A stretch of 60,741 nt of DNA from an uncultured Verrucomicrobiales bacterium (GTDB taxonomy: Bacteria; Verrucomicrobiota; Verrucomicrobiia; Verrucomicrobiales; DEV007): positions 1-60,741 of the forward strand of contig CALAHF010000228.1 of NCBI GenBank assembly GCA_937891465.1. The letters are read 5' to 3'. The notes under the pieces were generated by a model. That model made no database searches, was not told the origin of the DNA, and saw only the letters and a list, made by a program, of their open reading frames with translations. Each line of letters starts with the position of its first letter. Positions within the stretch are counted from its first letter, which is position 1. Below are positions 1 through 60,741 of this stretch, one piece after another. The translations under genes were made by a program, and so were the position numbers.

Positions 1-44
1 CGGAGGAATCGGAGGAATCGGAGGAATCGGAGGAATCGGAGGAA
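1..44 (+). repeat. 9-nt tandem repeat encoding Gly-Gly-Ile
   Basis: Nearly five perfect copies of the 9-mer GGAGGAATC run from the window edge. In frame 2 they encode a (Gly-Gly-Ile)n run that continues into the partial gene below. The array probably continues upstream of the window. Confidence 0.9.
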
Positions 45-244
45 ATGGGCTGGGTCAGAACTCACGCAATAATTCTTTCTCATATGGCTCGGTAGATCTT
101 GCCGGAGTTTATATGGTGCCGCCGATTGCGACCGCATCTCCGGTTGAGGAGGAGACCAAGGTTATTTTTAAGAGCCGGAGTCGAACCAAAGCTAAAAATC
201 GTCGCGTCATCCGATCGAATCCAATGTCTCCAACAAGTCCCTAA
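2..244 (+). CDS. C-terminal end of a Gly-rich protein (partial)
   Basis: The frame starting at base 2 is open from the window edge to TAA at 242-244 and encodes about 80 residues. It begins with a Gly-Gly-Ile repeat, then has a polar Asn/Ser segment, the stretch VYMVPPIATASP and a basic tail (KSRSRTKAKNRR). A strong terminator follows 47 nt after the stop, which supports this as a real gene end. The overlapping longer frame at 99-485 runs through that terminator and is taken as a shadow. I do not recognise a family; Gly-rich repeats next to a basic tail would fit a surface or RNA-associated protein, but only the tail is visible. Confidence 0.55.
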   Translation, partial: GGIGGIGGIGGIGGNGLGQNSRNNSFSYGSVDLAGVYMVPPIATASPVEEETKVIFKSRSRTKAKNRRVIRSNPMSPTSP

Positions 245-291
245 CTTTGGGGTACGACCCTTTGGGAATTACATAAAGGTTTTCGAAAAGC

Positions 292-322
292 CGCCACCGA
301 GCAATTCGGTGGCGTTTTTTTT
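292..322 (+). terminator. Rho-independent terminator after the Gly-rich gene
   Basis: A perfect 9-bp stem (CGCCACCGA with TCGGTGGCG, loop GCAAT) is followed directly by eight T residues at 315-322. It lies 47 nt past the stop codon of the partial gene and is correctly oriented for it. Confidence 0.9.
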
Positions 323-551
323 ATGTCCGGGATGGAACGGGCGCATTACAGCGGGAAACCGAAACCGACCCTGGTGGCTCTCATTAGCAGTCATCTTCGC
401 GATAGATCCACCGATGAGAGAACACAGATACGAGGTGTTTTTTATAAAAAGCGGGAAATTCAGCTTAATAATTAAAAAAATTTAAAAATTAATAACAATT
501 AGACTTGAAATAACCTTAATTTTTAATGCATTTACTATAATTATTAAAATA
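323..551 (+). promoter_or_regulatory. AT-rich intergenic region with a putative -10 box
   Basis: No gene is seen here. From about 430 to 551 the sequence is very AT-rich. TATAAT at 536-541 is a perfect -10 hexamer only 10 nt before the ATG at 552; TTGAAA at 505-510 is too far for a standard -35 (25-nt spacer). No Shine-Dalgarno sequence precedes the ATG, so a leaderless transcript is possible. This is suggestive only. Confidence 0.3.
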
Positions 552-1434
552 ATGAACCTGCGAACTTCATCACCCCATTCACGGCTGGCGCTTATTGCTT
601 CCGCCATCATCGTCATGTCCGGTTTCGGAAATTCAGCCTTTTAACAATGCGTTGGTTTCTCACGAAACGGAACCGGATTATTTTATCGGAGCTTCCGTAG
701 CCCTTCGTGACGATCAGTATTTGTTTTTCTACGGTCGGATTTCAGGATTTTATCAAATCAACAAACGTTGGAGTTCAGTGACAGGTTACGGAATTCAGGG
801 AATCACTTATGAAGATTCGCTTTTGAGTGAGCGAGAAGAACGACTGACGCATACGGTTTCGCAGCAAATCCGCTATTCATTCACTCCGAACACCACGGGA
901 CGTGCTGAATACCGCCTAAAAGCTACGGAATTCGATTCGATCGATTATGACTCAATGTCACACTTCGCCCTTGCTGGAGTTGACCACCGTTTTTCTGAAA
1001 CCACGACGGGAACAGTGGTCGCTGGTGCAGAATTCCGTGATTACGACCGGAATGGTCGTGATTCAACAAGCCCTCATGTTGAGGCCGCTTTGTCCCACCG
1101 GCTTTCGGATCGCACATCGTTTCGCTGGGTGGCCCGTGCGAGCCTTGAGGACAATGAGATTTTCGGATTCAACGAGCGATATTCCTATCGGACAGGTGTT
1201 ACGGTGAATCACGCGATCACCGACAAACTTCGGGCAATGGCTGGCGCGAGCTACGTGTTCAGTGAGTTCGAAGGCGATGTTTTCGACAGCATCAATGAAG
1301 ACACCATCGCCCTTCAAACGGGGCTTGCCTACCGAGTCGTCGAGAACGTCGATCTGCGATTGAGCTATTACTACACGACAAATGCGTCGGATGACGAAAA
1401 CCGCGTTTCGCTCGGTGCAACAGCGACACTCTAA
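552..1434 (+). pseudogene. Outer-membrane beta-barrel protein, apparent +1 frameshift after signal peptide
   Basis: ATG at 552 opens a typical signal peptide (basic start, LALIASAIIVMSGF core, then GNSAF) that stops at TAA 642-644. The main body, about 265 residues, is in the next frame (open from 595 and before). Removing one T from the TTTT at 639-642 joins signal peptide and body seamlessly. The body has alternating polar/aromatic beta strands separated by short turns, ends in a strand before TAA at 1432-1434, and resembles the putative beta-barrel porin 2 family (BBP2_2, PF10082). Known members sit in the outer membrane, often near exopolysaccharide or sorting genes. Explanations are a sequencing error in the T run, a true frameshift mutation, or phase-variable slippage. 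The family call is by pattern only. Confidence 0.65.
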
Positions 1435-1509
1435 AGCAATTTGAAACCAATAATGGGTTGGTTCGCAGAAAGCTCTGTTCGGAAACGGGCAGGGCTTTTT
1501 CGTCTTCTA

Positions 1510-1552
1510 CGATCGAACAGGGTAAATTCGTCATACAGACCCTGTTGGATCG
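1510..1552. repeat. 43-nt dispersed palindrome, copy 1
   Basis: Arms at 1510-1523 and 1539-1552 are complementary with one mismatch; right arm ACCCTGTTGGATCG. It lies between the convergent beta-barrel and DUF3307 genes, where a bidirectional hairpin could also end transcription. Confidence 0.85.
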
Positions 1553-1565
1553 TGGCGGCAATAAT

Positions 1566-1973
1566 TTAAAACCAGCCGATCCAGATAATAACCACATAAA
1601 CCAGCTTTGTGGCGACGTGGAGTCCCTGGTCCTGCCCGAATGAGGTGCGTCCTTCGCATTTCACGGAGTCAATTGCCCAATGAATAACGAATTCGGCAAA
1701 TCCGAGAAGCATGCTGCCAGTGATTGCCCAGACAAACCCTGCATGAATCAGGGAATGGGCTGACATGAGGTAAATCCAAAGAAATTTTGGTGGCTCGCCT
1801 CCGTCACCCAGCTTTGGTGCCGGGAGGTGACGGTTTTTTCCGTTAGCAATGAATTCGCCCTGGAGTGGAAAATCCGCGAACGCATGCCCAATCAGGAGGG
1901 CAAATAAAAGCGCTAAGGCAGATGCCGGATCGGAAGCCGACACCATGGGCAAAGTGATACTCGAGTGCAACAT
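1566..1973 (-). CDS. DUF3307 family membrane protein
   Basis: 135 residues, with about four hydrophobic segments. The hallmark near the N-terminus, LIGHAFADFPLQ, matches the conserved His/Asp motif of DUF3307 (PF11750), a small integral membrane family of unknown function. A second conserved patch, SAHSLIHAGF, and the motif HWAIDSVK (family HxxxD) are also present. Length is normal for the family. It is convergent with the beta-barrel gene, and lies downstream of the cyclic-nucleotide-binding gene on the same strand with a 50-nt gap. Function unknown; inner membrane location inferred. Confidence 0.8.
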   Translation of the reverse strand: MLHSSITLPMVSASDPASALALLFALLIGHAFADFPLQGEFIANGKNRHLPAPKLGDGGEPPKFLWIYLMSAHSLIHAGFVWAITGSMLLGFAEFVIHWAIDSVKCEGRTSFGQDQGLHVATKLVYVVIIWIGWF

Positions 1974-2023
1974 AGTTGATCTAAAATCTGTACTATGCCC
2001 GCTGGCTCGTCAAGGGCAAGACC

Positions 2024-2500
2024 TTAGAAAGAGTCCATCATGGCTTCACGGGCCATGGCGACTTTTTCGTTCGTCTTACGCAATCGCTTGCTCAGTTGAG
2101 TGGCGACATTAACAAGCAGGCGAGGTGCGGCTTCAGGATTGGACTCGAGAAAACGCTCCAGGCTGCTGCGATCGATTTTCCACACTTGAGAAACGCTGGA
2201 TTTCGAAACCACACTTGCGCTGGCTTTGCCCGGGTCAAAAATATTCACTTCTCCAATTGTGTCGCCGCCCTTCATTTTTCCAAGAAGGACAGACCGTCCA
2301 GTCGTATCAGTTTGAACGTGAAATGAGCCAACGATAATCAAAAATAGAGAATCCTGCTCCTGACCTTCAGCAATTAACGTATCGCCCTCGGCAGATGAAA
2401 TAAATTCTCCGTATTTTTCAAGTTCCAGACGATTATTGTCGTCAAGATCCTGCGCAAATCCCATCGCAGGCAAGTCCGGTGTTGGTGTTTCCTCGCTCAT
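2024..2500 (-). CDS. Stand-alone cyclic nucleotide-binding domain protein
   Basis: 158 residues forming one cNMP-binding beta-roll (Crp/Fnr sensor domain). Visible are the segment EGQEQDSLFLIIVGSFHVQ and the phosphate-binding-cassette-like region GDTIGEVNIFDPGKASASV (family GE...L...RAS). The Arg of the canonical RxA is replaced (GKASASV), so cAMP binding is uncertain. There is no helix-turn-helix, so it is probably not a direct transcription factor; the last 30 residues look helical (KRLRKTNEKVAMAREAMMDSF). It could be a regulatory subunit or a degenerate nucleotide-binding module. Confidence 0.8.
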   Translation of the reverse strand: MSEETPTPDLPAMGFAQDLDDNNRLELEKYGEFISSAEGDTLIAEGQEQDSLFLIIVGSFHVQTDTTGRSVLLGKMKGGDTIGEVNIFDPGKASASVVSKSSVSQVWKIDRSSLERFLESNPEAAPRLLVNVATQLSKRLRKTNEKVAMAREAMMDSF

Positions 2501-2568
2501 ATCAATTTATTTTAAGATCAGCAGGATCGTAGCCAAACGCTGTCGGGATGCCAGCAAAATCGATTTTT

Positions 2569-3861
2569 TTAAACGACCAGTAGCACTGGATTTTCCAGTA
2601 ATCGCTTCAACTCTGCCATGTAGGTGGCTCCGACGGCGCCATCAATCACGCGGTGATCACAACTCATTCCGATCCACATTCTCATGCCGGGGACGATTTG
2701 GTTGGCATCGTTCACCACGGGTTGTTTTGAAATGGTGCCAACCGAAAGAATTGCTGCTTGCGGCGGGTTGATGATCGCATCGAAATTATTCACCCCGTAG
2801 CTGCCGAGATTCGAGATGGTCATGGTGCCCCCCTGCATTTCATCAGGAGTCAGCTTCTTGTCACGAGCACGCCCTGCGAGATCACGAATTTCTCCGCTGA
2901 GCTGGCGCATGTTCTTGGTTTGAGCTGAACGAATCACTGGGGTTACCAATCCATCGTCAATCGCCACTGCGATTGCGAGATTCACTTCACCGAATTGGAG
3001 AATTGAGTCGCCCTGAAACTCAGCATTTACTTGTGGAACTTTGACTGCAGCCATCACGGAGGCGCGCATGATAAAGTCGTTCACAGTGTATTTTGGGCCA
3101 CCATTTTCGATGCTGGCTTCATTCACTTTGCTGCGAAGCTGCATCATTGGCTCCGCGTCGATTTCCACATTCAGATAAAAGTGAGGAACCGTCGTCTTGC
3201 TCAACAAAAGTCGGTCTGCGATGACGCGGCGCATTCCGGAAAGAGGCAGGACTTCGTCTCCGCGCTCGCTGACAGGTGCATTCAGGCCGATTCCGCCCGC
3301 TGTTCCAACGCCACCGGAGAATCCACCGGCCGCAACCATCAAAACGTCGTCTTTTACTACTCGGCCACCGGGGCCTGAACCACGCAACGTTCCGACGTTG
3401 ATTCCATGCTCATCAGCAAGTCGTTTCGCAAGAGGCGAGGCTTTGGCGCGATCGCCAGAAAGTGTCGAAGCTTGGGGAAGAGAACTGCCGGTTTTCGCCG
3501 GAGTGGCCGCTTTTGCTGGAGCTGCGGCAGGTGCCGGTGAGCTTGAAGCCGGAGCTTCTTCTGCAGCTGGCTCGCCGCCTGCTGTAGCTGGAGGGGTATC
3601 CGCATCGTCGGGAGCATCTTCCCCATCTTCTAAAACAAGCGCGAGCGCACCACCAAGAGCTGCGGATTCGCCTTCTTTGATGTAAATTTTGTGAATAACG
3701 CCGTCTGCGAAAGAAGACATCGTCATGGTTGCCTTGTCGGTTTCGACCTCAGCGACTTCGTCACCGTTAGCGACAGAGTCGCCCTCTTTTATAAGCCACT
3801 TAACCAGAGTTCCCTCGGTCATCGTGTCGCTCAATTTCGGCATCGTGATATACTCTGGCAT
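2569..3861 (-). CDS. pdhC: Dihydrolipoamide acetyltransferase, E2 of the pyruvate dehydrogenase complex
   Basis: 430 residues with the full E2 layout. Residues 1-80 form one lipoyl domain with the lipoylated Lys in [10 protein letters not shown] Pro/Ala-rich flexible linker follows to about 135, then a peripheral subunit-binding domain ([14 protein letters not shown]...[12 protein letters not shown], about 138-175), and the catalytic acyltransferase core with the C-terminal DHRVIDG motif holding the catalytic His. It transfers acetyl groups from lipoamide to CoA in the cytoplasm. E1 and E3 genes are not in the window, so a 2-oxoglutarate or branched-chain E2 cannot be strictly excluded, though [17 protein letters not shown] is typical of pyruvate E2. 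The gene is followed by a 68-nt gap to the cyclic-nucleotide-binding gene. Confidence 0.92.
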
Positions 3862-3910
3862 AACGGGAAAATATCAGTCTTTCAGACAAAAGAAATTCAA
3901 TAAAAAGAAG

Positions 3911-3984
3911 TGGAGGCGAGGGCGGGAATCGAACCCGCGATGGAGATTTTGCAGACCTCTGCCTTACCACTTGGCCACCTCGCC
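3911..3984 (-). tRNA. tRNA-Cys (GCA)
   Basis: The reverse strand folds as a cloverleaf: acceptor GGCGAGG pairing with CCTCGCC, discriminator T, and an encoded CCA (complement at 3911-3913). The anticodon loop is CTGCAAA, giving anticodon GCA for cysteine. The T arm contains GGTTCGATTCC. It sits between cysN and the E2 gene, all on the minus strand. Confidence 0.96.
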
Positions 3985-4039
3985 ACTTCCTGTCCGAAAA
4001 ATCGGAACCGCACTAAATCGACGGATTGAACAATGTCAA

Positions 4040-5317
4040 TCAAACGATCATCCCCGCACCAACTGTTTCATTGGTTTGGGAATCGATCAAAACAAAGCTG
4101 CCTGTCGTCCGGTTGCTGCGATAGCTGTCGAAAAACAGCGGTCCTGAAGTCCGAATGGAGACTCGTCCGATCTCATTAAGAGCCATTTCGGACTGATCTT
4201 CTTCTTTATGCAGCGTGTTGATATTCACCTTGTAGCGAATCTCTTGAATCACTGCTTTCACTTCGTGAGTAGTGTGTCGAAGGTGAAATTTCGATCTTGG
4301 CGTGAGCTTTTTTGAATTGGAAAACCAGCAGACCATCGCCTCGATGTTTTGATCTTTCTGCGGAGGATTGTTCCCTTTCACGATCATGTCGCCGCGGCTG
4401 ATATCGATTTCGTCTTCCAACGTAATCGTGCACGAAAGCGGCGCATAAGCTTCCTCAAGGTCGCCGCCGTAGTTTGCGATCGCTTTGATTTTTGATTTGA
4501 AACCCGAAGGCTGAACAGTGATTTCGTCGCCCGGTTTGAAAACACCGCCAGCAACCCGACCTGCGTATCCGCGGAAATCGTGATGTTCATCTGAATGCGG
4601 ACGAATCACCCATTGAACTGGGAAACGAGCGTCGATGTGGTTGTGGTCGGAACCAATATAAACCGTCTCCAGATGATAAAGCATCGTTGGGCCCTCATAC
4701 CACGGCATCTTGGTTGATTTTTCGACTACATTGTCGCCGTGAAGCGCGCTCATAGGAATCGCGGTCATATCGACGATGTTGTCGAGACGTGACGCAAAAT
4801 CATGAAATTGGTCGACAATTTTGGTGTAGACCGCTTCGTCGTAATCGACCAAATCCATTTTATTCACCGCAATGATTACGTGGCGAATACGGAGCAAATT
4901 GGCGATAAATGCATGACGCATGGTCTGTTCAATCACGCCATGACGAGCATCGATCAGAATAATTGCCAAGTTCGCTGTAGAAGCCCCGGTCACCATGTTC
5001 CGAGTATACTGAATGTGCCCGGGAGTATCCGCGATGATGAATTTTCGTTTGGGCGTCGCAAAATATCGGTAAGCCACGTCAATCGTGATTCCCTGCTCGC
5101 GCTCCTCGCGCAAACCATCCGTCAGAAGCGCCAGGTTTGTGTGCTCATCGCCGCGCCGTTTCGAAGATGCCTCTGCGGCTTCGAGCTGGTCGTCGAACGT
5201 GTTTTTTGAATCGTAAAGCAATCGGCCAATCAAGGTTGATTTACCATCATCGACACTGCCCGCTGTCGTAAATCGCAGCAGGTCCATGTCTAAATATCCG
5301 TCAGTCGTCTCGCTCAT
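4040..5317 (-). CDS. cysN: Sulfate adenylyltransferase subunit 1 (GTPase)
   Basis: 425 residues, translation-factor GTPase family. P-loop GSVDDGKS at residues 20-27, DTPGH at 97-101 and NKMD at 152-155 are intact, followed by EF-Tu-like beta-barrel domains. With CysD it makes adenylyl sulfate (APS) from ATP and sulfate, driven by GTP. It lacks a fused C-terminal APS kinase, consistent with a separate cysC upstream. It is slightly shorter than enterobacterial CysN. Last gene of cysH-cysC-cysD-cysN. Confidence 0.95.
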   Translation of the reverse strand: MSETTDGYLDMDLLRFTTAGSVDDGKSTLIGRLLYDSKNTFDDQLEAAEASSKRRGDEHTNLALLTDGLREEREQGITIDVAYRYFATPKRKFIIADTPGHIQYTRNMVTGASTANLAIILIDARHGVIEQTMRHAFIANLLRIRHVIIAVNKMDLVDYDEAVYTKIVDQFHDFASRLDNIVDMTAIPMSALHGDNVVEKSTKMPWYEGPTMLYHLETVYIGSDHNHIDARFPVQWVIRPHSDEHHDFRGYAGRVAGGVFKPGDEITVQPSGFKSKIKAIANYGGDLEEAYAPLSCTITLEDEIDISRGDMIVKGNNPPQKDQNIEAMVCWFSNSKKLTPRSKFHLRHTTHEVKAVIQEIRYKVNINTLHKEEDQSEMALNEIGRVSIRTSGPLFFDSYRSNRTTGSFVLIDSQTNETVGAGMIV

Positions 5318-5369
5318 AAAAATCTAAAATGTGAATTCGTAAAAAATTGAAGTCTGGAGTCGGTTTGGC

Positions 5370-6290
5370 CTAGAAATAACCCTCTTTTTTCCGGTCCTCC
5401 ATGGCCGTCTCGGAGCGGCGGTCATCGGCGCGGGTCCCACGCTCAGTTTGGCGGGCAGTGGCGACTTCTTGAATGATTTGATCCAGGCTATCGGCGTCGG
5501 ATTCCACGGCTCCGGTGCAAGTCATGTCACCGATGGTGCGAAAGCGAACCCGCAGCGTCTCGACTTTTTCACCCGGTTGAGGCTGAACAATGTCTGATGT
5601 TGCCAAAAGGGATCCTCCACGTGAAACCACTTCGCGATCATGGCTGAAATACAAATTCGGTAGATCAATATTCTCAGCCTTGATGTATTGCCACACATCC
5701 ATCTCGGTCCAGTTCGATAGAGGGAAGACGCGGAAATTCTCACCGTGATGCTTCCGGCCATTGAAAATGTTCCACAGCTCCGGTCGCTGATTTTTGGGGT
5801 CCCACTCACCGAAATCATTTCGATGAGAAAAGAAACGCTCCTTCGCTCGGGCCTTTTCTTCATCGCGACGACCACCGCCCAGGCAGGCATCGTATTCACC
5901 CTCTTCAATCGCTTCGAGAAGAGTCACTGTCTGCAATGCATTTCGACTCGCATTCGCTCCGGTTTCCTCGGTTGCAGTTCCTTTATCAATCGAACCTTGA
6001 ACCAGGGCGACTCGTAAATCGGCTTTCAATTCTGCTACGTAGCTATCGCGGAATGCGATGGTTTCAGGGAAATTATGTCCCGTGTCAACATGCAGGAGCG
6101 GAAAGGGCAAGCGCGCCGGGTGAAACGCTTTGCGGGCCAAATGCGCCATGACGATGGAGTCTTTACCGCCAGAAAAAAGCAGAGCCGGCTTTTCAAACTG
6201 AGCCGCAGTTTCGCGCAGGATGAAAATCGCTTCGGACTCCAGTTGAGCCAAATGATTTACCTGATATGAATGTCGTTTCGTGTCTTCCAT
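5370..6290 (-). CDS. cysD: Sulfate adenylyltransferase subunit 2
   Basis: 306 residues, PP-loop ATP pyrophosphatase superfamily. The PP-loop SGGKDS is at residues 40-45, with the typical CLGGGRRDEEKARAKER patch and the C-terminal region ending GYF, as in CysD proteins (usually about 300 aa). It adenylates sulfate together with CysN in the cytoplasm. Located 22 nt after cysC and 52 nt before cysN on the same strand. Confidence 0.96.
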   Translation of the reverse strand: MEDTKRHSYQVNHLAQLESEAIFILRETAAQFEKPALLFSGGKDSIVMAHLARKAFHPARLPFPLLHVDTGHNFPETIAFRDSYVAELKADLRVALVQGSIDKGTATEETGANASRNALQTVTLLEAIEEGEYDACLGGGRRDEEKARAKERFFSHRNDFGEWDPKNQRPELWNIFNGRKHHGENFRVFPLSNWTEMDVWQYIKAENIDLPNLYFSHDREVVSRGGSLLATSDIVQPQPGEKVETLRVRFRTIGDMTCTGAVESDADSLDQIIQEVATARQTERGTRADDRRSETAMEDRKKEGYF

Positions 6291-6312
6291 TTCGTTCGTT
6301 CAAAAAAATTGT

Positions 6313-6909
6313 TCAACCTCGTTCTATACGTGAAATCACCGCTTGGTATAGAGTTTCCAGCGACTTCGCTTCGGTTTGAGATTCCGTTTCGATAATTATG
6401 TCAGCGTGCTCGGGTTCTTCAAATGCGGAATCCTTCCCTGTGAAATTTTTTACTTCGCCAGCTTTTACTTTTGCATAAAGCCCCTTCGGATCCCGCTCTG
6501 CACAGGCATCGAAAGAAGCTTTCACATACACTTCCAGCAAATCGTCATCGCCAATAATTTCGCGAGCGTTCGCCCGGAGGCTTTCCACGGGTGTGATGAA
6601 GGAGGTCAGCGTGATAATTCCTGAGTCCGCGAAAAGCTTCGCGACTTCAGAAACGCGGCGGATGTTTTCGGCCCGATCATCGTCGGTAAATCCCAGATTG
6701 TTGTTCAAGCCCGAGCGAATATTGTCGCCGTCGAGAACCTTAATAAATTTGCCTTCGTCGTGTAATTTTCGCTCCAGCAGATTCGCCAGGGTGCTTTTTC
6801 CTGATCCGCTTAACCCATACATCCATACCACGAGTCCCCGCTGACCAAGCAGCGTTTCCTTTGCCTCGCGTGGCAACATTTTGTCAAAGGTGGGATAAAG
6901 ATTGTCCAT
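6313..6909 (-). CDS. cysC: Adenylyl-sulfate kinase
   Basis: 198 residues, the usual length. P-loop GLSGSGKST is at residues 32-40; DGDNIRSGLN, the APS-binding FITPVESLR region and the RDPKGLY motif are conserved. It phosphorylates APS to PAPS. Its presence fits the PAPS-type reductase immediately upstream (7-nt gap to cysH), so this organism uses the PAPS route rather than direct APS reduction. Confidence 0.96.
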   Translation of the reverse strand: MDNLYPTFDKMLPREAKETLLGQRGLVVWMYGLSGSGKSTLANLLERKLHDEGKFIKVLDGDNIRSGLNNNLGFTDDDRAENIRRVSEVAKLFADSGIITLTSFITPVESLRANAREIIGDDDLLEVYVKASFDACAERDPKGLYAKVKAGEVKNFTGKDSAFEEPEHADIIIETESQTEAKSLETLYQAVISRIERG

Positions 6910-6916
6910 CGTAAAA

Positions 6917-7753
6917 TTAGATCGAAAAGTCGATTTCTTCGTGAAGACCGCACTCGCGTTTCAGGCCAAAAAAGCGAGTCTCCTCTTCGGTCATGCCGTC
7001 GGTGAGTTTTCTCGTCGTATGAACGTCGCCGATTGAAACGTAGCCTTCATCCCAGAGAGGATGATAGGGGAGGTCGTTGGCTTTCAGGTAATTAAAAATA
7101 TCCAAATCTGTCCAGTCAATAATCGGATGGAGCTTTGCGCGGCCTTTTTGAGCCACCAGAGCCGGCATTTTTTCGCGGGAACCACTTTGCTGCCGACGAA
7201 TCCCTGCCAGGAGAAGATCGACATTCAAATCCTTTAGAGACCGGTCCATCGGCTCGACTTTATTGAGCTGATTGTATTTTTCGATGCTTTCGAGGCCATC
7301 TCCCCACATTTTCCCAAAACGGGCTTCCTGCCATGCCGGCGACAGCGGATTGGAATAAATTTTCAAGTTCAGGTTTAGTCTTTCCGTCAGTTGATCGATA
7401 AACTGATACGTCTCGGGAAAAAGGTAGCCGGTATCTACGAGAATGACCGGAATTCCCGGTGCGGCTACGTTTACCATATGCAGCGACACCGCCGATTGAG
7501 CTCCAAAGCTTGAACTGAGGGCAATGCGATCCGCGCCAAATTTTTCCAAACCCCACGCCACGCGTTCTTCAGCCGTTTTCGATTCGAGCGCAGCGTTGTC
7601 AGCGTGAAAATCGATTTCGAATTTTTGGCCCAACTCCACCAGGTTTGAACCGCCTGCCGAATTTGATTTCAGAGCGGGTTCATCGTTCGGTTTTGGAGCT
7701 GTCAGAGTAAATTCTGCCATCGGGCCACGAAAGTGGGTTACATCGGCGATCAT
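6917..7753 (-). CDS. cysH: Phosphoadenylyl-sulfate reductase
   Basis: 278 residues. The segments [12 protein letters not shown], the [13 protein letters not shown] region and the C-terminal KRECGLHEE motif with the single catalytic Cys match PAPS reductases. The extra Cys pairs that bind a 4Fe-4S cluster in APS reductases are absent, so PAPS should be the substrate, with thioredoxin or glutaredoxin as reductant. A second possible start is Met-11. First gene of the sulfate operon. No siroheme sulfite reductase is in the window. Confidence 0.93.
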
Positions 7754-7839
7754 GTCAAATGTTTATTCCCTAGTTCTCTATCGGATTAGTCGAGAATTAA
7801 AGCAGGGGCTTACGAAATGGTTTTCTTCGGCTCGAAAAT

Positions 7840-8604
7840 TCACGTTTTATCGCTGAAATGCGTCTCCAGAAATTCCTCAAGGCTGATCCGGTCGAAGGGC
7901 CGCTTCCGGAATTCTGATTCAAGAAAAGACGGCGGTGGATCGTGCCAGCCTTCTTTAGTGACGGAGAAATACCAGGGGCCTTGATCCCCGGCGTAAAGAA
8001 TTTTTCCATCGCTACCCACCACAAAAATTCGGGTCGGCCATGCACCCCAACTCGCGGCAACTGGATCATCAATGTCGTCAACGAGGAAATTGAGATTTAA
8101 ACCCTTCCGCTTGCGAAAATCTAGGGCTGCCTGGCAACGGCTTTCTAAATCGCTTGGGTCCTGTATGGGCGGGATTTCCTCATTCGCAAAATCGTTTTGT
8201 AACATGGGCTGGAATCCGCCCTCGGGATGGGCTTCCCTAATGTAGATGAGATTGAAGCTTGCCTTACCTTCATACCGGTTCGCCAGATGATTGAGGTCTT
8301 TGTTGAAGAGATTGCTAGAGGTGCAACTCCCACTTCCAAAAACCAAAATTCCCGGAATTCGTTTCCACAACGAACTCAGCTCGACTTCATTTCGGGTGGA
8401 AGGATCAAAAACCACTCAATCCAAAGCGAATTCGCCGGCGACAGGTGCGTTTTTTGAACGTGTCAGGATAATTTCTACAGCCTGGTCACGGTTATACACA
8501 GTCTGGCCGGAGAAAGCGTCAGCTTCAGCCGCAGGTTTCTGCTCGCAACCGCTGTAGCAAACCAAGCTCGTGATCAAAATCCAAATGCGAATTCCTTCCG
8601 ACAT
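7840..8604 (-). CDS. Deiodinase-like thioredoxin-fold lipoprotein, interrupted by in-frame TGA
   Basis: From ATG at 8604 a lipoprotein signal is visible (LITSLVCYSGC, lipobox Cys at residue 20), then a linker ending GEFALD. Codon 63 is TGA (8416-8418), and the same frame resumes immediately and runs to 7840. The second part (191 residues) resembles the iodothyronine deiodinase family (PF00837): FGSGSCTSSN at the redox site and IYIREAHPEGGF. The segment straddling the TGA (GEFALD-x-VVFDPSTRNEVELSS) reads like the uninterrupted first strands of a thioredoxin fold, so the TGA replaces a normal residue. Options are nonsense mutation (TGG to TGA), sequencing error, or selenocysteine; I see no clear SECIS hairpin and no selA/selB here. 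Downstream of typA and upstream of cysH on the same strand. Confidence 0.65.
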
Positions 8605-8668
8605 TACCCCTTAAACACTATCTGAAGCCTAAAGTTTCAGAAGAAACGGAAAAACGATTCATCAGTAT

Positions 8669-8751
8669 CGGTTCAGCGAACCAACCCTATTCGATCGTTT
8701 TGGCATTTCGAACCAACAGGGTGCGTTCGTCAAACATACCCTGTTGGTTCG
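8669..8751. repeat. 43-nt palindrome copy 2 plus adjacent half-copy
   Basis: A full element at 8709-8751 has perfect 14-bp inverted arms (CGAACCAACAGGGT with ACCCTGTTGGTTCG). A half-unit ending CCCTATTCGATCG lies just before it at about 8669-8699. Both lie between the typA stop and the start of the deiodinase-like gene, so they could act as a hairpin ending typA transcription, though no long T run follows. Confidence 0.9.
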
Positions 8752-8781
8752 TGAAATTCAGATTTCGCCGTCGGCGAAATT

Positions 8782-10620
8782 TTACTGATCTTCGCCGCGT
8801 TTTACGGCGCGCTTCCGCTCGTTGGGATCGAGGATTCGCTTGCGGAGACGAATGTTCACTGGCGTGGCTTCGACCAATTCGTCAGGGGCGATGTATTCGA
8901 TCGCTCGCTCGAGTGAGAATTTAATCGGAGGCGGCAACTGAACGGATTTGTCAGTTCCGGAAGCACGGTGGTTGGTCAGCTGTTTGGCTTTGGTCGGATT
9001 AACCGGCAAATCATCCGCACGGGAGTTTTCCCCGATAATCATTCCGACATAAACTTCTTCGGTCGCGCCGATGAAGAGCTTTCCGCGCTCTTCGATGCTG
9101 ACGAGCGAGTAAGTCATCGCAGTTCCGCGTTCCATCGAAATCAGGGTTCCGGTTGAGCGGGTGCGGATGTCGCCAGAGTCTTTGCGATACTCTTTGAAGA
9201 GGTGCGACATGATGCCTTCACCGCTGGTCAAGTTGAGCAATTCGAATTCAAAACCGATCAAGCCACGGGTCGGAACGGTGGCCTCAATATTGGTGCGACC
9301 GTTTTTGGCCTCCATCATATCGACAACGCCTTTTCGTGTCGCGAGCGACTGCATGATGCCGCCAACTGCGTGGTCAGGCACTTCGATGTAAGCGGTTTCA
9401 AATGGCTCACACTTTACGCCGTCGATCTCCTTTTTAATGACCGTTGGACGAGAAACGAGCATCTCAAAGCCTTCGCGGCGCATAGTTTCAACCACAACGG
9501 CAACCTGCATCGCCCCCCGCGCATTCACGCGATAAACGCCAGCTTCGCCGGTTTCAGCCACGCTGATCGAAATATTGGTACGAGCTTCGCGAACGAGGCG
9601 ATCCCAAATCTCACGCGAGGTCACTTTGCTGCCCTCAAGTCCGGCGAATGGGCCGTCGTTAACGGAGAACGACATCTGAACGGTCGGTGGATCGATGTCG
9701 ACAAATGGTAGTGGCTCGGCGTCGTTTGAAAGGGCGATCGTTTCGCCAATATCGACGTCTTCGAAACCGGCAAGTCCAACGATGTGGCCCGCCATTCCGA
9801 AGTCAGCTTCGGTGGTTGAAAGCGCGTTGTATTCGAAAATTTTGCTGATTTTTGCGCGCTGTGGCGCCTGACCTTCGCGAAGGCGCCATACTTGAGTTCC
9901 AATTTCAACCTTGCCGGCGAGGATTTTACCAATCGCAATCCGGCCAACGTAATCACTCCAGTCGATGTTGGAAACGAGCATTTTAAACTCGGCATCCGGG
10001 TCGACTGCCGGTGCTGGAATCTCGCTCATGACCACTTCGAAAAGCGTGTTCATGTCCATCTCTTCTCCCTCGGGCGAACGGCGTGCATAGCCGTCACGAG
10101 CACTTCCGTAGAGGAAGGGTGCGTTGAACTGATCTTCGTTTGCATCGAGCTCAAGGAAGAGTTCGAGAACTTTGTCGTGAACCGCCATCGGATCCGCGTT
10201 GGGACGGTCGATTTTATTAACGAAAACGATAGGGGTGAGGCCTTCCGCGAGTGCTTTTTTCAAAACGAAACGGGTCTGAGCCTGCGGGCCTTCGTAAGCA
10301 TCGACGACGAGCATGACGCCTTCGACCATCTTCATGACGCGCTCGACCTCGCCACCGAAATCGGCGTGTCCGGGTGTGTCCACGATGTTGATGATCTTGC
10401 CTTCCCACTTAACGGAAGTGTTCTTCGCCTTAATTGTGATGCCACGTTCGCGTTCCTGGTCCATGGAATCCATGGCGCGATCAGCGACAGCTTCGTTGTC
10501 GCGAAAGGAGCCGGCTTGCTGGAGCAATTGGTCGACGAGCGTGGTTTTACCGTGATCAACGTGTGCGATGATCGCGATATTACGAATGTCCGCCGGAGCG
10601 ATAAGTGAGTTTTCGTCCAT
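8782..10620 (-). CDS. typA: Ribosome-associated GTPase TypA/BipA
   Basis: 612 residues, full length. P-loop AHVDHGKTT is at residues 20-28, followed by [26 protein letters not shown] and NKIDRP. The EF-G-like domains and the C-terminal BipA domain (ending in a basic tail, [17 protein letters not shown]) are present. It binds ribosomes and aids 50S assembly and stress adaptation. It lies 53 nt downstream of the zincin-like gene on the same strand. Confidence 0.96.
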
Positions 10621-10673
10621 GTCTGAAATTTTTGCGGCAAATGAGCGCTCAAACGCTGCAGAATCAAGCGGTA

Positions 10674-11153
10674 TTAACGCTCTGGAGGACGAGCGTATTT
10701 CAGTGCCAATTCGCGAGCTTCACGTTCCAAAAACGCATCCCAGTAGCCGTCGCGGAGGCATTGGATGAGATATTCGCGAAGAAAATTTCGAATCCCGCCG
10801 AGGCGTTCGTATTGAGCAACGTGGACGAGCTCGTGAACGATCAGCGAGGGGTTGGTAGCATTGATGGCTTCAACGTAAATGCCGTGGCCAAGCGCCATGC
10901 CTGACGCTTTCATCGAGAGTCCGACTAATTTTGCTAAAAATTGCAATGGTGCAGAACCCGGAGTGGGAACCTCGGGAACGATCGCAATGCGAACGCGGCT
11001 GACATCCATGACGCCAACGTCGTGAGCCCAATCGACTTCCCATTCTGAAAGTTCACGGCCTTCGTTCAGAATCTTTTTTTCCTGATGCTGCACCCACCGG
11101 TCCGCTAATGGCAATGCAAAGACGACTAGGAATTTCTGAAAAACAGGAGCCAT
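10674..11153 (-). CDS. Zincin-like (HExxH) putative metalloprotein
   Basis: 159 residues from the ATG at 11153 (an upstream in-frame ATG at 11186 lies within the hairpin after tatC, so the later start is preferred). The core is HELVHVAQYERLGG, a gluzincin-type HExxH-like zinc site, followed about 30 residues later by EREARELALKY, which could supply the third ligand Glu. It is similar in outline to the DUF4157-type zincin domains. A hydrophobic N-terminus (FLVVFALPLADRW) may be a membrane anchor or weak signal. Substrate unknown; activity is inferred from the motif only. Confidence 0.6.
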   Translation of the reverse strand: MAPVFQKFLVVFALPLADRWVQHQEKKILNEGRELSEWEVDWAHDVGVMDVSRVRIAIVPEVPTPGSAPLQFLAKLVGLSMKASGMALGHGIYVEAINATNPSLIVHELVHVAQYERLGGIRNFLREYLIQCLRDGYWDAFLEREARELALKYARPPER

Positions 11154-11163
11154 ATGAAAATGC

Positions 11164-11196
11164 CACAGGGCGCTGCTGTCGTGCAAGCGCCCTGTG
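11164..11196 (-). terminator. Hairpin downstream of tatC
   Basis: A perfect 11-bp inverted repeat (CACAGGGCGCT with AGCGCCCTGTG, 11-nt loop) begins 15 nt past the tatC stop. On the minus strand it is followed by GCATTTT, only a short T run, so it is a weak intrinsic terminator or an mRNA-stabilising hairpin. Confidence 0.6.
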
Positions 11197-11210
11197 AAAT
11201 CGTTTGGACA

Positions 11211-13085
11211 TTATCCAAGCATGAGGCGTTCAATCATATCGGCCAATCGATCAGGATCCATTCCGGGAACGTCTTCGACATCGTCGAACGAATCATAAGG
11301 ACGGTGGTCGATAATCATCTGAGCGAGTTCTTCGTCCATTCCTGGAAGGTTCATGATTTCTTCGAAATCGGAGTGATTCAAATCCACAATCGGACCGCTT
11401 GGCGCACAGACTTCTTCGTCATCGAATTCATCATGCTCGTGGTCGTCGTTGGTTTCATCTACTTCAGTTGGCTCAGCGTGATCGCTTTCGAGAACAGGTT
11501 TGTCCTCATCCGCATCCGGTTTTGAATCCGCATCATCCCCATCTTCGCGATCCGGCCAATCCTGAAACGGCTTGTGCTCGTCCTCACCGTGGTGAGGATC
11601 GGGATTGCCGTGTTCATCGTGGTGATGATCATCGGTCCAACTTTCATCATGTTCCGGATGATCGTGATCATCGCCCGTTTTGTGATCGTTCGCATGCGGG
11701 TCATCAATCGGATGCCCGTATTCGTCGTGATACGGGTCATTATGATAGGGATCTGCATACGGATTATCGGCGTGATCGTCGTCGTGGAGATCAGCGTGTT
11801 CCTTCTCGTATTGCTCGATCTCATGCTTGTGCAATTCAGCCTTCTCCTCTTCCGAGAGGTCTTCTGCTTTGCGTTCGTAAAGTTTTTCGAGTCGGGTTTT
11901 GCGAGCTTCTTCGCGGGCACGTTCTTTTTTCGCGCGGCCACGCTCCATCACCGTCGCAATGACAATGCAGACTTCATAAAGGAATATCAGCGGGCCAGCG
12001 AGCAGGCCGAGAGTCAAAATATCTGGCGGAGTAAAGATCGCCGCTGCCACCATCATGATGACCCACGCGTAGGCTCGAGTTGCGCGCATCACGCGAGCGG
12101 TGAGAAGCTCAAGTTTTACCAAAATCGTGACGACAACCGGCAGTTGAAAGCTGATTCCGAACACCAATACCAATCGTGTGACGAAGTTGATGTAATCGCC
12201 CATCCGATACTCGGTCGTTTTGCCCTTCACTTTTAAGATGATCACTTTGTCGCGGGTTTCATCATATCGCAGCGCGATTTCGGACCCTTCCCGGAAGGCG
12301 AAAACGCTCAGGATATAATCGCGAACCTCTTTTTTCGTCGCTTCATCGAGTGTCGATTCTACTACCGCAACGGCAGGTTCGACTGGCTTAATGGGGTTTT
12401 CTTGCACGGCCGTTTCGCCTTCAGGTGGCGGATCGGCTGGTTCTTCGCCAACAACCGGAATGGGTTTTCCATCGAGACCGATGAGAGTAAATTCCGCAAT
12501 CGGCCGTTTCAGAGCTTCGACTGAAGGGTCAATTGAGCCGACTCGTTCTTGTTCGAATTCGTAGAAAAATTTCAGGGCAATTGGCGATGCCAGAAAGAAG
12601 GCGAAGGACGCTCCGCCAAGGAAAAGCAGGAATCCTATGAGCGCTCCGGGAATGACCATTTTTTTTTCTACCTGACGCAAGCCAGGTAAAATGAACTGAA
12701 ATAGTTGATAAACGAGCAGTGGAAATGCCAAAATCAATCCGGCGATGAACGACGTCTTGATTGCCAGCATCAGCATTTCCTGCGGGCTCAGCGTGAGGAG
12801 ATTGGCTACGTCATAAAGGCGCGTTCCCGAGTCATCGATTATCGCGACTTTCAGCGGGAGCAGGACGAAATCAAAAATTTGTTGGTTGAACACGAACGTG
12901 AAAATCGTGATCACAAGCAGCGTGCCCAACATTTGCATCAATGTTTTGCGCAAATCCTCAAGGTGTTCGAGAAACGGTTTCTCGTGGGGGTCGAAGCCTG
13001 CGTCGGCACCGGAACCTTCTTTTCGGGCGCGGCCAGCTTCTTCCCGAATTTTGAAGAGTTTTTCAAAAGCGGATTTTAAGAGCAT
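11211..13085 (-). CDS. tatC: TatC with periplasmic-loop insertion, Asp/His-rich tail and C-terminal HhH domain
   Basis: 624 residues, more than twice normal TatC (about 250). Core motifs are present: FLEHLEDLRKTL (36-47), FPLLVYQLFQFILPGL (121-136), FGISFQLPVVV (309-319) and FTPPDILTLG (351-360). An insertion of about 115 residues (180-298) lies in the loop before the fourth membrane segment. After the last membrane helix come a charged coiled segment (380-430), a strongly acidic His-rich region (about 430-560, with many DDH, PYHDEYGHP and HHHD runs), and a helix-hairpin-helix pair (565-624: DLNHSDFEEIMNLPGM, DDVEDVPGM) of the ComEA type. TatC is the Tat receptor that binds twin-arginine signals; the tail should be cytoplasmic. 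Metal or nucleic-acid binding by the tail is a guess. No tatA/tatB nearby. Confidence 0.9.
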   Translation of the reverse strand: MLLKSAFEKLFKIREEAGRARKEGSGADAGFDPHEKPFLEHLEDLRKTLMQMLGTLLVITIFTFVFNQQIFDFVLLPLKVAIIDDSGTRLYDVANLLTLSPQEMLMLAIKTSFIAGLILAFPLLVYQLFQFILPGLRQVEKKMVIPGALIGFLLFLGGASFAFFLASPIALKFFYEFEQERVGSIDPSVEALKRPIAEFTLIGLDGKPIPVVGEEPADPPPEGETAVQENPIKPVEPAVAVVESTLDEATKKEVRDYILSVFAFREGSEIALRYDETRDKVIILKVKGKTTEYRMGDYINFVTRLVLVFGISFQLPVVVTILVKLELLTARVMRATRAYAWVIMMVAAAIFTPPDILTLGLLAGPLIFLYEVCIVIATVMERGRAKKERAREEARKTRLEKLYERKAEDLSEEEKAELHKHEIEQYEKEHADLHDDDHADNPYADPYHNDPYHDEYGHPIDDPHANDHKTGDDHDHPEHDESWTDDHHHDEHGNPDPHHGEDEHKPFQDWPDREDGDDADSKPDADEDKPVLESDHAEPTEVDETNDDHEHDEFDDEEVCAPSGPIVDLNHSDFEEIMNLPGMDEELAQMIIDHRPYDSFDDVEDVPGMDPDRLADMIERLMLG

Positions 13086-13360
13086 GCGAATGAGTCGTTA
13101 AAGTTCACAGTAAGGTGAAGAAGATTTTTGGTGAGGCCGCGAACCTAGCCTGATTTTACGATTCGGCAAAGATGCGTAAAGTGATCTGCGCGATGGTGGG
13201 TCCGCGAAGATGCGGCGTACCGATCCTGTAACAAAAAATATGAACGCAAATGCGCCTTTCCGGTGTCTTGCCGCTACAAAATCTGCGTGATAAAACAGAA
13301 ATTCACACGAAATAAAAAGGCGTAGGTGACTTTTGCTTTCTCTGCGCAAATCTTATTAAC

Positions 13361-13388
13361 AGGAGGTTAGATGAAAATACAGAAATGA
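13361..13388 (+). other. Strong SD with 5-codon leader ORF overlapping the next start
   Basis: AGGAGG at 13361-13366 is only 4 nt before an ATG at 13371 that opens a 5-codon ORF (MKIQK, stop 13386-13388). Its TGA overlaps the ATG of the PUR-like gene at 13385 as ATGA. The Shine-Dalgarno is badly placed for 13385 (18 nt) but ideal for 13371, so translational coupling or a leader peptide is possible. The rest of the 13086-13360 gap shows no gene and should hold promoters for tatC and this gene. Confidence 0.35.
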
Positions 13389-13633
13389 TAGGCTACGAAG
13401 AAGACCAAGACAACGGACGGCGTTCGGACAATTATCCGATCCACACAGAAAAAATCTTTGCTGATCGCAAAATCTTTTTTCTCGACCTGAAGGAAAACGA
13501 CCGGGGTCGTTTTGTAAAAATCACCGAAGATGTTCGCGGTCGTCGCGACACCATCATGGTGCCAAGCGAAGTATTGGAAGAATTCATCACTGCCCTTCAG
13601 CAGATTTCTGAAGCGAGTGACGAGAATGATTGA
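13385..13633 (+). CDS. PUR-alpha-like DUF3276 nucleic-acid-binding protein
   Basis: 82 residues. The pattern IHTEKIFADRKIFFLDLKENDRG followed by a second strand pair and an amphipathic helix (VPSEVLEEFITALQQI) matches the PUR repeat of the DUF3276/PurA-like family known from Bacteroidetes and spirochetes, which binds single-stranded nucleic acid, usually as a dimer. It precedes yicC by 121 nt on the same strand. Assignment is by pattern; the target is unknown. Confidence 0.7.
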   Translation: MIGYEEDQDNGRRSDNYPIHTEKIFADRKIFFLDLKENDRGRFVKITEDVRGRRDTIMVPSEVLEEFITALQQISEASDEND

Positions 13634-13754
13634 TTGAGGCGCGAATTTACGCGCACGATTTTATTTTTTCGATTACTATAAGCACGCGCAACAGGAAGCC
13701 ATTCCGTCTTTCCTTTGCGCGTGAATTTTTTACGGGGAGAACGAAAACGAACTT

Positions 13755-14624
13755 ATGCGAAGCATGACTGGTTTTGGTCGCGGCGAAGCGACTGAGGAAC
13801 AATGGACGCTGACGGTGGAGCTTTCAGGCGTGAATCGAAAGCAAATCGATCTCGCCATCAATTTGCCTCATCGGCTGCATGAGCTCGAAGGTGATGTACG
13901 CAAGCAGCTGACAGCAGCGATTTCGCGGGGCCGAATCAATGCCCGGATCGTTCTGACGAATGGAGAATCCGGCGAAAGCCAGCTTTCGATCGATGAATCA
14001 CTGGCTGCCGAATACGTGGCCGCAGCAAAAGCGTTGCTCGGATCTGATGCCGAGGTCACCGCTTCGGATTTGTTTCGAGCACCCGGAGTTTTTAGAGTCG
14101 AAGACGCGTCCGTCGAGCCAGCGGAGCTTCGCGGCACATTGACCGCTGCGGTGGAATTCGCATTATCCGAGTTGTCTGCGATGCAGGAAGTAGAAGGGGC
14201 TCACCTTCGTGAAGATTTAGAAAACCGGATAAATACCATTGAGTCCGAGATTGGATTTGTTTCAGAAATCGGGCCATCGGTGGTAGAGCACTACCGGAAG
14301 TCACTTTTTAAGCGGCTGCGCGATGGCGGGCTGGAGAGACTCGATTTGGACGATGAGCGAGTGCTTCGTGAAATCGGGATCTTTGCCGAGAAATCAGATA
14401 TTTCAGAAGAACTGACCCGAATTGCGAGTCACGTCACCCAATTTCGGAATTACTTCTCCAGTGATGAGCCGGTGGGGCGTCCGCTTGATTTTTTGTGTCA
14501 GGAGTTGAATCGGGAATTCAATACAATCGGCAGCAAGGCGAACGATGCGGGAATTGCGCAACGAATTGTGAATGCGAAAACGGAGCTCGAGAAAATTCGC
14601 GAGCAGGTTCAGAACGTGGAGTGA
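13755..14624 (+). CDS. yicC: YicC family endoribonuclease
   Basis: 289 residues, normal length. N-terminus MRSMTGFGRGEA and GVNRKQIDL, and the C-terminal DUF1732 region (RPLDFLCQELNREFNTIGSKAND) are diagnostic. YicC proteins are metal-dependent endoribonucleases that affect small-RNA decay. It is followed 60 nt later by gmk, the conserved yicC-gmk pairing found in many bacteria. Confidence 0.93.
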   Translation: MRSMTGFGRGEATEEQWTLTVELSGVNRKQIDLAINLPHRLHELEGDVRKQLTAAISRGRINARIVLTNGESGESQLSIDESLAAEYVAAAKALLGSDAEVTASDLFRAPGVFRVEDASVEPAELRGTLTAAVEFALSELSAMQEVEGAHLREDLENRINTIESEIGFVSEIGPSVVEHYRKSLFKRLRDGGLERLDLDDERVLREIGIFAEKSDISEELTRIASHVTQFRNYFSSDEPVGRPLDFLCQELNREFNTIGSKANDAGIAQRIVNAKTELEKIREQVQNVE

Positions 14625-14684
14625 CATCGAGGCGCAGAAATTTCTATCAATTTGCGCAATCTTGTCGGAATTTGAATTTGAGAA

Positions 14685-15338
14685 ATGAAGTTTGATTTTC
14701 AGCGTCGCGGTTTGTTGTGTGTCGTGTCCGGTCCTGCGGGATCGGGTAAAACGACGTTGTGTCGGGCCTTTAGCGATGCCGATTCTTCAGCGACCTATGC
14801 AGTATCTGCCACAACGCGACCTCCGCGGACAGGCGAGAAGGACGGAAAAGATTATCATTTTCTGACGCGCGAGGCATTTCAGGCAAAAGCAACCCGGGGT
14901 GAATTCCTCGAATTTGCCGAAGTACACGGAAGGTTTTACGGAACGCTGAAAGATGAAGTGATTGAGCACATTCGGGCTGGTCGCGATGTGCTGATGGATA
15001 TCGATGTTCAGGGTGCGCAATTCATTCGAAAAAGCATCGACCCGTTGATTCAGGAGGCGTTGGTTGACATTTTTATTCTCCCGCGAAGCGAGGAAGAGTT
15101 GGTTGAGCGTCTCAACAATCGAGGCACGGAAGGGCAGGAGGAACTCGATTTGAGACTTCGCAATGCACGCAAGGAAATGAAGCACTGGGCTGAATACAGC
15201 TACACAGTGATTAGCGGAACGAAGGAAGTCGATTTCGAGATTTTCAGTTCCATTATCGCCGGCGAAAGGTGCCGATCTCATCGGCTTGTGCCGGAAACGG
15301 ATGGTTCAGACGAAGAGCAGCAGGAATTCGGGATTTAG
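14685..15338 (+). CDS. gmk: Guanylate kinase
   Basis: 217 residues. The P-loop GPAGSGKTT is at residues 16-24, then ATTRPPRTGEKDGKDYHF and the Ile-Asp-Val-Gln-Gly-Ala motif. It phosphorylates GMP to GDP with ATP. The C-terminus extends slightly past typical Gmk with an acidic end. Directly downstream of yicC. Confidence 0.95.
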   Translation: MKFDFQRRGLLCVVSGPAGSGKTTLCRAFSDADSSATYAVSATTRPPRTGEKDGKDYHFLTREAFQAKATRGEFLEFAEVHGRFYGTLKDEVIEHIRAGRDVLMDIDVQGAQFIRKSIDPLIQEALVDIFILPRSEEELVERLNNRGTEGQEELDLRLRNARKEMKHWAEYSYTVISGTKEVDFEIFSSIIAGERCRSHRLVPETDGSDEEQQEFGI

Positions 15339-15354
15339 AGCAAAACCAACTTTT

Positions 15355-15429
15355 CGATCCAATAGGGTTGGTTCAATGATCCAATACTATCGGATCGAAA
15401 CGGCTTCACGAACGAACCCTGACTGATCG
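15355..15429. repeat. 43-nt palindrome copy 3 plus half-copy
   Basis: A 43-nt element at 15355-15397 (left arm CGATCCAATAGGGT, degenerate right arm) is followed by a half-unit at about 15406-15429. It lies in the short gap between convergent gmk and the minus-strand membrane protein gene. Confidence 0.8.
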
Positions 15430-15451
15430 TTAAAAATCAAATCCGATGGAT

Positions 15452-16060
15452 TCAGTTTGCTGAAAGCGGGGCCACGGGGCGTTTGATCCGCTCGGTTGAC
15501 GCGGGTTCTGCTTTCGCTGTTTTGACAGGTTTGGCACGCAACTTTTCTTTCACCGGAGCATTGTTTGTTTTTAATGTGGGATGATAGGCGAGGGCGTCGC
15601 TGTAATGCATCCATGCCGAATTTTTCATGGCCAGCAATCCGAGTGAGACCGTGGCGATTCCAAAAATCATACCGAGGCGGTTGCGGCGTGCGCCAACTAA
15701 AACGGTTGCAGCGGCTGCAGCAGCCAATGCGTAATAAACCCACTTATTCTTTTTCCAAAGCCAGGTGTTGTCTGCAAAAGTCTTGGCCCGGGAGGGAGCG
15801 CTGAGGTTATACACTTTCTCGAGACGAGGCTGAGCGCTGGAGCGTGCGTTTATGTAGGGAAGAAACACAAACGAAGAAACTGCGACGAAGATTAAAGCGG
15901 TGATCTGCAATTTGTCAGCTTTCAGAAAATAGCTGACGACGAATCCGATAATGCCGAAGGCGATGCCGTAAAGCAGAATGGGTTCCAGAAAAAGGAACCG
16001 GTATTCTGCATCTGATAGGGCGTCGGCGAGTTTTTCGAGCTGGGCGAACGAGTTTTTCAT
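15452..16060 (-). CDS. Membrane protein of unknown function
   Basis: 202 residues. An N-terminal amphipathic segment (LEKLADALSDAEYRFLFLEP) is followed by two hydrophobic helices (about 30-48 and 53-70), a soluble stretch, two further helices (about 108-122 and 128-145), and a basic Ala/Pro/Lys tail. I do not recognise a family. It follows ruvB by 33 nt on the same strand and may be cotranscribed. Confidence 0.7.
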   Translation of the reverse strand: MKNSFAQLEKLADALSDAEYRFLFLEPILLYGIAFGIIGFVVSYFLKADKLQITALIFVAVSSFVFLPYINARSSAQPRLEKVYNLSAPSRAKTFADNTWLWKKNKWVYYALAAAAAATVLVGARRNRLGMIFGIATVSLGLLAMKNSAWMHYSDALAYHPTLKTNNAPVKEKLRAKPVKTAKAEPASTERIKRPVAPLSAN

Positions 16061-16093
16061 GGGAAGTGTGCTGGGGCGTTCGAGAGGAGGTTT

Positions 16094-17122
16094 TTATAAG
16101 AGATCTCCCTGCTGGGGAGGTTGGTTGGTGGGTGCTTCAAGGCCGATTTTTTGATAGGCGAGAGGAGATGCTGTCCGACCGCGTGGTGTCCGCTGGAGAT
16201 AGCCTTGGAGAATAAGATAGGGTTCGTAAACGTCCTCGATGGTGGAGGCGTCTTCTCCGACAGCAACAGCCAGAGAACCAACGCCGACGGGGCCGCCGCC
16301 GAATTTGTAAATGACGGCTTCGAGGATGCGCTTGTCCATTTCGTCGAGTCCATCGGCGTCGATATCGAGCATCCCGAGGGCGGTGTCGGCGACTTTTTGA
16401 GTGATGATATTGTCGGCGCGTACTTGAGCGTAGTCACGAACCCAACGCAGCAGGTTGTTGGTGATTCGAGGGGTGCCGCGACTTCGGGACGCAATTTCAT
16501 GGGCGCCACCAGGATCGGTTTCAATCTTAATCAAACTGGCAGAGCGATTGATGATTTTTACGAGATCTTCCGCCGTGTAGTAATCGAGGCGATTGGTCAT
16601 GCCAAAACGTGACCGCAGGGGAGCAGTGAGCATGCCTGGGCGGGTTGTTGCGCCGATCAACGTGAATGGAGGCAATGACAGGGAAACGGAACGAGCATTC
16701 GGCCCTTGGTCGATGATGATATCGAGCTGGAAATCTTCCATCGCCGGATACAGATATTCCTCAATGGCAGGGTGAAGCCGATGGATTTCGTCGATAAAAA
16801 GAAAATCTCCGTGGCTCAAATTGGTGAGGATACCTGCAAGATCGCCGGCTTTCTCAATTTGAGGGCCGCTCGTACAGTGAATTTGGCTGCCAAAAGCTTT
16901 CGCTAAAATATGCGCCAGCGTTGTTTTTCCCAATCCCGGAGGACCGCTTAGCAGAACGTGATCCAAAGCATCGCCCCGTTGGTTTGCTGCTTCGACCATC
17001 AGCATTAAACGCTCTTTTACTTTCACCTGACCGACAAATTCATCAAAATCAGGAGGTCGAAGTGCTTTATCGAAGTCGCTGGCAGGCTCTTCTGAATTTT
17101 CTTTTGAAAAAGGTTCGTTCAT
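16094..17122 (-). CDS. ruvB: Holliday junction branch migration helicase RuvB
   Basis: 342 residues, full length. Walker [10 protein letters not shown] is at residues 60-68, Walker B FIDEIHRL, sensor [18 protein letters not shown] and the C-terminal winged helix ending RTPRGRTAS. It drives branch migration with RuvA; ruvA and ruvC are not in the window. Divergent from bamA. Confidence 0.97.
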
Positions 17123-17495
17123 CGGGATTGGACGAAATTGAAGCCTTAAAAAGCTTAATCTTTATTGATGAAGCGAGATAATATGGTATCTCGAGTAGAT
17201 GTGGTAGCCGCTTCTCTTGCTTTGAATTTATTGAATTCTAAGATAACATAAATTTTAAAGGCGTCGAACGATTTGCATTTCATCAAATTACAGAGCTTGC
17301 ATTCCTGTTAATAATAACGGAAAATATGTAGAAATTATAATTTTATTGGTAATTTAGATAGGTGGATTTCGAAATTCCAGCTTGACGAAACGCCCTTTTT
17401 TCCCGAAAAGAAGCTTTTATTCTAAGACTATCGGAATCTCTCCGTATCTCTTGTGAACGAAACACCGCACAACACTTTCAGGACAACTCTCCAAG
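17123..17495. promoter_or_regulatory. AT-rich divergent promoter region between ruvB and bamA
   Basis: A 373-nt gene-free stretch, strongly AT-rich from about 17200 to 17360. A hairpin CGAGAT-8 nt-ATCTCG lies at 17174-17193, 50 nt from the ruvB start, and could be an operator. TTGACG at 17382-17387 resembles a -35, but no good -10 is at the right spacing. Confidence 0.4.
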
Positions 17496-19796
17496 ATGAA
17501 CCACCACTCTTCTGTCTCCATAAAAACAGTCTTCTTCCGCGGACTATCTTCGGCTATTGCGGCGCTCGTGCTTCTGGCTGCTTCCACTTCTGCTCAGGAG
17601 GGAAAAACTGTTAAGTCAATCGACGTTCAATATGTAGGTGCACAGGCGGTCTCAGCTGATCAAATCAAAGCGAGGATGTCCACTCGGGTTGGCAGCACGC
17701 TTTCTGCAGCGAAGATTGATGACGACGTTAAGAATCTTTACAGCAGCGGTTTGGTTGAGAATGTGCGGATGCTCTCGAAGCCAGTGGGCGGCGGAATTGG
17801 ATTGATTGTTGTTGTTCAGACTCGTGCGCTCTACGGCGGTGTAGCTTTCGAGGGGAATACGCTCTTCTCAAATGATAAGCTCGAGAAGAAAATTGATCTG
17901 AAGGTCAATTCACCAATTGATGAGGCAACTGTTCAGGAAGGTCGGACAGCGATTCAGGAGATGTATCGCAAGAAGGGTTTTCCTGAAGCAACGATCAGCT
18001 ATCAAGTTTCTGCGCCAAATGCGGATGGTTACTCAATCGTAACATTTAAGATTAACGAGGGTGGTCGCGGTATCCTTCGGAGCGTTGAGTTTGTAGGAAA
18101 CACTGTCTTCAGTGGCAGTGAACTTCGCAAGGCGATGGAGCAGAAAGCGAAGGGATTCCTTCCTTTCGGTAAGAAGGGCCGCACGGATGCTGATTCGCTT
18201 CAGGGTGATGTTTCGCGGATCGAACGTCTCTACCTGGACGAGGGTTACCTCAATGCGCGAGTGGTGAACGTCTCCAAGGTTCAGGTTGATACTGACAGTG
18301 TGGACGTCATCATGACAATCGACGAAGGTCAGGCTTACACCGTTGCTGGTGTTTCGATCCTTGGAATCGATAGTCTTTCCCTTGGATCTGACATCCAGCC
18401 ATACCTCACGATGACCGCTGGTAACGTATTCTCCGGCAGTGACCTTGAGTCTGACGTTAAGCTGATTGAAGATCAGTATGGCATGCGCGGATATGTTGAG
18501 GCACGTGTTAGCCGTCAGTTCCAGGACGCAGGTCCTGGACAGGTAAATATTGTTTTGCAGGTTTTCGAAGGAAAAGCCTATCGAGTTGGTCAGATTGACA
18601 TTGAAGGCAATAACAAGACCAAGGATATCGTGATTCGTCGCGAGATCGCTCTCCTTCCAGGGGAGAACTTCGATACCGTTGCTCTTGATGCAACTCGCGC
18701 TCGTCTCCAAAATATGAACTACTTCTCAGATGTTGAAGTGATTCCACTCGACACGAGCTACCTTGACGAGAAAGATCTTTTGATCCGTGTAACGGAGAAG
18801 CCGACTGGAACGATTAACTTCGGTGCTGGCTTCAGTTCGATTGATGATTTGGTGGGATTTGTTGAGGTGACTCAGACAAACTTCGACATTGGTAACTGGC
18901 CTTCACTTACCGGTGGTGGACAACGTTTCCGGATGAGCCTTCGTGCGGGAACTAAGCGTCGTGATTTCCAGATGAGCCTGACTGAGCCTTGGTTCATGGG
19001 CAAGCGTCTCGCTCTTACGGGTGAAGTTTTCTACCGCGACCTCCTTTTCCTGAGCGATCAGTATGATCAAACTCAATATGGTGGTGACATCAACTTTCGG
19101 AAGTCACTTGGAGAGTTCACCTACGGTGTAGTTGGGTATCGTCCTGAAATGTATGAGATCGACGTTGAGCCCGGTGCATCTGAACTCTTCCAGAACGAAG
19201 CGGGAGATTTCTTCAAAAGCACGATTGGAGTCGATTTGGTCTACGATACTCGTGACAACCTTTTCATGCCACGTGAGGGCCACCGTGCAAGCTTCGGTGT
19301 TGATTACGCCGGTCTTGGTGGGGATGTGGATGATCTTGCTTACAGTCTCTCGGTTGCAAAGCATGTTGAGTTACCATTCGACATTATCCTGAACGGAAGC
19401 GCGAAATACCAGAAGTCTGATGGTGATAACATTTTCACTCGTCAGTTCCTAGGTGGTGCGAACAATCTCCGTGGTTTTGATTTCCGCGACGTAGGTCCAA
19501 AAGATCCTGATTCACTCGAAGGTGTTGGTGGTGATGAAGCATGGAATGCGACGTTGGAGGCAACGTTCCCCTTGGTTACCAAGATTCGCGGTGCAGTTTT
19601 CTACGATGTGGGTGAAGTTTCCGGTGGGCCTGACGGCACCATTGGTGGCGGAGTTAATTCCGATTACGGTATTGGTCTTCGTCTTTTCCTTCTCGGTGCA
19701 GCCCCGGTCCGGTTGGACTACGGTATCCCACTCGAGTCTGATGCTTACAACGATGGAAGCGGACGCTTCAACTTTACAATCGGTGCTCAGTTCTGA
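17496..19796 (+). CDS. bamA: Outer membrane protein assembly factor BamA
   Basis: 766 residues. A signal peptide (AAIAALVLLAASTSAQ, cleavage near residue 34) is followed by five POTRA-like domains (about 38-435, with recurring GN..F...L...G..Y......Y...GY patterns), then a 16-strand Omp85 barrel. RQFLGGANNLRGFDFRDVGP carries the conserved VRGF-like substrate-insertion loop, here LRGF, and the C-terminus ends in Phe. It inserts beta-barrel proteins into the outer membrane. Codon choice is notably even and CTT/GTT-rich, as expected for a highly expressed gene. Followed by skp and lpxD, the classical bamA-skp-lpxD order. Confidence 0.96.
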   Translation: MNHHSSVSIKTVFFRGLSSAIAALVLLAASTSAQEGKTVKSIDVQYVGAQAVSADQIKARMSTRVGSTLSAAKIDDDVKNLYSSGLVENVRMLSKPVGGGIGLIVVVQTRALYGGVAFEGNTLFSNDKLEKKIDLKVNSPIDEATVQEGRTAIQEMYRKKGFPEATISYQVSAPNADGYSIVTFKINEGGRGILRSVEFVGNTVFSGSELRKAMEQKAKGFLPFGKKGRTDADSLQGDVSRIERLYLDEGYLNARVVNVSKVQVDTDSVDVIMTIDEGQAYTVAGVSILGIDSLSLGSDIQPYLTMTAGNVFSGSDLESDVKLIEDQYGMRGYVEARVSRQFQDAGPGQVNIVLQVFEGKAYRVGQIDIEGNNKTKDIVIRREIALLPGENFDTVALDATRARLQNMNYFSDVEVIPLDTSYLDEKDLLIRVTEKPTGTINFGAGFSSIDDLVGFVEVTQTNFDIGNWPSLTGGGQRFRMSLRAGTKRRDFQMSLTEPWFMGKRLALTGEVFYRDLLFLSDQYDQTQYGGDINFRKSLGEFTYGVVGYRPEMYEIDVEPGASELFQNEAGDFFKSTIGVDLVYDTRDNLFMPREGHRASFGVDYAGLGGDVDDLAYSLSVAKHVELPFDIILNGSAKYQKSDGDNIFTRQFLGGANNLRGFDFRDVGPKDPDSLEGVGGDEAWNATLEATFPLVTKIRGAVFYDVGEVSGGPDGTIGGGVNSDYGIGLRLFLLGAAPVRLDYGIPLESDAYNDGSGRFNFTIGAQF

Positions 19797-19851
19797 TTTG
19801 AACAAATTCGCGATTTTTCTCTAATATCTATCTGAGGAAAATCGTATGACC

Positions 19852-19892
19852 TTCGGCGGTTTATTGCTCTTGCAGCAAGCCGCCGAAATTTT
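19852..19892 (+). terminator. Terminator or attenuator between bamA and skp
   Basis: Stem TTCGGCGG (19852-19859) pairs with CCGCCGAA (19880-19887), with an inner TTGCT/AGCAA pairing, followed by ATTTTG. It probably ends or attenuates bamA transcripts; the remaining gap to 19977 could hold a skp promoter. Confidence 0.75.
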
Positions 19893-19977
19893 GTTTACCC
19901 AACTCGCTCCTGCCTGAGTATCTGGCGATTCAATTACAAACAATTTTCAAACTCAACAAAACCTACCAATTCACATC

Positions 19978-20610
19978 ATGAAGCTTCATTCATTTCTTAC
20001 TCTACTTGCCGGAATCGCCCTGACTTTCGGATTTAGTCAAAACTCCTCGGCGCAAGGCTACAAGATTGCTGTTGTCGACATGCAGGAGGCGCTCAACAAT
20101 TACTACAAGACTGCGATCGAAGTTGAGAAGATCAATGGGCTCGCCAAAGAGAAGCGTGCAAACCTCGATGAGCGCACTGCTGATTTTCAGGCCCTGACTT
20201 CAAAAATGGCAGAATTGGATAAGATTGTCCGTGACACTTCTCGTGCGGAGGCGTCTCGCCAAGAGTCACTTGCAGAAATGCAGCGCGTTGGGCAGGAGCG
20301 TCAAACAAAGGCGAAAGAGATCTCAGATGCACAGCGTAAATACCAGGGTGAAGTGCTTCAGGCGCGTCAGGCCATGGAAGTAGCGCTCGTTGAAGAAATT
20401 CGCTCGGTACTCAATGGAATGGCAACAGCTGGAGGTTACGACCTCGTTCATGACAAGTCGTTCCTCCCAAAAGCAAACAAAGCGATCGTTTTTGTATCCG
20501 CAAACGTCCCTGATTTGACTGCTGAGCTTGTTGCGACTCTCAACAAAGACGCACCAGCCGGCGCGGCACCTACCCCAGCAGCAGCGCCTGCGACAGGCCC
20601 AGCGAACTGA
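19978..20610 (+). CDS. skp: OmpH/Skp family periplasmic chaperone
   Basis: 210 residues. A signal peptide (LTLLAGIALTFGFSQNSSAQ) is followed by the family start YKIAVVDMQEAL, a long charged coiled-coil (about 50-135) and the returning strand AIVFVSANVPDLT, ending in an Ala/Pro-rich tail. Skp holds unfolded outer-membrane proteins for delivery to BamA. Located between bamA and lpxD. Confidence 0.88.
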   Translation: MKLHSFLTLLAGIALTFGFSQNSSAQGYKIAVVDMQEALNNYYKTAIEVEKINGLAKEKRANLDERTADFQALTSKMAELDKIVRDTSRAEASRQESLAEMQRVGQERQTKAKEISDAQRKYQGEVLQARQAMEVALVEEIRSVLNGMATAGGYDLVHDKSFLPKANKAIVFVSANVPDLTAELVATLNKDAPAGAAPTPAAAPATGPAN

Positions 20611-20652
20611 TTTTTAGAAAAAGATCTCCTTTCACGAAAGTGGAACTTACTG

Positions 20653-20686
20653 AAAGGGTCTGAGCGATTAGCTTTGGCCCTTTTTT
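20653..20686 (+). terminator. Rho-independent terminator after skp
   Basis: AAAGGGTC (20653-20660) pairs with GGCCCTTT (20676-20683), running into a T tract (six Ts, 20681-20686). It lies 43 nt past the skp stop and 19 nt before lpxD, so lpxD may depend on read-through or its own promoter. Confidence 0.8.
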
Positions 20687-20704
20687 CTTGCCCGGAATAA
20701 AGTT

Positions 20705-21739
20705 ATGAAAATCAATCTCACTGAACTCGTCGAATTGGTTGGCGGCACCCTGGTTCGTGGTGACTCAAACTTGAGTTTTACAGGATTTCAGTCACTTGCC
20801 AATGCCTCGGCGAGTGATATCAGTTTCTTCGGAAATGAAAAATACGCCGATGATTTGAAGGAATCCGCTGCCGGAGTGATTTTGATTCCTCCGGGCGAGT
20901 GGGTTACCCCGGAAGCAGCGGCCTTGGTTCAGGTTGAGAATCCGGTGGTTTCTTCAGATCTCGTGATTCAGCGGTTCTGTATTCCTAAGCCACCTTTTCG
21001 CGCTGGGATTCACGCTTCTGCTTCTGTATCTGAAACCGCGACGTTGAATGTGGAATTCGTTTCTGTGATGCCGAACGCTGTGATTCTGGATGGCGCATCG
21101 ATTGGTGATCGGACGAAAATTGGCCCCGGAGCAGTGATTGGAGACAATGTTGAAATAGGTGAAGACTGCGAGATTGGGCCGAATGTCAGCCTTCGTGAGG
21201 GGACGAAAATTGGCGACCGTGTGATTATTCACGCTGGAGTTGTCATTGGGGGCGACGGCTATGGATTTGAATTTTCTGAAGGGCGGCATCAGAAGATCGA
21301 GCAACTTGGAATCGTCCGAATCGATGATGATGTCGAGATAGGGGCGAACACAACCATTGACCGTGCTCGATTTGGTGAAACCGTGATTGGTGAGGGAACG
21401 AAGGTTGATAACCTGGTCCAAATCGGTCACAACGTTGTCATCGGGAAGCACTGTTTGATTGTGGCTCAAGTCGGCATCTCAGGGAGCGCGATCATCGGTG
21501 ATTACGTTACTCTTGCTGCTCAAACGGGCGTGGCCGGTCATCTTAAAATCGCTGATAAGGTAATCTGCGGAGGGCGGAGCGGTGTGATCTCCAGTATCGA
21601 TGAACCCGGTGGAAAATGGTTCGGTTATCCGGCGAAACCCATGAAAGACACGCTTCGAGATAGCATGCGAATCAAGCAGCTTCCAAGAATGTTGGATCGA
21701 ATCAAAGCGCTCGAAAAAGCAGCGAAAGAGTCGGAGTGA
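20705..21739 (+). CDS. lpxD: UDP-3-O-acylglucosamine N-acyltransferase LpxD
   Basis: 344 residues. The N-terminal LpxD domain (1-100) is followed by a left-handed beta-helix of hexapeptide repeats ([IV]G-x4 pattern, about 105-300) with the catalytic-His region [13 protein letters not shown], and a C-terminal helix ([14 protein letters not shown]). It adds the second acyl chain in lipid A synthesis, so the organism should make lipopolysaccharide. Convergent with exbD. Confidence 0.95.
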
Positions 21740-21746
21740 ATTTCCA

Positions 21747-21789
21747 CGAACCAACAGGGTTGATTCATCGGACGTACCCTATTGGATCG
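21747..21789. repeat. 43-nt palindrome copy 4
   Basis: Left arm CGAACCAACAGGGT and right arm ACCCTATTGGATCG, exactly 43 nt. It fills most of the 62-nt gap between the convergent lpxD and exbD stops. Confidence 0.9.
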
Positions 21790-21801
21790 AAAAACGGTCT
21801 G

Positions 21802-22224
21802 TTAATTCACGATTTGGACTTCTTCCTGTTCCATTTGGATCGTGATGATTCCCCCTGCGCTTTCGATCGCGCTGGTGACATCGATCCAGCGCTGATAGGT
21901 CGCATCATCAGCTGTCTTGACCAAAATCACGCGGTCAGAATCGGATTCTTTGCCCGCGAGTAGCTGACTGATTTTCGTTTTCAAATTGCCCAGCGGAAGC
22001 AGTTCCCCGTTCACCAGGATTGTTTTTTCCGTGATCGAAATTTCGACGTTTTTGGTTTCAGCTGTTTTTTCCGGTGTTTCTTCGCTGCGTGGAATGTTTT
22101 GCGGTCGACCGGTATCCGGCTGAACGGAAGCGCACACCAGAAAAAAGATGATCAAAATAAACGCAATATCCGGCGCTGCCGTGGCCGGCGGATCAACAAG
22201 GAGTTTGCGACGTTGAACCATCAT
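21802..22224 (-). CDS. exbD: ExbD/TolR family proton-channel subunit
   Basis: 140 residues. One N-terminal membrane helix contains the proton-relay Asp (APDIAFILIIFFLV), followed by a periplasmic domain with the typical beta-alpha layout (ISITEKTILVNGELL, VILVKTADDATYQRWIDV). It pairs with ExbB to use the proton gradient for envelope work. It is 10 nt after exbB and the last gene of the six-gene cluster. Because no tonB, tolA or tolB gene is adjacent, the energised partner is likely one of the upstream TPR proteins. Confidence 0.9.
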   Translation of the reverse strand: MMVQRRKLLVDPPATAAPDIAFILIIFFLVCASVQPDTGRPQNIPRSEETPEKTAETKNVEISITEKTILVNGELLPLGNLKTKISQLLAGKESDSDRVILVKTADDATYQRWIDVTSAIESAGGIITIQMEQEEVQIVN

Positions 22225-22234
22225 TGGAATAAAA

Positions 22235-22924
22235 TCACTTCCTCGATGCGAGAGTGAGTTGAACTGAAACCGCTTCGATCAATTCAGCGGCGGATTGCTC
22301 AACTTCGAGGACAAAATTGTTGATAACGCTCATGAAATAATTGAACCCCATGTAGGCGGGAATTCCGACAATCAGTCCAAAGCAAGTCGTCAAAAGAGCG
22401 GTCTGAATTCCGGACGCAGCTGCTTCAACGATGTTCACTTGCCCCATCGTTTCAACAATATTGGCAAAAGAAACAATCATTCCCTGAACGGTCCCGAGAA
22501 ACCCCAGCATCGGGGCAACGCTGGAAACCGTTGCGAGAATCGGGAGGTGACGCTCCAATGCGGCCACCACATGAACTCCGTAAGCTTCCATGCTCTTGGT
22601 AACCTGCTCTTCGATTCGTGCAGGTTCGTAGCCGAGTTCTTCCAGGACGAGATATTTGCGCAACCCATTCCCCATGACAGCAGCAACGGGACCCTGTGAA
22701 TTCTCACAAACTTCAATAGCCTTCTCGATATCTCCTTCGGCTAATTCATCAATGACTGCGTGGCGGACTTGTTCGGAACGTGAATCCAGAATTTTCAGGC
22801 TCCGGTATCGTTCGATGATGACTGCCACGGCGAGAATGCCGAGGATCAAGATCGGCGCCATGAAAATGCCGCCTTGAAGGAGCAGGCCGAGGGCGCCGGA
22901 ATCGAGGAATGAGGATGGAATCAT
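22235..22924 (-). CDS. exbB: ExbB/TolQ/MotA family proton-channel subunit
   Basis: 229 residues. A membrane helix at about 13-37, a cytoplasmic helical domain, and two C-terminal membrane helices with the family signature LPILATVSSVAPMLGFLGTVQGMI and the A.GI.TALLTT..GL.VGIP segment. It forms the pentameric stator around ExbD. 54 nt after the giant TPR gene, which suggests cotranscription. Confidence 0.92.
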   Translation of the reverse strand: MIPSSFLDSGALGLLLQGGIFMAPILILGILAVAVIIERYRSLKILDSRSEQVRHAVIDELAEGDIEKAIEVCENSQGPVAAVMGNGLRKYLVLEELGYEPARIEEQVTKSMEAYGVHVVAALERHLPILATVSSVAPMLGFLGTVQGMIVSFANIVETMGQVNIVEAAASGIQTALLTTCFGLIVGIPAYMGFNYFMSVINNFVLEVEQSAAELIEAVSVQLTLASRK

Positions 22925-22978
22925 TTTATTGAAGGTTGTCTAAAAACTGGATTCTGAAAACTACCAAACCGCTTTTCT

Positions 22979-25900
22979 TTATTGATTCTCCTCCATATCA
23001 ACATTTTGCGCTTCGCGCTCGAATTGAGCGAGCATTTCGGGCAGCGCTAATCGGCCCCGGGAGTATTTTGCGGCATCGGATTCGGGGAAATCCCAGCGAC
23101 AACGATTGTAGCGCCGGAAGGCGAAGGGAACGTTATTGCCCTGGCGATAGCTTTCCCCCGCCCAAAACAGCGATTGGCCGGCAAGGTCGTCTTCGGGAAA
23201 TCGTTTCACAAAATCATCAAAGGCGAGGCCCGCTTCTTTATATTTCTCGTCTTTGTAAAAACACTGCCCGACCCGGAAAGCCATTCGGGGAGCCCATTCA
23301 TGGTTCTCAAATCGCTCAAGAAACTTCGCTCCGACCTGCGCGGCGACTTCAAATTCTTCAAGCACGTAGAAATGCTCGTTGATCCGAATCATCACATTTG
23401 AAATGAGCGGATTTTCCGGGTACGTCGCGGCCAGAGTCACATAGGCCTCAAGAGCTTCATCAAGTCGCTTCGCCTCCTCGTAGCATTGTCCCAGTTTGTA
23501 TTGTGCGTCTGCGGCGAGGGTGTGATCAGGATACTGTTTCACGATGGTTTCGTAAGCCTCGATTGCCTCGTCCCAGTTTTTTAATTCCTGAGCAAATTGC
23601 CCAAGGAGATAGGCAACGCGGGCCGCATATTTTGGATCGGGATAGTCTTCTTGAAGCTCTTTCAGAACCCGTCGTCCGTTTTCCAAATCCGTGTCGGCTT
23701 CTTCTTTTCGATCCAATTCCAAGTGGCTCTTGAAGAGTTCAAAGAAGCTCTCTGCGATATGAAATTGGGTCTGAATTGCTAAATCTTCATCGCCAAATAT
23801 TTTGGTGAATGCAGCGAGATCGCCGTCGGTTCCATCTGACACGGGAATTTCGGTAACGTGGGGAACCGCGGCCTCGTCCGGGGTTGCCGGACGATCGTCG
23901 GTGTATTTTGCGATCATTGCCTGGCCGAAGAAGGCCTCCAGCTCTGGCGAGGTGGGGTCAAAATTCCCCGGGATGGGCTGCGGCACGGCCTTTAGTTTGA
24001 AAGACCCGGTAAAAATGCCGCTGTGATTGAGCGTTTCCTCAAGTGGCACCGTTTCTTTTTCTCCATTGGCGGATTCGACCGCGACATCAATTTTATCGCG
24101 TTCGTCGGTGATGTCTTTATCTGCATCGGAAAATCGCAAATACAAGCGCTCGCCAACCTGCAGCTTTTCCACGACTTCCTCGTAAGCGCTATCGGTGGCC
24201 GCGAGTGAGCCGTTTCCAAGAATGCGCGCTCTGTCTGACAGGATAGCTTCACGCTCAGGCAGGGTCTGTTCGTCGATGTAAGACCCTTGGATCGTGTCGG
24301 CACCGGTGAGGTTAAGAACTCCAATCAAGCCGTCCTCGATCGTTTCAGAGTCGTCTACAGGCAAGACTCGACCGATCAACGCATTTGCTGAAACTCCAGG
24401 AGCGCGGGGAATCAATGTGGGACTGTTGGATCCCCCAAGACGCATGGTGACTTGCCCTACAAACCGGCCTTGATGCAGCGCCGGGTTCCGAACCTGCGCA
24501 AGGGAGTCGTCGAGATCTGAATGAGCCGCCGAAATTCGGCAGGCGACCTTAACGGGTTCGGTTCCTTCGGGAGCGTTTGCGAGAGTCAGTGAAACTGTGA
24601 CTTCGGAGCGCGAATCTCTCGCTGCATCTTCATCAATGACTTCAACGGTAAGCGGAACGTCATAAGCGACCCCTTTGATTACTCCTTCTGCGCTTTCCGA
24701 ATTCGAAAAGGTGACTTTTGATTGAGCACCTTCAGTTTGTGGAGGTGTGACGCGGGTTTCAAGAATTCGAAAACGCCCTGCCGTTGGTTCTCGAACATAA
24801 ATCACCGCATCGCGATCGATCGCGTGGCCGGGAAAGGTGTTCTCTTGATCTCGGTAGGTAAAGTAAATCTGGTCTCCCGATTTGATGGCTAGTTTTGGCA
24901 GATCGGATTCAGGCGCGGGATCTGTTTCCGCGTCTTCTTCTTCTTCTTCTTCGGTCTCTCCATCTTCAGAAGCAATTTCCGGCTTCACTTCAGCTACCGG
25001 TGCGTTGGGATCAAACGTATCGATTTCCGTTTTGAAGATACCCGAGGTGGATTCGGTTTCCGTCGCAAATAATTCGACGGGAGCTCCATCACCAATCTGA
25101 ACCTTCACTGGCACTTTGTCTCGTTGGCCGGTGGAGTCCAAATCAAAATCTACGATCTCCAGCGTGATACGTTCTCCGGGATCAATTCGTAGCAGGTCTT
25201 TCTCGGTCTCTTCAACCGTGCCGTTGCTATTTCTGACGAAGTCGTAGGCGATCGGGGTGATTGAGCCGTTGTAATACGTGGCGTTGAGTCGTTCTGAGAG
25301 AGCGCGATTTTTAGGCTCACCACCCGTTGGGAGTTCATCGATGTAGGTCGATTCGAGTTGATCCCCCGGAGTGATTTCAAGAATGTTGTTGCTGGAGAGC
25401 TGCATCAAATCCTGTTCGGTCGGAATAAATTGGTCCTTAGGGCTTGCCACGGTAACAGAGTTGATGGCAACGGCCTGGCCTACATATTCGTCGATCACCA
25501 TGCGCACGTGACGAAGCTCGCGGGGCTCAATTCCAAATTCCCATTTTCCTTCGTCATCAGCCGACATTGTGCCGAGTGGATAGTTGCCCGCCGGTTTCAG
25601 ATCGGCAGCAAAGGCCTGATTCAAATCAAAATCCTCCGGCACGAATCGAGTCAGTCGAACTTGGCTGGTATTTGGATTCTCGCGGGTTCTCAACACTCCG
25701 ATGGGCCGGCGGCCCGAATCGCTTGTCGAAGCAAAGAAAATCACTTCGTGGAGCCCGGCTTCAAGATAGACATCAAGTTCCACCTGACGCTGAACTTTGA
25801 CGATAGGCTGAATCAGCAGGCCATCTATCATGGCACCAGCTGTTTGGCCCGAAATAGCGAATCGCACGGCACCATCTCGCGGTTGAATGAAAGCGCCCTG

Positions 25901-28900
25901 CCAAATAACACCGCAGGGATCGGCTTTTCGCTTTCGTCGTTCTTCTGCATCAATGGGAATTTCAGTTTTGTAGTGAAGTTCATCGGGCTGAGATTCTTCA
26001 TGGGGCGGCTGACTTTTTGCGAGCTTGATCACTTCCTGCCAATTGGTGATGGCCGACGCATTTCGACTGTGCCAAAGGCGTTGAGTCATCCGTTTGAAAT
26101 CACCCGCAGGTTTTTCCGCGGTCTCGCGTTGCGGATGTTCGGCGAGTGGATACCAGAATCGTCCGTCATGGCTTCCTTGCAGCCTTGTGCGGACCGGCGC
26201 TTGATCCTGTGGATTCGGGGTCGTGAACGTTCCCTTCGAAACCGTCCGCAGTTCTTTCAAATCAACAGACAACCATTTCGGTGTGAGCCCATCGGGCTGA
26301 CTGACCCAAGCTGACGCAGGATCTTTGTCGATTGCCATCAGCGGATTGTGTTCGATTGCAGTGTCCGTGGCCAGTGCCCCCGCCGGCAGATCGCTCGAGT
26401 CGACCGATCCCTCAAAAATTCCGGAATGCGATCCGGTTTCACGGAGAATCACTTGAGCTTCGTCTCCGCTTGAAGCTGTCACTTTCACCATCACTTCATC
26501 AGCCTCTCCGGAAATATCGCGGTCAAGATCGGTGACGCGAAGGTAGATCGGATTTCCGGGTTTGATTTCATTTTGCGGGCGCTGAATTGACTGACGCAAA
26601 TCGCCTTCCTCCGCTTCTTCTCGCGCAATTCGCTCGGCTTCGGTTTCGACTTCTTCATCGACGATTTGGGAACTGGCCATCGTGAACTCTGCGTCAATTG
26701 CAATTCCGATATCACCGGTGGCCAGGGGATTGAATTGAAACTCATTCTTAAAATCCTCCGGATAATCGACCTTGATCAAATCGTTTCCGGAAACTTCGAG
26801 TACTCCGTTTTCAGCCTGCGCCAATCCCAGGCTGGTTTCGATTTCCCCAATGAAAAGTCCCTTGCCAGCTCCGCCGGATGAAAGGTGAGCCATCTCACGA
26901 TCGCCGCCCGGAACCGTTGTCACCTGCACGGGGATTTTTGTATGGCCGCGACTGATTCCCAAATCGGAATCCTGAACAACAATTGAAAGGGCGCGTCCCG
27001 GCTCGTGCCAGCGCTTTGATTCCTGTCCCAAGCGTCCAACTGTGCGGAGCAAATTCAGCTGGTCCAAATACCGTTGTTCGCCGCCGTAAACCTCCGCCAG
27101 GTTAAACAGGGTTTCGTTCGCGAGAGAGACATCCGGCATCGAACTCAGAACGTCTTTGAAAATCTTTCGCGCATCTTCCGTATTTCCTTTTCGGCTTTCC
27201 AACACTCCGAGGAGAAACATTCCCCGAATGCGAACTTTAGAAATCGGGTTGTTTGAGAGATCTAAAAAAGTCTCCTCCGCCTGGTCAAAAATCTTCTGCG
27301 CCATTTGGGTTTCACCAATGCCGAAACGAGCTTCGACGGCTTCTTCCGTTTCAGGGTAGCGATTTACCACCGTAGTGTATTCGCTCCGAGCCACTTCGAA
27401 GCGCTTGGCGCGGTCGTAATTTCTCGCAAGGAGAAGCTGCATTTTAGCCTTCTCTGAATCTGAGAATTTCTCGCTTTCGCTGTGAGCGACCATCCATTTT
27501 CGAAGGATGGATTCGGCACGATCGTAATTCTGTTCACCTCCAGCCGTAGTGTGGGAATCTGCCGCGAACGCAACCAATTCGGATGGCAACTCCAATACAA
27601 ATTCGTCAAAACGTTTTAGATTTTCGGTGTAAGCCTCAAGCGCTCGCTCTCGATCGCCGAGTCGTAAATGAAGACCGATTTCCAGCAAGGGTGCCATCGG
27701 GCTATCCGCATTGACCTCCATCCCGAGTGCCCCCATTTTTCCATAAGCCTCACGAATCAGCGATCGGGTTTTCCCCTTTGTATCCACGCCGATGTTATCA
27801 ATATTCGCCAGCAACCCTGTCGCCAAAGCAGCCGCCTCAGCAAACTCATCGCGCCCCATTGCCTTTTGCGCCCATGGGAATAAATAGTTGTAACTCGTCT
27901 GATCCTTTTGCACCTCAATCGTTGCCGTTCGGTAAGCGAGCAGTCGCTCGACAGGCTTCATGTTAAACCCCTCGACTTCCAGCAAAGCCATCTCGCCGAG
28001 TGCGCTATCACGACCATAATTCATATCTCGAACAACACGGTAAACCTGCTCCTTTTGCTCGGCAGTCCACTCCTCATTGGCAAGCGCATGGCTCACCCAT
28101 GCATTTCCATAAAAGCTCCAGGGACGGAGCCGACGCCCATTCTGAGTTTTCCGCGCCTCACGGCAAACCTTTTCAAAGTTAGCGAAATCACCCAGCTTCA
28201 AATATTCATCCGCGGTCCAACTGGCATAGTGCCCGTGGTTGTCACTCGACTGAGCCAGATACGGCTTCAAAAAATTAATGCGCGCCGGCCCCTCTTCTTG
28301 CAGTTCAAAAAGCCCCCGCACCGCCGTCTGTGTATCCGAATAGTTCAGATCACGCTTCGCCGCTTCATTCATGTAAGCCACCGCGTCAGCCTCCAACTCC
28401 ATCGCCCGCAAGTTCCCTATGATCGTTCCCGCGTAGGCATTCGAAGCCCCCACCCGCTGCTGATTCTTCCGGATCCAATCCAATACCCGCTTTTGCAGCG
28501 TCGGGTCTTCCGATTTCCGCGCCGCGTTCGATGCATGATACCAACCAACCGCGTCCTGCGTCGTCTGATCCAGATTTAGCAAGTGCTCCAACGCAGCTTT
28601 GCATTGAGCAACGTCCCCATAGCCCGATGCCACCTCCACCCATGCCTTCCCGCTTACATAATCCTTCGCATCCAACTTCGCCAACTGCTCATAAAACGGG
28701 ATCGACTCATTTCGCTTCCGTGAATCGCCATACGTCCGGATGTCATACGCATGAAGCGCCAGCAACTGCTTGCGCTGCTCCACCATCAGATTCGTTTTCA
28801 GCAATTGCTCTCGAGCCCCGTGCCCCTTCATCCGGTTCTGCAAAGCCGACTCCCACAGTCGCAGCGTAGGATCCTTGCGAAACTTCGCATACTCAGCCTG

Positions 28901-30355
28901 AGCCCAGCGATAACGGTTCTTGATTACATCCTCTTTCGACCGCTTTGCTTCAGCTAGCCATTGCTCCACCGCCTTCGAGTAATTTTGATTTTGCCCGTTC
29001 TTCTTCGCGTGATCAAAATGCTTGCGGATCTCATTCTGAAACTCCCCGTCATTTGCCGCCGTGTCGAGAATCCAATCCAACGCCACCCGGAATTCATTGC
29101 CCGCATTCGGCAGCGGCGACTTGTAGAGAATATGACCGCGCAAAAGATTTTTGGCCGCCCCGTCATTCTTCAGCCGATCCCGGTAAAGCGAAAACGCAGC
29201 CGAATAATGCAGCCGATGCACATCCTCAGGATTCTGCTTTGCCGCATCTTGATAAATCTGCTCCGCCCGTTTCCACAACGGCTCCTCCTCCGTCCATGAG
29301 AAAAGATACGCCGACGTAGAGGCATGCTCCCGCAACACCTGATTCAAGATCGCCAGCGCACCGTTCACATCCCCCGCACGCTGTTTAGACAGTGCCATCA
29401 GCACACTCATCTCCGCTTTGCGAGCCACCGTTTCCTCCGGAAACGCCCGCAGATAATCATTCACCGCCTTATCCAAATCCCCCTGGGCCGCCTGCGAATC
29501 ATAGAGCGAACGAATCAGATTCCGATGCGTCTCATGGTAGTCCGTGCCTTTCGCGATCGCCTGCCGATACGATTGAATCGCATTGGCATACTGCTTCTCC
29601 GTCCGGAAATTATCCCCCATCCAGCTGTGAACCTCCCACGCCTGCCGATCTACCAACGGCAGCTTTTTAGTGATGATTTTTGCCCCCACCTGATTGCTCA
29701 GCGCATACTGACCCCCATAAGTCCGCGTCTGATACACCGCAGCCATGCCAAACTGCCCCGCTGAGACATTCGCCGGCAGCTGATCCAACAACTTCAGCGC
29801 CATCTCCCCCATAATTTTCGCCGTCACCTCACTCCGCAGATCCGCGTAGAGCTTAAAAGCTTTCTCCGCATCCCCCGCTCCAGTAGCAACCCCGCGTTTT
29901 TCCCATGAAGTCCGATAGTGATCTGCCGCGTCGCGCCGTTGCCCCTCCCGCTCCAATACTTGTGCCAGCATTCGGTGAAATTCGGCGGCTCGCTTCGAGT
30001 TGGGATAGCGATCCACAAATTGCAAAATGTTCGCTTTCAAATCTGAATTTCGAGAAGCGATTGCCAGTCCATCAATCAACTTCCCCATGATCTCTTCATG
30101 GCGGGGGTGCCCGACCTGAACAGTCACGAACGTCTTGCCCGAGCGCACCAGTCCAAAGACCTGTCCCTCCACATAATACAAATCCACCAGTTCCAGAAGC
30201 ACCCGCGCCCCTTCTTCCGAAGACTCCAACGTCTGCCGAAGTTTGGCTTCGAGATCAGCCGCCTTTTTTTCAGCTGCTGATGGCTCATCTTGAGATAGGC
30301 CGGTCGCTGCCACGCAGACGAATAGAGCCAGAGTAATTTTCGAAATCAGTTTCAT
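22979..30355 (-). CDS. Giant secreted TPR/beta-sandwich protein (2458 aa)
   Basis: A signal peptide (ALFVCVAATGLSQ) starts a 2458-residue protein. Residues about 40-1110 are degenerate TPR-type helical repeats; about 1120-2180 are beta-rich modules in which the pattern L.V..GD.L.L.V.D.D.D....D.V.V.V....G......L.ET...SGIF.G recurs at least four times; inside this region are a discoidin-like stretch (about 1340-1400) and a PA14-like stretch (about 1465-1560). Residues about 2185-2440 are regular TPRs of the YbgF/BamD kind (AEDAQYKLGQ-like units such as AADAQYKLGQCYEEAKRLDEAL). Predicted periplasmic or surface scaffold. It sits between an 804-aa relative and exbB/exbD, so I infer a role in a proton-motive-force-driven envelope complex. 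No catalytic site was recognised. Confidence 0.85.
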   Translation of the reverse strand: MKLISKITLALFVCVAATGLSQDEPSAAEKKAADLEAKLRQTLESSEEGARVLLELVDLYYVEGQVFGLVRSGKTFVTVQVGHPRHEEIMGKLIDGLAIASRNSDLKANILQFVDRYPNSKRAAEFHRMLAQVLEREGQRRDAADHYRTSWEKRGVATGAGDAEKAFKLYADLRSEVTAKIMGEMALKLLDQLPANVSAGQFGMAAVYQTRTYGGQYALSNQVGAKIITKKLPLVDRQAWEVHSWMGDNFRTEKQYANAIQSYRQAIAKGTDYHETHRNLIRSLYDSQAAQGDLDKAVNDYLRAFPEETVARKAEMSVLMALSKQRAGDVNGALAILNQVLREHASTSAYLFSWTEEEPLWKRAEQIYQDAAKQNPEDVHRLHYSAAFSLYRDRLKNDGAAKNLLRGHILYKSPLPNAGNEFRVALDWILDTAANDGEFQNEIRKHFDHAKKNGQNQNYSKAVEQWLAEAKRSKEDVIKNRYRWAQAEYAKFRKDPTLRLWESALQNRMKGHGAREQLLKTNLMVEQRKQLLALHAYDIRTYGDSRKRNESIPFYEQLAKLDAKDYVSGKAWVEVASGYGDVAQCKAALEHLLNLDQTTQDAVGWYHASNAARKSEDPTLQKRVLDWIRKNQQRVGASNAYAGTIIGNLRAMELEADAVAYMNEAAKRDLNYSDTQTAVRGLFELQEEGPARINFLKPYLAQSSDNHGHYASWTADEYLKLGDFANFEKVCREARKTQNGRRLRPWSFYGNAWVSHALANEEWTAEQKEQVYRVVRDMNYGRDSALGEMALLEVEGFNMKPVERLLAYRTATIEVQKDQTSYNYLFPWAQKAMGRDEFAEAAALATGLLANIDNIGVDTKGKTRSLIREAYGKMGALGMEVNADSPMAPLLEIGLHLRLGDRERALEAYTENLKRFDEFVLELPSELVAFAADSHTTAGGEQNYDRAESILRKWMVAHSESEKFSDSEKAKMQLLLARNYDRAKRFEVARSEYTTVVNRYPETEEAVEARFGIGETQMAQKIFDQAEETFLDLSNNPISKVRIRGMFLLGVLESRKGNTEDARKIFKDVLSSMPDVSLANETLFNLAEVYGGEQRYLDQLNLLRTVGRLGQESKRWHEPGRALSIVVQDSDLGISRGHTKIPVQVTTVPGGDREMAHLSSGGAGKGLFIGEIETSLGLAQAENGVLEVSGNDLIKVDYPEDFKNEFQFNPLATGDIGIAIDAEFTMASSQIVDEEVETEAERIAREEAEEGDLRQSIQRPQNEIKPGNPIYLRVTDLDRDISGEADEVMVKVTASSGDEAQVILRETGSHSGIFEGSVDSSDLPAGALATDTAIEHNPLMAIDKDPASAWVSQPDGLTPKWLSVDLKELRTVSKGTFTTPNPQDQAPVRTRLQGSHDGRFWYPLAEHPQRETAEKPAGDFKRMTQRLWHSRNASAITNWQEVIKLAKSQPPHEESQPDELHYKTEIPIDAEERRKRKADPCGVIWQGAFIQPRDGAVRFAISGQTAGAMIDGLLIQPIVKVQRQVELDVYLEAGLHEVIFFASTSDSGRRPIGVLRTRENPNTSQVRLTRFVPEDFDLNQAFAADLKPAGNYPLGTMSADDEGKWEFGIEPRELRHVRMVIDEYVGQAVAINSVTVASPKDQFIPTEQDLMQLSSNNILEITPGDQLESTYIDELPTGGEPKNRALSERLNATYYNGSITPIAYDFVRNSNGTVEETEKDLLRIDPGERITLEIVDFDLDSTGQRDKVPVKVQIGDGAPVELFATETESTSGIFKTEIDTFDPNAPVAEVKPEIASEDGETEEEEEEDAETDPAPESDLPKLAIKSGDQIYFTYRDQENTFPGHAIDRDAVIYVREPTAGRFRILETRVTPPQTEGAQSKVTFSNSESAEGVIKGVAYDVPLTVEVIDEDAARDSRSEVTVSLTLANAPEGTEPVKVACRISAAHSDLDDSLAQVRNPALHQGRFVGQVTMRLGGSNSPTLIPRAPGVSANALIGRVLPVDDSETIEDGLIGVLNLTGADTIQGSYIDEQTLPEREAILSDRARILGNGSLAATDSAYEEVVEKLQVGERLYLRFSDADKDITDERDKIDVAVESANGEKETVPLEETLNHSGIFTGSFKLKAVPQPIPGNFDPTSPELEAFFGQAMIAKYTDDRPATPDEAAVPHVTEIPVSDGTDGDLAAFTKIFGDEDLAIQTQFHIAESFFELFKSHLELDRKEEADTDLENGRRVLKELQEDYPDPKYAARVAYLLGQFAQELKNWDEAIEAYETIVKQYPDHTLAADAQYKLGQCYEEAKRLDEALEAYVTLAATYPENPLISNVMIRINEHFYVLEEFEVAAQVGAKFLERFENHEWAPRMAFRVGQCFYKDEKYKEAGLAFDDFVKRFPEDDLAGQSLFWAGESYRQGNNVPFAFRRYNRCRWDFPESDAAKYSRGRLALPEMLAQFEREAQNVDMEENQ

Positions 30356-30376
30356 CGCAAAAAGTCGTTTAAAAAT

Positions 30377-32791
30377 TTAGATTCCCGCCTTCACCAGCGC
30401 ATCGCTGATCCGTTTAGCTTCTCCGGCGACGGAGCTCTCGGGGAATTCATTGATCAATTGATCAAACATTCTTCGGGCTTCCGCTTTGCGATCGAGGCGG
30501 AACAGGCATCGACCGTAGTTGAACAAAATGACGTCGAGGAAATTCGCGTCGGGATACTCAGAGAGAACATTTTCGAAGACATCGATCGCTCGCGAATAGT
30601 CCTGTTTTTTGTAATAGAAATTCGCCATCTTCGCAACGGCGTCACCGACTCGACCACTGTCGGGAAACGATTCGTAGACCTTGTGATACTCAACAAAAGC
30701 CCTTTCATACAGCGCGTCTGATTGAGCGATGGCTGCATCGGCGGCCATCTTTTCGTAGGTTTCGGCAATGCCAAATTGAGCCTCACCCTTCAGCGGGCTG
30801 TCGTTCAAACGAAGAATCGAACCATACAATCGGATCGCGTCCGGCAATTTCCCTTGCGCTCGAAAGGCATCTGCCTGTTGCAACATCGCTTGATCTACAA
30901 AGGTTGATTCCGGAAATTCTTTCATCAACTGCTGGCTCATCGCCACCGCGAGATTGTAGTTTTCCATCGCAAAATATGTCCGCCACAGCTGCACATAGGC
31001 GTTTTCCAAAATCGATCCGCCGAGTTTTCGTGCCTCGGCTAGAACTTCGTTGGCGACCGAAAGTGCTTCTTCGTATTTTAGGTCAGCCTTTTTCTGAAGG
31101 CCAAATTCACGGTAGTGATTGCCGATATTCGTCAATGCATCGGCAGAGCCCAGTTGCGTTTTGATTTTCAACTCCGCGTTTGAGATGTCGGTTTTGGTCA
31201 CCCTGACATTCCCTAAATTGCCTTCGATGCAACGAGCTTGCGCAGTCAGATCAATCGAAGCGCGGGTAAGATTTTTTTCGTCGCGATAGCGAAGTCGCAA
31301 CAAATCCCCCGGCTGAGCCTGTAAAATCGAATCGCCCGCCTTTGGCGTTGCTTCGTCTGCGATGACGACTTGTCCGCGGAAAATCCCACTGTGAACTGTT
31401 GGTGGCGCGTCTTCTGTTTCAGTGATCGGAGCGCTTTCTGGAGCGGGCGCTGCATCGTCGCCAGGCGTTTCGTCTGCGGTTTCCACTTCGTTGAAAACTT
31501 CGCGAACAATCGAAGCTTCAGTCAGCGTCACTTTGGTTTCATCAATTTTCTTAAACCGTTCGACCTTCAAATCCACCTTGCCGTCTTCATTTGTTTCTGC
31601 GAGCGGATCCTGTTTTGCGGCCGCCGCTGCGATCTCTTCATCCAGCTCTGCGGTTGATTTCTCACGCCAGATTTCTGCTGTTGCGGTCAGTTTGTCGGCC
31701 CCGTCACCTGTATCAAAATCGGCGTCGAGAATTTCCAAGTTCGCCTGTTTTCCGATGACCACACCTGCAAGCGTGTCGCCAAACGATCCGTCCATGATTT
31801 GCGCGATTGCTGTTCCAACGACGTTGACGGTGTATAAACGCTGCTCATCAAATTTTCGGTCGGCTGTTTGGGCATCGATGTAAGTGACTTCAATTGTATC
31901 TCCGCCCTGAACTTCAAGCCGGCCATTTCCATGAGCGGGAGCGCCCAGGGCTGTCGGTATCGATCCCAAAATCACGCGAACCTGACGCCCGATCGGATGG
32001 CAAATCACATCTTCTTCATCGCCACTCTTCGCTTTGCAGCGAAGCGTCACGGTTTCGCCTGGCTCAAGAACGGCGAGGTCTTGATCGGCGACTTTCACGA
32101 AAAGCCGCTTTCCAGCTTCTACTTTGTCTATCTGAGCATCTTCTTCAGAAAGCGCGGTTCCCACTTTTTCCAACGCTTCAATGGCCCGGCTGTAATGCCC
32201 CTGTTTAAAATGGCCGAGGCCGATGAAATAATAGGCCGAGTTTACTTGTTCCGAAGACGGGTAATCTTCGATCACGCGGCGCAATACTTTGAAGCACTGG
32301 CCATACAGTCGACCTTCGTAAAAACAAACCCCCGTTTGCAGTGCCGCCGCAGCACGTTGCGCGTCATCCGTGTTGGCTTCGACATCGACAGCTTCAAAAT
32401 GACCACGCGCTTCATCGAAAGCGCGACGTTTTTCGAGGAGAAAACTTCCCAATCGCAAATGGGCATCGAATCGAAATTTCGAGCGCGGATAGCGTTCGAT
32501 AACTGACCGCCAGATCTCGAGCGCTTTTTCGGTTTCTTCCGCTTCGATTCGGGCGTCACCCGCTTCGAGCAATTTTTTCGCCGCGCGATCTTCAACAATC
32601 GATCCCCGAACGGGCGCGTCTTGAGCGTTGAGGAACGAGATGAAAAGAAGTGTAGCGACGATCCAACCCTGTTGGATCAACGAACAGACCCTATTGGTTC
32701 GTGAGGGCGAAACGAACAGACCCTGTTGGTTCGATGAGCCAACCCTATTGGATCGTGAAAAAGGATTTTTTGCGGGAGTGTTCGGGATCAT
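30377..32791 (-). CDS. Secreted TPR protein with the same beta module (804 aa)
   Basis: The N-terminus is odd: residues about 13-44 are encoded by four half-units of the dispersed palindrome, and only then comes the hydrophobic signal core WIVATLLFISFLNAQ. After this come TPRs (about 65-215), two to three beta modules like those of the giant neighbour (about 230-530, including THSGIFRGQV-like PTVHSGIFRGQVVI), and C-terminal TPRs (about 540-800; DFSRAIDVFENVLSEYP-type units). The true start may be an internal TTG (Met-Ile-Gln-Gln-Gly) within the repeat, giving a signal with no basic residue. Only 21 nt from the giant gene, so almost certainly in one operon. Confidence 0.85.
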   Translation of the reverse strand: MIPNTPAKNPFSRSNRVGSSNQQGLFVSPSRTNRVCSLIQQGWIVATLLFISFLNAQDAPVRGSIVEDRAAKKLLEAGDARIEAEETEKALEIWRSVIERYPRSKFRFDAHLRLGSFLLEKRRAFDEARGHFEAVDVEANTDDAQRAAAALQTGVCFYEGRLYGQCFKVLRRVIEDYPSSEQVNSAYYFIGLGHFKQGHYSRAIEALEKVGTALSEEDAQIDKVEAGKRLFVKVADQDLAVLEPGETVTLRCKAKSGDEEDVICHPIGRQVRVILGSIPTALGAPAHGNGRLEVQGGDTIEVTYIDAQTADRKFDEQRLYTVNVVGTAIAQIMDGSFGDTLAGVVIGKQANLEILDADFDTGDGADKLTATAEIWREKSTAELDEEIAAAAAKQDPLAETNEDGKVDLKVERFKKIDETKVTLTEASIVREVFNEVETADETPGDDAAPAPESAPITETEDAPPTVHSGIFRGQVVIADEATPKAGDSILQAQPGDLLRLRYRDEKNLTRASIDLTAQARCIEGNLGNVRVTKTDISNAELKIKTQLGSADALTNIGNHYREFGLQKKADLKYEEALSVANEVLAEARKLGGSILENAYVQLWRTYFAMENYNLAVAMSQQLMKEFPESTFVDQAMLQQADAFRAQGKLPDAIRLYGSILRLNDSPLKGEAQFGIAETYEKMAADAAIAQSDALYERAFVEYHKVYESFPDSGRVGDAVAKMANFYYKKQDYSRAIDVFENVLSEYPDANFLDVILFNYGRCLFRLDRKAEARRMFDQLINEFPESSVAGEAKRISDALVKAGI
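32659..32755. repeat. Cluster of four palindrome half-units in a signal-peptide region
   Basis: Four copies of the right-arm motif ACCCT(G/A)TTGG(A/T)TC occur at about 24-31 nt spacing over 97 nt. They overlap codons about 13-45 of the 804-aa TPR gene, giving the recurrent peptide pieces NRVGSSNQQG and NRVCSLIQQG. Confidence 0.9.
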
Positions 32792-32867
32792 TGAGAGACC
32801 CGAATCTTAGGCAAAAATCAAAAAAAATGACAAAACCATTCAAGGCTCATTCGAGCTACCCATGTGT

Positions 32868-33824
32868 TTATTCAGCGGCCGCTGTTTTCGCTGCGACGGG
32901 CTCAAGGAAGATTTTTTGAATATCCATCACTGCCTTGGCTGATTTCTTGAGCGGCATGATGGCGAGCTTCTGTTCTCCGGCGTGTTTGATTTCGACTTCG
33001 CCAATCTCGAGGGTTTTCCATTCTTGAAAGCCACCGGTGTCTTCGACGGTGAATTTCAAAGTTTGATCGTTAACAAGAACGGCCACTTCGCTGCCCCCGT
33101 TGCCGGTTCCGCAAGCTTGAACAACGCTGACTTTGAATTTGCCGGGCATCCCTGCTTCGAAAACCCACTCGGCCCAGTCTTTTTCGTCGATCCAGTAACC
33201 GAGGCAATTTTTCTCGGGCTTCGGCTCGTAGCGCATCATTTCAGAATACGTGGTCGCTGTCTTAGCTAGCAATTCGATCGAGCCATCGATGGATTGACCT
33301 TCTACTTTCCCTTCGGGAGCCGGATGGATTGTAAGGCCACGGACAAAGAATGCGGGGCCGTTTGATTTGTCGGCGCTGAGAAGGGTGACTGGGTATTCTC
33401 CGGATTTTGGCACATAAATGGTTCCGAGCGTAATATCGCCTAACTTCGGTTCGCCACTGCTGGTGCGAGGAGCGTAGCTTTTGACTGTGTTGTCGCCGAT
33501 TTTTACATTGATCCCCATTTTGGTGGCGACGGATTCGTAATTCAAAGTCACATAATAATTCCCCCAGCGTTTTGCGTTGGTCGTCCAATTCCAGTGGGCG
33601 AAGTGGCTTCCCGGAACGTAGGTGCCGTCTTTGGCATCGATTGTCATCAGACCGCGAGTGCGATCCACTTTCATCGCGTAATCAGGAATCACCGGGACCG
33701 GTTCCAAATCTCCGAATGGATCTGGTGGAAGGTTTGTCGTTTTCGGCGCGGCTTCTTTATCCTGAGCGAATGAAGCGGTGAGCGTCAGTATCACCAGTGA
33801 AAAAATCGAGACGGGAAATTTCAT
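32868..33824 (-). CDS. Secreted protein with two jelly-roll (carbohydrate-binding-like) domains
   Basis: 318 residues from ATG 33824 (chosen because it opens a clean signal peptide, FPVSIFSLVILTLTASFAQ; the longer frame from 33890 adds a polar extension before it). Two beta-sandwich stretches follow: about 45-165 (HFAHWNWTTNAKRWGNYYV, KSGEYPVTLLS) and about 180-300 (DWAEWVFEAGMPGKFKVSV, NDQTLKFTVEDTGGFQEW). The second resembles CBM6/fucosidase-type accessory modules that bind glycans. Between the class A PBP and the TPR genes on the same strand, suggesting a cell-wall or surface-glycan ligand. No catalytic motif seen. Confidence 0.65.
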   Translation of the reverse strand: MKFPVSIFSLVILTLTASFAQDKEAAPKTTNLPPDPFGDLEPVPVIPDYAMKVDRTRGLMTIDAKDGTYVPGSHFAHWNWTTNAKRWGNYYVTLNYESVATKMGINVKIGDNTVKSYAPRTSSGEPKLGDITLGTIYVPKSGEYPVTLLSADKSNGPAFFVRGLTIHPAPEGKVEGQSIDGSIELLAKTATTYSEMMRYEPKPEKNCLGYWIDEKDWAEWVFEAGMPGKFKVSVVQACGTGNGGSEVAVLVNDQTLKFTVEDTGGFQEWKTLEIGEVEIKHAGEQKLAIMPLKKSAKAVMDIQKIFLEPVAAKTAAAE

Positions 33825-33886
33825 GATCGGCAATCCTACGGTCTTGCAGAAAAAAGAGCAATTTCGAAATGATGCGAGTTGTTGGC

Positions 33887-36800
33887 TCACTGATTTTTGA
33901 AAATGCTTCCCGTACGAGGCACTGCGCGCCGTTCAATTGCAGGCTCAGGTTCCTCTTCTGGCGAAGGGTCTTCCGAAATTGGGCGGGAAATGGCTGGACC
34001 GGCTTCGACAGGAACCGGTTCTTCTCCAGCGATTCCATCCAGCATAATCGGAGGGGGCGGAGCAAGGCGAACGCGATTGGCAACGGGTTCGATCGGATCG
34101 TCCTCTAAGATAGGGCGAACGACAGGAAGCCCGCTGGAATTGACTTGTACGGGAACTGCTCGCAACGGTTTGCGATTGATTGCTTCAGGATCATCGGGAT
34201 TTTCTTCGCCGGGGATCGCTTCGGGATCATCAGTTTCTTCATCCGGATGAGGAAGGGCGACCTTTGCCCGAACAACGGGAACGACGGACGCGTAGGGATC
34301 CTCGCCAACGACAGTCATGGCCATAGGAATGATGGGTTCTCCAAGATCGGCGCCCACCAATGAAACCCGGATTGGCTGAGGACGTTTGTTGTTCCCTGTA
34401 AGCGTCAGTCTGCCGGCACCGGTCAATACTTGGCTGCCGGGTCGGGCATGGATGGAACAAATGGACTTCACTTCAGTTCCGGGACGGAGATACTCGATGA
34501 ATGTTGTCCGGACTTGGGTTGCGGCGGTTCCGTTTTGGACGATTTCAAAGCAATCATTGGTCGCCAATTCGCCGGAGTGGGTGCACACCTCAACCTCTGC
34601 CGCATCGCTTGGAGGCGTAAATTCCTGTGGGGGATAGCTCGCCTTCGCGGCATTCATGACATCAGTCCAGACCGGTAAAACGGTGTCGGCACTGAAGGCC
34701 AGGGGGTAGATTTGTTCGGTTTTGTCGAACCCGGCCCACACTGCGCAGGTGACTTCGCTGGTGTAGCCGACGAACCAGTTGTCGGTGAATCCATATTCGG
34801 TGCCGGTTTTGCCGGCGGCAGGATAATCTCCCAGGCCGTATTCTTCGGTGGCTTTTTTGGCGGAGCCCGTTTTCAAAGAATCCTGCAAACAACTCGTCAC
34901 CTGAAATGCGGAATACTTATCGATCGCGGGACGATTGGTCATTCGTTTTTCCGGTTTGAAAATCTCGATACCGTTTGCGTCGGTGATGCTCTCAATCAAA
35001 TAAGTCGCTTCGGGACGGTCGCCGTTATTCGGGAAAATGGTGTAAGCCTCACAAAGCTCAGACATTGAAACAACGTTGCGACCAACCATGGTGGCGTTGA
35101 AATTCTGCAGATCGCCATCAAAGGACATGCCGACCGATTTTGCGAGATCAACGATGTTGTCCAGCTTCGCCGTCGTGCCGACTTTTACGGTTGCACCAAT
35201 TGCTGATTTGGAGAGCGCCCGCCGATAGGTGATCGAATTCTCGTAGGTGTTATCGAGATCTTCCGGTCCCCATTCGGCAACAATTCCGGTGAGCCCGCCA
35301 ATCTGCAAATTGCTTTGATCCATCGGTGTGTCCGCGACGAGTGAACCGGGAAATTTGCCGCTCTCAAAAGCGGATGCGTAGACAAACGGAAGAAAAGCTG
35401 TGCCGGAAGGGCGGCGCCCCATTGAGGTCCGGTCAAACATACTGTCGGAGAAATCGCGCCCACCAACGAGCGCGACGATGGCTCCGGTTTTGTTTTCGAT
35501 CATCAACAGCGATCCCTGCAAATAAGTGGGATTCGGTGGTTGAGATCCGTTTTCAGCATCGGAAAATTCCTTTTTCAGTTCTTTATACTGAGCTAGCGTC
35601 TGGTGCTTGAAGTCAGGGTGTTTCTCGACTTCGTCGAGCTGGGATCGCAGTTTTTCTTCGGCTTTTTGCTGAACGTCGATATCAATCGTCGTCCGAATTG
35701 TGTAACCGCCTTGAGATACCGTTTCATAGCCGAGCTGTTCGATCACCTGCTGGCGGACGCGGTCGTAAACATATTTGGAGCGGCCTGTCTGATTCTTTTT
35801 TGGAATGGTCGTAATGGGCTGGTTGATGGCCGCTTCTGACTGGTTTTCTTCGATGAAATCAAGTTTCAGCATTCGGCGAATGACACTGTCCCGCGTATTT
35901 TTCGACTCGGCTGGAAATTTCCGTGGCCCCCGATAATAAGGATTTCGGATTACCCCGGCCAACGTCGCGGCCTCCGCGATGGTAAGGTCGCTGGCCTTTT
36001 TGCCAAAAAATCCCTCAGCCGCAGAAGCAATTCCATAGTAGCCGTCACCGAAATAAATCCGGTTCATGTAGAGCTCCATGATTTTGTTTTTATCAGCGAT
36101 TTCCTTTTCGATTCGCCAAGCCAGAAACGCTTCTGTCACTTTTCGGCTGATGCTCCGCTCGCGCATATCGAATGCATTCCGGGCCAATTGCTGCGTGATT
36201 GTGGAAGCCCCTTGATTCACTTCACCGGTTTTAATGGCCTGAAAAAGCACTCGGAGCAGACCTTTCGGATCAACGCCGTTGTGAGTATGAAACCGGCTGT
36301 CTTCCGCCGCGAGCAGGGCGTTGGTGAAATTTTCGGAAACACTTTCATAGGGGACGGGGTGGCGGTTTTGCACATAAATCCGGCCAAGCTCTTTTCCGTT
36401 TCGATCAAAAATCTTACTCGCTACTTCAAGATCATCGATCTTGCTCATGTCGAGAGACTGGGCCAGCTCATAGCGGGGCAAGCAGTAAAAATAAACCCCG
36501 ACTCCGCCGATAACACCGACGATCAAAAACAATGCCAGCATGAAGAGGCAGAATTTCACGAACGCCCACAGTCGTAGTAATTTTTTCTTTCGACTTGCTG
36601 CCGGCTTCAGTGTGTTTGGCGGCGGTGGCAGCGGAATGGCGTCGATAGCGCTCAATTCCAAGTCATCATCGGCATCCTGCTCATCAAGGATTGGGGACAG
36701 TTCATCGTCGAACGCGACATTCCCGATTCCGACGACGTCATCTTCGTTGAATTCCTCTTCTTCTTCCTCATCCTGATCAACTTCCAGAGGTGGTTCGCTG

Positions 36801-37153
36801 AAATCTTCGATTTCGACACGTTCCAACTCTTCCGCAAAAAGCTGCGTTTCTTCCTCGATCTCGGTGTCCGGAACGAGTGACAGTGGAGTTTCAATGATTT
36901 CGTCTTCTGCGGGAAATTCCTCTTCAATCGGAGGCGTTACGGTTTCTTCTTCAACCTCTGCCGCTACTTCCTCCGTTTCATCGTTTGAAATTTCCGGCTC
37001 AGAGGACACGGATTCTCCCTCGCTCTCAAGGTCTTCCAGCGGCGCTGGCTCAAGTTCGTCAGGTAAATCATCAACGGCCTCATCGATGGGACCGGTGTCT
37101 GGAATATCGGTAGACACGTACTTTTGTGCGGAAAGGGTGCGTGAAAAACTCAT
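33887..37153 (-). CDS. Class A penicillin-binding protein with degenerate transpeptidase motifs
   Basis: 1088 residues. Residues 1-180 are a very acidic, probably disordered cytoplasmic region; a membrane helix lies at about 196-226. The glycosyltransferase 51 domain is intact (LAAEDSRFHTHNG with Glu-284; GASTITQQLARN; KIMELYMNRIYFG). The transpeptidase domain keeps KTGT (782-785), but the position of catalytic SxxK reads TAFL (585-588, in RRPSGTAFLPFVY) and the SxN position reads SAI (650-652). DD-transpeptidase activity is therefore doubtful, while glycan polymerisation should work. The last 200 residues are Pro/acid-rich. First gene of the minus-strand cluster ending in exbD; its start is only 21 nt from the divergent midA start. 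Confidence 0.88.
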   Translation of the reverse strand: MSFSRTLSAQKYVSTDIPDTGPIDEAVDDLPDELEPAPLEDLESEGESVSSEPEISNDETEEVAAEVEEETVTPPIEEEFPAEDEIIETPLSLVPDTEIEEETQLFAEELERVEIEDFSEPPLEVDQDEEEEEEFNEDDVVGIGNVAFDDELSPILDEQDADDDLELSAIDAIPLPPPPNTLKPAASRKKKLLRLWAFVKFCLFMLALFLIVGVIGGVGVYFYCLPRYELAQSLDMSKIDDLEVASKIFDRNGKELGRIYVQNRHPVPYESVSENFTNALLAAEDSRFHTHNGVDPKGLLRVLFQAIKTGEVNQGASTITQQLARNAFDMRERSISRKVTEAFLAWRIEKEIADKNKIMELYMNRIYFGDGYYGIASAAEGFFGKKASDLTIAEAATLAGVIRNPYYRGPRKFPAESKNTRDSVIRRMLKLDFIEENQSEAAINQPITTIPKKNQTGRSKYVYDRVRQQVIEQLGYETVSQGGYTIRTTIDIDVQQKAEEKLRSQLDEVEKHPDFKHQTLAQYKELKKEFSDAENGSQPPNPTYLQGSLLMIENKTGAIVALVGGRDFSDSMFDRTSMGRRPSGTAFLPFVYASAFESGKFPGSLVADTPMDQSNLQIGGLTGIVAEWGPEDLDNTYENSITYRRALSKSAIGATVKVGTTAKLDNIVDLAKSVGMSFDGDLQNFNATMVGRNVVSMSELCEAYTIFPNNGDRPEATYLIESITDANGIEIFKPEKRMTNRPAIDKYSAFQVTSCLQDSLKTGSAKKATEEYGLGDYPAAGKTGTEYGFTDNWFVGYTSEVTCAVWAGFDKTEQIYPLAFSADTVLPVWTDVMNAAKASYPPQEFTPPSDAAEVEVCTHSGELATNDCFEIVQNGTAATQVRTTFIEYLRPGTEVKSICSIHARPGSQVLTGAGRLTLTGNNKRPQPIRVSLVGADLGEPIIPMAMTVVGEDPYASVVPVVRAKVALPHPDEETDDPEAIPGEENPDDPEAINRKPLRAVPVQVNSSGLPVVRPILEDDPIEPVANRVRLAPPPPIMLDGIAGEEPVPVEAGPAISRPISEDPSPEEEPEPAIERRAVPRTGSIFKNQ

Positions 37154-37174
37154 ATTATACCGTTAAATCGGCTT

Positions 37175-38317
37175 GTGGGCTATCTTGACGACAAAAAAAA
37201 TTCAAAACCTGATACGCCGCTTGCAGAAGTGATCTTTCAACAGATCGAACAAGCGGAATCCAAGTCGATTTCCTTCGCGGATTTTATGAGTTTGGCGTTG
37301 TATCATCCTGATCAGGGCTACTACGCAGCTCCGGCAGAACGAGTGATTGGGAGGTCTGGCGACTTTTTCACCAGTGTCAGTGTGGGAGACACCTTTGGAT
37401 TTGTTTTAAGTCACGAAATCGAGCGGAATTGGGTAGAAAATTTCGAATCTGCCGAAAATTTTACAATCATCGAGCAAGGCGGGCATGATGGGCAGCTCGC
37501 CATCGATGTGGTAACGGCTTTGGAAGCTCGTCGGCCGGATTTTTTTGAAAACGGAGGCCGCTACGTGATTGTCGAGCCGCGAGAATCGGTTCGAGAGCAG
37601 CTGCAGCTTCGTTTCGAATCAATAGGGTTGGTTCAGCGAATCAACCCTGTCGGATCGTTTTCCGAGGCGCGGGGCGAACAGGGGATATTTCTCGCGAACG
37701 AGCTGCTTGATGCTTTTCCGGTGCATCGCATTCAGTTCGAAAACGGAGTGTGGCGCGAATTGCATGTTACGCGGTGGAATGATGGATTTGCGTGGCAGCC
37801 GGTCGAAATTCTCGCCGATTCTGCGCTTGAGGATGAAGTTTCGCGGTTGGGTGAAGATTTTCCGGAAGGCTACATCACCGAAATTTGTCTCGCGGTTACC
37901 CAATGGCTTTCCGAAGCGGCCTCGGCTTTTTCGAAACGAGGCCTGTTCTGGATTTTTGATTACGGATTTGAAGATGACGACTTTTTTGCGTCGCACCGCA
38001 CCACCGGCACGCTGCAATGTTATCGGAATCACGAAAAATCAGAGAATCCCTTCGAAAGGGTGGGCGAAACCGATCTGACAACGCATGTGAATTTCAGCCA
38101 TCTCGCTCGCGAAGCCGCCAATGTGGGGCTCGGGAATTATTTGCTCACAGATCAGCATCATTTTCTGATTCGGGCCTCCGAAAAGTGGCTTCGGTCGATC
38201 GATGGGGTCGTCCCCGATGCTGAAACTGCGAAACGCATCCGGCAGTTTCAGACGCTGACTCACCCTGGGATGATGGGGCAGAGTTTTAAGATCGCGACGT
38301 TTGCGAAAGGGCATTGA
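37175..38317 (+). CDS. MidA/DUF185 family SAM-dependent methyltransferase
   Basis: 380 residues, GTG start. The family features are ISFADFMSLALYHPDQGYY, GRSGDFFTSVSVGDTFG, EQGGHDGQLAIDV (SAM-binding) and LANELLDAFPVHR. Relatives include the mitochondrial arginine methyltransferase NDUFAF7; bacterial targets are unknown. Residues about 147-161 (ESIGLVQRINPVGS) are encoded by a 43-nt dispersed palindrome lying in frame in a variable surface region. Divergent from the PBP gene with only 21 nt between starts, so promoters must lie inside coding sequence. Confidence 0.85.
   Translation: MGYLDDKKNSKPDTPLAEVIFQQIEQAESKSISFADFMSLALYHPDQGYYAAPAERVIGRSGDFFTSVSVGDTFGFVLSHEIERNWVENFESAENFTIIEQGGHDGQLAIDVVTALEARRPDFFENGGRYVIVEPRESVREQLQLRFESIGLVQRINPVGSFSEARGEQGIFLANELLDAFPVHRIQFENGVWRELHVTRWNDGFAWQPVEILADSALEDEVSRLGEDFPEGYITEICLAVTQWLSEAASAFSKRGLFWIFDYGFEDDDFFASHRTTGTLQCYRNHEKSENPFERVGETDLTTHVNFSHLAREAANVGLGNYLLTDQHHFLIRASEKWLRSIDGVVPDAETAKRIRQFQTLTHPGMMGQSFKIATFAKGH
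37615..37657. repeat. 43-nt palindrome copy inside the midA-like coding sequence
   Basis: Left arm CGAATCAATAGGGT, inner TTGGTTC/GAATCAA pairing and right part ACCCTGTCGGATCG, exactly 43 nt like the intergenic copies. It is read through in frame as part of the methyltransferase, with no stop. Confidence 0.9.
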
Positions 38318-38701
38318 TCACTGCTCTTCCGAAACGCTGGATTTCTGAATGATGAGCCACCGCTTTTTCATTTCGCGAGTTTCGATACGTCGAGCGATGA
38401 CATACCAGATCATCGAGGCGAGACCGCTAAGTGCAAAGAGTACAAAAAGAAGGCCCGGATATTTCAGAATAAGTCCGATCAATTCGTCTCCGACGATCCG
38501 AATCGATTTAGCGACGAATTCTATGGAAGGAAGGGATTTTTCCGAGGTGATATAGAAAGAGATTCTCCGGAGAACAAATGCAGTCACTCCAAGGAGATAA
38601 ATCCCGCCTGTGGTCATCAAATTTCCCAAGACAATCATCCGCAGCATCCGTTTTACGGGAAAATCTACGCGAGCAGTGAAGGGAGTGTCCTCAGAATTCA
38701 C
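38318..38701 (-). CDS. Small membrane protein of unknown function
   Basis: 127 residues with two clear membrane helices (LRMIVLGNLMTTGGIYLLGVTAF at about 20-43 split by a basic start; LLFVLFALSGLASMIWYVI at about 85-103) and a charged C-terminus. It meets the midA-like gene tail to tail (stops adjacent). No family recognised. Confidence 0.6.
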   Translation of the reverse strand: MNSEDTPFTARVDFPVKRMLRMIVLGNLMTTGGIYLLGVTAFVLRRISFYITSEKSLPSIEFVAKSIRIVGDELIGLILKYPGLLFVLFALSGLASMIWYVIARRIETREMKKRWLIIQKSSVSEEQ

Positions 38702-38704
38702 CCT

Positions 38705-38745
38705 AAAAAAATAGCGAGATTACCGTGACTTGGCAACCTCGCTAT
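38705..38745 (-). terminator. Terminator of the rpiB-glyA transcript
   Basis: ATAGCGAG (38711-38718) pairs with CTCGCTAT (38738-38745). On the minus strand the stem is followed by seven Ts (38705-38711 complement). It is 38 nt past the glyA stop and correctly oriented. Confidence 0.85.
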
Positions 38746-38783
38746 CAAAAATGCAGAGTTAAGATTCCTTCTGCTCCTTTCAA

Positions 38784-40478
38784 CTACGGGAGCGGGAATC
38801 GCTCATTGATTACGGCCACCTGCTCGCGAATCGAATCCAGTTTGGCATCGTCTTCGCGGTTGGTGATCGCTTCGTGAATCAGATCAGCAATCTGTTCCAT
38901 GTCGGCTTCTTTCATGCCGCGAGTCGTCACTGCAGGAGATCCGATTCGGATTCCGCCGCCTTTGAATGGGCTTTCGGTATCGAATGGAATCGAGTTCTTA
39001 TTCACCGTGATTCCAGCTTCATCGAGCGTTTCCTGAACAATTTTTCCATTCAAGCCAGCCGGGCGAAGATCAACGAGGAAGCAGTGATTGTCTGTTCCGC
39101 CTGAAATAATCGTGTAACCGTTGTCAGCGAGTTTTGCCGCGAGCGCTTTTGCGTTTTTCACGATTTGCTCCTGATACGCTTTGAAGTCGTCCTGCAGCGC
39201 TTCGTGAAAACAAACCGCTTTTGCAGCGATCACGTGCATGAGCGGTCCACCCTGAACACCTGGGAAAACCTGGGAGTCGATCTTCTTGGCCAAAGCCGCG
39301 TCATTCGTCAAAATCAGGCCGCCACGAGGACCGCGAAGACTCTTGTGAGTCGTCGTCGTGATGAAGTGCGCGTGTGGGAGCGGTGTCGGGTGAACGCCTG
39401 CCGCAACAAGTCCGGCGATGTGAGCCATGTCGACGAAAAGGTAAGCATCAACCGAATCGGCAATCTCACGCATGCGCTTGAAATCGATGATTCGCGAGTG
39501 AGCCGAAGCTCCTGCTGTGATCATCTTCGGCTTATATCGCTTCGCGGCTTCAGCCAGCTTATCGTAATCAATCCGGCCGGTTTCCTCGGAAACGCCGTAG
39601 TGCTCAACTTCGTACAATTTACCGGAGAAATTCGCGAAGTGACCGTGGGTCAGGTGACCACCGTGACTCAAGTCCATCGTCAAAATCTTATCTCCCGGCG
39701 TCAATACGCTGAAGTAAACCGCCGCGTTCGCTTGTGAACCGGAATGCGGCTGAACATTTGCGAATTCGCAATCGAAGAGCTTTTTCGCCCGCTCGATTGC
39801 GAGTGTTTCAACCACATCGACGTTTTCACACCCGCCATACCAACGCTTACCGGGGTAACCCTCAGCATATTTATTCGTCAGGCAGCTGCCTTGCGCTTGT
39901 TGAATCGCTTTCGAAGCAAAGTTCTCCGATGCAATCAGCTCGATGTTATTCTGCTGGCGCTTGGCTTCGTCCGCAATGCACTTGGCAATCTCAGGATCCA
40001 CCGCAGCGAGTTCCGCAGGAACCACATCGAGATCGCCGCCGCAGGCATTGATTTTTCCAACGCGTCGCTCGTGGCGACCACCGGCATCAAATTCAGCACC
40101 CAGCCACGCGTCGAGAAGCGCAGGGACTCCTTCAGGGCCGGTCTTATTTCCGGCGAGACAGAGCACGTTGGTATTGTTGTGAACTCGCGTTGTCGCGGCT
40201 GTTTCGACATCCGTTACCAGAGCCGCTTGAATTCCGGGGTGACGGTTGGCAGCGATGCTCATGCCGATGCCCGTCGTGCAGCAAAGCACGCCGAGATCAG
40301 CGCTTCCGCCGACAACAGCACCCGCAACGCGGTGCGCATAGTCCGGATAATCAACGGATTCTGCAGAATACGCGCCGATGTCATTCACCTCGTGGCCGAG
40401 GCTTTTCAGGTGAGCAACAACAGCTTCTTTCAGTTCAAAGCCACCGTGATCGGCGCCGACGATAATAGTCTTACTCAT
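38784..40478 (-). CDS. rpiB-glyA: Fusion of ribose-5-phosphate isomerase B and serine hydroxymethyltransferase
   Basis: 564 residues, two complete enzymes in one frame. Residues 1-145 are RpiB ([10 protein letters not shown] at 8-17; active-site Cys in [14 protein letters not shown], 66-79; basic end [10 protein letters not shown]). Residues about 150-564 are SHMT (LIASENFAS 181-189; SHGGHLTHG 271-279; PLP Lys-379 in [14 protein letters not shown]). RpiB interconverts ribose-5-P and ribulose-5-P; SHMT makes glycine and methylene-THF from serine. The linker is only a few residues. Upstream is a LMW phosphatase gene (33-nt gap), matching the ywlE-rpiB-(ywlG)-glyA order known in Bacillus, so the fusion likely arose by loss of the stop between neighbours. 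Confidence 0.96.
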
Positions 40479-40511
40479 TCTTCGTGTGTGGATAAAAATT
40501 TTTGCCGTCCG

Positions 40512-41006
40512 TTACGCTTCCTCATCGGGTTTGTCAAAGCGTGTGGGATCTCCGGAACTGACAAAATTAATTACGCTTTGCATGGCTTCGGTGATCAGAT
40601 TTCTCGTTCTTTCGTATTCATCGCGCTGCATCCCAATCGGGTCCGACACATCGCTCTCGAAACCGTCTTTCGTAATGAACTCACGCAGGACAAAAGTTTT
40701 CTCCAGCGCCTCGGGAAAATAAATCCGAACCAGCTCCGCGTGGCCCTCCGTCATTCCGAAAATATGAGTGGCCTGGTTCACCTGCTCAGTCGTCAGGGCA
40801 ATACTGCGTTGCCTGGAAATATCGATGCCCATATCCGCCATCACCTCAACCGAATAATCGCTCGGTTCCATGCCGTCTCCGGTGCTAAGTCCAGCGGATG
40901 ATACGGTTGCATCGAGCCCTGCCTTTTTCGCCATCTCGCGAAAAAGACCTTCTGCCATCGGGCTGCGGCAGACATTTCCAGTGCAAAGGAACAGAACGTG
41001 TTTCAT
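40512..41006 (-). CDS. Low-molecular-weight protein-tyrosine/arginine phosphatase family protein
   Basis: 164 residues from ATG 41006, where the family N-terminus MKHVLFLCTGNVCRSPMAEG begins (the longer frame to 41186 is not supported). CTGNVCRS is the CX5R(S) phosphate-binding loop; the general-acid Asp is in DPIGMQ near residue 125. By synteny with rpiB-glyA it corresponds to YwlE-type phosphatases, which act on phospho-arginine, but Tyr specificity cannot be excluded. Cytoplasmic. Confidence 0.9.
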   Translation of the reverse strand: MKHVLFLCTGNVCRSPMAEGLFREMAKKAGLDATVSSAGLSTGDGMEPSDYSVEVMADMGIDISRQRSIALTTEQVNQATHIFGMTEGHAELVRIYFPEALEKTFVLREFITKDGFESDVSDPIGMQRDEYERTRNLITEAMQSVINFVSSGDPTRFDKPDEEA

Positions 41007-41112
41007 TTCGGGTAACCAATGGAGCGCCTTCGCGCGAAAAGTCAAAAATCCCCTGAAAAATCGTTCCTTGAACGGTTCCGGCACCGGCTTATCATCGGCC
41101 CCTTCCCATTTT

Positions 41113-41580
41113 ATGACTTTGGCCCAATTACTATCACCCGACCGGGTGATTGCCGACCTACAGGCGACCGAACACTGGCCAGCCATTGTTGAGTTGGTCG
41201 ACCACCTGATCTCGATCGATTCCTATCCGATCGAAGATCGTGACGTCGTTTTGGAGGCGTTTCGCCAACGGGAAGAAGAGCGCAGCACCGGAATTGGCGG
41301 CGGCGTTGCCATTCCCCACTGCTTTTCAGATACGATTGAAGAAGTCACCACCGTTTTTGGGCGCTCGACCGCCGGAGTCGATTTCTGTTCGATTGATCGC
41401 TCACCCGTTCATTTCATTGTGTTGTTTGTAGTTCCACGTTCGGAATACAGCGCCCATTTGAAGACGCTCGCGGCGATTGCCAAGCAGCTTAATTCCGCTG
41501 ACACGCGCACCCAACTTGGCGAAGCGGATAATGCTTCCGAGCTCTACGAGATTCTGACCGGCCAGAAAGCAGGCGTGTAA
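41113..41580 (+). CDS. PTS EIIA type-2 (PtsN-like) domain protein
   Basis: 155 residues from ATG 41113 (the frame is open further upstream, but this ATG gives the family N-terminus LAQLLSPDRVIADL). The phosphorylatable His lies in GGGVAIPHCFSD, followed by FGRSTAGVDFCSIDRSPVHFIVLFVVPRSEYSAHLKTLA, as in EIIA-Fru/Ntr domains. Alone it suggests a regulatory (PtsN-type) rather than a sugar-transport role. Divergent from the phosphatase gene with about 106 nt between. Confidence 0.88.
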   Translation: MTLAQLLSPDRVIADLQATEHWPAIVELVDHLISIDSYPIEDRDVVLEAFRQREEERSTGIGGGVAIPHCFSDTIEEVTTVFGRSTAGVDFCSIDRSPVHFIVLFVVPRSEYSAHLKTLAAIAKQLNSADTRTQLGEADNASELYEILTGQKAGV

Positions 41581-41678
41581 CGTTCGAAAAGTTTCGAATG
41601 AATCGGGCCTTTTTTGAAAAGGGGAACCGATCTGCGTCGACCGGAAGTTGAATGGGCAAGGTAAGCCGAGTCGTCACA

Positions 41679-42119
41679 TCGTCTGACGGCATCTAAGGGT
41701 CATTCGAACATGTCTTCTGTTTGCGGGATTAAATCTCAAAGTAATATGTCGGAATTTTTTGGTCGTCTGAAGAAATGTTTGAGCCGTCAACTTAACTCTA
41801 AGAGTTGTCCGATTTAATCTAGTGAACGTCTGATAGCATAGTAAGATCGTCTGACCAAACCTAAGGATGATTTGTTGAAATCTTCGAGTCATCTGATTAA
41901 ATCATACGATTGTCTGATTGCACCTCTGGCTGGTTCGAATGTATTTAAGAATCGTGCGATTCAATTTCGTGAACATGTGACTGCGCCTTTGGATGATCTG
42001 ATTAAAATCTGAAGTCGTCAGACGGCAACTCAGGGTCGTTAAAATGCATCGTTTGGTCTTCTGATGACAACCTCTGGTCATCTGATTCAATCTAGGGACA
42101 GTCCGATTGGAATTGCAGA
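41679..42119. repeat. Indel-free 21-nt-period degenerate array (21 units)
   Basis: Twenty-one consecutive units of exactly 21 nt can be laid out from 41679 to 42119, each a variant of TCGTCTGA-(T/C)(T/A)..A(T)CTAAGG. Units differ strongly, yet I find no insertion or deletion. On the minus strand one frame is open over 151 codons (42126 to 41674) except for one TGA at 41902-41904, and reads as a heptapeptide repeat with consensus Leu-Arg-Phe-Asn-Gln-Thr-Ile/Thr. No start signal or known family supports a gene. Twenty-one bp also equals two DNA helical turns. Confidence 0.9.
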
Positions 42120-42130
42120 TCATCAAGGAA

Positions 42131-42500
42131 CGTCCCGGCAGGACCGACAGATGTTAGCCTGGTGCAAGCGAGGCACGAGCGCAGCTCCGAGACCGCCCGC
42201 GATACCCGTGGGATCACCCCGGCAAGGGTGATAGCAGCCCCCATTTCGCCAACAATCCCATCCGCCAGGTCAGATCCGATCCGATTCGCCAGCACCCCAA
42301 ATCCACCCCATGAATGTTCACATCGCATTGATGCCGGTGACATCGAATCGGGCCGATGGCTGCTGTGTGCAACGAAGGTGGATGCGGCGGAAACTTCTAT
42401 CACCCCTGCCGGAGTGACTTGGGTGGCACGGATCTGATCCCGCCGCTGTGTTCGTGTCTCACTTGCACCGGGCTACCGTCGAGCTGTCCCTGCCGGGACG
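42131..42500. repeat. 370-nt inverted-repeat element
   Basis: Left arm 42131-42237 and right arm 42394-42500 are imperfect reverse complements of each other over about 107 nt; both outer ends begin CGTCCCGGCAGG, both contain GGTGCAAG.GAG.CACGA and both inner ends contain GGTGATAG. The 156-nt centre has no convincing gene. Non-autonomous (MITE-like) element or structured RNA are both possible. Confidence 0.8.
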
Positions 42501-42540
42501 CCAGAATTTCCTTCTTCACCGACTGGGCCCAGCGATTGTT

Positions 42541-42621
42541 GAATATCGAACAAGGAATCTCGAAATCAGAAGTTTCGGAGGCTGCGGGACTTCGAATTTG
42601 GAAATTCCTTGTGCGATATTC
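42541..42621. repeat. 81-nt palindromic repeat with 33-nt arms
   Basis: Arms 42541-42573 and 42589-42621 match as inverted repeats at about 27 of 33 positions, sharing GAATATCG, ACAAGGAAT and GAAGT blocks, with a 15-nt loop. The shadow translation (NIEQGISKSEV) resembles a dispersed palindrome I associate with PVC genomes; that link is from memory. Confidence 0.85.
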
Positions 42622-42652
42622 CTGAGATGCAAGGCATGGGACTTCATCCCCA

Positions 42653-42695
42653 CGAACCAATAAGGTACGTTCGATGAATCAATAGGGTTGGTTCG
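42653..42695. repeat. 43-nt palindrome copy 6
   Basis: Starts CGAACCAATAAGGT and ends AGGGTTGGTTCG, again 43 nt, though its right half is closer to a left arm. It lies just past the end of the unknown basic protein gene. Confidence 0.75.
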
Positions 42696-42720
42696 TGAAA
42701 GTGCTCGCTGCCCGCGTTGA

Positions 42721-43086
42721 TTACGCTTTTCGGCTCGCCACCACTTCCGCCCGCGCCCCGAATAGCGCCGCACCAAGCCCGCGCAAAAAACGCGCCAAAC
42801 CCATCGCCATCTTCCATTCCTGTCCGTTTTGGGGAATCCGGTATTGATCGATCCGTCCCGTTTTTGATCGAAACAGCTCAAACTGGTGAGTCGTTCCCGT
42901 ACGATTGAGCTTCACCGTGATCTCAAAAAGCGACTTATCCAGCGGCCAAGGAGGAGGATCAGCTGGTAATTCACCATTCCTGATTTTCTCATCCACCGAA
43001 GCACGATGTTTCGCCCATCGTTTTTTCGCCAACTTCCGTCCCCACTCGGATCGGGCCCGATTTTTCTTGATCCAACGTCCACTCAT
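42721..43086 (-). CDS. Basic hypothetical protein
   Basis: 121 residues, very basic N-terminus (IKKNRARSEWGRKLAKKRWAKHRASVDEKI), then a beta-rich middle (LFEITVKLNRTGTTHQFELFRS) and a helical end (MAMGLARFLRGLGAALFGA). It could bind nucleic acid. No family recognised. Sits inside the repeat-rich island upstream of the divergent NO synthase gene. Confidence 0.5.
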   Translation of the reverse strand: MSGRWIKKNRARSEWGRKLAKKRWAKHRASVDEKIRNGELPADPPPWPLDKSLFEITVKLNRTGTTHQFELFRSKTGRIDQYRIPQNGQEWKMAMGLARFLRGLGAALFGARAEVVASRKA

Positions 43087-43281
43087 GCCATGATTCTATG
43101 CAATCGACGAAATTTGTAAACGTCGTATAACTACCCGTTCTGCTAAGAAACAGCCCGATGGAAACGAATTCTGAACCCCCTTCATCCCCGGGCCGCCGGT
43201 GAAGCGATGGCCGCAGAATTCAAAAATCAATCTCCTACCAGTACATTCTTTCGCTTCGCGCCGGCCAATCCCTGAAGATCC

Positions 43282-44415
43282 ATGTGTCCGCTCTCCCCTA
43301 AAGACCCGGCCGGCGTAGCGACGTCTGGCGGTGCCTGCCCTTATGCCGCGGGTGTTTTCGACCATGCGCGTCGCTGGCGGGCTGACGAGGCTTGGGACCT
43401 AGTCCAAGCCGTGTCGGACGGCTCCGGCGGGATGCCGCTGGGCGATGCCGCACGCCTGGCTTGGCGCGAATCAGTGCGTTGCATCGGACGTCTTCACTGG
43501 CGCTCTCTGCAGGTCATCGACGCCCGCTCGCTGAATGATGCAGACGAGGTATTCGAGGCCTGTGTCGAGCATCTGCGCGTAGCCACCAGCGGCGGTCGCA
43601 TCATTCCAACGCAGACGGTTTTCGCCCAGTGGCGGGAGGGGCACCCGAGCGTTCGGATTTGGAACCACCAGCTGATCCGCTACGCCGGATACCGCCACCC
43701 AGACGGCTCGGTGTTGGGCGATCCGATGAACGTGGCCTTCACCGAGCGGGTCCGCTCGCTCGGCTGGTCGCCATCGGCCGACCCCGGACGCTTCGATTTG
43801 CTGCCTTTGGTCATTGAGGTAGACGGACGGGTTATCGTCCGCGAATTGCCGCGCGAGGTCGTGCTGGAGGTCGAACTCGAGCACCCTGAATATCCTTGGT
43901 TCGCGAAACTCGGGCTGCGGTGGCACGCCGTGCCGGCGATCTCCGACATGATGCTGGTCACCCTGGACGATGTCTTTCCCTGCGCCCCCTTCAACGGTTG
44001 GTACATGGGAACCGAGATCGGTGCCCGCAACCTCGGCGACGCCCACCGCTACAACCTCCTGCCAGAAGTGGCAGAGCGGCTCGGATTGCAGCGTGACAGC
44101 GGCCTGTGGAAGGACCGCGCCCTGCTCGTGCTCAACGAAGCCGTACTGCATTCCTTTGCCCGTGAAGGTGTGCGCATGGTGGACCACCACCAAGCTTCGC
44201 AGGAATTCCTCGCCCACTGTGAGCGCGAGCAATCTCAGGGCCACGAGGTACAGGCCGAGTGGTCATGGATCGTGCCGCCCATCTCCGGTTCGTCCGTGGG
44301 TGTTTTCCATCGCCTTTATCCGTTGCAACCGCGATTGCCAAACCTGCTGCCACAAGTGGAGGCATGGAAAGATCACGAAGGGGTAGCTCAAACTCCACCC
44401 TTGAACACCCCATGA
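43282..44415 (+). CDS. nos: Bacterial nitric oxide synthase oxygenase
   Basis: 377 residues, close to the bacterial NOS oxygenase length. Haem-ligand Cys-67 is in WRESVRCIGRLHW; RIWNHQLIRYAGY (125-137), PFNGWYMGTEIGARN with the arginine-binding Glu-245, RYNLLPEVAERLG, MVDHHQAS and the pterin-site stretch WSWIVPPISGS are all conserved. It should convert L-arginine to citrulline and nitric oxide using tetrahydrobiopterin or tetrahydrofolate. No reductase domain is fused or adjacent, so housekeeping flavodoxins must supply electrons, as in Bacillus. The gene is clearly more GC-rich than its neighbours and is flanked by repeats and a decayed gene, which suggests horizontal transfer. Confidence 0.95.
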   Translation: MCPLSPKDPAGVATSGGACPYAAGVFDHARRWRADEAWDLVQAVSDGSGGMPLGDAARLAWRESVRCIGRLHWRSLQVIDARSLNDADEVFEACVEHLRVATSGGRIIPTQTVFAQWREGHPSVRIWNHQLIRYAGYRHPDGSVLGDPMNVAFTERVRSLGWSPSADPGRFDLLPLVIEVDGRVIVRELPREVVLEVELEHPEYPWFAKLGLRWHAVPAISDMMLVTLDDVFPCAPFNGWYMGTEIGARNLGDAHRYNLLPEVAERLGLQRDSGLWKDRALLVLNEAVLHSFAREGVRMVDHHQASQEFLAHCEREQSQGHEVQAEWSWIVPPISGSSVGVFHRLYPLQPRLPNLLPQVEAWKDHEGVAQTPPLNTP

Positions 44416-44419
44416 TAAA

Positions 44420-44739
44420 ATGAATCCAAACAGGACTCTGTCTCGCAATCGCGCTGATAACACCTGTTTCAGCGGACGTGGCCGACGACCTCCCGCATCT
44501 TGCGTGATCTCAAGAGTCTCTCAGTTCATTGGCCCACGGCAGCAACGGGATGGACTCTTCAATACTCCGAGACCCTACAACCGGACAGTTGGATTGACGT
44601 GCCTCCCGAAGCGGAGATTTTAGTCATGCAGGGAATCTCGACCAATCCGTTTTTTCCTCTGGAACCGACGGGTTTTTTATCGGCTGGAGCGACCAGAATT
44701 GAGGTGTTTCTTTACCGTGCAAAAGCGCCCCGAGCATAA
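44420..44739 (+). pseudogene. Decayed secreted-protein gene (signal peptide plus C-terminal fragment)
   Basis: ATG 44420 opens one frame, but a signal-peptide-like run (TGLCLAIALITPVSADVADD) is in another frame from about 44427 to a stop near 44502. A third segment (44500-44739) reads VHWPTAATGWTLQYSETLQPDSWIDV and NPFFPLEP, which looks like the C-terminal module common on verrucomicrobial secreted proteins (L.WP....LQ.S..L..W..V...FFRL). The middle of the gene seems deleted. Fragment identification is tentative. Confidence 0.4.
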
Positions 44740-44895
44740 ACAACGCAGTGATGACGAGGGGTTTCCGCATGAAACAAGCGTATTCTCCCACGACAACGGC
44801 TCAATAAAAAAGGAGGGCACAATCAAGCTACTTCAACCCCACAAGATAACCACTCCGGGGAACGCCCTTCGATATCGAGATCGTGGAGCTCCGGT

Positions 44896-45438
44896 TCAGC
44901 TCTTTTTCTTGCGGAATTTCAGGGCCATCCGGATTACCAGCGTAAAAATCAGTGCCACAAATCCGAGGATTCCCCAGACACTCATGCTGAGCTGATTTCC
45001 CGGTCGCACGGTGTTTGCCTGGAACACATCCCAGTGAACATATCCCATGAAAACCACCATGCAGATTCCAATCGAAAGCAAACTTTTGCTGAAACTCGTC
45101 ATCGTCTCGCTCACCCGCTCGGGAACGAACCAGTAGTCTTTGTTCGGTAAATTCCACCACTTTGGCGAAAGTTTTGACATAAACATTGAGCTCAGGCCGA
45201 AGATCACTGAATAAAGCCCGATCACAATCAACATGACTCCGGTCATCTCCCATTTTCCAGCCCATCGATCGGGGTTTCCCGCGCCATTAAAATGAACCGC
45301 CATTTTGTCCGGAAGCTGACCATGCGTCCACCAGACATAAACGGCTAGCAGTGCCATCAGTCCGAAAAAAATCGTCAACGGAAGACGAATCGAGCTAACA
45401 TGTTCTGAGACCGGTGGAAGTGTGTATGAGTCGTTCAT
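44896..45438 (-). CDS. DUF1648 family membrane protein
   Basis: 180 residues from ATG 45438 (preferred over the upstream frame start because the preceding residues are polar and unsupported). Four membrane helices; after the first comes LPDKMAVHFNGAGNPDRWAGK, the DUF1648 (PF07853) signature. Such domains occur in SdpI-like immunity proteins and sensor membrane proteins. The function here is unknown. Confidence 0.75.
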   Translation of the reverse strand: MNDSYTLPPVSEHVSSIRLPLTIFFGLMALLAVYVWWTHGQLPDKMAVHFNGAGNPDRWAGKWEMTGVMLIVIGLYSVIFGLSSMFMSKLSPKWWNLPNKDYWFVPERVSETMTSFSKSLLSIGICMVVFMGYVHWDVFQANTVRPGNQLSMSVWGILGFVALIFTLVIRMALKFRKKKS

Positions 45439-45545
45439 GATGTGTGAGTGGGAGAGTATCCTCGCGGATTTCTCGTGCGGCGATTCCAAAATACCGGTTT
45501 GTTTCTAATCGCAGGTCGCTCGAAAAGAGGCGCGTTGAAGCGGGG

Positions 45546-45695
45546 TTATTCGTCGTCTTTAGACTGCTCGTCTTTCAAGCGCGCCAGTAGCTTCCGAACG
45601 TCGCGCGCCCCGAGAACAGTGACCGCCACCGCCATCACCGCGAACAGTGAAAGCACAACAATGAACACGATTTTCCAAATCAATTCCCATGTCAT
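45546..45695 (-). CDS. 49-aa single-helix membrane protein overlapping the symporter gene
   Basis: ATG at 45693-45695 overlaps the TGA of the symporter (45692-45694) as ATGA, a classic translational-coupling arrangement. It encodes MTWELIWKIVFIVVLSLF and on through one membrane helix (to about residue 30), then an amphipathic basic/acidic tail (ARDVRKLLARLKDEQSKDDE) to TAA at 45546. Size, topology and overlap suggest a small accessory subunit of the sodium:solute symporter. Confidence 0.75.
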   Translation of the reverse strand: MTWELIWKIVFIVVLSLFAVMAVAVTVLGARDVRKLLARLKDEQSKDDE

Positions 45696-47272
45696 ATTTC
45701 AATTTCCTTTCGGTTTGGTGAAACGAGCGATCCGATGATCGTCACCGCCAGCGCGATGCCGACGGTGATCAGCCCAATTTGCGGACTCGTCAGAATTTCC
45801 TGCCACTCACCGGTTTGTTCATTCTGAAATTTTAGGCCAACTGCTTTTTGCACGGGTTCGAGCCCAAACAACATCAAAAGCCCGGAGCACAGCCCTAACA
45901 AAGCACCTAACGAACTCGTCTTCTTCCAATAAACGCCGAGCATGAGAACGACAAAGGCACCGGTAAAATAAATCCCGCCCGTCACCGCCATGTAATCCCA
46001 GATATCTTCCCGGCCCTTATAAAAAACGCTCCAATACAAAACGTAGCCGCCCATCAGTACGATCAAAATCCGCGTCAGTTTAACGCGCGATTTCGTCGAA
46101 AATTCCTTCTTCCGAAGCGGCGCGACGATGTCTTGGGTGATGACCGAGCTCCACGTCAAAAAATACGAATCGTGGGTCGACATGAACGCAGCGATCATCC
46201 CCGCCGTGATAATTCCGATCAATACGGGCGGCAAAATTCGGCCCATGACAATCGGCATCGCGTAAAGATTGCTCACCTCGGGCTCCCCGGCTTCCGGGAA
46301 AAAGAGGTTCTTCAAATCATCACCTGCTGGTGTTGCTGCGATGAAAACCAGCGCACAAATCCCCCAAAAATACGGCAGCATAAACCGGACCGTGAATGAG
46401 ATCGACGACCAGCAATACTGCTTCCGAACCGCTTTCTCGCTCTCCATCGCCAATGCCCGCGAAACGGCGGTCGGCCACACCGCGCTCCCGACGAAGCCCG
46501 CCGTGATCACCATCCAGAAAACGTATTCCCATCCGAAACCACTATCCGCGACCGTTGGATCAAACCCGCCCTCGCCGAGGGTCGCGTGCACCGTCTCAAA
46601 AATATTCGTCCACCCCAGTTTCCAAATCGCGACGCCGGTCGCCGCGAGCAATCCAAACGAAAGCACGACAAATTGCACGTAATCCGTCAGCACCACTGAA
46701 ATCATTCCGCCGAGCGTTGTGTAAATTAAAACCAACACTAACAAGCCCACCATCACCCATTTCAAAGCCTCGCCTTCGCTCGCCATTCCGGTCACGCCAA
46801 CGATAAACATCGAGCCGACTTTCAGAAACAGCCCCATGTTCAAAACTCCGGCCAGCACCAGTAATATTCCGCCAAGCACCCGGATTTGCTTGTTGAATCG
46901 TTTTTCGTAAAATTCCGGAATTGTCAGGACTTCCAAACGGCGAAGTGGTCCGACGATGAATCCGGTCAAACCCACAAAAAGCGTCGCGACGCCGGCGATC
47001 ACGGCCATGTGAAATGCCGCAAATCCCCCCGAGAAACCTTTCTGCGCCGAATACATCACCGTCACCAAACCCAGTTCCGTGCCCGTCATCGTGGCGACGC
47101 CCAGCCACGGCCCGATCTTCCTTCCCGCCCCGATGTAGTTCAACATCGAGCCTGCGTAGCGTTTCACCATCAGCCCGATTCCGAGCGAGATTAGCAAATA
47201 CACGACGACGATCACGGTATCGATCGTGCCGAAATTGGTTTGGGAGAACGCTTCTTGTGCCGCGTCGGTCAT
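45692..47272 (-). CDS. Sodium:solute symporter (SSS family)
   Basis: 526 residues with about 13 to 14 membrane helices. Family features: GRKIGPWLGVATMTGTELGLV in the first inverted-repeat helix, GFIVGPLRRLEVLTIPEFYEKRF (consensus R....T.PE.l..RY), and the Na-site helix GMIAAFMSTHDSYFLTWSSV. Substrate not predictable. It is followed by the coupled 49-aa membrane peptide. Confidence 0.9.
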   Translation of the reverse strand: MTDAAQEAFSQTNFGTIDTVIVVVYLLISLGIGLMVKRYAGSMLNYIGAGRKIGPWLGVATMTGTELGLVTVMYSAQKGFSGGFAAFHMAVIAGVATLFVGLTGFIVGPLRRLEVLTIPEFYEKRFNKQIRVLGGILLVLAGVLNMGLFLKVGSMFIVGVTGMASEGEALKWVMVGLLVLVLIYTTLGGMISVVLTDYVQFVVLSFGLLAATGVAIWKLGWTNIFETVHATLGEGGFDPTVADSGFGWEYVFWMVITAGFVGSAVWPTAVSRALAMESEKAVRKQYCWSSISFTVRFMLPYFWGICALVFIAATPAGDDLKNLFFPEAGEPEVSNLYAMPIVMGRILPPVLIGIITAGMIAAFMSTHDSYFLTWSSVITQDIVAPLRKKEFSTKSRVKLTRILIVLMGGYVLYWSVFYKGREDIWDYMAVTGGIYFTGAFVVLMLGVYWKKTSSLGALLGLCSGLLMLFGLEPVQKAVGLKFQNEQTGEWQEILTSPQIGLITVGIALAVTIIGSLVSPNRKEIEI

Positions 47273-47318
47273 GGAAGGGTTTTACGGAGAAATCGAAAAA
47301 GGCGCAATAGCGAAAACA

Positions 47319-47513
47319 CGAAACAACAGGGTGGGTTCGGCATGGAAAGGCTGAGTGCCACGATTTCACTTCATGGCAGCGGCTACCCTTTTCCGTGGAT
47401 GAACTTTTCGAAATGTATTCGCGAGACGTTCGAATTTTGGAAAAATTCTTCCAACTCAAATTCCCTGGAGCGATTTGATAGGGTATGTTCGCTAAATCAA
47501 CCCTGTTGGTTCG
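47319..47513. repeat. 43-nt palindrome copy 7 plus half-copy
   Basis: Full element at 47471-47513 (CGATTTGATAGGGT ... ACCCTGTTGGTTCG-type right arm) and a half-unit near 47319-47341 (CGAAACAACAGGGTGGGTTCGG). Both are in the 262-nt gap upstream of the symporter and downstream of the PQQ-propeller gene; no gene is seen in the gap. Confidence 0.8.
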
Positions 47514-47534
47514 CGTCGCTCACCTGTCCAAGGT

Positions 47535-48803
47535 CTACTCTTTAATCGCGATCAACGCTGTCGGGGTGCGCAGATAGATGGTTCCACTGGCAAACGCGGG
47601 GGTGCTGTTGGCGTTGTCTTGGGGTGGCGTGATCCGATTGGTGGCTTTTACCTTCAGGCCGTCGGGTGACGGTTCGAGAACGTGAGTCGTGGAAGATTTG
47701 TCGGTGCTGTAGAGCAGACCGTTGACGAGGGCGAGTGATGACCAGGTCTCGCGGCCGAGACGCTTTTTCCAGAGTTCGTTTCCGGTTTCGAGTTCGATGC
47801 ATTGGGCAAGACCGGGGGAGTTGACCATGTAGATGTGATCGCCAATGATTTGGCCACTGCCGATTCGCTGCGGAGGCTTGGGTTTACTGACGTGCCACAA
47901 GCGATGGCTGTCAGTGAGGTCACCTGTATCGGTCGCGGAGGGGCGACGCATGCCGAGGGCGGGACCACCGTAACCGCACATAGCGACCAGATGGGCTTCG
48001 CCGATCATTGCATCAGTGTAGCTGAGATCACTGAGACCAGTGCAGCGCCAGAGTTCTACGCCGGTATTGGGATCGAAGCTGGTCAGTTGGCCCGCGAGGG
48101 GAATGATCATTTCGTCGCGACCACCGTTGTCGATGATGCGTGGTGTTGCCCAGGAACCTTTGAATTGGTCAAACTTCTTCGAGGCAGCTTCGGGTAACTC
48201 TTTTTTCCAAGCTATGTCGCCGTTGCTTTTGTCGATGGCGAAGAGGCGTGCCGCGCTGCCCGGTCCGGCGTGCACGATGATCTGATTTTTGAAAAATATC
48301 GGACTGCCAGCGTTGGCGCCCCAAATGTGCTTGTAGTCATCGCCGAGGTCGGCGGACCAGAGCAACTTCCCTTCGAAATCGTAGGCGTGGAGACCGGCAT
48401 TGCCGTGCCAGGCAACAATGATTTTGCCATCGGTGAGTGGAGAGGAAGAAACGCCGGGGTTGGTTTTATGGGTGGGATCTTTTGTCGGGCGTTTGACGGA
48501 TTGGGTCCAGAGCAGTTTGCCATCGCCGGCATTGAAGCACAGCAGGGAGCGCTGCTGATTGCTGTTCTGTCCTTCGGTGAGAAACACCCGGTCGCCCCAG
48601 ACAATCGGAGAGGAATTGCCGGGCGCGTCGAGTTGAGTGCGCCAGGCGATGTTCTTCTCGGAGGACCACTCGGTCGCGTAGGATTCGTCGGGCGCATCAA
48701 CAACGCCGTTGTTATCAGAGCCGCGCCAGGCGGGCCAGTGTTCGCCGGCGGTGAGCGGGGATGTGGCGAAAGCTAGGAGGAGCAAAGTGACTAGGGTCTT
48801 CAT
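47535..48803 (-). CDS. Secreted PQQ-like beta-propeller protein
   Basis: 422 residues. A signal peptide (TLLLLAFATSPLTAGEHWPAWRG) is followed by the sequence DNNGVVDAPDESYATEW and repeated propeller blades with GKLLW and GNELW motifs (GDGKLLWTQSV, FEGKLLWSADLG, TGVELWRCTG, TGNELWKKRLG). PVC genomes carry many such proteins; most lack known activity. No cofactor-binding evidence. 73 nt after the ceramidase gene on the same strand. Confidence 0.88.
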   Translation of the reverse strand: MKTLVTLLLLAFATSPLTAGEHWPAWRGSDNNGVVDAPDESYATEWSSEKNIAWRTQLDAPGNSSPIVWGDRVFLTEGQNSNQQRSLLCFNAGDGKLLWTQSVKRPTKDPTHKTNPGVSSSPLTDGKIIVAWHGNAGLHAYDFEGKLLWSADLGDDYKHIWGANAGSPIFFKNQIIVHAGPGSAARLFAIDKSNGDIAWKKELPEAASKKFDQFKGSWATPRIIDNGGRDEMIIPLAGQLTSFDPNTGVELWRCTGLSDLSYTDAMIGEAHLVAMCGYGGPALGMRRPSATDTGDLTDSHRLWHVSKPKPPQRIGSGQIIGDHIYMVNSPGLAQCIELETGNELWKKRLGRETWSSLALVNGLLYSTDKSSTTHVLEPSPDGLKVKATNRITPPQDNANSTPAFASGTIYLRTPTALIAIKE

Positions 48804-48876
48804 TCTTTTTGGGGCTGTTGGGAACTGGATCAGGCTCTTTAAATGGAACTGTGAAAAAGCTTTTTTGTCACTTTAA

Positions 48877-50256
48877 TTACTGGGAGCTGCCCGCTTTCGT
48901 TTTCTTGATGCGGGCTTTTTCCTCTGCATCGCGTTTATCGATGTCTTTCTGGTGCTTGGAAAACGATTTGAAAACATCTCCGACAACCTGGTCTGCCAAC
49001 TTGCCGAGCTCGTCCAGAATCACCGCCTCCGCTTCCGGCGCGAGCAGCGACATTTCAGGTTCATAGCCGCCCACTTCATACGAGCCCTTTGTCGCGATGT
49101 AACCTATTCGCCCATTCGCATAACCGACGATGATGGGGATGGCCCGGTCGGCGATCGCTTGCTCAAGCTTAAATCCGTATTCGACCATCGGCTCACCGGG
49201 CATAGTCAGGAACAGAAAAGGTCCGATTTTCATAGCCATCAACTCTGCTTTTACCGGCCCTTCTTTACCGGGTAGTTCGAGAACTTTGTTGGCAACCCGG
49301 ATGGGGTAAAACGTTTCTCGCTCTTTCAATTTCTCGCGTGTCACCCCATGAGCAAGCGCACGTGTTACGGCGCAACCAAGATCACGCCCGGCCCATTGGA
49401 TGTCCGCTTCATCCGCGCAGCGATAGGGATAACCCGGAAGATTTGGCCGAATGTCTCCCGCGCAGCCTTGCAGAAAAAGCGCGTTCGTTTTGTCGCCGTA
49501 AACCATCTCGACAAATGTCTGGGCATCACCCGGAAAATCCGCAGTCACCTTCGGGTAGCCGTTCGGATACGGATGCGTTCCTTTGTCGCCCCAGGTGAAA
49601 AAACAGGGATGACAAACCGCATGCATCATGACCGCCATGGGAGTGAGCGACTCGCCGTCATCAAACCTCAGCACTTTGACTCGCGGATCGTTGGGGCCAT
49701 CCGGATTCAAATTCACCACGGCACGACCATCGATCACTTTCCGCCGATTGATGCCAAAACCGATTTTGTCTTCGCCGTAACCGATCGTAACCATTTTCAT
49801 ATTCCCGGCAGCTTCTTTGGCGGCACTGCCGATTTTCTGAACCAGCTCGCGACCGTATTTTGAAAGCGGAGTGAATTTCGGCCCGGAGTGATTATGCGAA
49901 GCCGTCACCATGATGTTCGCAGCCGGAATTCCCGTTTCAGCTTCAATTTTCTCCCGCACCAATTTCACCATGTCGTCGCAAGCATTGATCAAATCGGTGG
50001 TGACAATGGCTGCTTTCGTCTCACCATCATCGAGCACCAAAACCCCAGCTCGCAGCGGGTCGCGAACACCGGTCACCACACGTCGATGCCCAACTGTTTC
50101 CATTCCCTCGATGATCTCAGGAGTGATATCGACTTTCGCAACGCCCGCCTTGAGATTCGATTGAACAGGAAACGTTCCATCGACAACCTGTCCAAATACA
50201 GGATTCGAGAGGCTGAATAAAACGAGCGCAATAATTGGGAAGAATCGTGTTTTCAT
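48877..50256 (-). CDS. Neutral/alkaline ceramidase-like hydrolase
   Basis: 459 residues. Signal peptide FFPIIALVLFSLSNPVFGQ; then the PF04734-like core: LKAGVAKVDITPE, RDPLRAGVLVLDDG, TASHNHSGP, MMHAVCHPC, LFLQGCAGDIRPN. His residues in the HNHSGP and HAVCHP motifs are the expected zinc ligands. Known members hydrolyse N-acyl-sphingosine, but PVC members with this short form have no established substrate. Charged C-terminus (SKHQKDIDKRDAEEKARIKKTK). Confidence 0.85.
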   Translation of the reverse strand: MKTRFFPIIALVLFSLSNPVFGQVVDGTFPVQSNLKAGVAKVDITPEIIEGMETVGHRRVVTGVRDPLRAGVLVLDDGETKAAIVTTDLINACDDMVKLVREKIEAETGIPAANIMVTASHNHSGPKFTPLSKYGRELVQKIGSAAKEAAGNMKMVTIGYGEDKIGFGINRRKVIDGRAVVNLNPDGPNDPRVKVLRFDDGESLTPMAVMMHAVCHPCFFTWGDKGTHPYPNGYPKVTADFPGDAQTFVEMVYGDKTNALFLQGCAGDIRPNLPGYPYRCADEADIQWAGRDLGCAVTRALAHGVTREKLKERETFYPIRVANKVLELPGKEGPVKAELMAMKIGPFLFLTMPGEPMVEYGFKLEQAIADRAIPIIVGYANGRIGYIATKGSYEVGGYEPEMSLLAPEAEAVILDELGKLADQVVGDVFKSFSKHQKDIDKRDAEEKARIKKTKAGSSQ

Positions 50257-50271
50257 AACATATCAGGGAAT

Positions 50272-50314
50272 CGAACCAACAGGGGTGGTTCATCGAACAT
50301 ACCCTATCAAATCG
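50272..50314. repeat. 43-nt palindrome copy 8
   Basis: CGAACCAACAGGGG ... ACCCTATCAAATCG, 43 nt, 15 nt upstream of the ceramidase start, so it may overlap its promoter. Weaker fragments (GGTAGGG, CTGTTGGATCG) follow up to about 50412. The remaining gap to about 50540 has no clear gene. Confidence 0.85.
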
Positions 50315-50542
50315 CGTCAGGGTTAACTCGTAGTATTTCAGAAAAAACGTTGTCGCGAATTGGTAGGGTTCTGGCAGGCGGTATCGCCGGTCTTATTTTG
50401 CTGTTGGATCGTATCACGATCGTCAGCTCAAAAACAGACCGCTGATGCGGGATTGAAGCTTTTCCGAATTCGTGGCTGTGCCTATGCTGGTAAGATGTTC
50501 GGCAATGCACCTGCTTTGCTTCGCTCTATTTCTGCCATGAAA

Positions 50543-52281
50543 ATCTGGCCCTGCCGCTTGCTCCACTGCCGTCGCGGGAGGATTTGAAGCTGCTGGCGGC
50601 ATCGAAGCGCCAGAATATTGCCTACGCAGCGAAGCGAAATCTCGAGCGCCTGGATCGCGGTGACGCTTTGGCGAAAGAGGTGCCTTATCAGGTGCAGTCG
50701 TGGACTTTTGGCAAAGACCTAGCGATGGTTTTTCTGCCCGGTGAGGTGACGGTCGATTACCAGTTGCGACTGAAGATGGAATTCGATCACGAACGACTGT
50801 GGGTCAATGCCTATGCCAATGATGCGCCTTGCTACATTCCGTCGCGCAAGGTGCTGGCGGAAGGTGGCTTTGAAGGGGAAAGCGCGATGGTCTACTACGA
50901 TCAGCCCGCCAAGTTTGCGCCGGGTGCCGAGGATCTCATTGTAGCTGCCGTCTATAATATTCTGCCTGCTGAATTTCTCGCATCCTACCGTGCCGACATC
51001 CCACCGAAGTCGCCGGCCGATTCCCTGGCGGCCATTCAGACGCGCGATGACCTTGGTCTTGTTGTCGAGTTGGCGGCTGCTGAACCTTTTGTCGCCGATC
51101 CGGTCGCAATCGACTGGGATACGCGCGGTCGCATGTGGGTGGTCGAGCAGCCCGATTACCCAAACGGAATGGACGGCAACTGGAAGCCTGGCGGTCGGGT
51201 GAAAATTCTCTCCGACAACGATGGCGACGGACGCTACGAGCGCTCGGAATTACTGCTCGAAGGCATTCCGTTCCCCACCGGGATCACCTGCTGGAGCAAG
51301 GGTGCCTACGTCTGTGTGGCGCGGGTGCTCGACGCGCTCGACCGGCGTGAAATCGAACTGGCTTCATTGAGTGGTGCCGAACGGCTGCGCCCGCTGTTTG
51401 ACGCGGCTCATCGGATCGCAGCTGACGACACATCGAACGATTCAGATCGCCAGGCGGCGTTGCGTTTGTTCGGTCGAGGTTTCAACGACCCGGCACAAGA
51501 TGTCCCGCTGCTCTCGGAATTTCTCCGTCCCACGGTCAGTGACTCGATTCAAAAAACGGTGCTGGCCATGCTTGCACGATCTTCCAGTCAGGAAGCTGCA
51601 GAAGCCATGCTCAGCGACTGGTCGTTGCGAACTCCATCGGTGCGGGCGTCGATCATTACCACCTTGTTAGCACGTGACGCATGGATCCAGCATCTGCTGC
51701 AAGCCGTCGAGGACGGAGTGATCAGTCCGGCCGAAGTCACGGCCTCCAACCGACAAACCCTCGAAGCCCATGCCAACGAAAAAATCCGAGACCGCGCGCG
51801 TGCGTTGCTACCAGTGGCCGACAACAGCGAACGAGCAGCCGCCGTCGAAAAATACCAACGAGTCGCCAAGCTGAAAGGCGATGCCGTTCATGGCGCCACC
51901 GTATTTAAAACTGCCTGCGCGGTTTGTCATGACTACCTCGGACAAGGGATGGTTGTGGGCCCCAATCTCAAGGCCTACTACAACAAGAGTGTCTCGGATT
52001 TTGTCACCGCTATTCTCGATCCCAGCGCCGCGGTGGAGCCGCGTTATGTCAGCTACGCCATTACCACTCGCGACAAACGCACGTTGGTCGGAGTGATCGC
52101 GAATGAGTCCGCCGCCAGTCTTGAAGTCGTCCAGCCCGGTGGAATTCGCGAGACGATTCTTCGGCCTGACATCGAGAGCATCACTGCGACAGGAATGTCG
52201 CTAATGCCGGATGGCCTGGAGCAGGCGATCACCCCACAGGACATGGCGGATTTGATCGCCTATCTGAAGAGTGGGGGATGA
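50543..52281 (+). pseudogene. Chimeric remnant: ceramidase C-terminus, dehydrogenase-like N-terminus, HEAT region, c-type cytochrome
   Basis: The open frame (usable TTG start at 50584, but similarity begins near 50543 with LALPLAPLPSRED) encodes three unrelated pieces. First comes the C-terminal part of a larger ceramidase-like protein (VQSWTFGKDLAMVFLPGEV, VNAYANDAPCYIPSRK). From about residue 145 it switches to the N-terminus of the PVC membrane-bound dehydrogenase-like propeller family (DPVAIDWDTRGRMWVVE, ILSDNDGDGRYERSE). After GAYVC (about residue 244) the propeller is missing and the sequence jumps to HEAT-like helices and a C-terminal cytochrome (CAVCHDYLGQGMVVGPNL). No signal peptide is present, so haem attachment is unlikely. 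I read this as in-frame deletion debris of two neighbouring genes. Confidence 0.7.
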
Positions 52282-52361
52282 GAGACAGAAAGCGAAAGGT
52301 GGCTGAGTCGTGGCAGGATATTCCACTCGTCGCCGGAGGTGATTACTAATCGCGCGATACG

Positions 52362-52379
52362 ATAGAGAGACGGGTCAAT
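52362..52379 (+). repeat. 18-nt direct repeat, copy A (flanks desaturase gene)
   Basis: ATAGAGAGACGGGTCAAT here and ATAGAGGGACGGGTCAAT at 53683-53700 match at 17 of 18 positions and bracket the desaturase gene. The sequence between 52282 and 52457 shows no gene. Confidence 0.7.
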
Positions 52380-52457
52380 AAATGATGCGCGTCCGTTTCA
52401 TTGGCGGAATCGATTTCTGATCCCGCGATAATTTGCGAACGTCCCTCTTCTTTCTCC

Positions 52458-53576
52458 TCACGCCATCTGAGGCGTCAGGCTGGCCAGGTGGGTCAGACGG
52501 GACATGAGCTCGCTGGTTTCGCGACGCCATTGAGCGAGTTTGTGCTTCGACATTTCGACGTGCTCACCCGTGGACGTTTCCAGCTCGTGGTAACTGTCGG
52601 TGACCCGCTCAAGCAATTCGACGACAGCTTGATGGGTTCGTTCGCAGACGGTCTCTCCTGAGGCTGCAATGTGGTCAAGATGCTCGCTGGTCCGGCGGCG
52701 GGCTTCGGCCATTTCTGCAAGAAGGATCTTGCTGCTGGGAACGCGACGGAGATTGGATGCAAGACCGACTTTTTCGAGAAGCCAGATGGACCATTTCGTG
52801 GGATCAAAGCTCCAGCGTTTCACGCCATTGCGATAATCGTGCTGAAATTCGTGATGGTAGTTGTGATAGCCTTCTCCAAAGGTGAGAAATGCCATCAGCG
52901 TGCTGTCTTTCGCAGTGCAATTTCTCGAATACGGCTGGCGACCGAGGGTGTGGCACAGGGAATTGATGAAAAAGGTGCTTTGCTGAACGAGAAAAATTCG
53001 CAGAGTTCCCACAAGGAGGAATCCGCCGAGGGCACCTACCCAGCTTCCTGCCCAGAGGCCGCACAGCAGCGCGGGCAATGCCAAACCAACGAGCCCGGCG
53101 ATCCATTTATCCCAACGGGCTTGCCACATGACGAGTTTGTCTTTTTGTAAATCAGCCACGTTATCAAGAGGGCGTTCGGGATTGATTTTGAAGAGAATCC
53201 AACCCATGTGAGCCCAGAAAAAGCCCTTCGAAATATCGTAGGGGTCGTCGTCGTGATCGGTGTGTTTGTGGTGTTTCCGGTGATCGGATGCCCAGCAAAG
53301 CGCGGAATTTTCGAAAGCGCAGGCTCCGAAAATCAGGGTCGCTAGGCGCACGGGCCATTTGGCTTTGAAGGAAAGATGCGAGAACAACCGGTGATAGCCG
53401 AGTGTGATGCTGAGGCCGGTTGCGATGACGTAGAACAACATCAAACTCGCTGTAAACCAATCGGTCCCGTATTTTACGAGATAGATGGGCGCGCCAATAA
53501 CGGCGAGGGCAGAAATGATGAATAGGAAAATGGAGTTGATCCAGTTAACGCGTTTAAAGGGGATGCGGGATAGCAT
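52458..53576 (-). CDS. Delta-9 type fatty acid desaturase
   Basis: 372 residues from ATG 53576 (MLSRIPFKRVNWINSIFLF); the longer frame to 53699 would start within the flanking direct repeat and adds an unsupported leader. Four membrane helices and all three His boxes: HRLFSH, HRKHH and HNYHH, with GYHRLFSHLSFKAKWP and EGYHNYHHEFQHDYRNG as in acyl-CoA/acyl-lipid desaturases. About 90 extra C-terminal residues form charged helices (ETSTGEHVEMSKHKLAQWRRETSEL). It introduces a double bond in saturated acyl chains using oxygen and reduced ferredoxin or cytochrome b5. Confidence 0.92.
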   Translation of the reverse strand: MLSRIPFKRVNWINSIFLFIISALAVIGAPIYLVKYGTDWFTASLMLFYVIATGLSITLGYHRLFSHLSFKAKWPVRLATLIFGACAFENSALCWASDHRKHHKHTDHDDDPYDISKGFFWAHMGWILFKINPERPLDNVADLQKDKLVMWQARWDKWIAGLVGLALPALLCGLWAGSWVGALGGFLLVGTLRIFLVQQSTFFINSLCHTLGRQPYSRNCTAKDSTLMAFLTFGEGYHNYHHEFQHDYRNGVKRWSFDPTKWSIWLLEKVGLASNLRRVPSSKILLAEMAEARRRTSEHLDHIAASGETVCERTHQAVVELLERVTDSYHELETSTGEHVEMSKHKLAQWRRETSELMSRLTHLASLTPQMA

Positions 53577-53682
53577 AGGGTCACTCGGGCTGAGGTTGAT
53601 TGGAGGAACGGGAGTGTTCGGCGAAAGTCGCTGATAAGTTGGATCGCGCCAGCAGAATCGTATTCCGATTGATAGTAGGAAA

Positions 53683-53700
53683 ATAGAGGGACGGGTCAAT
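53683..53700 (+). repeat. 18-nt direct repeat, copy B
   Basis: Second copy of the repeat described at 52362, 107 nt upstream of the desaturase start. Confidence 0.7.
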
Positions 53701-54157
53701 CATTGGAAAACCCTGCACCTCTCAACCCCTGCGGGACCGGCGTCCCGATGAGAACCTATTGAAAAAGCTAATTCCCATCAGTAATCACCCAAAAATTGGA
53801 ATTCTGGATGTAGGAAGGAAGATTTTCGACATGCACCGCTATAAATTGTCCGGTGGAGGCTATCGGTTCAAGGTAGTGGCATGACAGCAGGCGGTTCAAC
53901 CAGCTGTCGTCACTGTGGATCTTGCTCCATTTTTGAGTTTCTGAAAAAAGATTGGTCTGAGCGATTCCCGCTATTTCCACGAAGTTTCGCGGGCGGTGGA
54001 GTTGCTGATCAGCGGGGAATGCGACGGGGCTCTGACCTTGCGATGGGAGTGACGTTGCAAGGTATACTGAAAAGACTTATCTGAATGCAGCCCCTCAATC
54101 CCTGCGGGACTGCGCCCCCGATAAGAGTTCTTTGAAAAATCAAATTCCTTTCAGTTT

Positions 54158-54835
54158 ATGAAAAAGTGTTTCGCATGCCTGGTTGGACTGGTCGCGTTCA
54201 TCGTCACGTCACTTCATGCCGACATTTATCATGTGTCTCCGAATGGCGGTGGGAAATACCCCTACCGTAATTGGAAAGATGCCGCCGTAACTCTTCAGGA
54301 TGCGGTTGATGCTGCGGTCAAGGTCGGGGACGATGAGGCAATCGTTCTTGTGCGAAAAGGGGTTTACAAGGGAACTGGAGTGGGGCCGGTGGTGAAGATC
54401 ATTCGATCACTGACGCTGAAGAGCGAATCCGCCGACCCGGCAGATGTGATTGTCGATGGTGAAGGCAAAAGGCGCTGTATTTTGGTGACCTTGGAGGAAA
54501 AGGGCGCCAAGGTTTCATTCGAAGGAATTACGATCAAGAATGGTTTCACTGACGCAACAAATGGCTACGGCGCTGGCATCTATATTGATCATACAAAAGT
54601 CAACGCCGGTGAGGTCACTATTCAGCGTTGCGTGATCAGCGATAGTTCAAAGACTTCTCCGTAGCCGCATAATCATGGGGGCGGCCTCTCTTCACGCGGA
54701 CAAACGGGGTCGGCTTTCCACACAATCGTCGACGATTGCCTGATTTCCGGAAACGTTGTGGCCAATAAAAAATCAAGCGGCGGTGGTGTGGCGTTCTTGA
54801 ATACCCGGCTAACCATGAAAAAATGCCGGATGTAA
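54158..54835 (+). pseudogene. Right-handed beta-helix surface protein, amber stop and truncated by IS21 remnant
   Basis: A signal peptide (CLVGLVAFIVTSLHA) is followed by a parallel beta-helix start (IYHVSPNGGGKYPYRNWKDAAVTLQDAVDAA, IVLVRKGVYKGTG, VSFEGITIKNGF). Frame stops at TAG 54662-54664, but the same frame continues with clear family sequence (HNHGGGLSS, TIVDDCLISGNVV, SSGGGVAFLNTRLTMKKCRM) to TAA 54833-54835. That end coincides with the first IS21 terminal repeat (54837), so the original gene was cut by the insertion. Such proteins usually carry a long C-terminal part, absent here. Confidence 0.75.
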
Positions 54836-54836
54836 A

Positions 54837-55172
54837 TGTCGGGATAATTCCGGTACGGGTGTCGGGATAATTCCGGTACGCTTGTAGGTATTTTAATTTC
54901 AAGGTTAGATTGAGTCAAGATTGGTGTTTTTCAGGACTTTTCCAATGGCTGTACGGTGAGGAGCCCGCAGGGCGACGAGGCGTCCTGCCATCGGGGCGGT
55001 TATCCCCCCTTCGTTTTTTGTTGCGGTTTCCGGGCATCTTTGAGGCGATAGCTTTCACCGTTGGCCTCTATAATGTTGACCCGGTGTGTCAGACGATCGA
55101 GCAGTGCTCCGGGCTTTCGCTCCAGCAATGCCAGATAATGCACCGGATCAGAGTGAACCTGCTCCTTTTTCC
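54837..55172 (-). mobile_element. IS21-family remnant with internally deleted istA-istB
   Basis: Two tandem 21-nt copies starting TGTCGGGAT at 54837-54857 and 54860-54880 resemble the multiple terminal repeats that begin with TGT in IS21 elements. On the minus strand from about 55172 to TAA at 55000-55002 the frame reads DPVHYLALLERKPGA, typical of IstA, joined directly to LLDRLTHRVNIIEANGESYRLKD, the IstB C-terminus. The catalytic IstA core and most of IstB are gone, so the copy cannot move by itself. Confidence 0.75.
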
Positions 55173-55295
55173 AGTCGCGCCTCCACTCCCAATCCCATCC
55201 CGACCGAAACGCCGATAAGAAAACCTTGGAAAAGCAAATTCCTATCGGTTATCAGTAGATCCAGATTCACCGAACAGAGAAAAATTTAAAACACG

Positions 55296-55655
55296 ATGGA
55301 AATTTTGCAGACCTCACTCCAAATCATCATAGCACTTGGGATATTTAATGTCTGGTTTCTCCGGTTCTCCAAGGCGACTAATTATCGTGGAGGGAAAGCC
55401 GCCAATTTGAAGGAAGAGTTTGCGACCTACGGACTCCCCGGTTGTTCGGTCTGGGTGATCGGAACCCTCAAAGTCGGCTGTGCGGTGGCTCTCATTGCCG
55501 GCATTTGGTTTGACATGCTTGTTCAGCCTGCGGCAGGTTTACTCGCCATGCTCATGGTCGGTGCGATCGTCGCTCACGTGAAAGTCAAAGACCCGTTGCC
55601 CAAGGCTCTGCCCGCTATTGCGATGCTTTTAATGTGCCTTGCCGTTGTTTTTTAG
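55296..55655 (+). CDS. DoxX-like family membrane protein
   Basis: 119 residues, four membrane helices. The motif LRFSKATNYRGGKAANLKEEFATYGLP and the GTLKVGCAVALIAGIW helix fit the DoxX-like family. Function of this subgroup is unknown. Its TAG overlaps the TAA of the convergent second DoxX-like gene by 3 nt. Confidence 0.75.
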   Translation: MEILQTSLQIIIALGIFNVWFLRFSKATNYRGGKAANLKEEFATYGLPGCSVWVIGTLKVGCAVALIAGIWFDMLVQPAAGLLAMLMVGAIVAHVKVKDPLPKALPAIAMLLMCLAVVF

Positions 55656-55993
55656 GATAAGGCGTTCACAAATTCGTAGCACAGGTAGGCGTTGATCGAC
55701 ATGAAAATGAAGGAGGGGCTGGCGAGTAGCAGGCTGTCTCGAATTTTTAAACGCACCCCAAATCCCAGTAGCATCTGGAGAGCCAATCCACCTGAAGCGA
55801 GCAGTCCAGCTAAAGGATAAATCAGCCCTGCAAGCAGTCCTGCTGCTCCAATGATCTGGAGCACACCCGTAATTACCCGGAACCGTGCCAGCCGATAGCG
55901 ATCAAACTCTACTACCATGTGAGAAGTGAAGACACAGCTGTTGCCGTAACCAAGGAATGCGAGCGCTGAGAACCAAATTAAAAAAGTCGTCAT
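55652..55993 (-). CDS. Second DoxX-like small membrane protein
   Basis: 113 residues, about four membrane helices, with FDRYRLARFRVITGVLQIIGAAGLLAGL as the DoxX-like core. It lies 6 nt downstream of the SDR/DUF2867 gene and is surely cotranscribed with it. The pairing may mean both act on a membrane quinone or lipid, but that is only contextual. Confidence 0.7.
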   Translation of the reverse strand: MTTFLIWFSALAFLGYGNSCVFTSHMVVEFDRYRLARFRVITGVLQIIGAAGLLAGLIYPLAGLLASGGLALQMLLGFGVRLKIRDSLLLASPSFIFMSINAYLCYEFVNALS

Positions 55994-55999
55994 TATATT

Positions 56000-57466
56000 C
56001 TAAACCGTTGGTTTCTCGTCTCTCAAACTTATCTGTCCTGCAATGACGGCGCCCATTCGCTGGAAAATGATGTGGTGAAAAGGGATCACCGAATACCAGT
56101 AAAGTCTGCCAAGTAATCCGTTGGGACGGAAGATGGCGGTTTGAACCAGTTCTTTCTGGTCGAGAATTTCCCACTCCAGCCATGCTTCTCCGGGTAATTT
56201 CATTTCTGCAAAAAGAAGGAGTCTGCCCCGATCATAGTCCGCTAAGAGAACTCTCCAGAAATCCAGGGCATCACCCGTGATGAGATCTGTCGGATGCCTG
56301 CGGCCGCGGCGCAAACCAATACCTCCGACAAGCCGATCGATCCAGCCTCGCACGCCCCATGCCCAGTTTAAAGAATACCACCCTTTTTTGCCCCCGATTG
56401 ACCACATTCGTTTTCGGGTGTCCTCCTTGGAATCGGCGATCGCAAAGGTTCGCTTATCGGTAAAGATACCATGCTCAGGTGGTTTGACCTGTTTCAGGTA
56501 TCGGTTGTCGAGACAGCCTGAAGCGAGCGCGTCGAACCAGCTGGAGGGAACGTGATTCTGAGCGATTTTTGCGAAAGCGCGATCAATCGATTCTCCGTAG
56601 CTAAGAAGCGCTTGGGGAATGAGGTCGCGAATTGTATCATCGCTACAAACGACATCATGCTTCATGCTTTCAACCAGGGCTCGGGCCAGCGGGAAACTGG
56701 TCGATGTGACAAAAAACAGCCAATAGGAAGAGAGGCGCGGAGTTAATACCGGCACCGTAATAATGAGGCGGGAGAGCCCCCTCTTTTCTGCATAGCCAAG
56801 CAACATCTCCCGATAGGTGAGAATGTCTGGGCCGCCGATGTCGAAACTTTTTCCATATGCTTTCGGGCTCCCGAGAACTCCGGTCAGGTAGGTGATTACA
56901 TTGCTGATTGCGATGGGTTGGCATCGGGTCCGCAGCCATTTTGGAGCAGTCATTATCGGCAGTTTTTCAACCAGATCACGGATGATTTCAAAAGACGCTG
57001 AACCAGATCCGACAATTATAGGCGCTCGCAGAGAGGTCACGGGAACCTTGCCCGAGCGGAGAACTTCATCGACCTTGGCGCGTGAGCGCAAGTGAGTGGA
57101 AGTGTCGGAGTCACCGGTAGGAGGAATGATCCCACTCAGATAGATCACTTGGGATGCTTTAGTCGGCTCCAGCGCGGCAATGAAATTCTCCGCGCAACGC
57201 GATTCCATTTCAGGAAAGTGACCCGATCCTGAGCCCATTGAATGAACCAAGTAATAGGCAGCATTAATATCCTTGGGAAGATCTTCGAGGGACTTCGGGT
57301 CGAGGAGATCGGCCTCAAACAAAGCGACGCTTTGATCCTCGAAATTCTGCAAAGGAAAACGTCGTTTATCGCGGACCAAACAGGTGACTCGGTGCCCGGC
57401 ATCCAATAGTGATGGGAGCAACCTGAGTCCGATGTAACCATTGGCACCTGTGAGGAGAATATGCAT
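56000..57466 (-). CDS. SDR NAD(P)-binding protein with DUF2867 domain
   Basis: 488 residues from ATG 57466 (MHILLTGANGYIG starts the Rossmann fold; an ATG 8 codons upstream is less likely). GANGYIG is the dinucleotide-binding motif; YLVHSMGSGSG and [15 protein letters not shown] are typical of the atypical SDR subgroup. From about residue 335 onward comes a DUF2867-like domain (GWYSLNWAWGVRGWIDRL, DALDFWRVLLADYDRGRLLLFAEMKLPGEAWLEWEI). Substrate unknown. Confidence 0.88.
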   Translation of the reverse strand: MHILLTGANGYIGLRLLPSLLDAGHRVTCLVRDKRRFPLQNFEDQSVALFEADLLDPKSLEDLPKDINAAYYLVHSMGSGSGHFPEMESRCAENFIAALEPTKASQVIYLSGIIPPTGDSDTSTHLRSRAKVDEVLRSGKVPVTSLRAPIIVGSGSASFEIIRDLVEKLPIMTAPKWLRTRCQPIAISNVITYLTGVLGSPKAYGKSFDIGGPDILTYREMLLGYAEKRGLSRLIITVPVLTPRLSSYWLFFVTSTSFPLARALVESMKHDVVCSDDTIRDLIPQALLSYGESIDRAFAKIAQNHVPSSWFDALASGCLDNRYLKQVKPPEHGIFTDKRTFAIADSKEDTRKRMWSIGGKKGWYSLNWAWGVRGWIDRLVGGIGLRRGRRHPTDLITGDALDFWRVLLADYDRGRLLLFAEMKLPGEAWLEWEILDQKELVQTAIFRPNGLLGRLYWYSVIPFHHIIFQRMGAVIAGQISLRDEKPTV

Positions 57467-57490
57467 TTTTGAAGAGTTTACGCTTTTCAC

Positions 57491-57877
57491 TCCAACTGGG
57501 CTTGATATTTATCCGGATGGGAAATTCTCCGATCTAACAGGATAAATTCACGGTTTCTTCAATTTGGGTTTTAAATAGCGATTTAAAGTCATTATCTGAG
57601 ATTCCATTGACCAAGTCGCAACGGAAAGTTGCCGGATATCTTTGTTTGCTTAGCACAATCTCGGGAGAACCGGTTGAATTGCTCGCAATCATGTTGCAGC
57701 CCTTGCGGCTGAACAGCGCGTAGCTGCTTAATTTTACAGAGAGAGATCCCCACCCAATCGGACCGAAAGGATCAATTAAGAAACGGGTCGGTTATTGTAA
57801 AATAACATTTCACCGCTTAAAAACAAACCCGAGTTGTTCGAAAAAGCCTGCGAGGTTCAAAATTCCTCGCCTTTCGA
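57491..57877. other. Gap between kinase and SDR genes; possible gene remnant
   Basis: No full gene is seen. On the minus strand a 77-codon frame from about 57771 to a stop near 57539 reads FLIDPFGPIGWGSLSVKLSS and NDFKSLFKTQIEE but has only an internal ATG (51 codons), no Shine-Dalgarno and no recognisable family. It may be a gene remnant. The SDR promoter should lie within the first 100 nt. Confidence 0.3.
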
Positions 57878-60625
57878 TCAACGGTCCACGCCGAAAACGG
57901 AGCCTGTTTTTGGACTTGGTGTTTCCGTCCCATCTTCGCTGGGCTCGGGATCTGGAGTCGGTTGAGGGTTTTCTCCGCCCAGGATTCTGCCGAAATAATT
58001 GTCTTCTTGTGCCTGTTCCCGGTCGGCTTTCAGATAGGCCGTTCCTTTTTTGTCTCCGATCTTCACGCGGCGGGTAACCTCGGTTTCGAGCCCACTTTGG
58101 TAAACTACTTTTGATTTCTCAACCGCTCCGGAAGATTTGCCTTCCCTCTTACTTTGTTTGCCCAACGCTTTTTCGTGGGATTCACCAATAAAGGCAACCG
58201 CCTCACGCGGCAATTCATCCGGCACCCGTCCGGTTCTTTCGACTTCTTCTTCGAGCGAATCAATATAACGCGAAGCCACTCCGCTGAACTGCCTAAGGTC
58301 CTCTGTGTCACGTTTCATGCTGCGAATCCAGCTTTGGGCATTTTCCCGAACCTCTTTGCTGACGCCGTCTATTGGCTTGCCCTGGTCTCGCAAAAACGAA
58401 TTCCGGTAACTTGTGAGCCATTCCGTAGCGGAGCGATCTCCGTCGGGGCCCGGCATGTTCCGGCGGGATGGAGCCGACCACTCGACCACGTAATAATCAG
58501 CCTCGCCTTCGTTCCCCGAACCTGCTGCCAATCGTCCAGCGCCCGCATTGTTCGGACGAACTGCGAGAAAAGTTTTTCCACTGGCAGCCGGGGCTTCCGG
58601 CTCTCCATCAGCCCAGTCGAGAAAATAAAACAGCTCGCCCGTAGCAAATTTCCAGGTACCGCCAGTAAAGCGGCCGCCCATCCAGGCTGCGTTGCCGTCT
58701 CCGAGAAGCTTGCCCAAATCAGCTGCGATCCAGTCGGCCTCTTCTTGAAATGACGGCACCGCGAGATGCCCACCGGAAGTCACAGCAGCCGTGTTAGCAG
58801 CTTCCCAGGAAACTTTTTGCGGCACGAGGAGGAAACGCGAACCTCCAACGTTGATCGAACCAGTGGGAAAAACGGGCGGTTGTTTGGCCCTGAAATTTTG
58901 GCCTAACCGACTCATTTGCTCGTTCAACGTTCCAGGTGCTTTGCGGTTCTCAACCCACTGGATTACAAACGGGAGTTCGAGGCTTTCTTCCAAATCATCG
59001 AGAACTTGGCTGCCCGGGAGCAGCGCTCCAAAATTGATCTTATCCCCTTCGCCGCCTTGTCCGGGAGCCCACAGTTGGGCGTTGAGCGGCGTCCCGTTGG
59101 CCCAATACCACTTGCCTTCAGTCCCGGAGTCGGAAAGCCCCAACCAGAGCGGGGAATCTGATTTCAGATTTACGGACGCCCACGCAATAGCCTTCGGTGA
59201 ATCAAAAACGGCGAGCTGCGCGCCGGCTTCTTCCGCTTTTTGCAACGCACCGCGCCAAGTGGCCGGCTCATTGACTAACAAAAATACAAACGAACCGATT
59301 TGAACGGCGCCTTCCGGCAATTCGGTGAAATCTCCATTGCCAAGAGATTTCGCTAACACACTGAACGAAACCGGTGCTGGAGGTTCAGGAGCCGGATCAG
59401 TCACCGGATCCGGCGTGACTTTAGGACTTAATTCTGCAGGGTCCGTTTTGTCGGGATCCGGTGATTTTGCGATTTCTTCCGGAGAAGGGGGCGACTTCGC
59501 GGTTTTGGTCTTCCCTGACGAAGCTTTTGGGTTGGTGACTGCTTTTGGGTTGCCGGATTTCCCCGAAGACGAGTCCGAATTTTTATTCTGCCCGGAAAAA
59601 ACGAAAGCGATCAGCCCAATGACGGCAACCACCGCTACAAGCGAAATCACAATAGGAGCGCTGGATTTTTTTGCCGTTGGAGTGGCGAGCGGCCGGGATG
59701 CAGCACCCGTCCGGAGCGCCACCGGTCGTTTGATGGCGCCCCGTTTTTTAGCCGCTCCGGGAACGAGGCGGCTTCCCTTTGCAGCTGCCGCAGCGGCTGG
59801 ATTTTTTAGTTGCTGCAAAATCGTATCAATATCCTGCGCCATTGCATCAGCATCCGGATATCGCTTCGCGGGATCAGGATGGGCCGCGCGTTGGAAAACG
59901 GTATCGAATCCGGCATCGCACCCTGAAAGGACCGACGGAAGGCCCGGCGGCGTTGCCGGAATGCCCCCGGTCAGCAATTCAAAAAGCAGAATGCCGACCG
60001 CAAAAATATCGGTGCGCTGATCGACACCGTCGGGATTGTCGACCACCTCGGGCGCGCTGTATCCGGGCGTTCCCCAGATGTATCCGCCTTCATTGAGGAC
60101 ACTTTCCCCAAGGGGATGCGCGAGTCCAAAATCGCCGATTTTAGGCTCTGCAGAAGAAGTCAGCAGGATGTTTCCGGGCTTGATATCGCGGTGAATAATC
60201 CCGGCTTTATGAGCATGGGCGAGGCCCCTGCAAATCTCAGACACTAGACGGCCTGCTTCTTTTTGTTCGATGGATTCACCACGGCAGGAATCGTGCAGGG
60301 ATTTGCCATCGACCAACTCCATCACGATGTAAAGCATCCCGTCGGCTTCACCAAAATCGAAAACGGCGATCAGATTCGAGTGGCTGAGACGTGCCATCGC
60401 TTTAGCTTCGGACTCGAAAGTGGCCTGGAACTGGGGGTCGTTCGAAAAAACTTTTGGCAGAATTTTGATCGCTACCGGACGGTCAAGCGATGTCTGAGTT
60501 GCCGAATAGACGGCTCCCATGCCGCCCTGGGCTACAAATCCATTAATTTTGTAGGCCGGAAAAAACGGTGCTAACTCCTCCGGCGAAGGAGCAGTGAAAT
60601 CGTAATCAGCGGGATTCTGCGTCAT
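57878..60625 (-). CDS. Ser/Thr protein kinase with tandem C-type-lectin-like ectodomains
   Basis: 915 residues. Kinase domain about 25-272: GGMGAVY, VAIK (Lys-54), HRDIKPGN (145-152), DFG (165-167), GTPGYSAPE. A Pro/Ala/Lys juxtamembrane region leads to one membrane helix (about 325-343), then a Ser/Pro linker. Outside are two lectin-like folds: about 440-570 (AVQIGSFVFLLVNEPATWRGALQKAEE, LWLGLSDSGTEGKWYWANG) and about 590-720 (SWEAANTAAVTSGGHLAV, AAWMGGRFTGGTWKFATG). The last 190 residues are charged helical. It should sense an extracytoplasmic ligand and phosphorylate cytoplasmic Ser/Thr targets; no phosphatase is adjacent. Confidence 0.92.
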   Translation of the reverse strand: MTQNPADYDFTAPSPEELAPFFPAYKINGFVAQGGMGAVYSATQTSLDRPVAIKILPKVFSNDPQFQATFESEAKAMARLSHSNLIAVFDFGEADGMLYIVMELVDGKSLHDSCRGESIEQKEAGRLVSEICRGLAHAHKAGIIHRDIKPGNILLTSSAEPKIGDFGLAHPLGESVLNEGGYIWGTPGYSAPEVVDNPDGVDQRTDIFAVGILLFELLTGGIPATPPGLPSVLSGCDAGFDTVFQRAAHPDPAKRYPDADAMAQDIDTILQQLKNPAAAAAAKGSRLVPGAAKKRGAIKRPVALRTGAASRPLATPTAKKSSAPIVISLVAVVAVIGLIAFVFSGQNKNSDSSSGKSGNPKAVTNPKASSGKTKTAKSPPSPEEIAKSPDPDKTDPAELSPKVTPDPVTDPAPEPPAPVSFSVLAKSLGNGDFTELPEGAVQIGSFVFLLVNEPATWRGALQKAEEAGAQLAVFDSPKAIAWASVNLKSDSPLWLGLSDSGTEGKWYWANGTPLNAQLWAPGQGGEGDKINFGALLPGSQVLDDLEESLELPFVIQWVENRKAPGTLNEQMSRLGQNFRAKQPPVFPTGSINVGGSRFLLVPQKVSWEAANTAAVTSGGHLAVPSFQEEADWIAADLGKLLGDGNAAWMGGRFTGGTWKFATGELFYFLDWADGEPEAPAASGKTFLAVRPNNAGAGRLAAGSGNEGEADYYVVEWSAPSRRNMPGPDGDRSATEWLTSYRNSFLRDQGKPIDGVSKEVRENAQSWIRSMKRDTEDLRQFSGVASRYIDSLEEEVERTGRVPDELPREAVAFIGESHEKALGKQSKREGKSSGAVEKSKVVYQSGLETEVTRRVKIGDKKGTAYLKADREQAQEDNYFGRILGGENPQPTPDPEPSEDGTETPSPKTGSVFGVDR

Positions 60626-60741
60626 AGAGAAATTCTATCAGAAATCCTTTGCTAAGAAACACCTTTCTCAGGGCGATCACGCGGTCCGCGTTGCCTCATA
60701 AAAAAGGACACCGTGGCGCATGGCAAGATCCATGAGCCAAC

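Follow-up and report, generated by a model that had tools for sequence, protein, structure and literature searches.

A 43-bp double palindrome read in frame within a midA-like gene belongs to an evenly spaced chromosomal element family in Verrucomicrobiales

How does a palindromic DNA element come to be read as protein inside a gene for a midA-like methyltransferase? The question is raised by a stretch of 60,741 nucleotides from an uncultured Verrucomicrobiales bacterium, referred to here at its full length as the window. The initial annotation described a full 43-nt palindromic copy within this gene, likened it to the Rickettsia palindromic elements (RPEs) that insert into genes in frame, and concluded that the element can be tolerated as protein sequence.

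The element copy in midA and its host protein

The copy itself is borne out. CGAATCAATAGGGTTGGTTCAGCGAATCAACCCTGTCGGATCG is 43 nt long, occupies exactly 37615-37657 of the window and is read in frame and free of stops (FES-IGL-VQR-INP-VGS), encoding ESIGLVQRINPVGS, residues 148-161 of MidA. The features at this locus are:

37175..38317, + strand: midA-like SAM-dependent methyltransferase gene, host of the element (Pfam PF02636 Methyltransf_28/MidA, E=8e-48)
37615..37657, no strand assigned: 43-bp element inside midA, position-weight matrix (PWM) score 56-57
37615-37635 and 37637-37657, no strand assigned: half-sites of the midA element, two 21-bp palindromes with one base between

The gene, whose functionality had been left in question, is intact and conserved. 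An insertion of the Rickettsia type led the initial annotation to expect that element-free MidA homologues would be shorter by about 14-15 residues or carry unrelated ones; the alignment gives about equal lengths. The window's MidA has 43 residues between anchors, compared with 35-48 in relatives of other genera, and the alignment with PDB 4f3n is gap-free across the element; therefore no insertion of 14-15 residues is present, and a simple RPE-type insertion in midA is ruled out by the length comparison. Target-site duplication was also sought, and flank identity at 2-9 bp proved equal to or below that of shuffled sequence. Genera that are free of the element carry unrelated MidA residues at this position, similar in number and not 14-15 fewer, in agreement with the annotated variability of the region within the family.

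In the same-genus relative G001 (60% amino-acid identity), the element lies at identical midA codons and the INPVGS peptide is unchanged. Had the DNA similarity been coincidental, relatives would be expected to encode the same peptide with unrelated codons. Instead, the similar peptide is written with largely the same codons, and third positions are equal at 9 of 11 codons in the element, the figure for the remainder of midA being 41%.

Copies, anatomy and placement of the element

A PWM search over 1.60 Mb of the bacterium's own genome returned 288 copies, or about 1,074 per genome, which establishes a genuine palindromic element of genome-wide extent. In 460 kb of this genome there are 88-90 copies; simulated order-3 Markov sequence (500 kb) gave 0 at all thresholds tried, and the element is therefore not a product of chance. 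Its consensus, CGAACCAACAGGGTTGGTTCGnCGAACCAACCCTGTTGGTTCG, is made up of a pair of 21-bp palindromes whose centres lie 22 bp from each other, with one base between, and is flanked by T-rich and A-rich stretches. Spacings between half-sites are almost exclusively 22, 32, 54 and 76 bp, about 2, 3, 5 and 7 helical turns, and neighbouring elements less than 150 bp apart are separated by exactly 54 bp in 38 of 42 cases. The window holds 11 good copies, the one in midA included, and one degenerate copy. The remaining copies, together with a solo half-site, are as follows, none with an assigned strand:

1510..1552: element copy, convergent gene gap
8655..8697: element copy, first of a 54-bp doublet
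8709..8751: element copy, second of that doublet
15355..15397: element copy, convergent gene gap, with a weaker overlapping match at +32
21747..21789: element copy, convergent gene gap
24252..24294: degenerate copy, score 23, within a predicted 2459-aa ORF
32659..32701: element copy, first of a 54-bp doublet, located at the start of gene 30377-32680
32713..32755: element copy, second of the doublet with 32659..32701
42653..42695: element copy, long intergenic gap
47319..47339: solo 21-bp half-site
47471..47513: intergenic element copy
50272..50314: element copy, divergent gene gap

The same-genus relative has a copy (L178) at a place similar to that of 32659..32701, relative to the aligned gene start. 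An Rfam search of the window matched a tRNA only, and gave nothing for the element. Two other repeats were seen in the window. A degenerate array of about 21-nt period (GTC...TCTGATT motifs; spacings 21, 84 and 189) at 41670-42120 takes up part of an intergenic region of 1.7 kb adjoining an element copy and could be an iteron-like or other candidate protein-binding array. Three 65-nt direct repeats at 53718-55249 (CCTCTCAACCCCTGCGGGAC... and relatives), 68-74% alike, form a separate family.

The symmetry of the element resides in the consensus. Across 256 copies, no covariation of paired positions was detected, either across the 43 nt or within each 21-mer, with observed values at the independence expectation. 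This makes selection for a hairpin unlikely and confines palindromic symmetry to the consensus, the pattern to be expected of sites bound by protein dimers. RNA folding agrees, with a mean MFE of -14.0 kcal/mol for real copies and -13.2 to -13.8 kcal/mol for column-shuffled ones. At the centre of the element, both CpG flanks are lost (A at position 21 with T at position 23) in 8 copies versus 32 expected; joint loss is avoided, an epistasis between the two flanks. None of the 256 copies are identical to one another, but near-identical pairs (40 or more of 43 positions) outnumber those of a block-shuffled null by a factor of 3-4, which would allow for some copying from one locus to another. The panC copy (C20:71067) and the cysS copy (C162:18797) of the own genome are identical at 42 of 43 positions, although both positions are also occupied in another genus. 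Their similarity suggests inter-locus copying or strong convergence.

Most copies lie outside genes: 231 of the 288 are intergenic, 38 overlie gene edges, 8 fall within a predicted gene but close to its end, and 11 are deep intragenic, for an intragenic share of about 4-7%. Convergent gaps are favoured (42% carry an element versus 19% of divergent gaps), and elements are often placed 5-15 nt past a stop codon, at 15 nt or less in 42 of 98 tandem cases. Along the chromosome an element locus is met roughly every 5-6 kb, a regularity greater than chance would give. In the own genome, the coefficient of variation (CV) of spacing is 0.65 compared with 0.87+-0.05 for random intergenic placement (reached in 0 of 500 simulations), a null built on gene calls made within this analysis. 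With doublets merged, intervals below 2 kb make up 4% versus 21% expected, and none fall below 1 kb. The relative G001 behaves similarly (CV 0.44 vs 0.80+-0.09; 0 of 2000 simulations). Intragenic copies score as well as intergenic ones and are located in stretches somewhat longer without an intergenic gap (P=0.046). One 36-kb stretch of the own genome, C163:77378-113552, is element-free and has a GC content of 54% against about 51%; it is possibly acquired DNA.

The family is narrow in its distribution. When 57 genomes of the order were searched with the element model, 8 proved positive. Genus g1 contributes two genomes and g12 four, in each case the full set, and two g2 genomes have traces only (2-3 matches). 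Carriage in number is limited to two genera within a single Verrucomicrobiales family, and named public matches are exclusively Verrucomicrobiales MAGs. A literature search, mainly of non-subscription papers, found no published description of it. Intergenic positions shared by two species are enriched (odds ratio 5.7, in a set of mixed ascertainment), and among strictly syntenic gene pairs, few as they are, 0 of 6 element positions are shared between the two species, from which we take it that intergenic sites turn over.

Intragenic copies and third codon positions

Besides midA, five host genes carry same-place, in-frame copies in orthologs (P0001, P0002, cysS, panC and pyrD), and the reading frames used differ among them. 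The element is at the same codons in G001 in midA, P0001, P0002 and cysS, in four g12 genomes in panC and cysS (eroded in cysS), and in two g12 genomes in P0001. The pyrD copy is at the same place in G012 and absent from G001 pyrD. RPEs likewise are palindromic, lie in frame in unrelated protein genes and recur at the same place in orthologs. They are, however, inserts of about 100-150 bp in genes (PMC10969869, PMC3767692) rather than 43 bp, and nearly half of the first-reported R. conorii copies are intragenic compared with 4-7% here.

RPEs also differ in lengthening their host proteins. No net gain of 14-15 residues was found in MidA, PyrD, PanC or CysS, four of the six host genes that were tested. 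The interval between anchors is 33 residues in PyrD, within the 30-37 of relatives, and PanC has 66-67 with the element versus 67-68 in element-free relatives, with distant PanC structures aligning through the element with small gaps at most. CysS, compared with PDB entries, has 71-76 residues with the element (intact in G001) versus 63-69 without. The P0002 element is in a linker of variable length. The P0001 protein has 39 residues versus 34 in g2 (+5) and 20-22 in more distant genera (+17-19). Since it is longer than in other genera, an old insertion is conceivable there, by which P0001 may have gained residues.

We then compared third codon positions at identical residues in the six host genes, taking orthologs regardless of element carriage. 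Within the genus, 30 of 39 (77%) inside the element are conserved, compared with 45% outside it (P=1e-4). In the sister genus g12, whose genomes are not independent, the figures are 51 of 80 versus 42%, and in element-free outgroups 23 of 74 (31%) are conserved at the place of the element versus 41% elsewhere. Third positions are thus conserved inside the element, indicating that the DNA itself is constrained. The midA copy looks like a DNA signal kept at silent positions, not a parasitic insertion. Of the earlier view that the element is tolerated as protein, the part that stands is that it is read as protein; conservation of its silent sites goes beyond mere tolerance. Loss of an intragenic copy is illustrated at C19:32195 of the own genome, where a half-decayed copy (score 22) corresponds to an intact one (score 56) at the same intragenic site in G001, contig C466.

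Candidate explanations for the element

A mobile palindrome similar to REPs or MITEs, evenly spaced through target immunity or anti-clustering selection and with the midA copy as an old in-frame insertion, is in our estimate unlikely. Such an origin would account for the high copy number, the palindromic form and the bias to intergenic space and gene 3' ends, as in REPs (PMC3733652), for the turnover of positions between species and the excess of near-identical pairs, and for gaps that are longer in carriers than in non-carriers by a median of 47 bp (six noisy cases). Like REP, BIME and REPIN sequences, the element is a short, mostly extragenic palindrome in hundreds of copies, often paired, biased to convergent gaps and occasionally intragenic, and protein-binding roles are reported for REPs. 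It differs from them in that neither GTAG nor CGTC is present at the ends of the consensus, the stem does not covary and no intact RAYT (Y1_Tnp) was found in the own genome. The sole match there is broken by an internal stop; with the assembly at 96% completeness, a further copy may lie in the unassembled part. Membership in the RAYT/REP system was rejected for the missing tag and the broken Y1_Tnp, and that in MITEs for want of both target-site duplication and an evident flanking transposase. No parent transposon emerged either; the genes lying between the closest element pairs look like ordinary host genes. Fixed 22/32/54-bp phasing, even spacing and intragenic silent-site constraint further set the element apart from REPs, and identical copies are lacking among the 256, as is lengthening of the four host proteins. 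The broken Y1_Tnp match, a decayed transposase of the IS200-like/Y1 kind, lies among other GC-rich repeats at L039 1501-1960 (contig C171 of the own genome).

Sites might also accumulate in place, through the preference of a competence receptor followed by biased uptake and recombination, as for DNA-uptake sequences (USS/DUS). These share with the element about 1,000-2,000 copies per genome and an even spread, significant according to Karlin as quoted in PMC1939737, and an in-place origin would explain codons overwritten without lengthening. They are nonetheless about 10 bp, non-palindromic and 35-65% within ORFs (PMC1939737), whereas the element is a 43-bp double palindrome with an intragenic share of only about 4-7%, and we regard an uptake signal as improbable. 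A transcribed hairpin, acting as a terminator or 3'-end mRNA stabiliser, is very improbable. Placement shortly after stop codons, enrichment in convergent gaps and the foldability of copies as RNA (mean MFE about -14 kcal/mol) speak for it, but folding energy is close to that of column-shuffled copies, the flank after the stem is A-rich rather than a U-run, copies sit deep in coding sequences and in divergent gaps, and Rfam offers no match. Covariation and folding energy over the 256 copies led us to reject an RNA or cruciform hairpin. As for the midA peptide being conserved for protein function, with the DNA similarity incidental, INPVGS is identical in the same-genus relative, yet the same DNA recurs at hundreds of mainly non-coding loci, the frame differs among host genes, the region is variable elsewhere in the MidA family and conservation of silent sites is limited to sequences with the element. 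The number of copies and the use of different frames refute this explanation, whose probability we consider negligible.

The account that we favour, with somewhat more confidence than doubt, is that the elements are chromosome-wide sites for a putative dimeric or tetrameric DNA-binding protein with a role at the scale of the chromosome. Constraint at the DNA level, dimer symmetry without covariation and fixed helical phasing were all found, and from these we infer both protein binding and a part in chromosome architecture. A putative sequence-specific protein would bind each 21-bp palindrome as a dimer; two adjacent dimers on one face of the helix would form one unit, and units would sometimes be doubled 54 bp away. 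Given that a spacing of about 5-6 kb between units is maintained, the set would most likely serve the whole chromosome (in folding, segregation, or the anchoring of a protein of the nucleoid or of DNA topology) and not individual genes. In midA, the protein would accept the peptide while the DNA site stays selected. The bias to stop-codon-proximal positions and convergent gaps also fits REP-like or transcription-linked roles, and turnover and near-identical pairs leave room for copying or replacement in the origin of sites.

We group the element with distributed chromosomal sites. The parS, matS and KOPS sequences and the Noc and SlmA sites are protein-bound sequences spread along the chromosome, for the most part palindromes and in some cases within genes. 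The element resembles them in its spread, its binder being putative, but the known sets are of shorter sites and are domain-restricted or strand-skewed. We know of no set with a 2x21-bp unit every 5-6 kb. More tentatively, the element may act as a chromosome ruler in two or three Verrucomicrobiales genera, in which a putative architectural protein has about 1,000 sites, one per roughly 5-6 kb, and selection on spacing writes sites into coding sequence.

High-copy bacterial palindromes are in most cases read as mobile elements or RNA hairpins. Silent-codon constraint, absence of covariation, helical phasing and overdispersed spacing point here to a DNA-binding architecture system. The element provides the exact bait sequence for finding the binding protein and, if this reading is true, the demands of chromosome-scale spacing would be visible in protein sequences.
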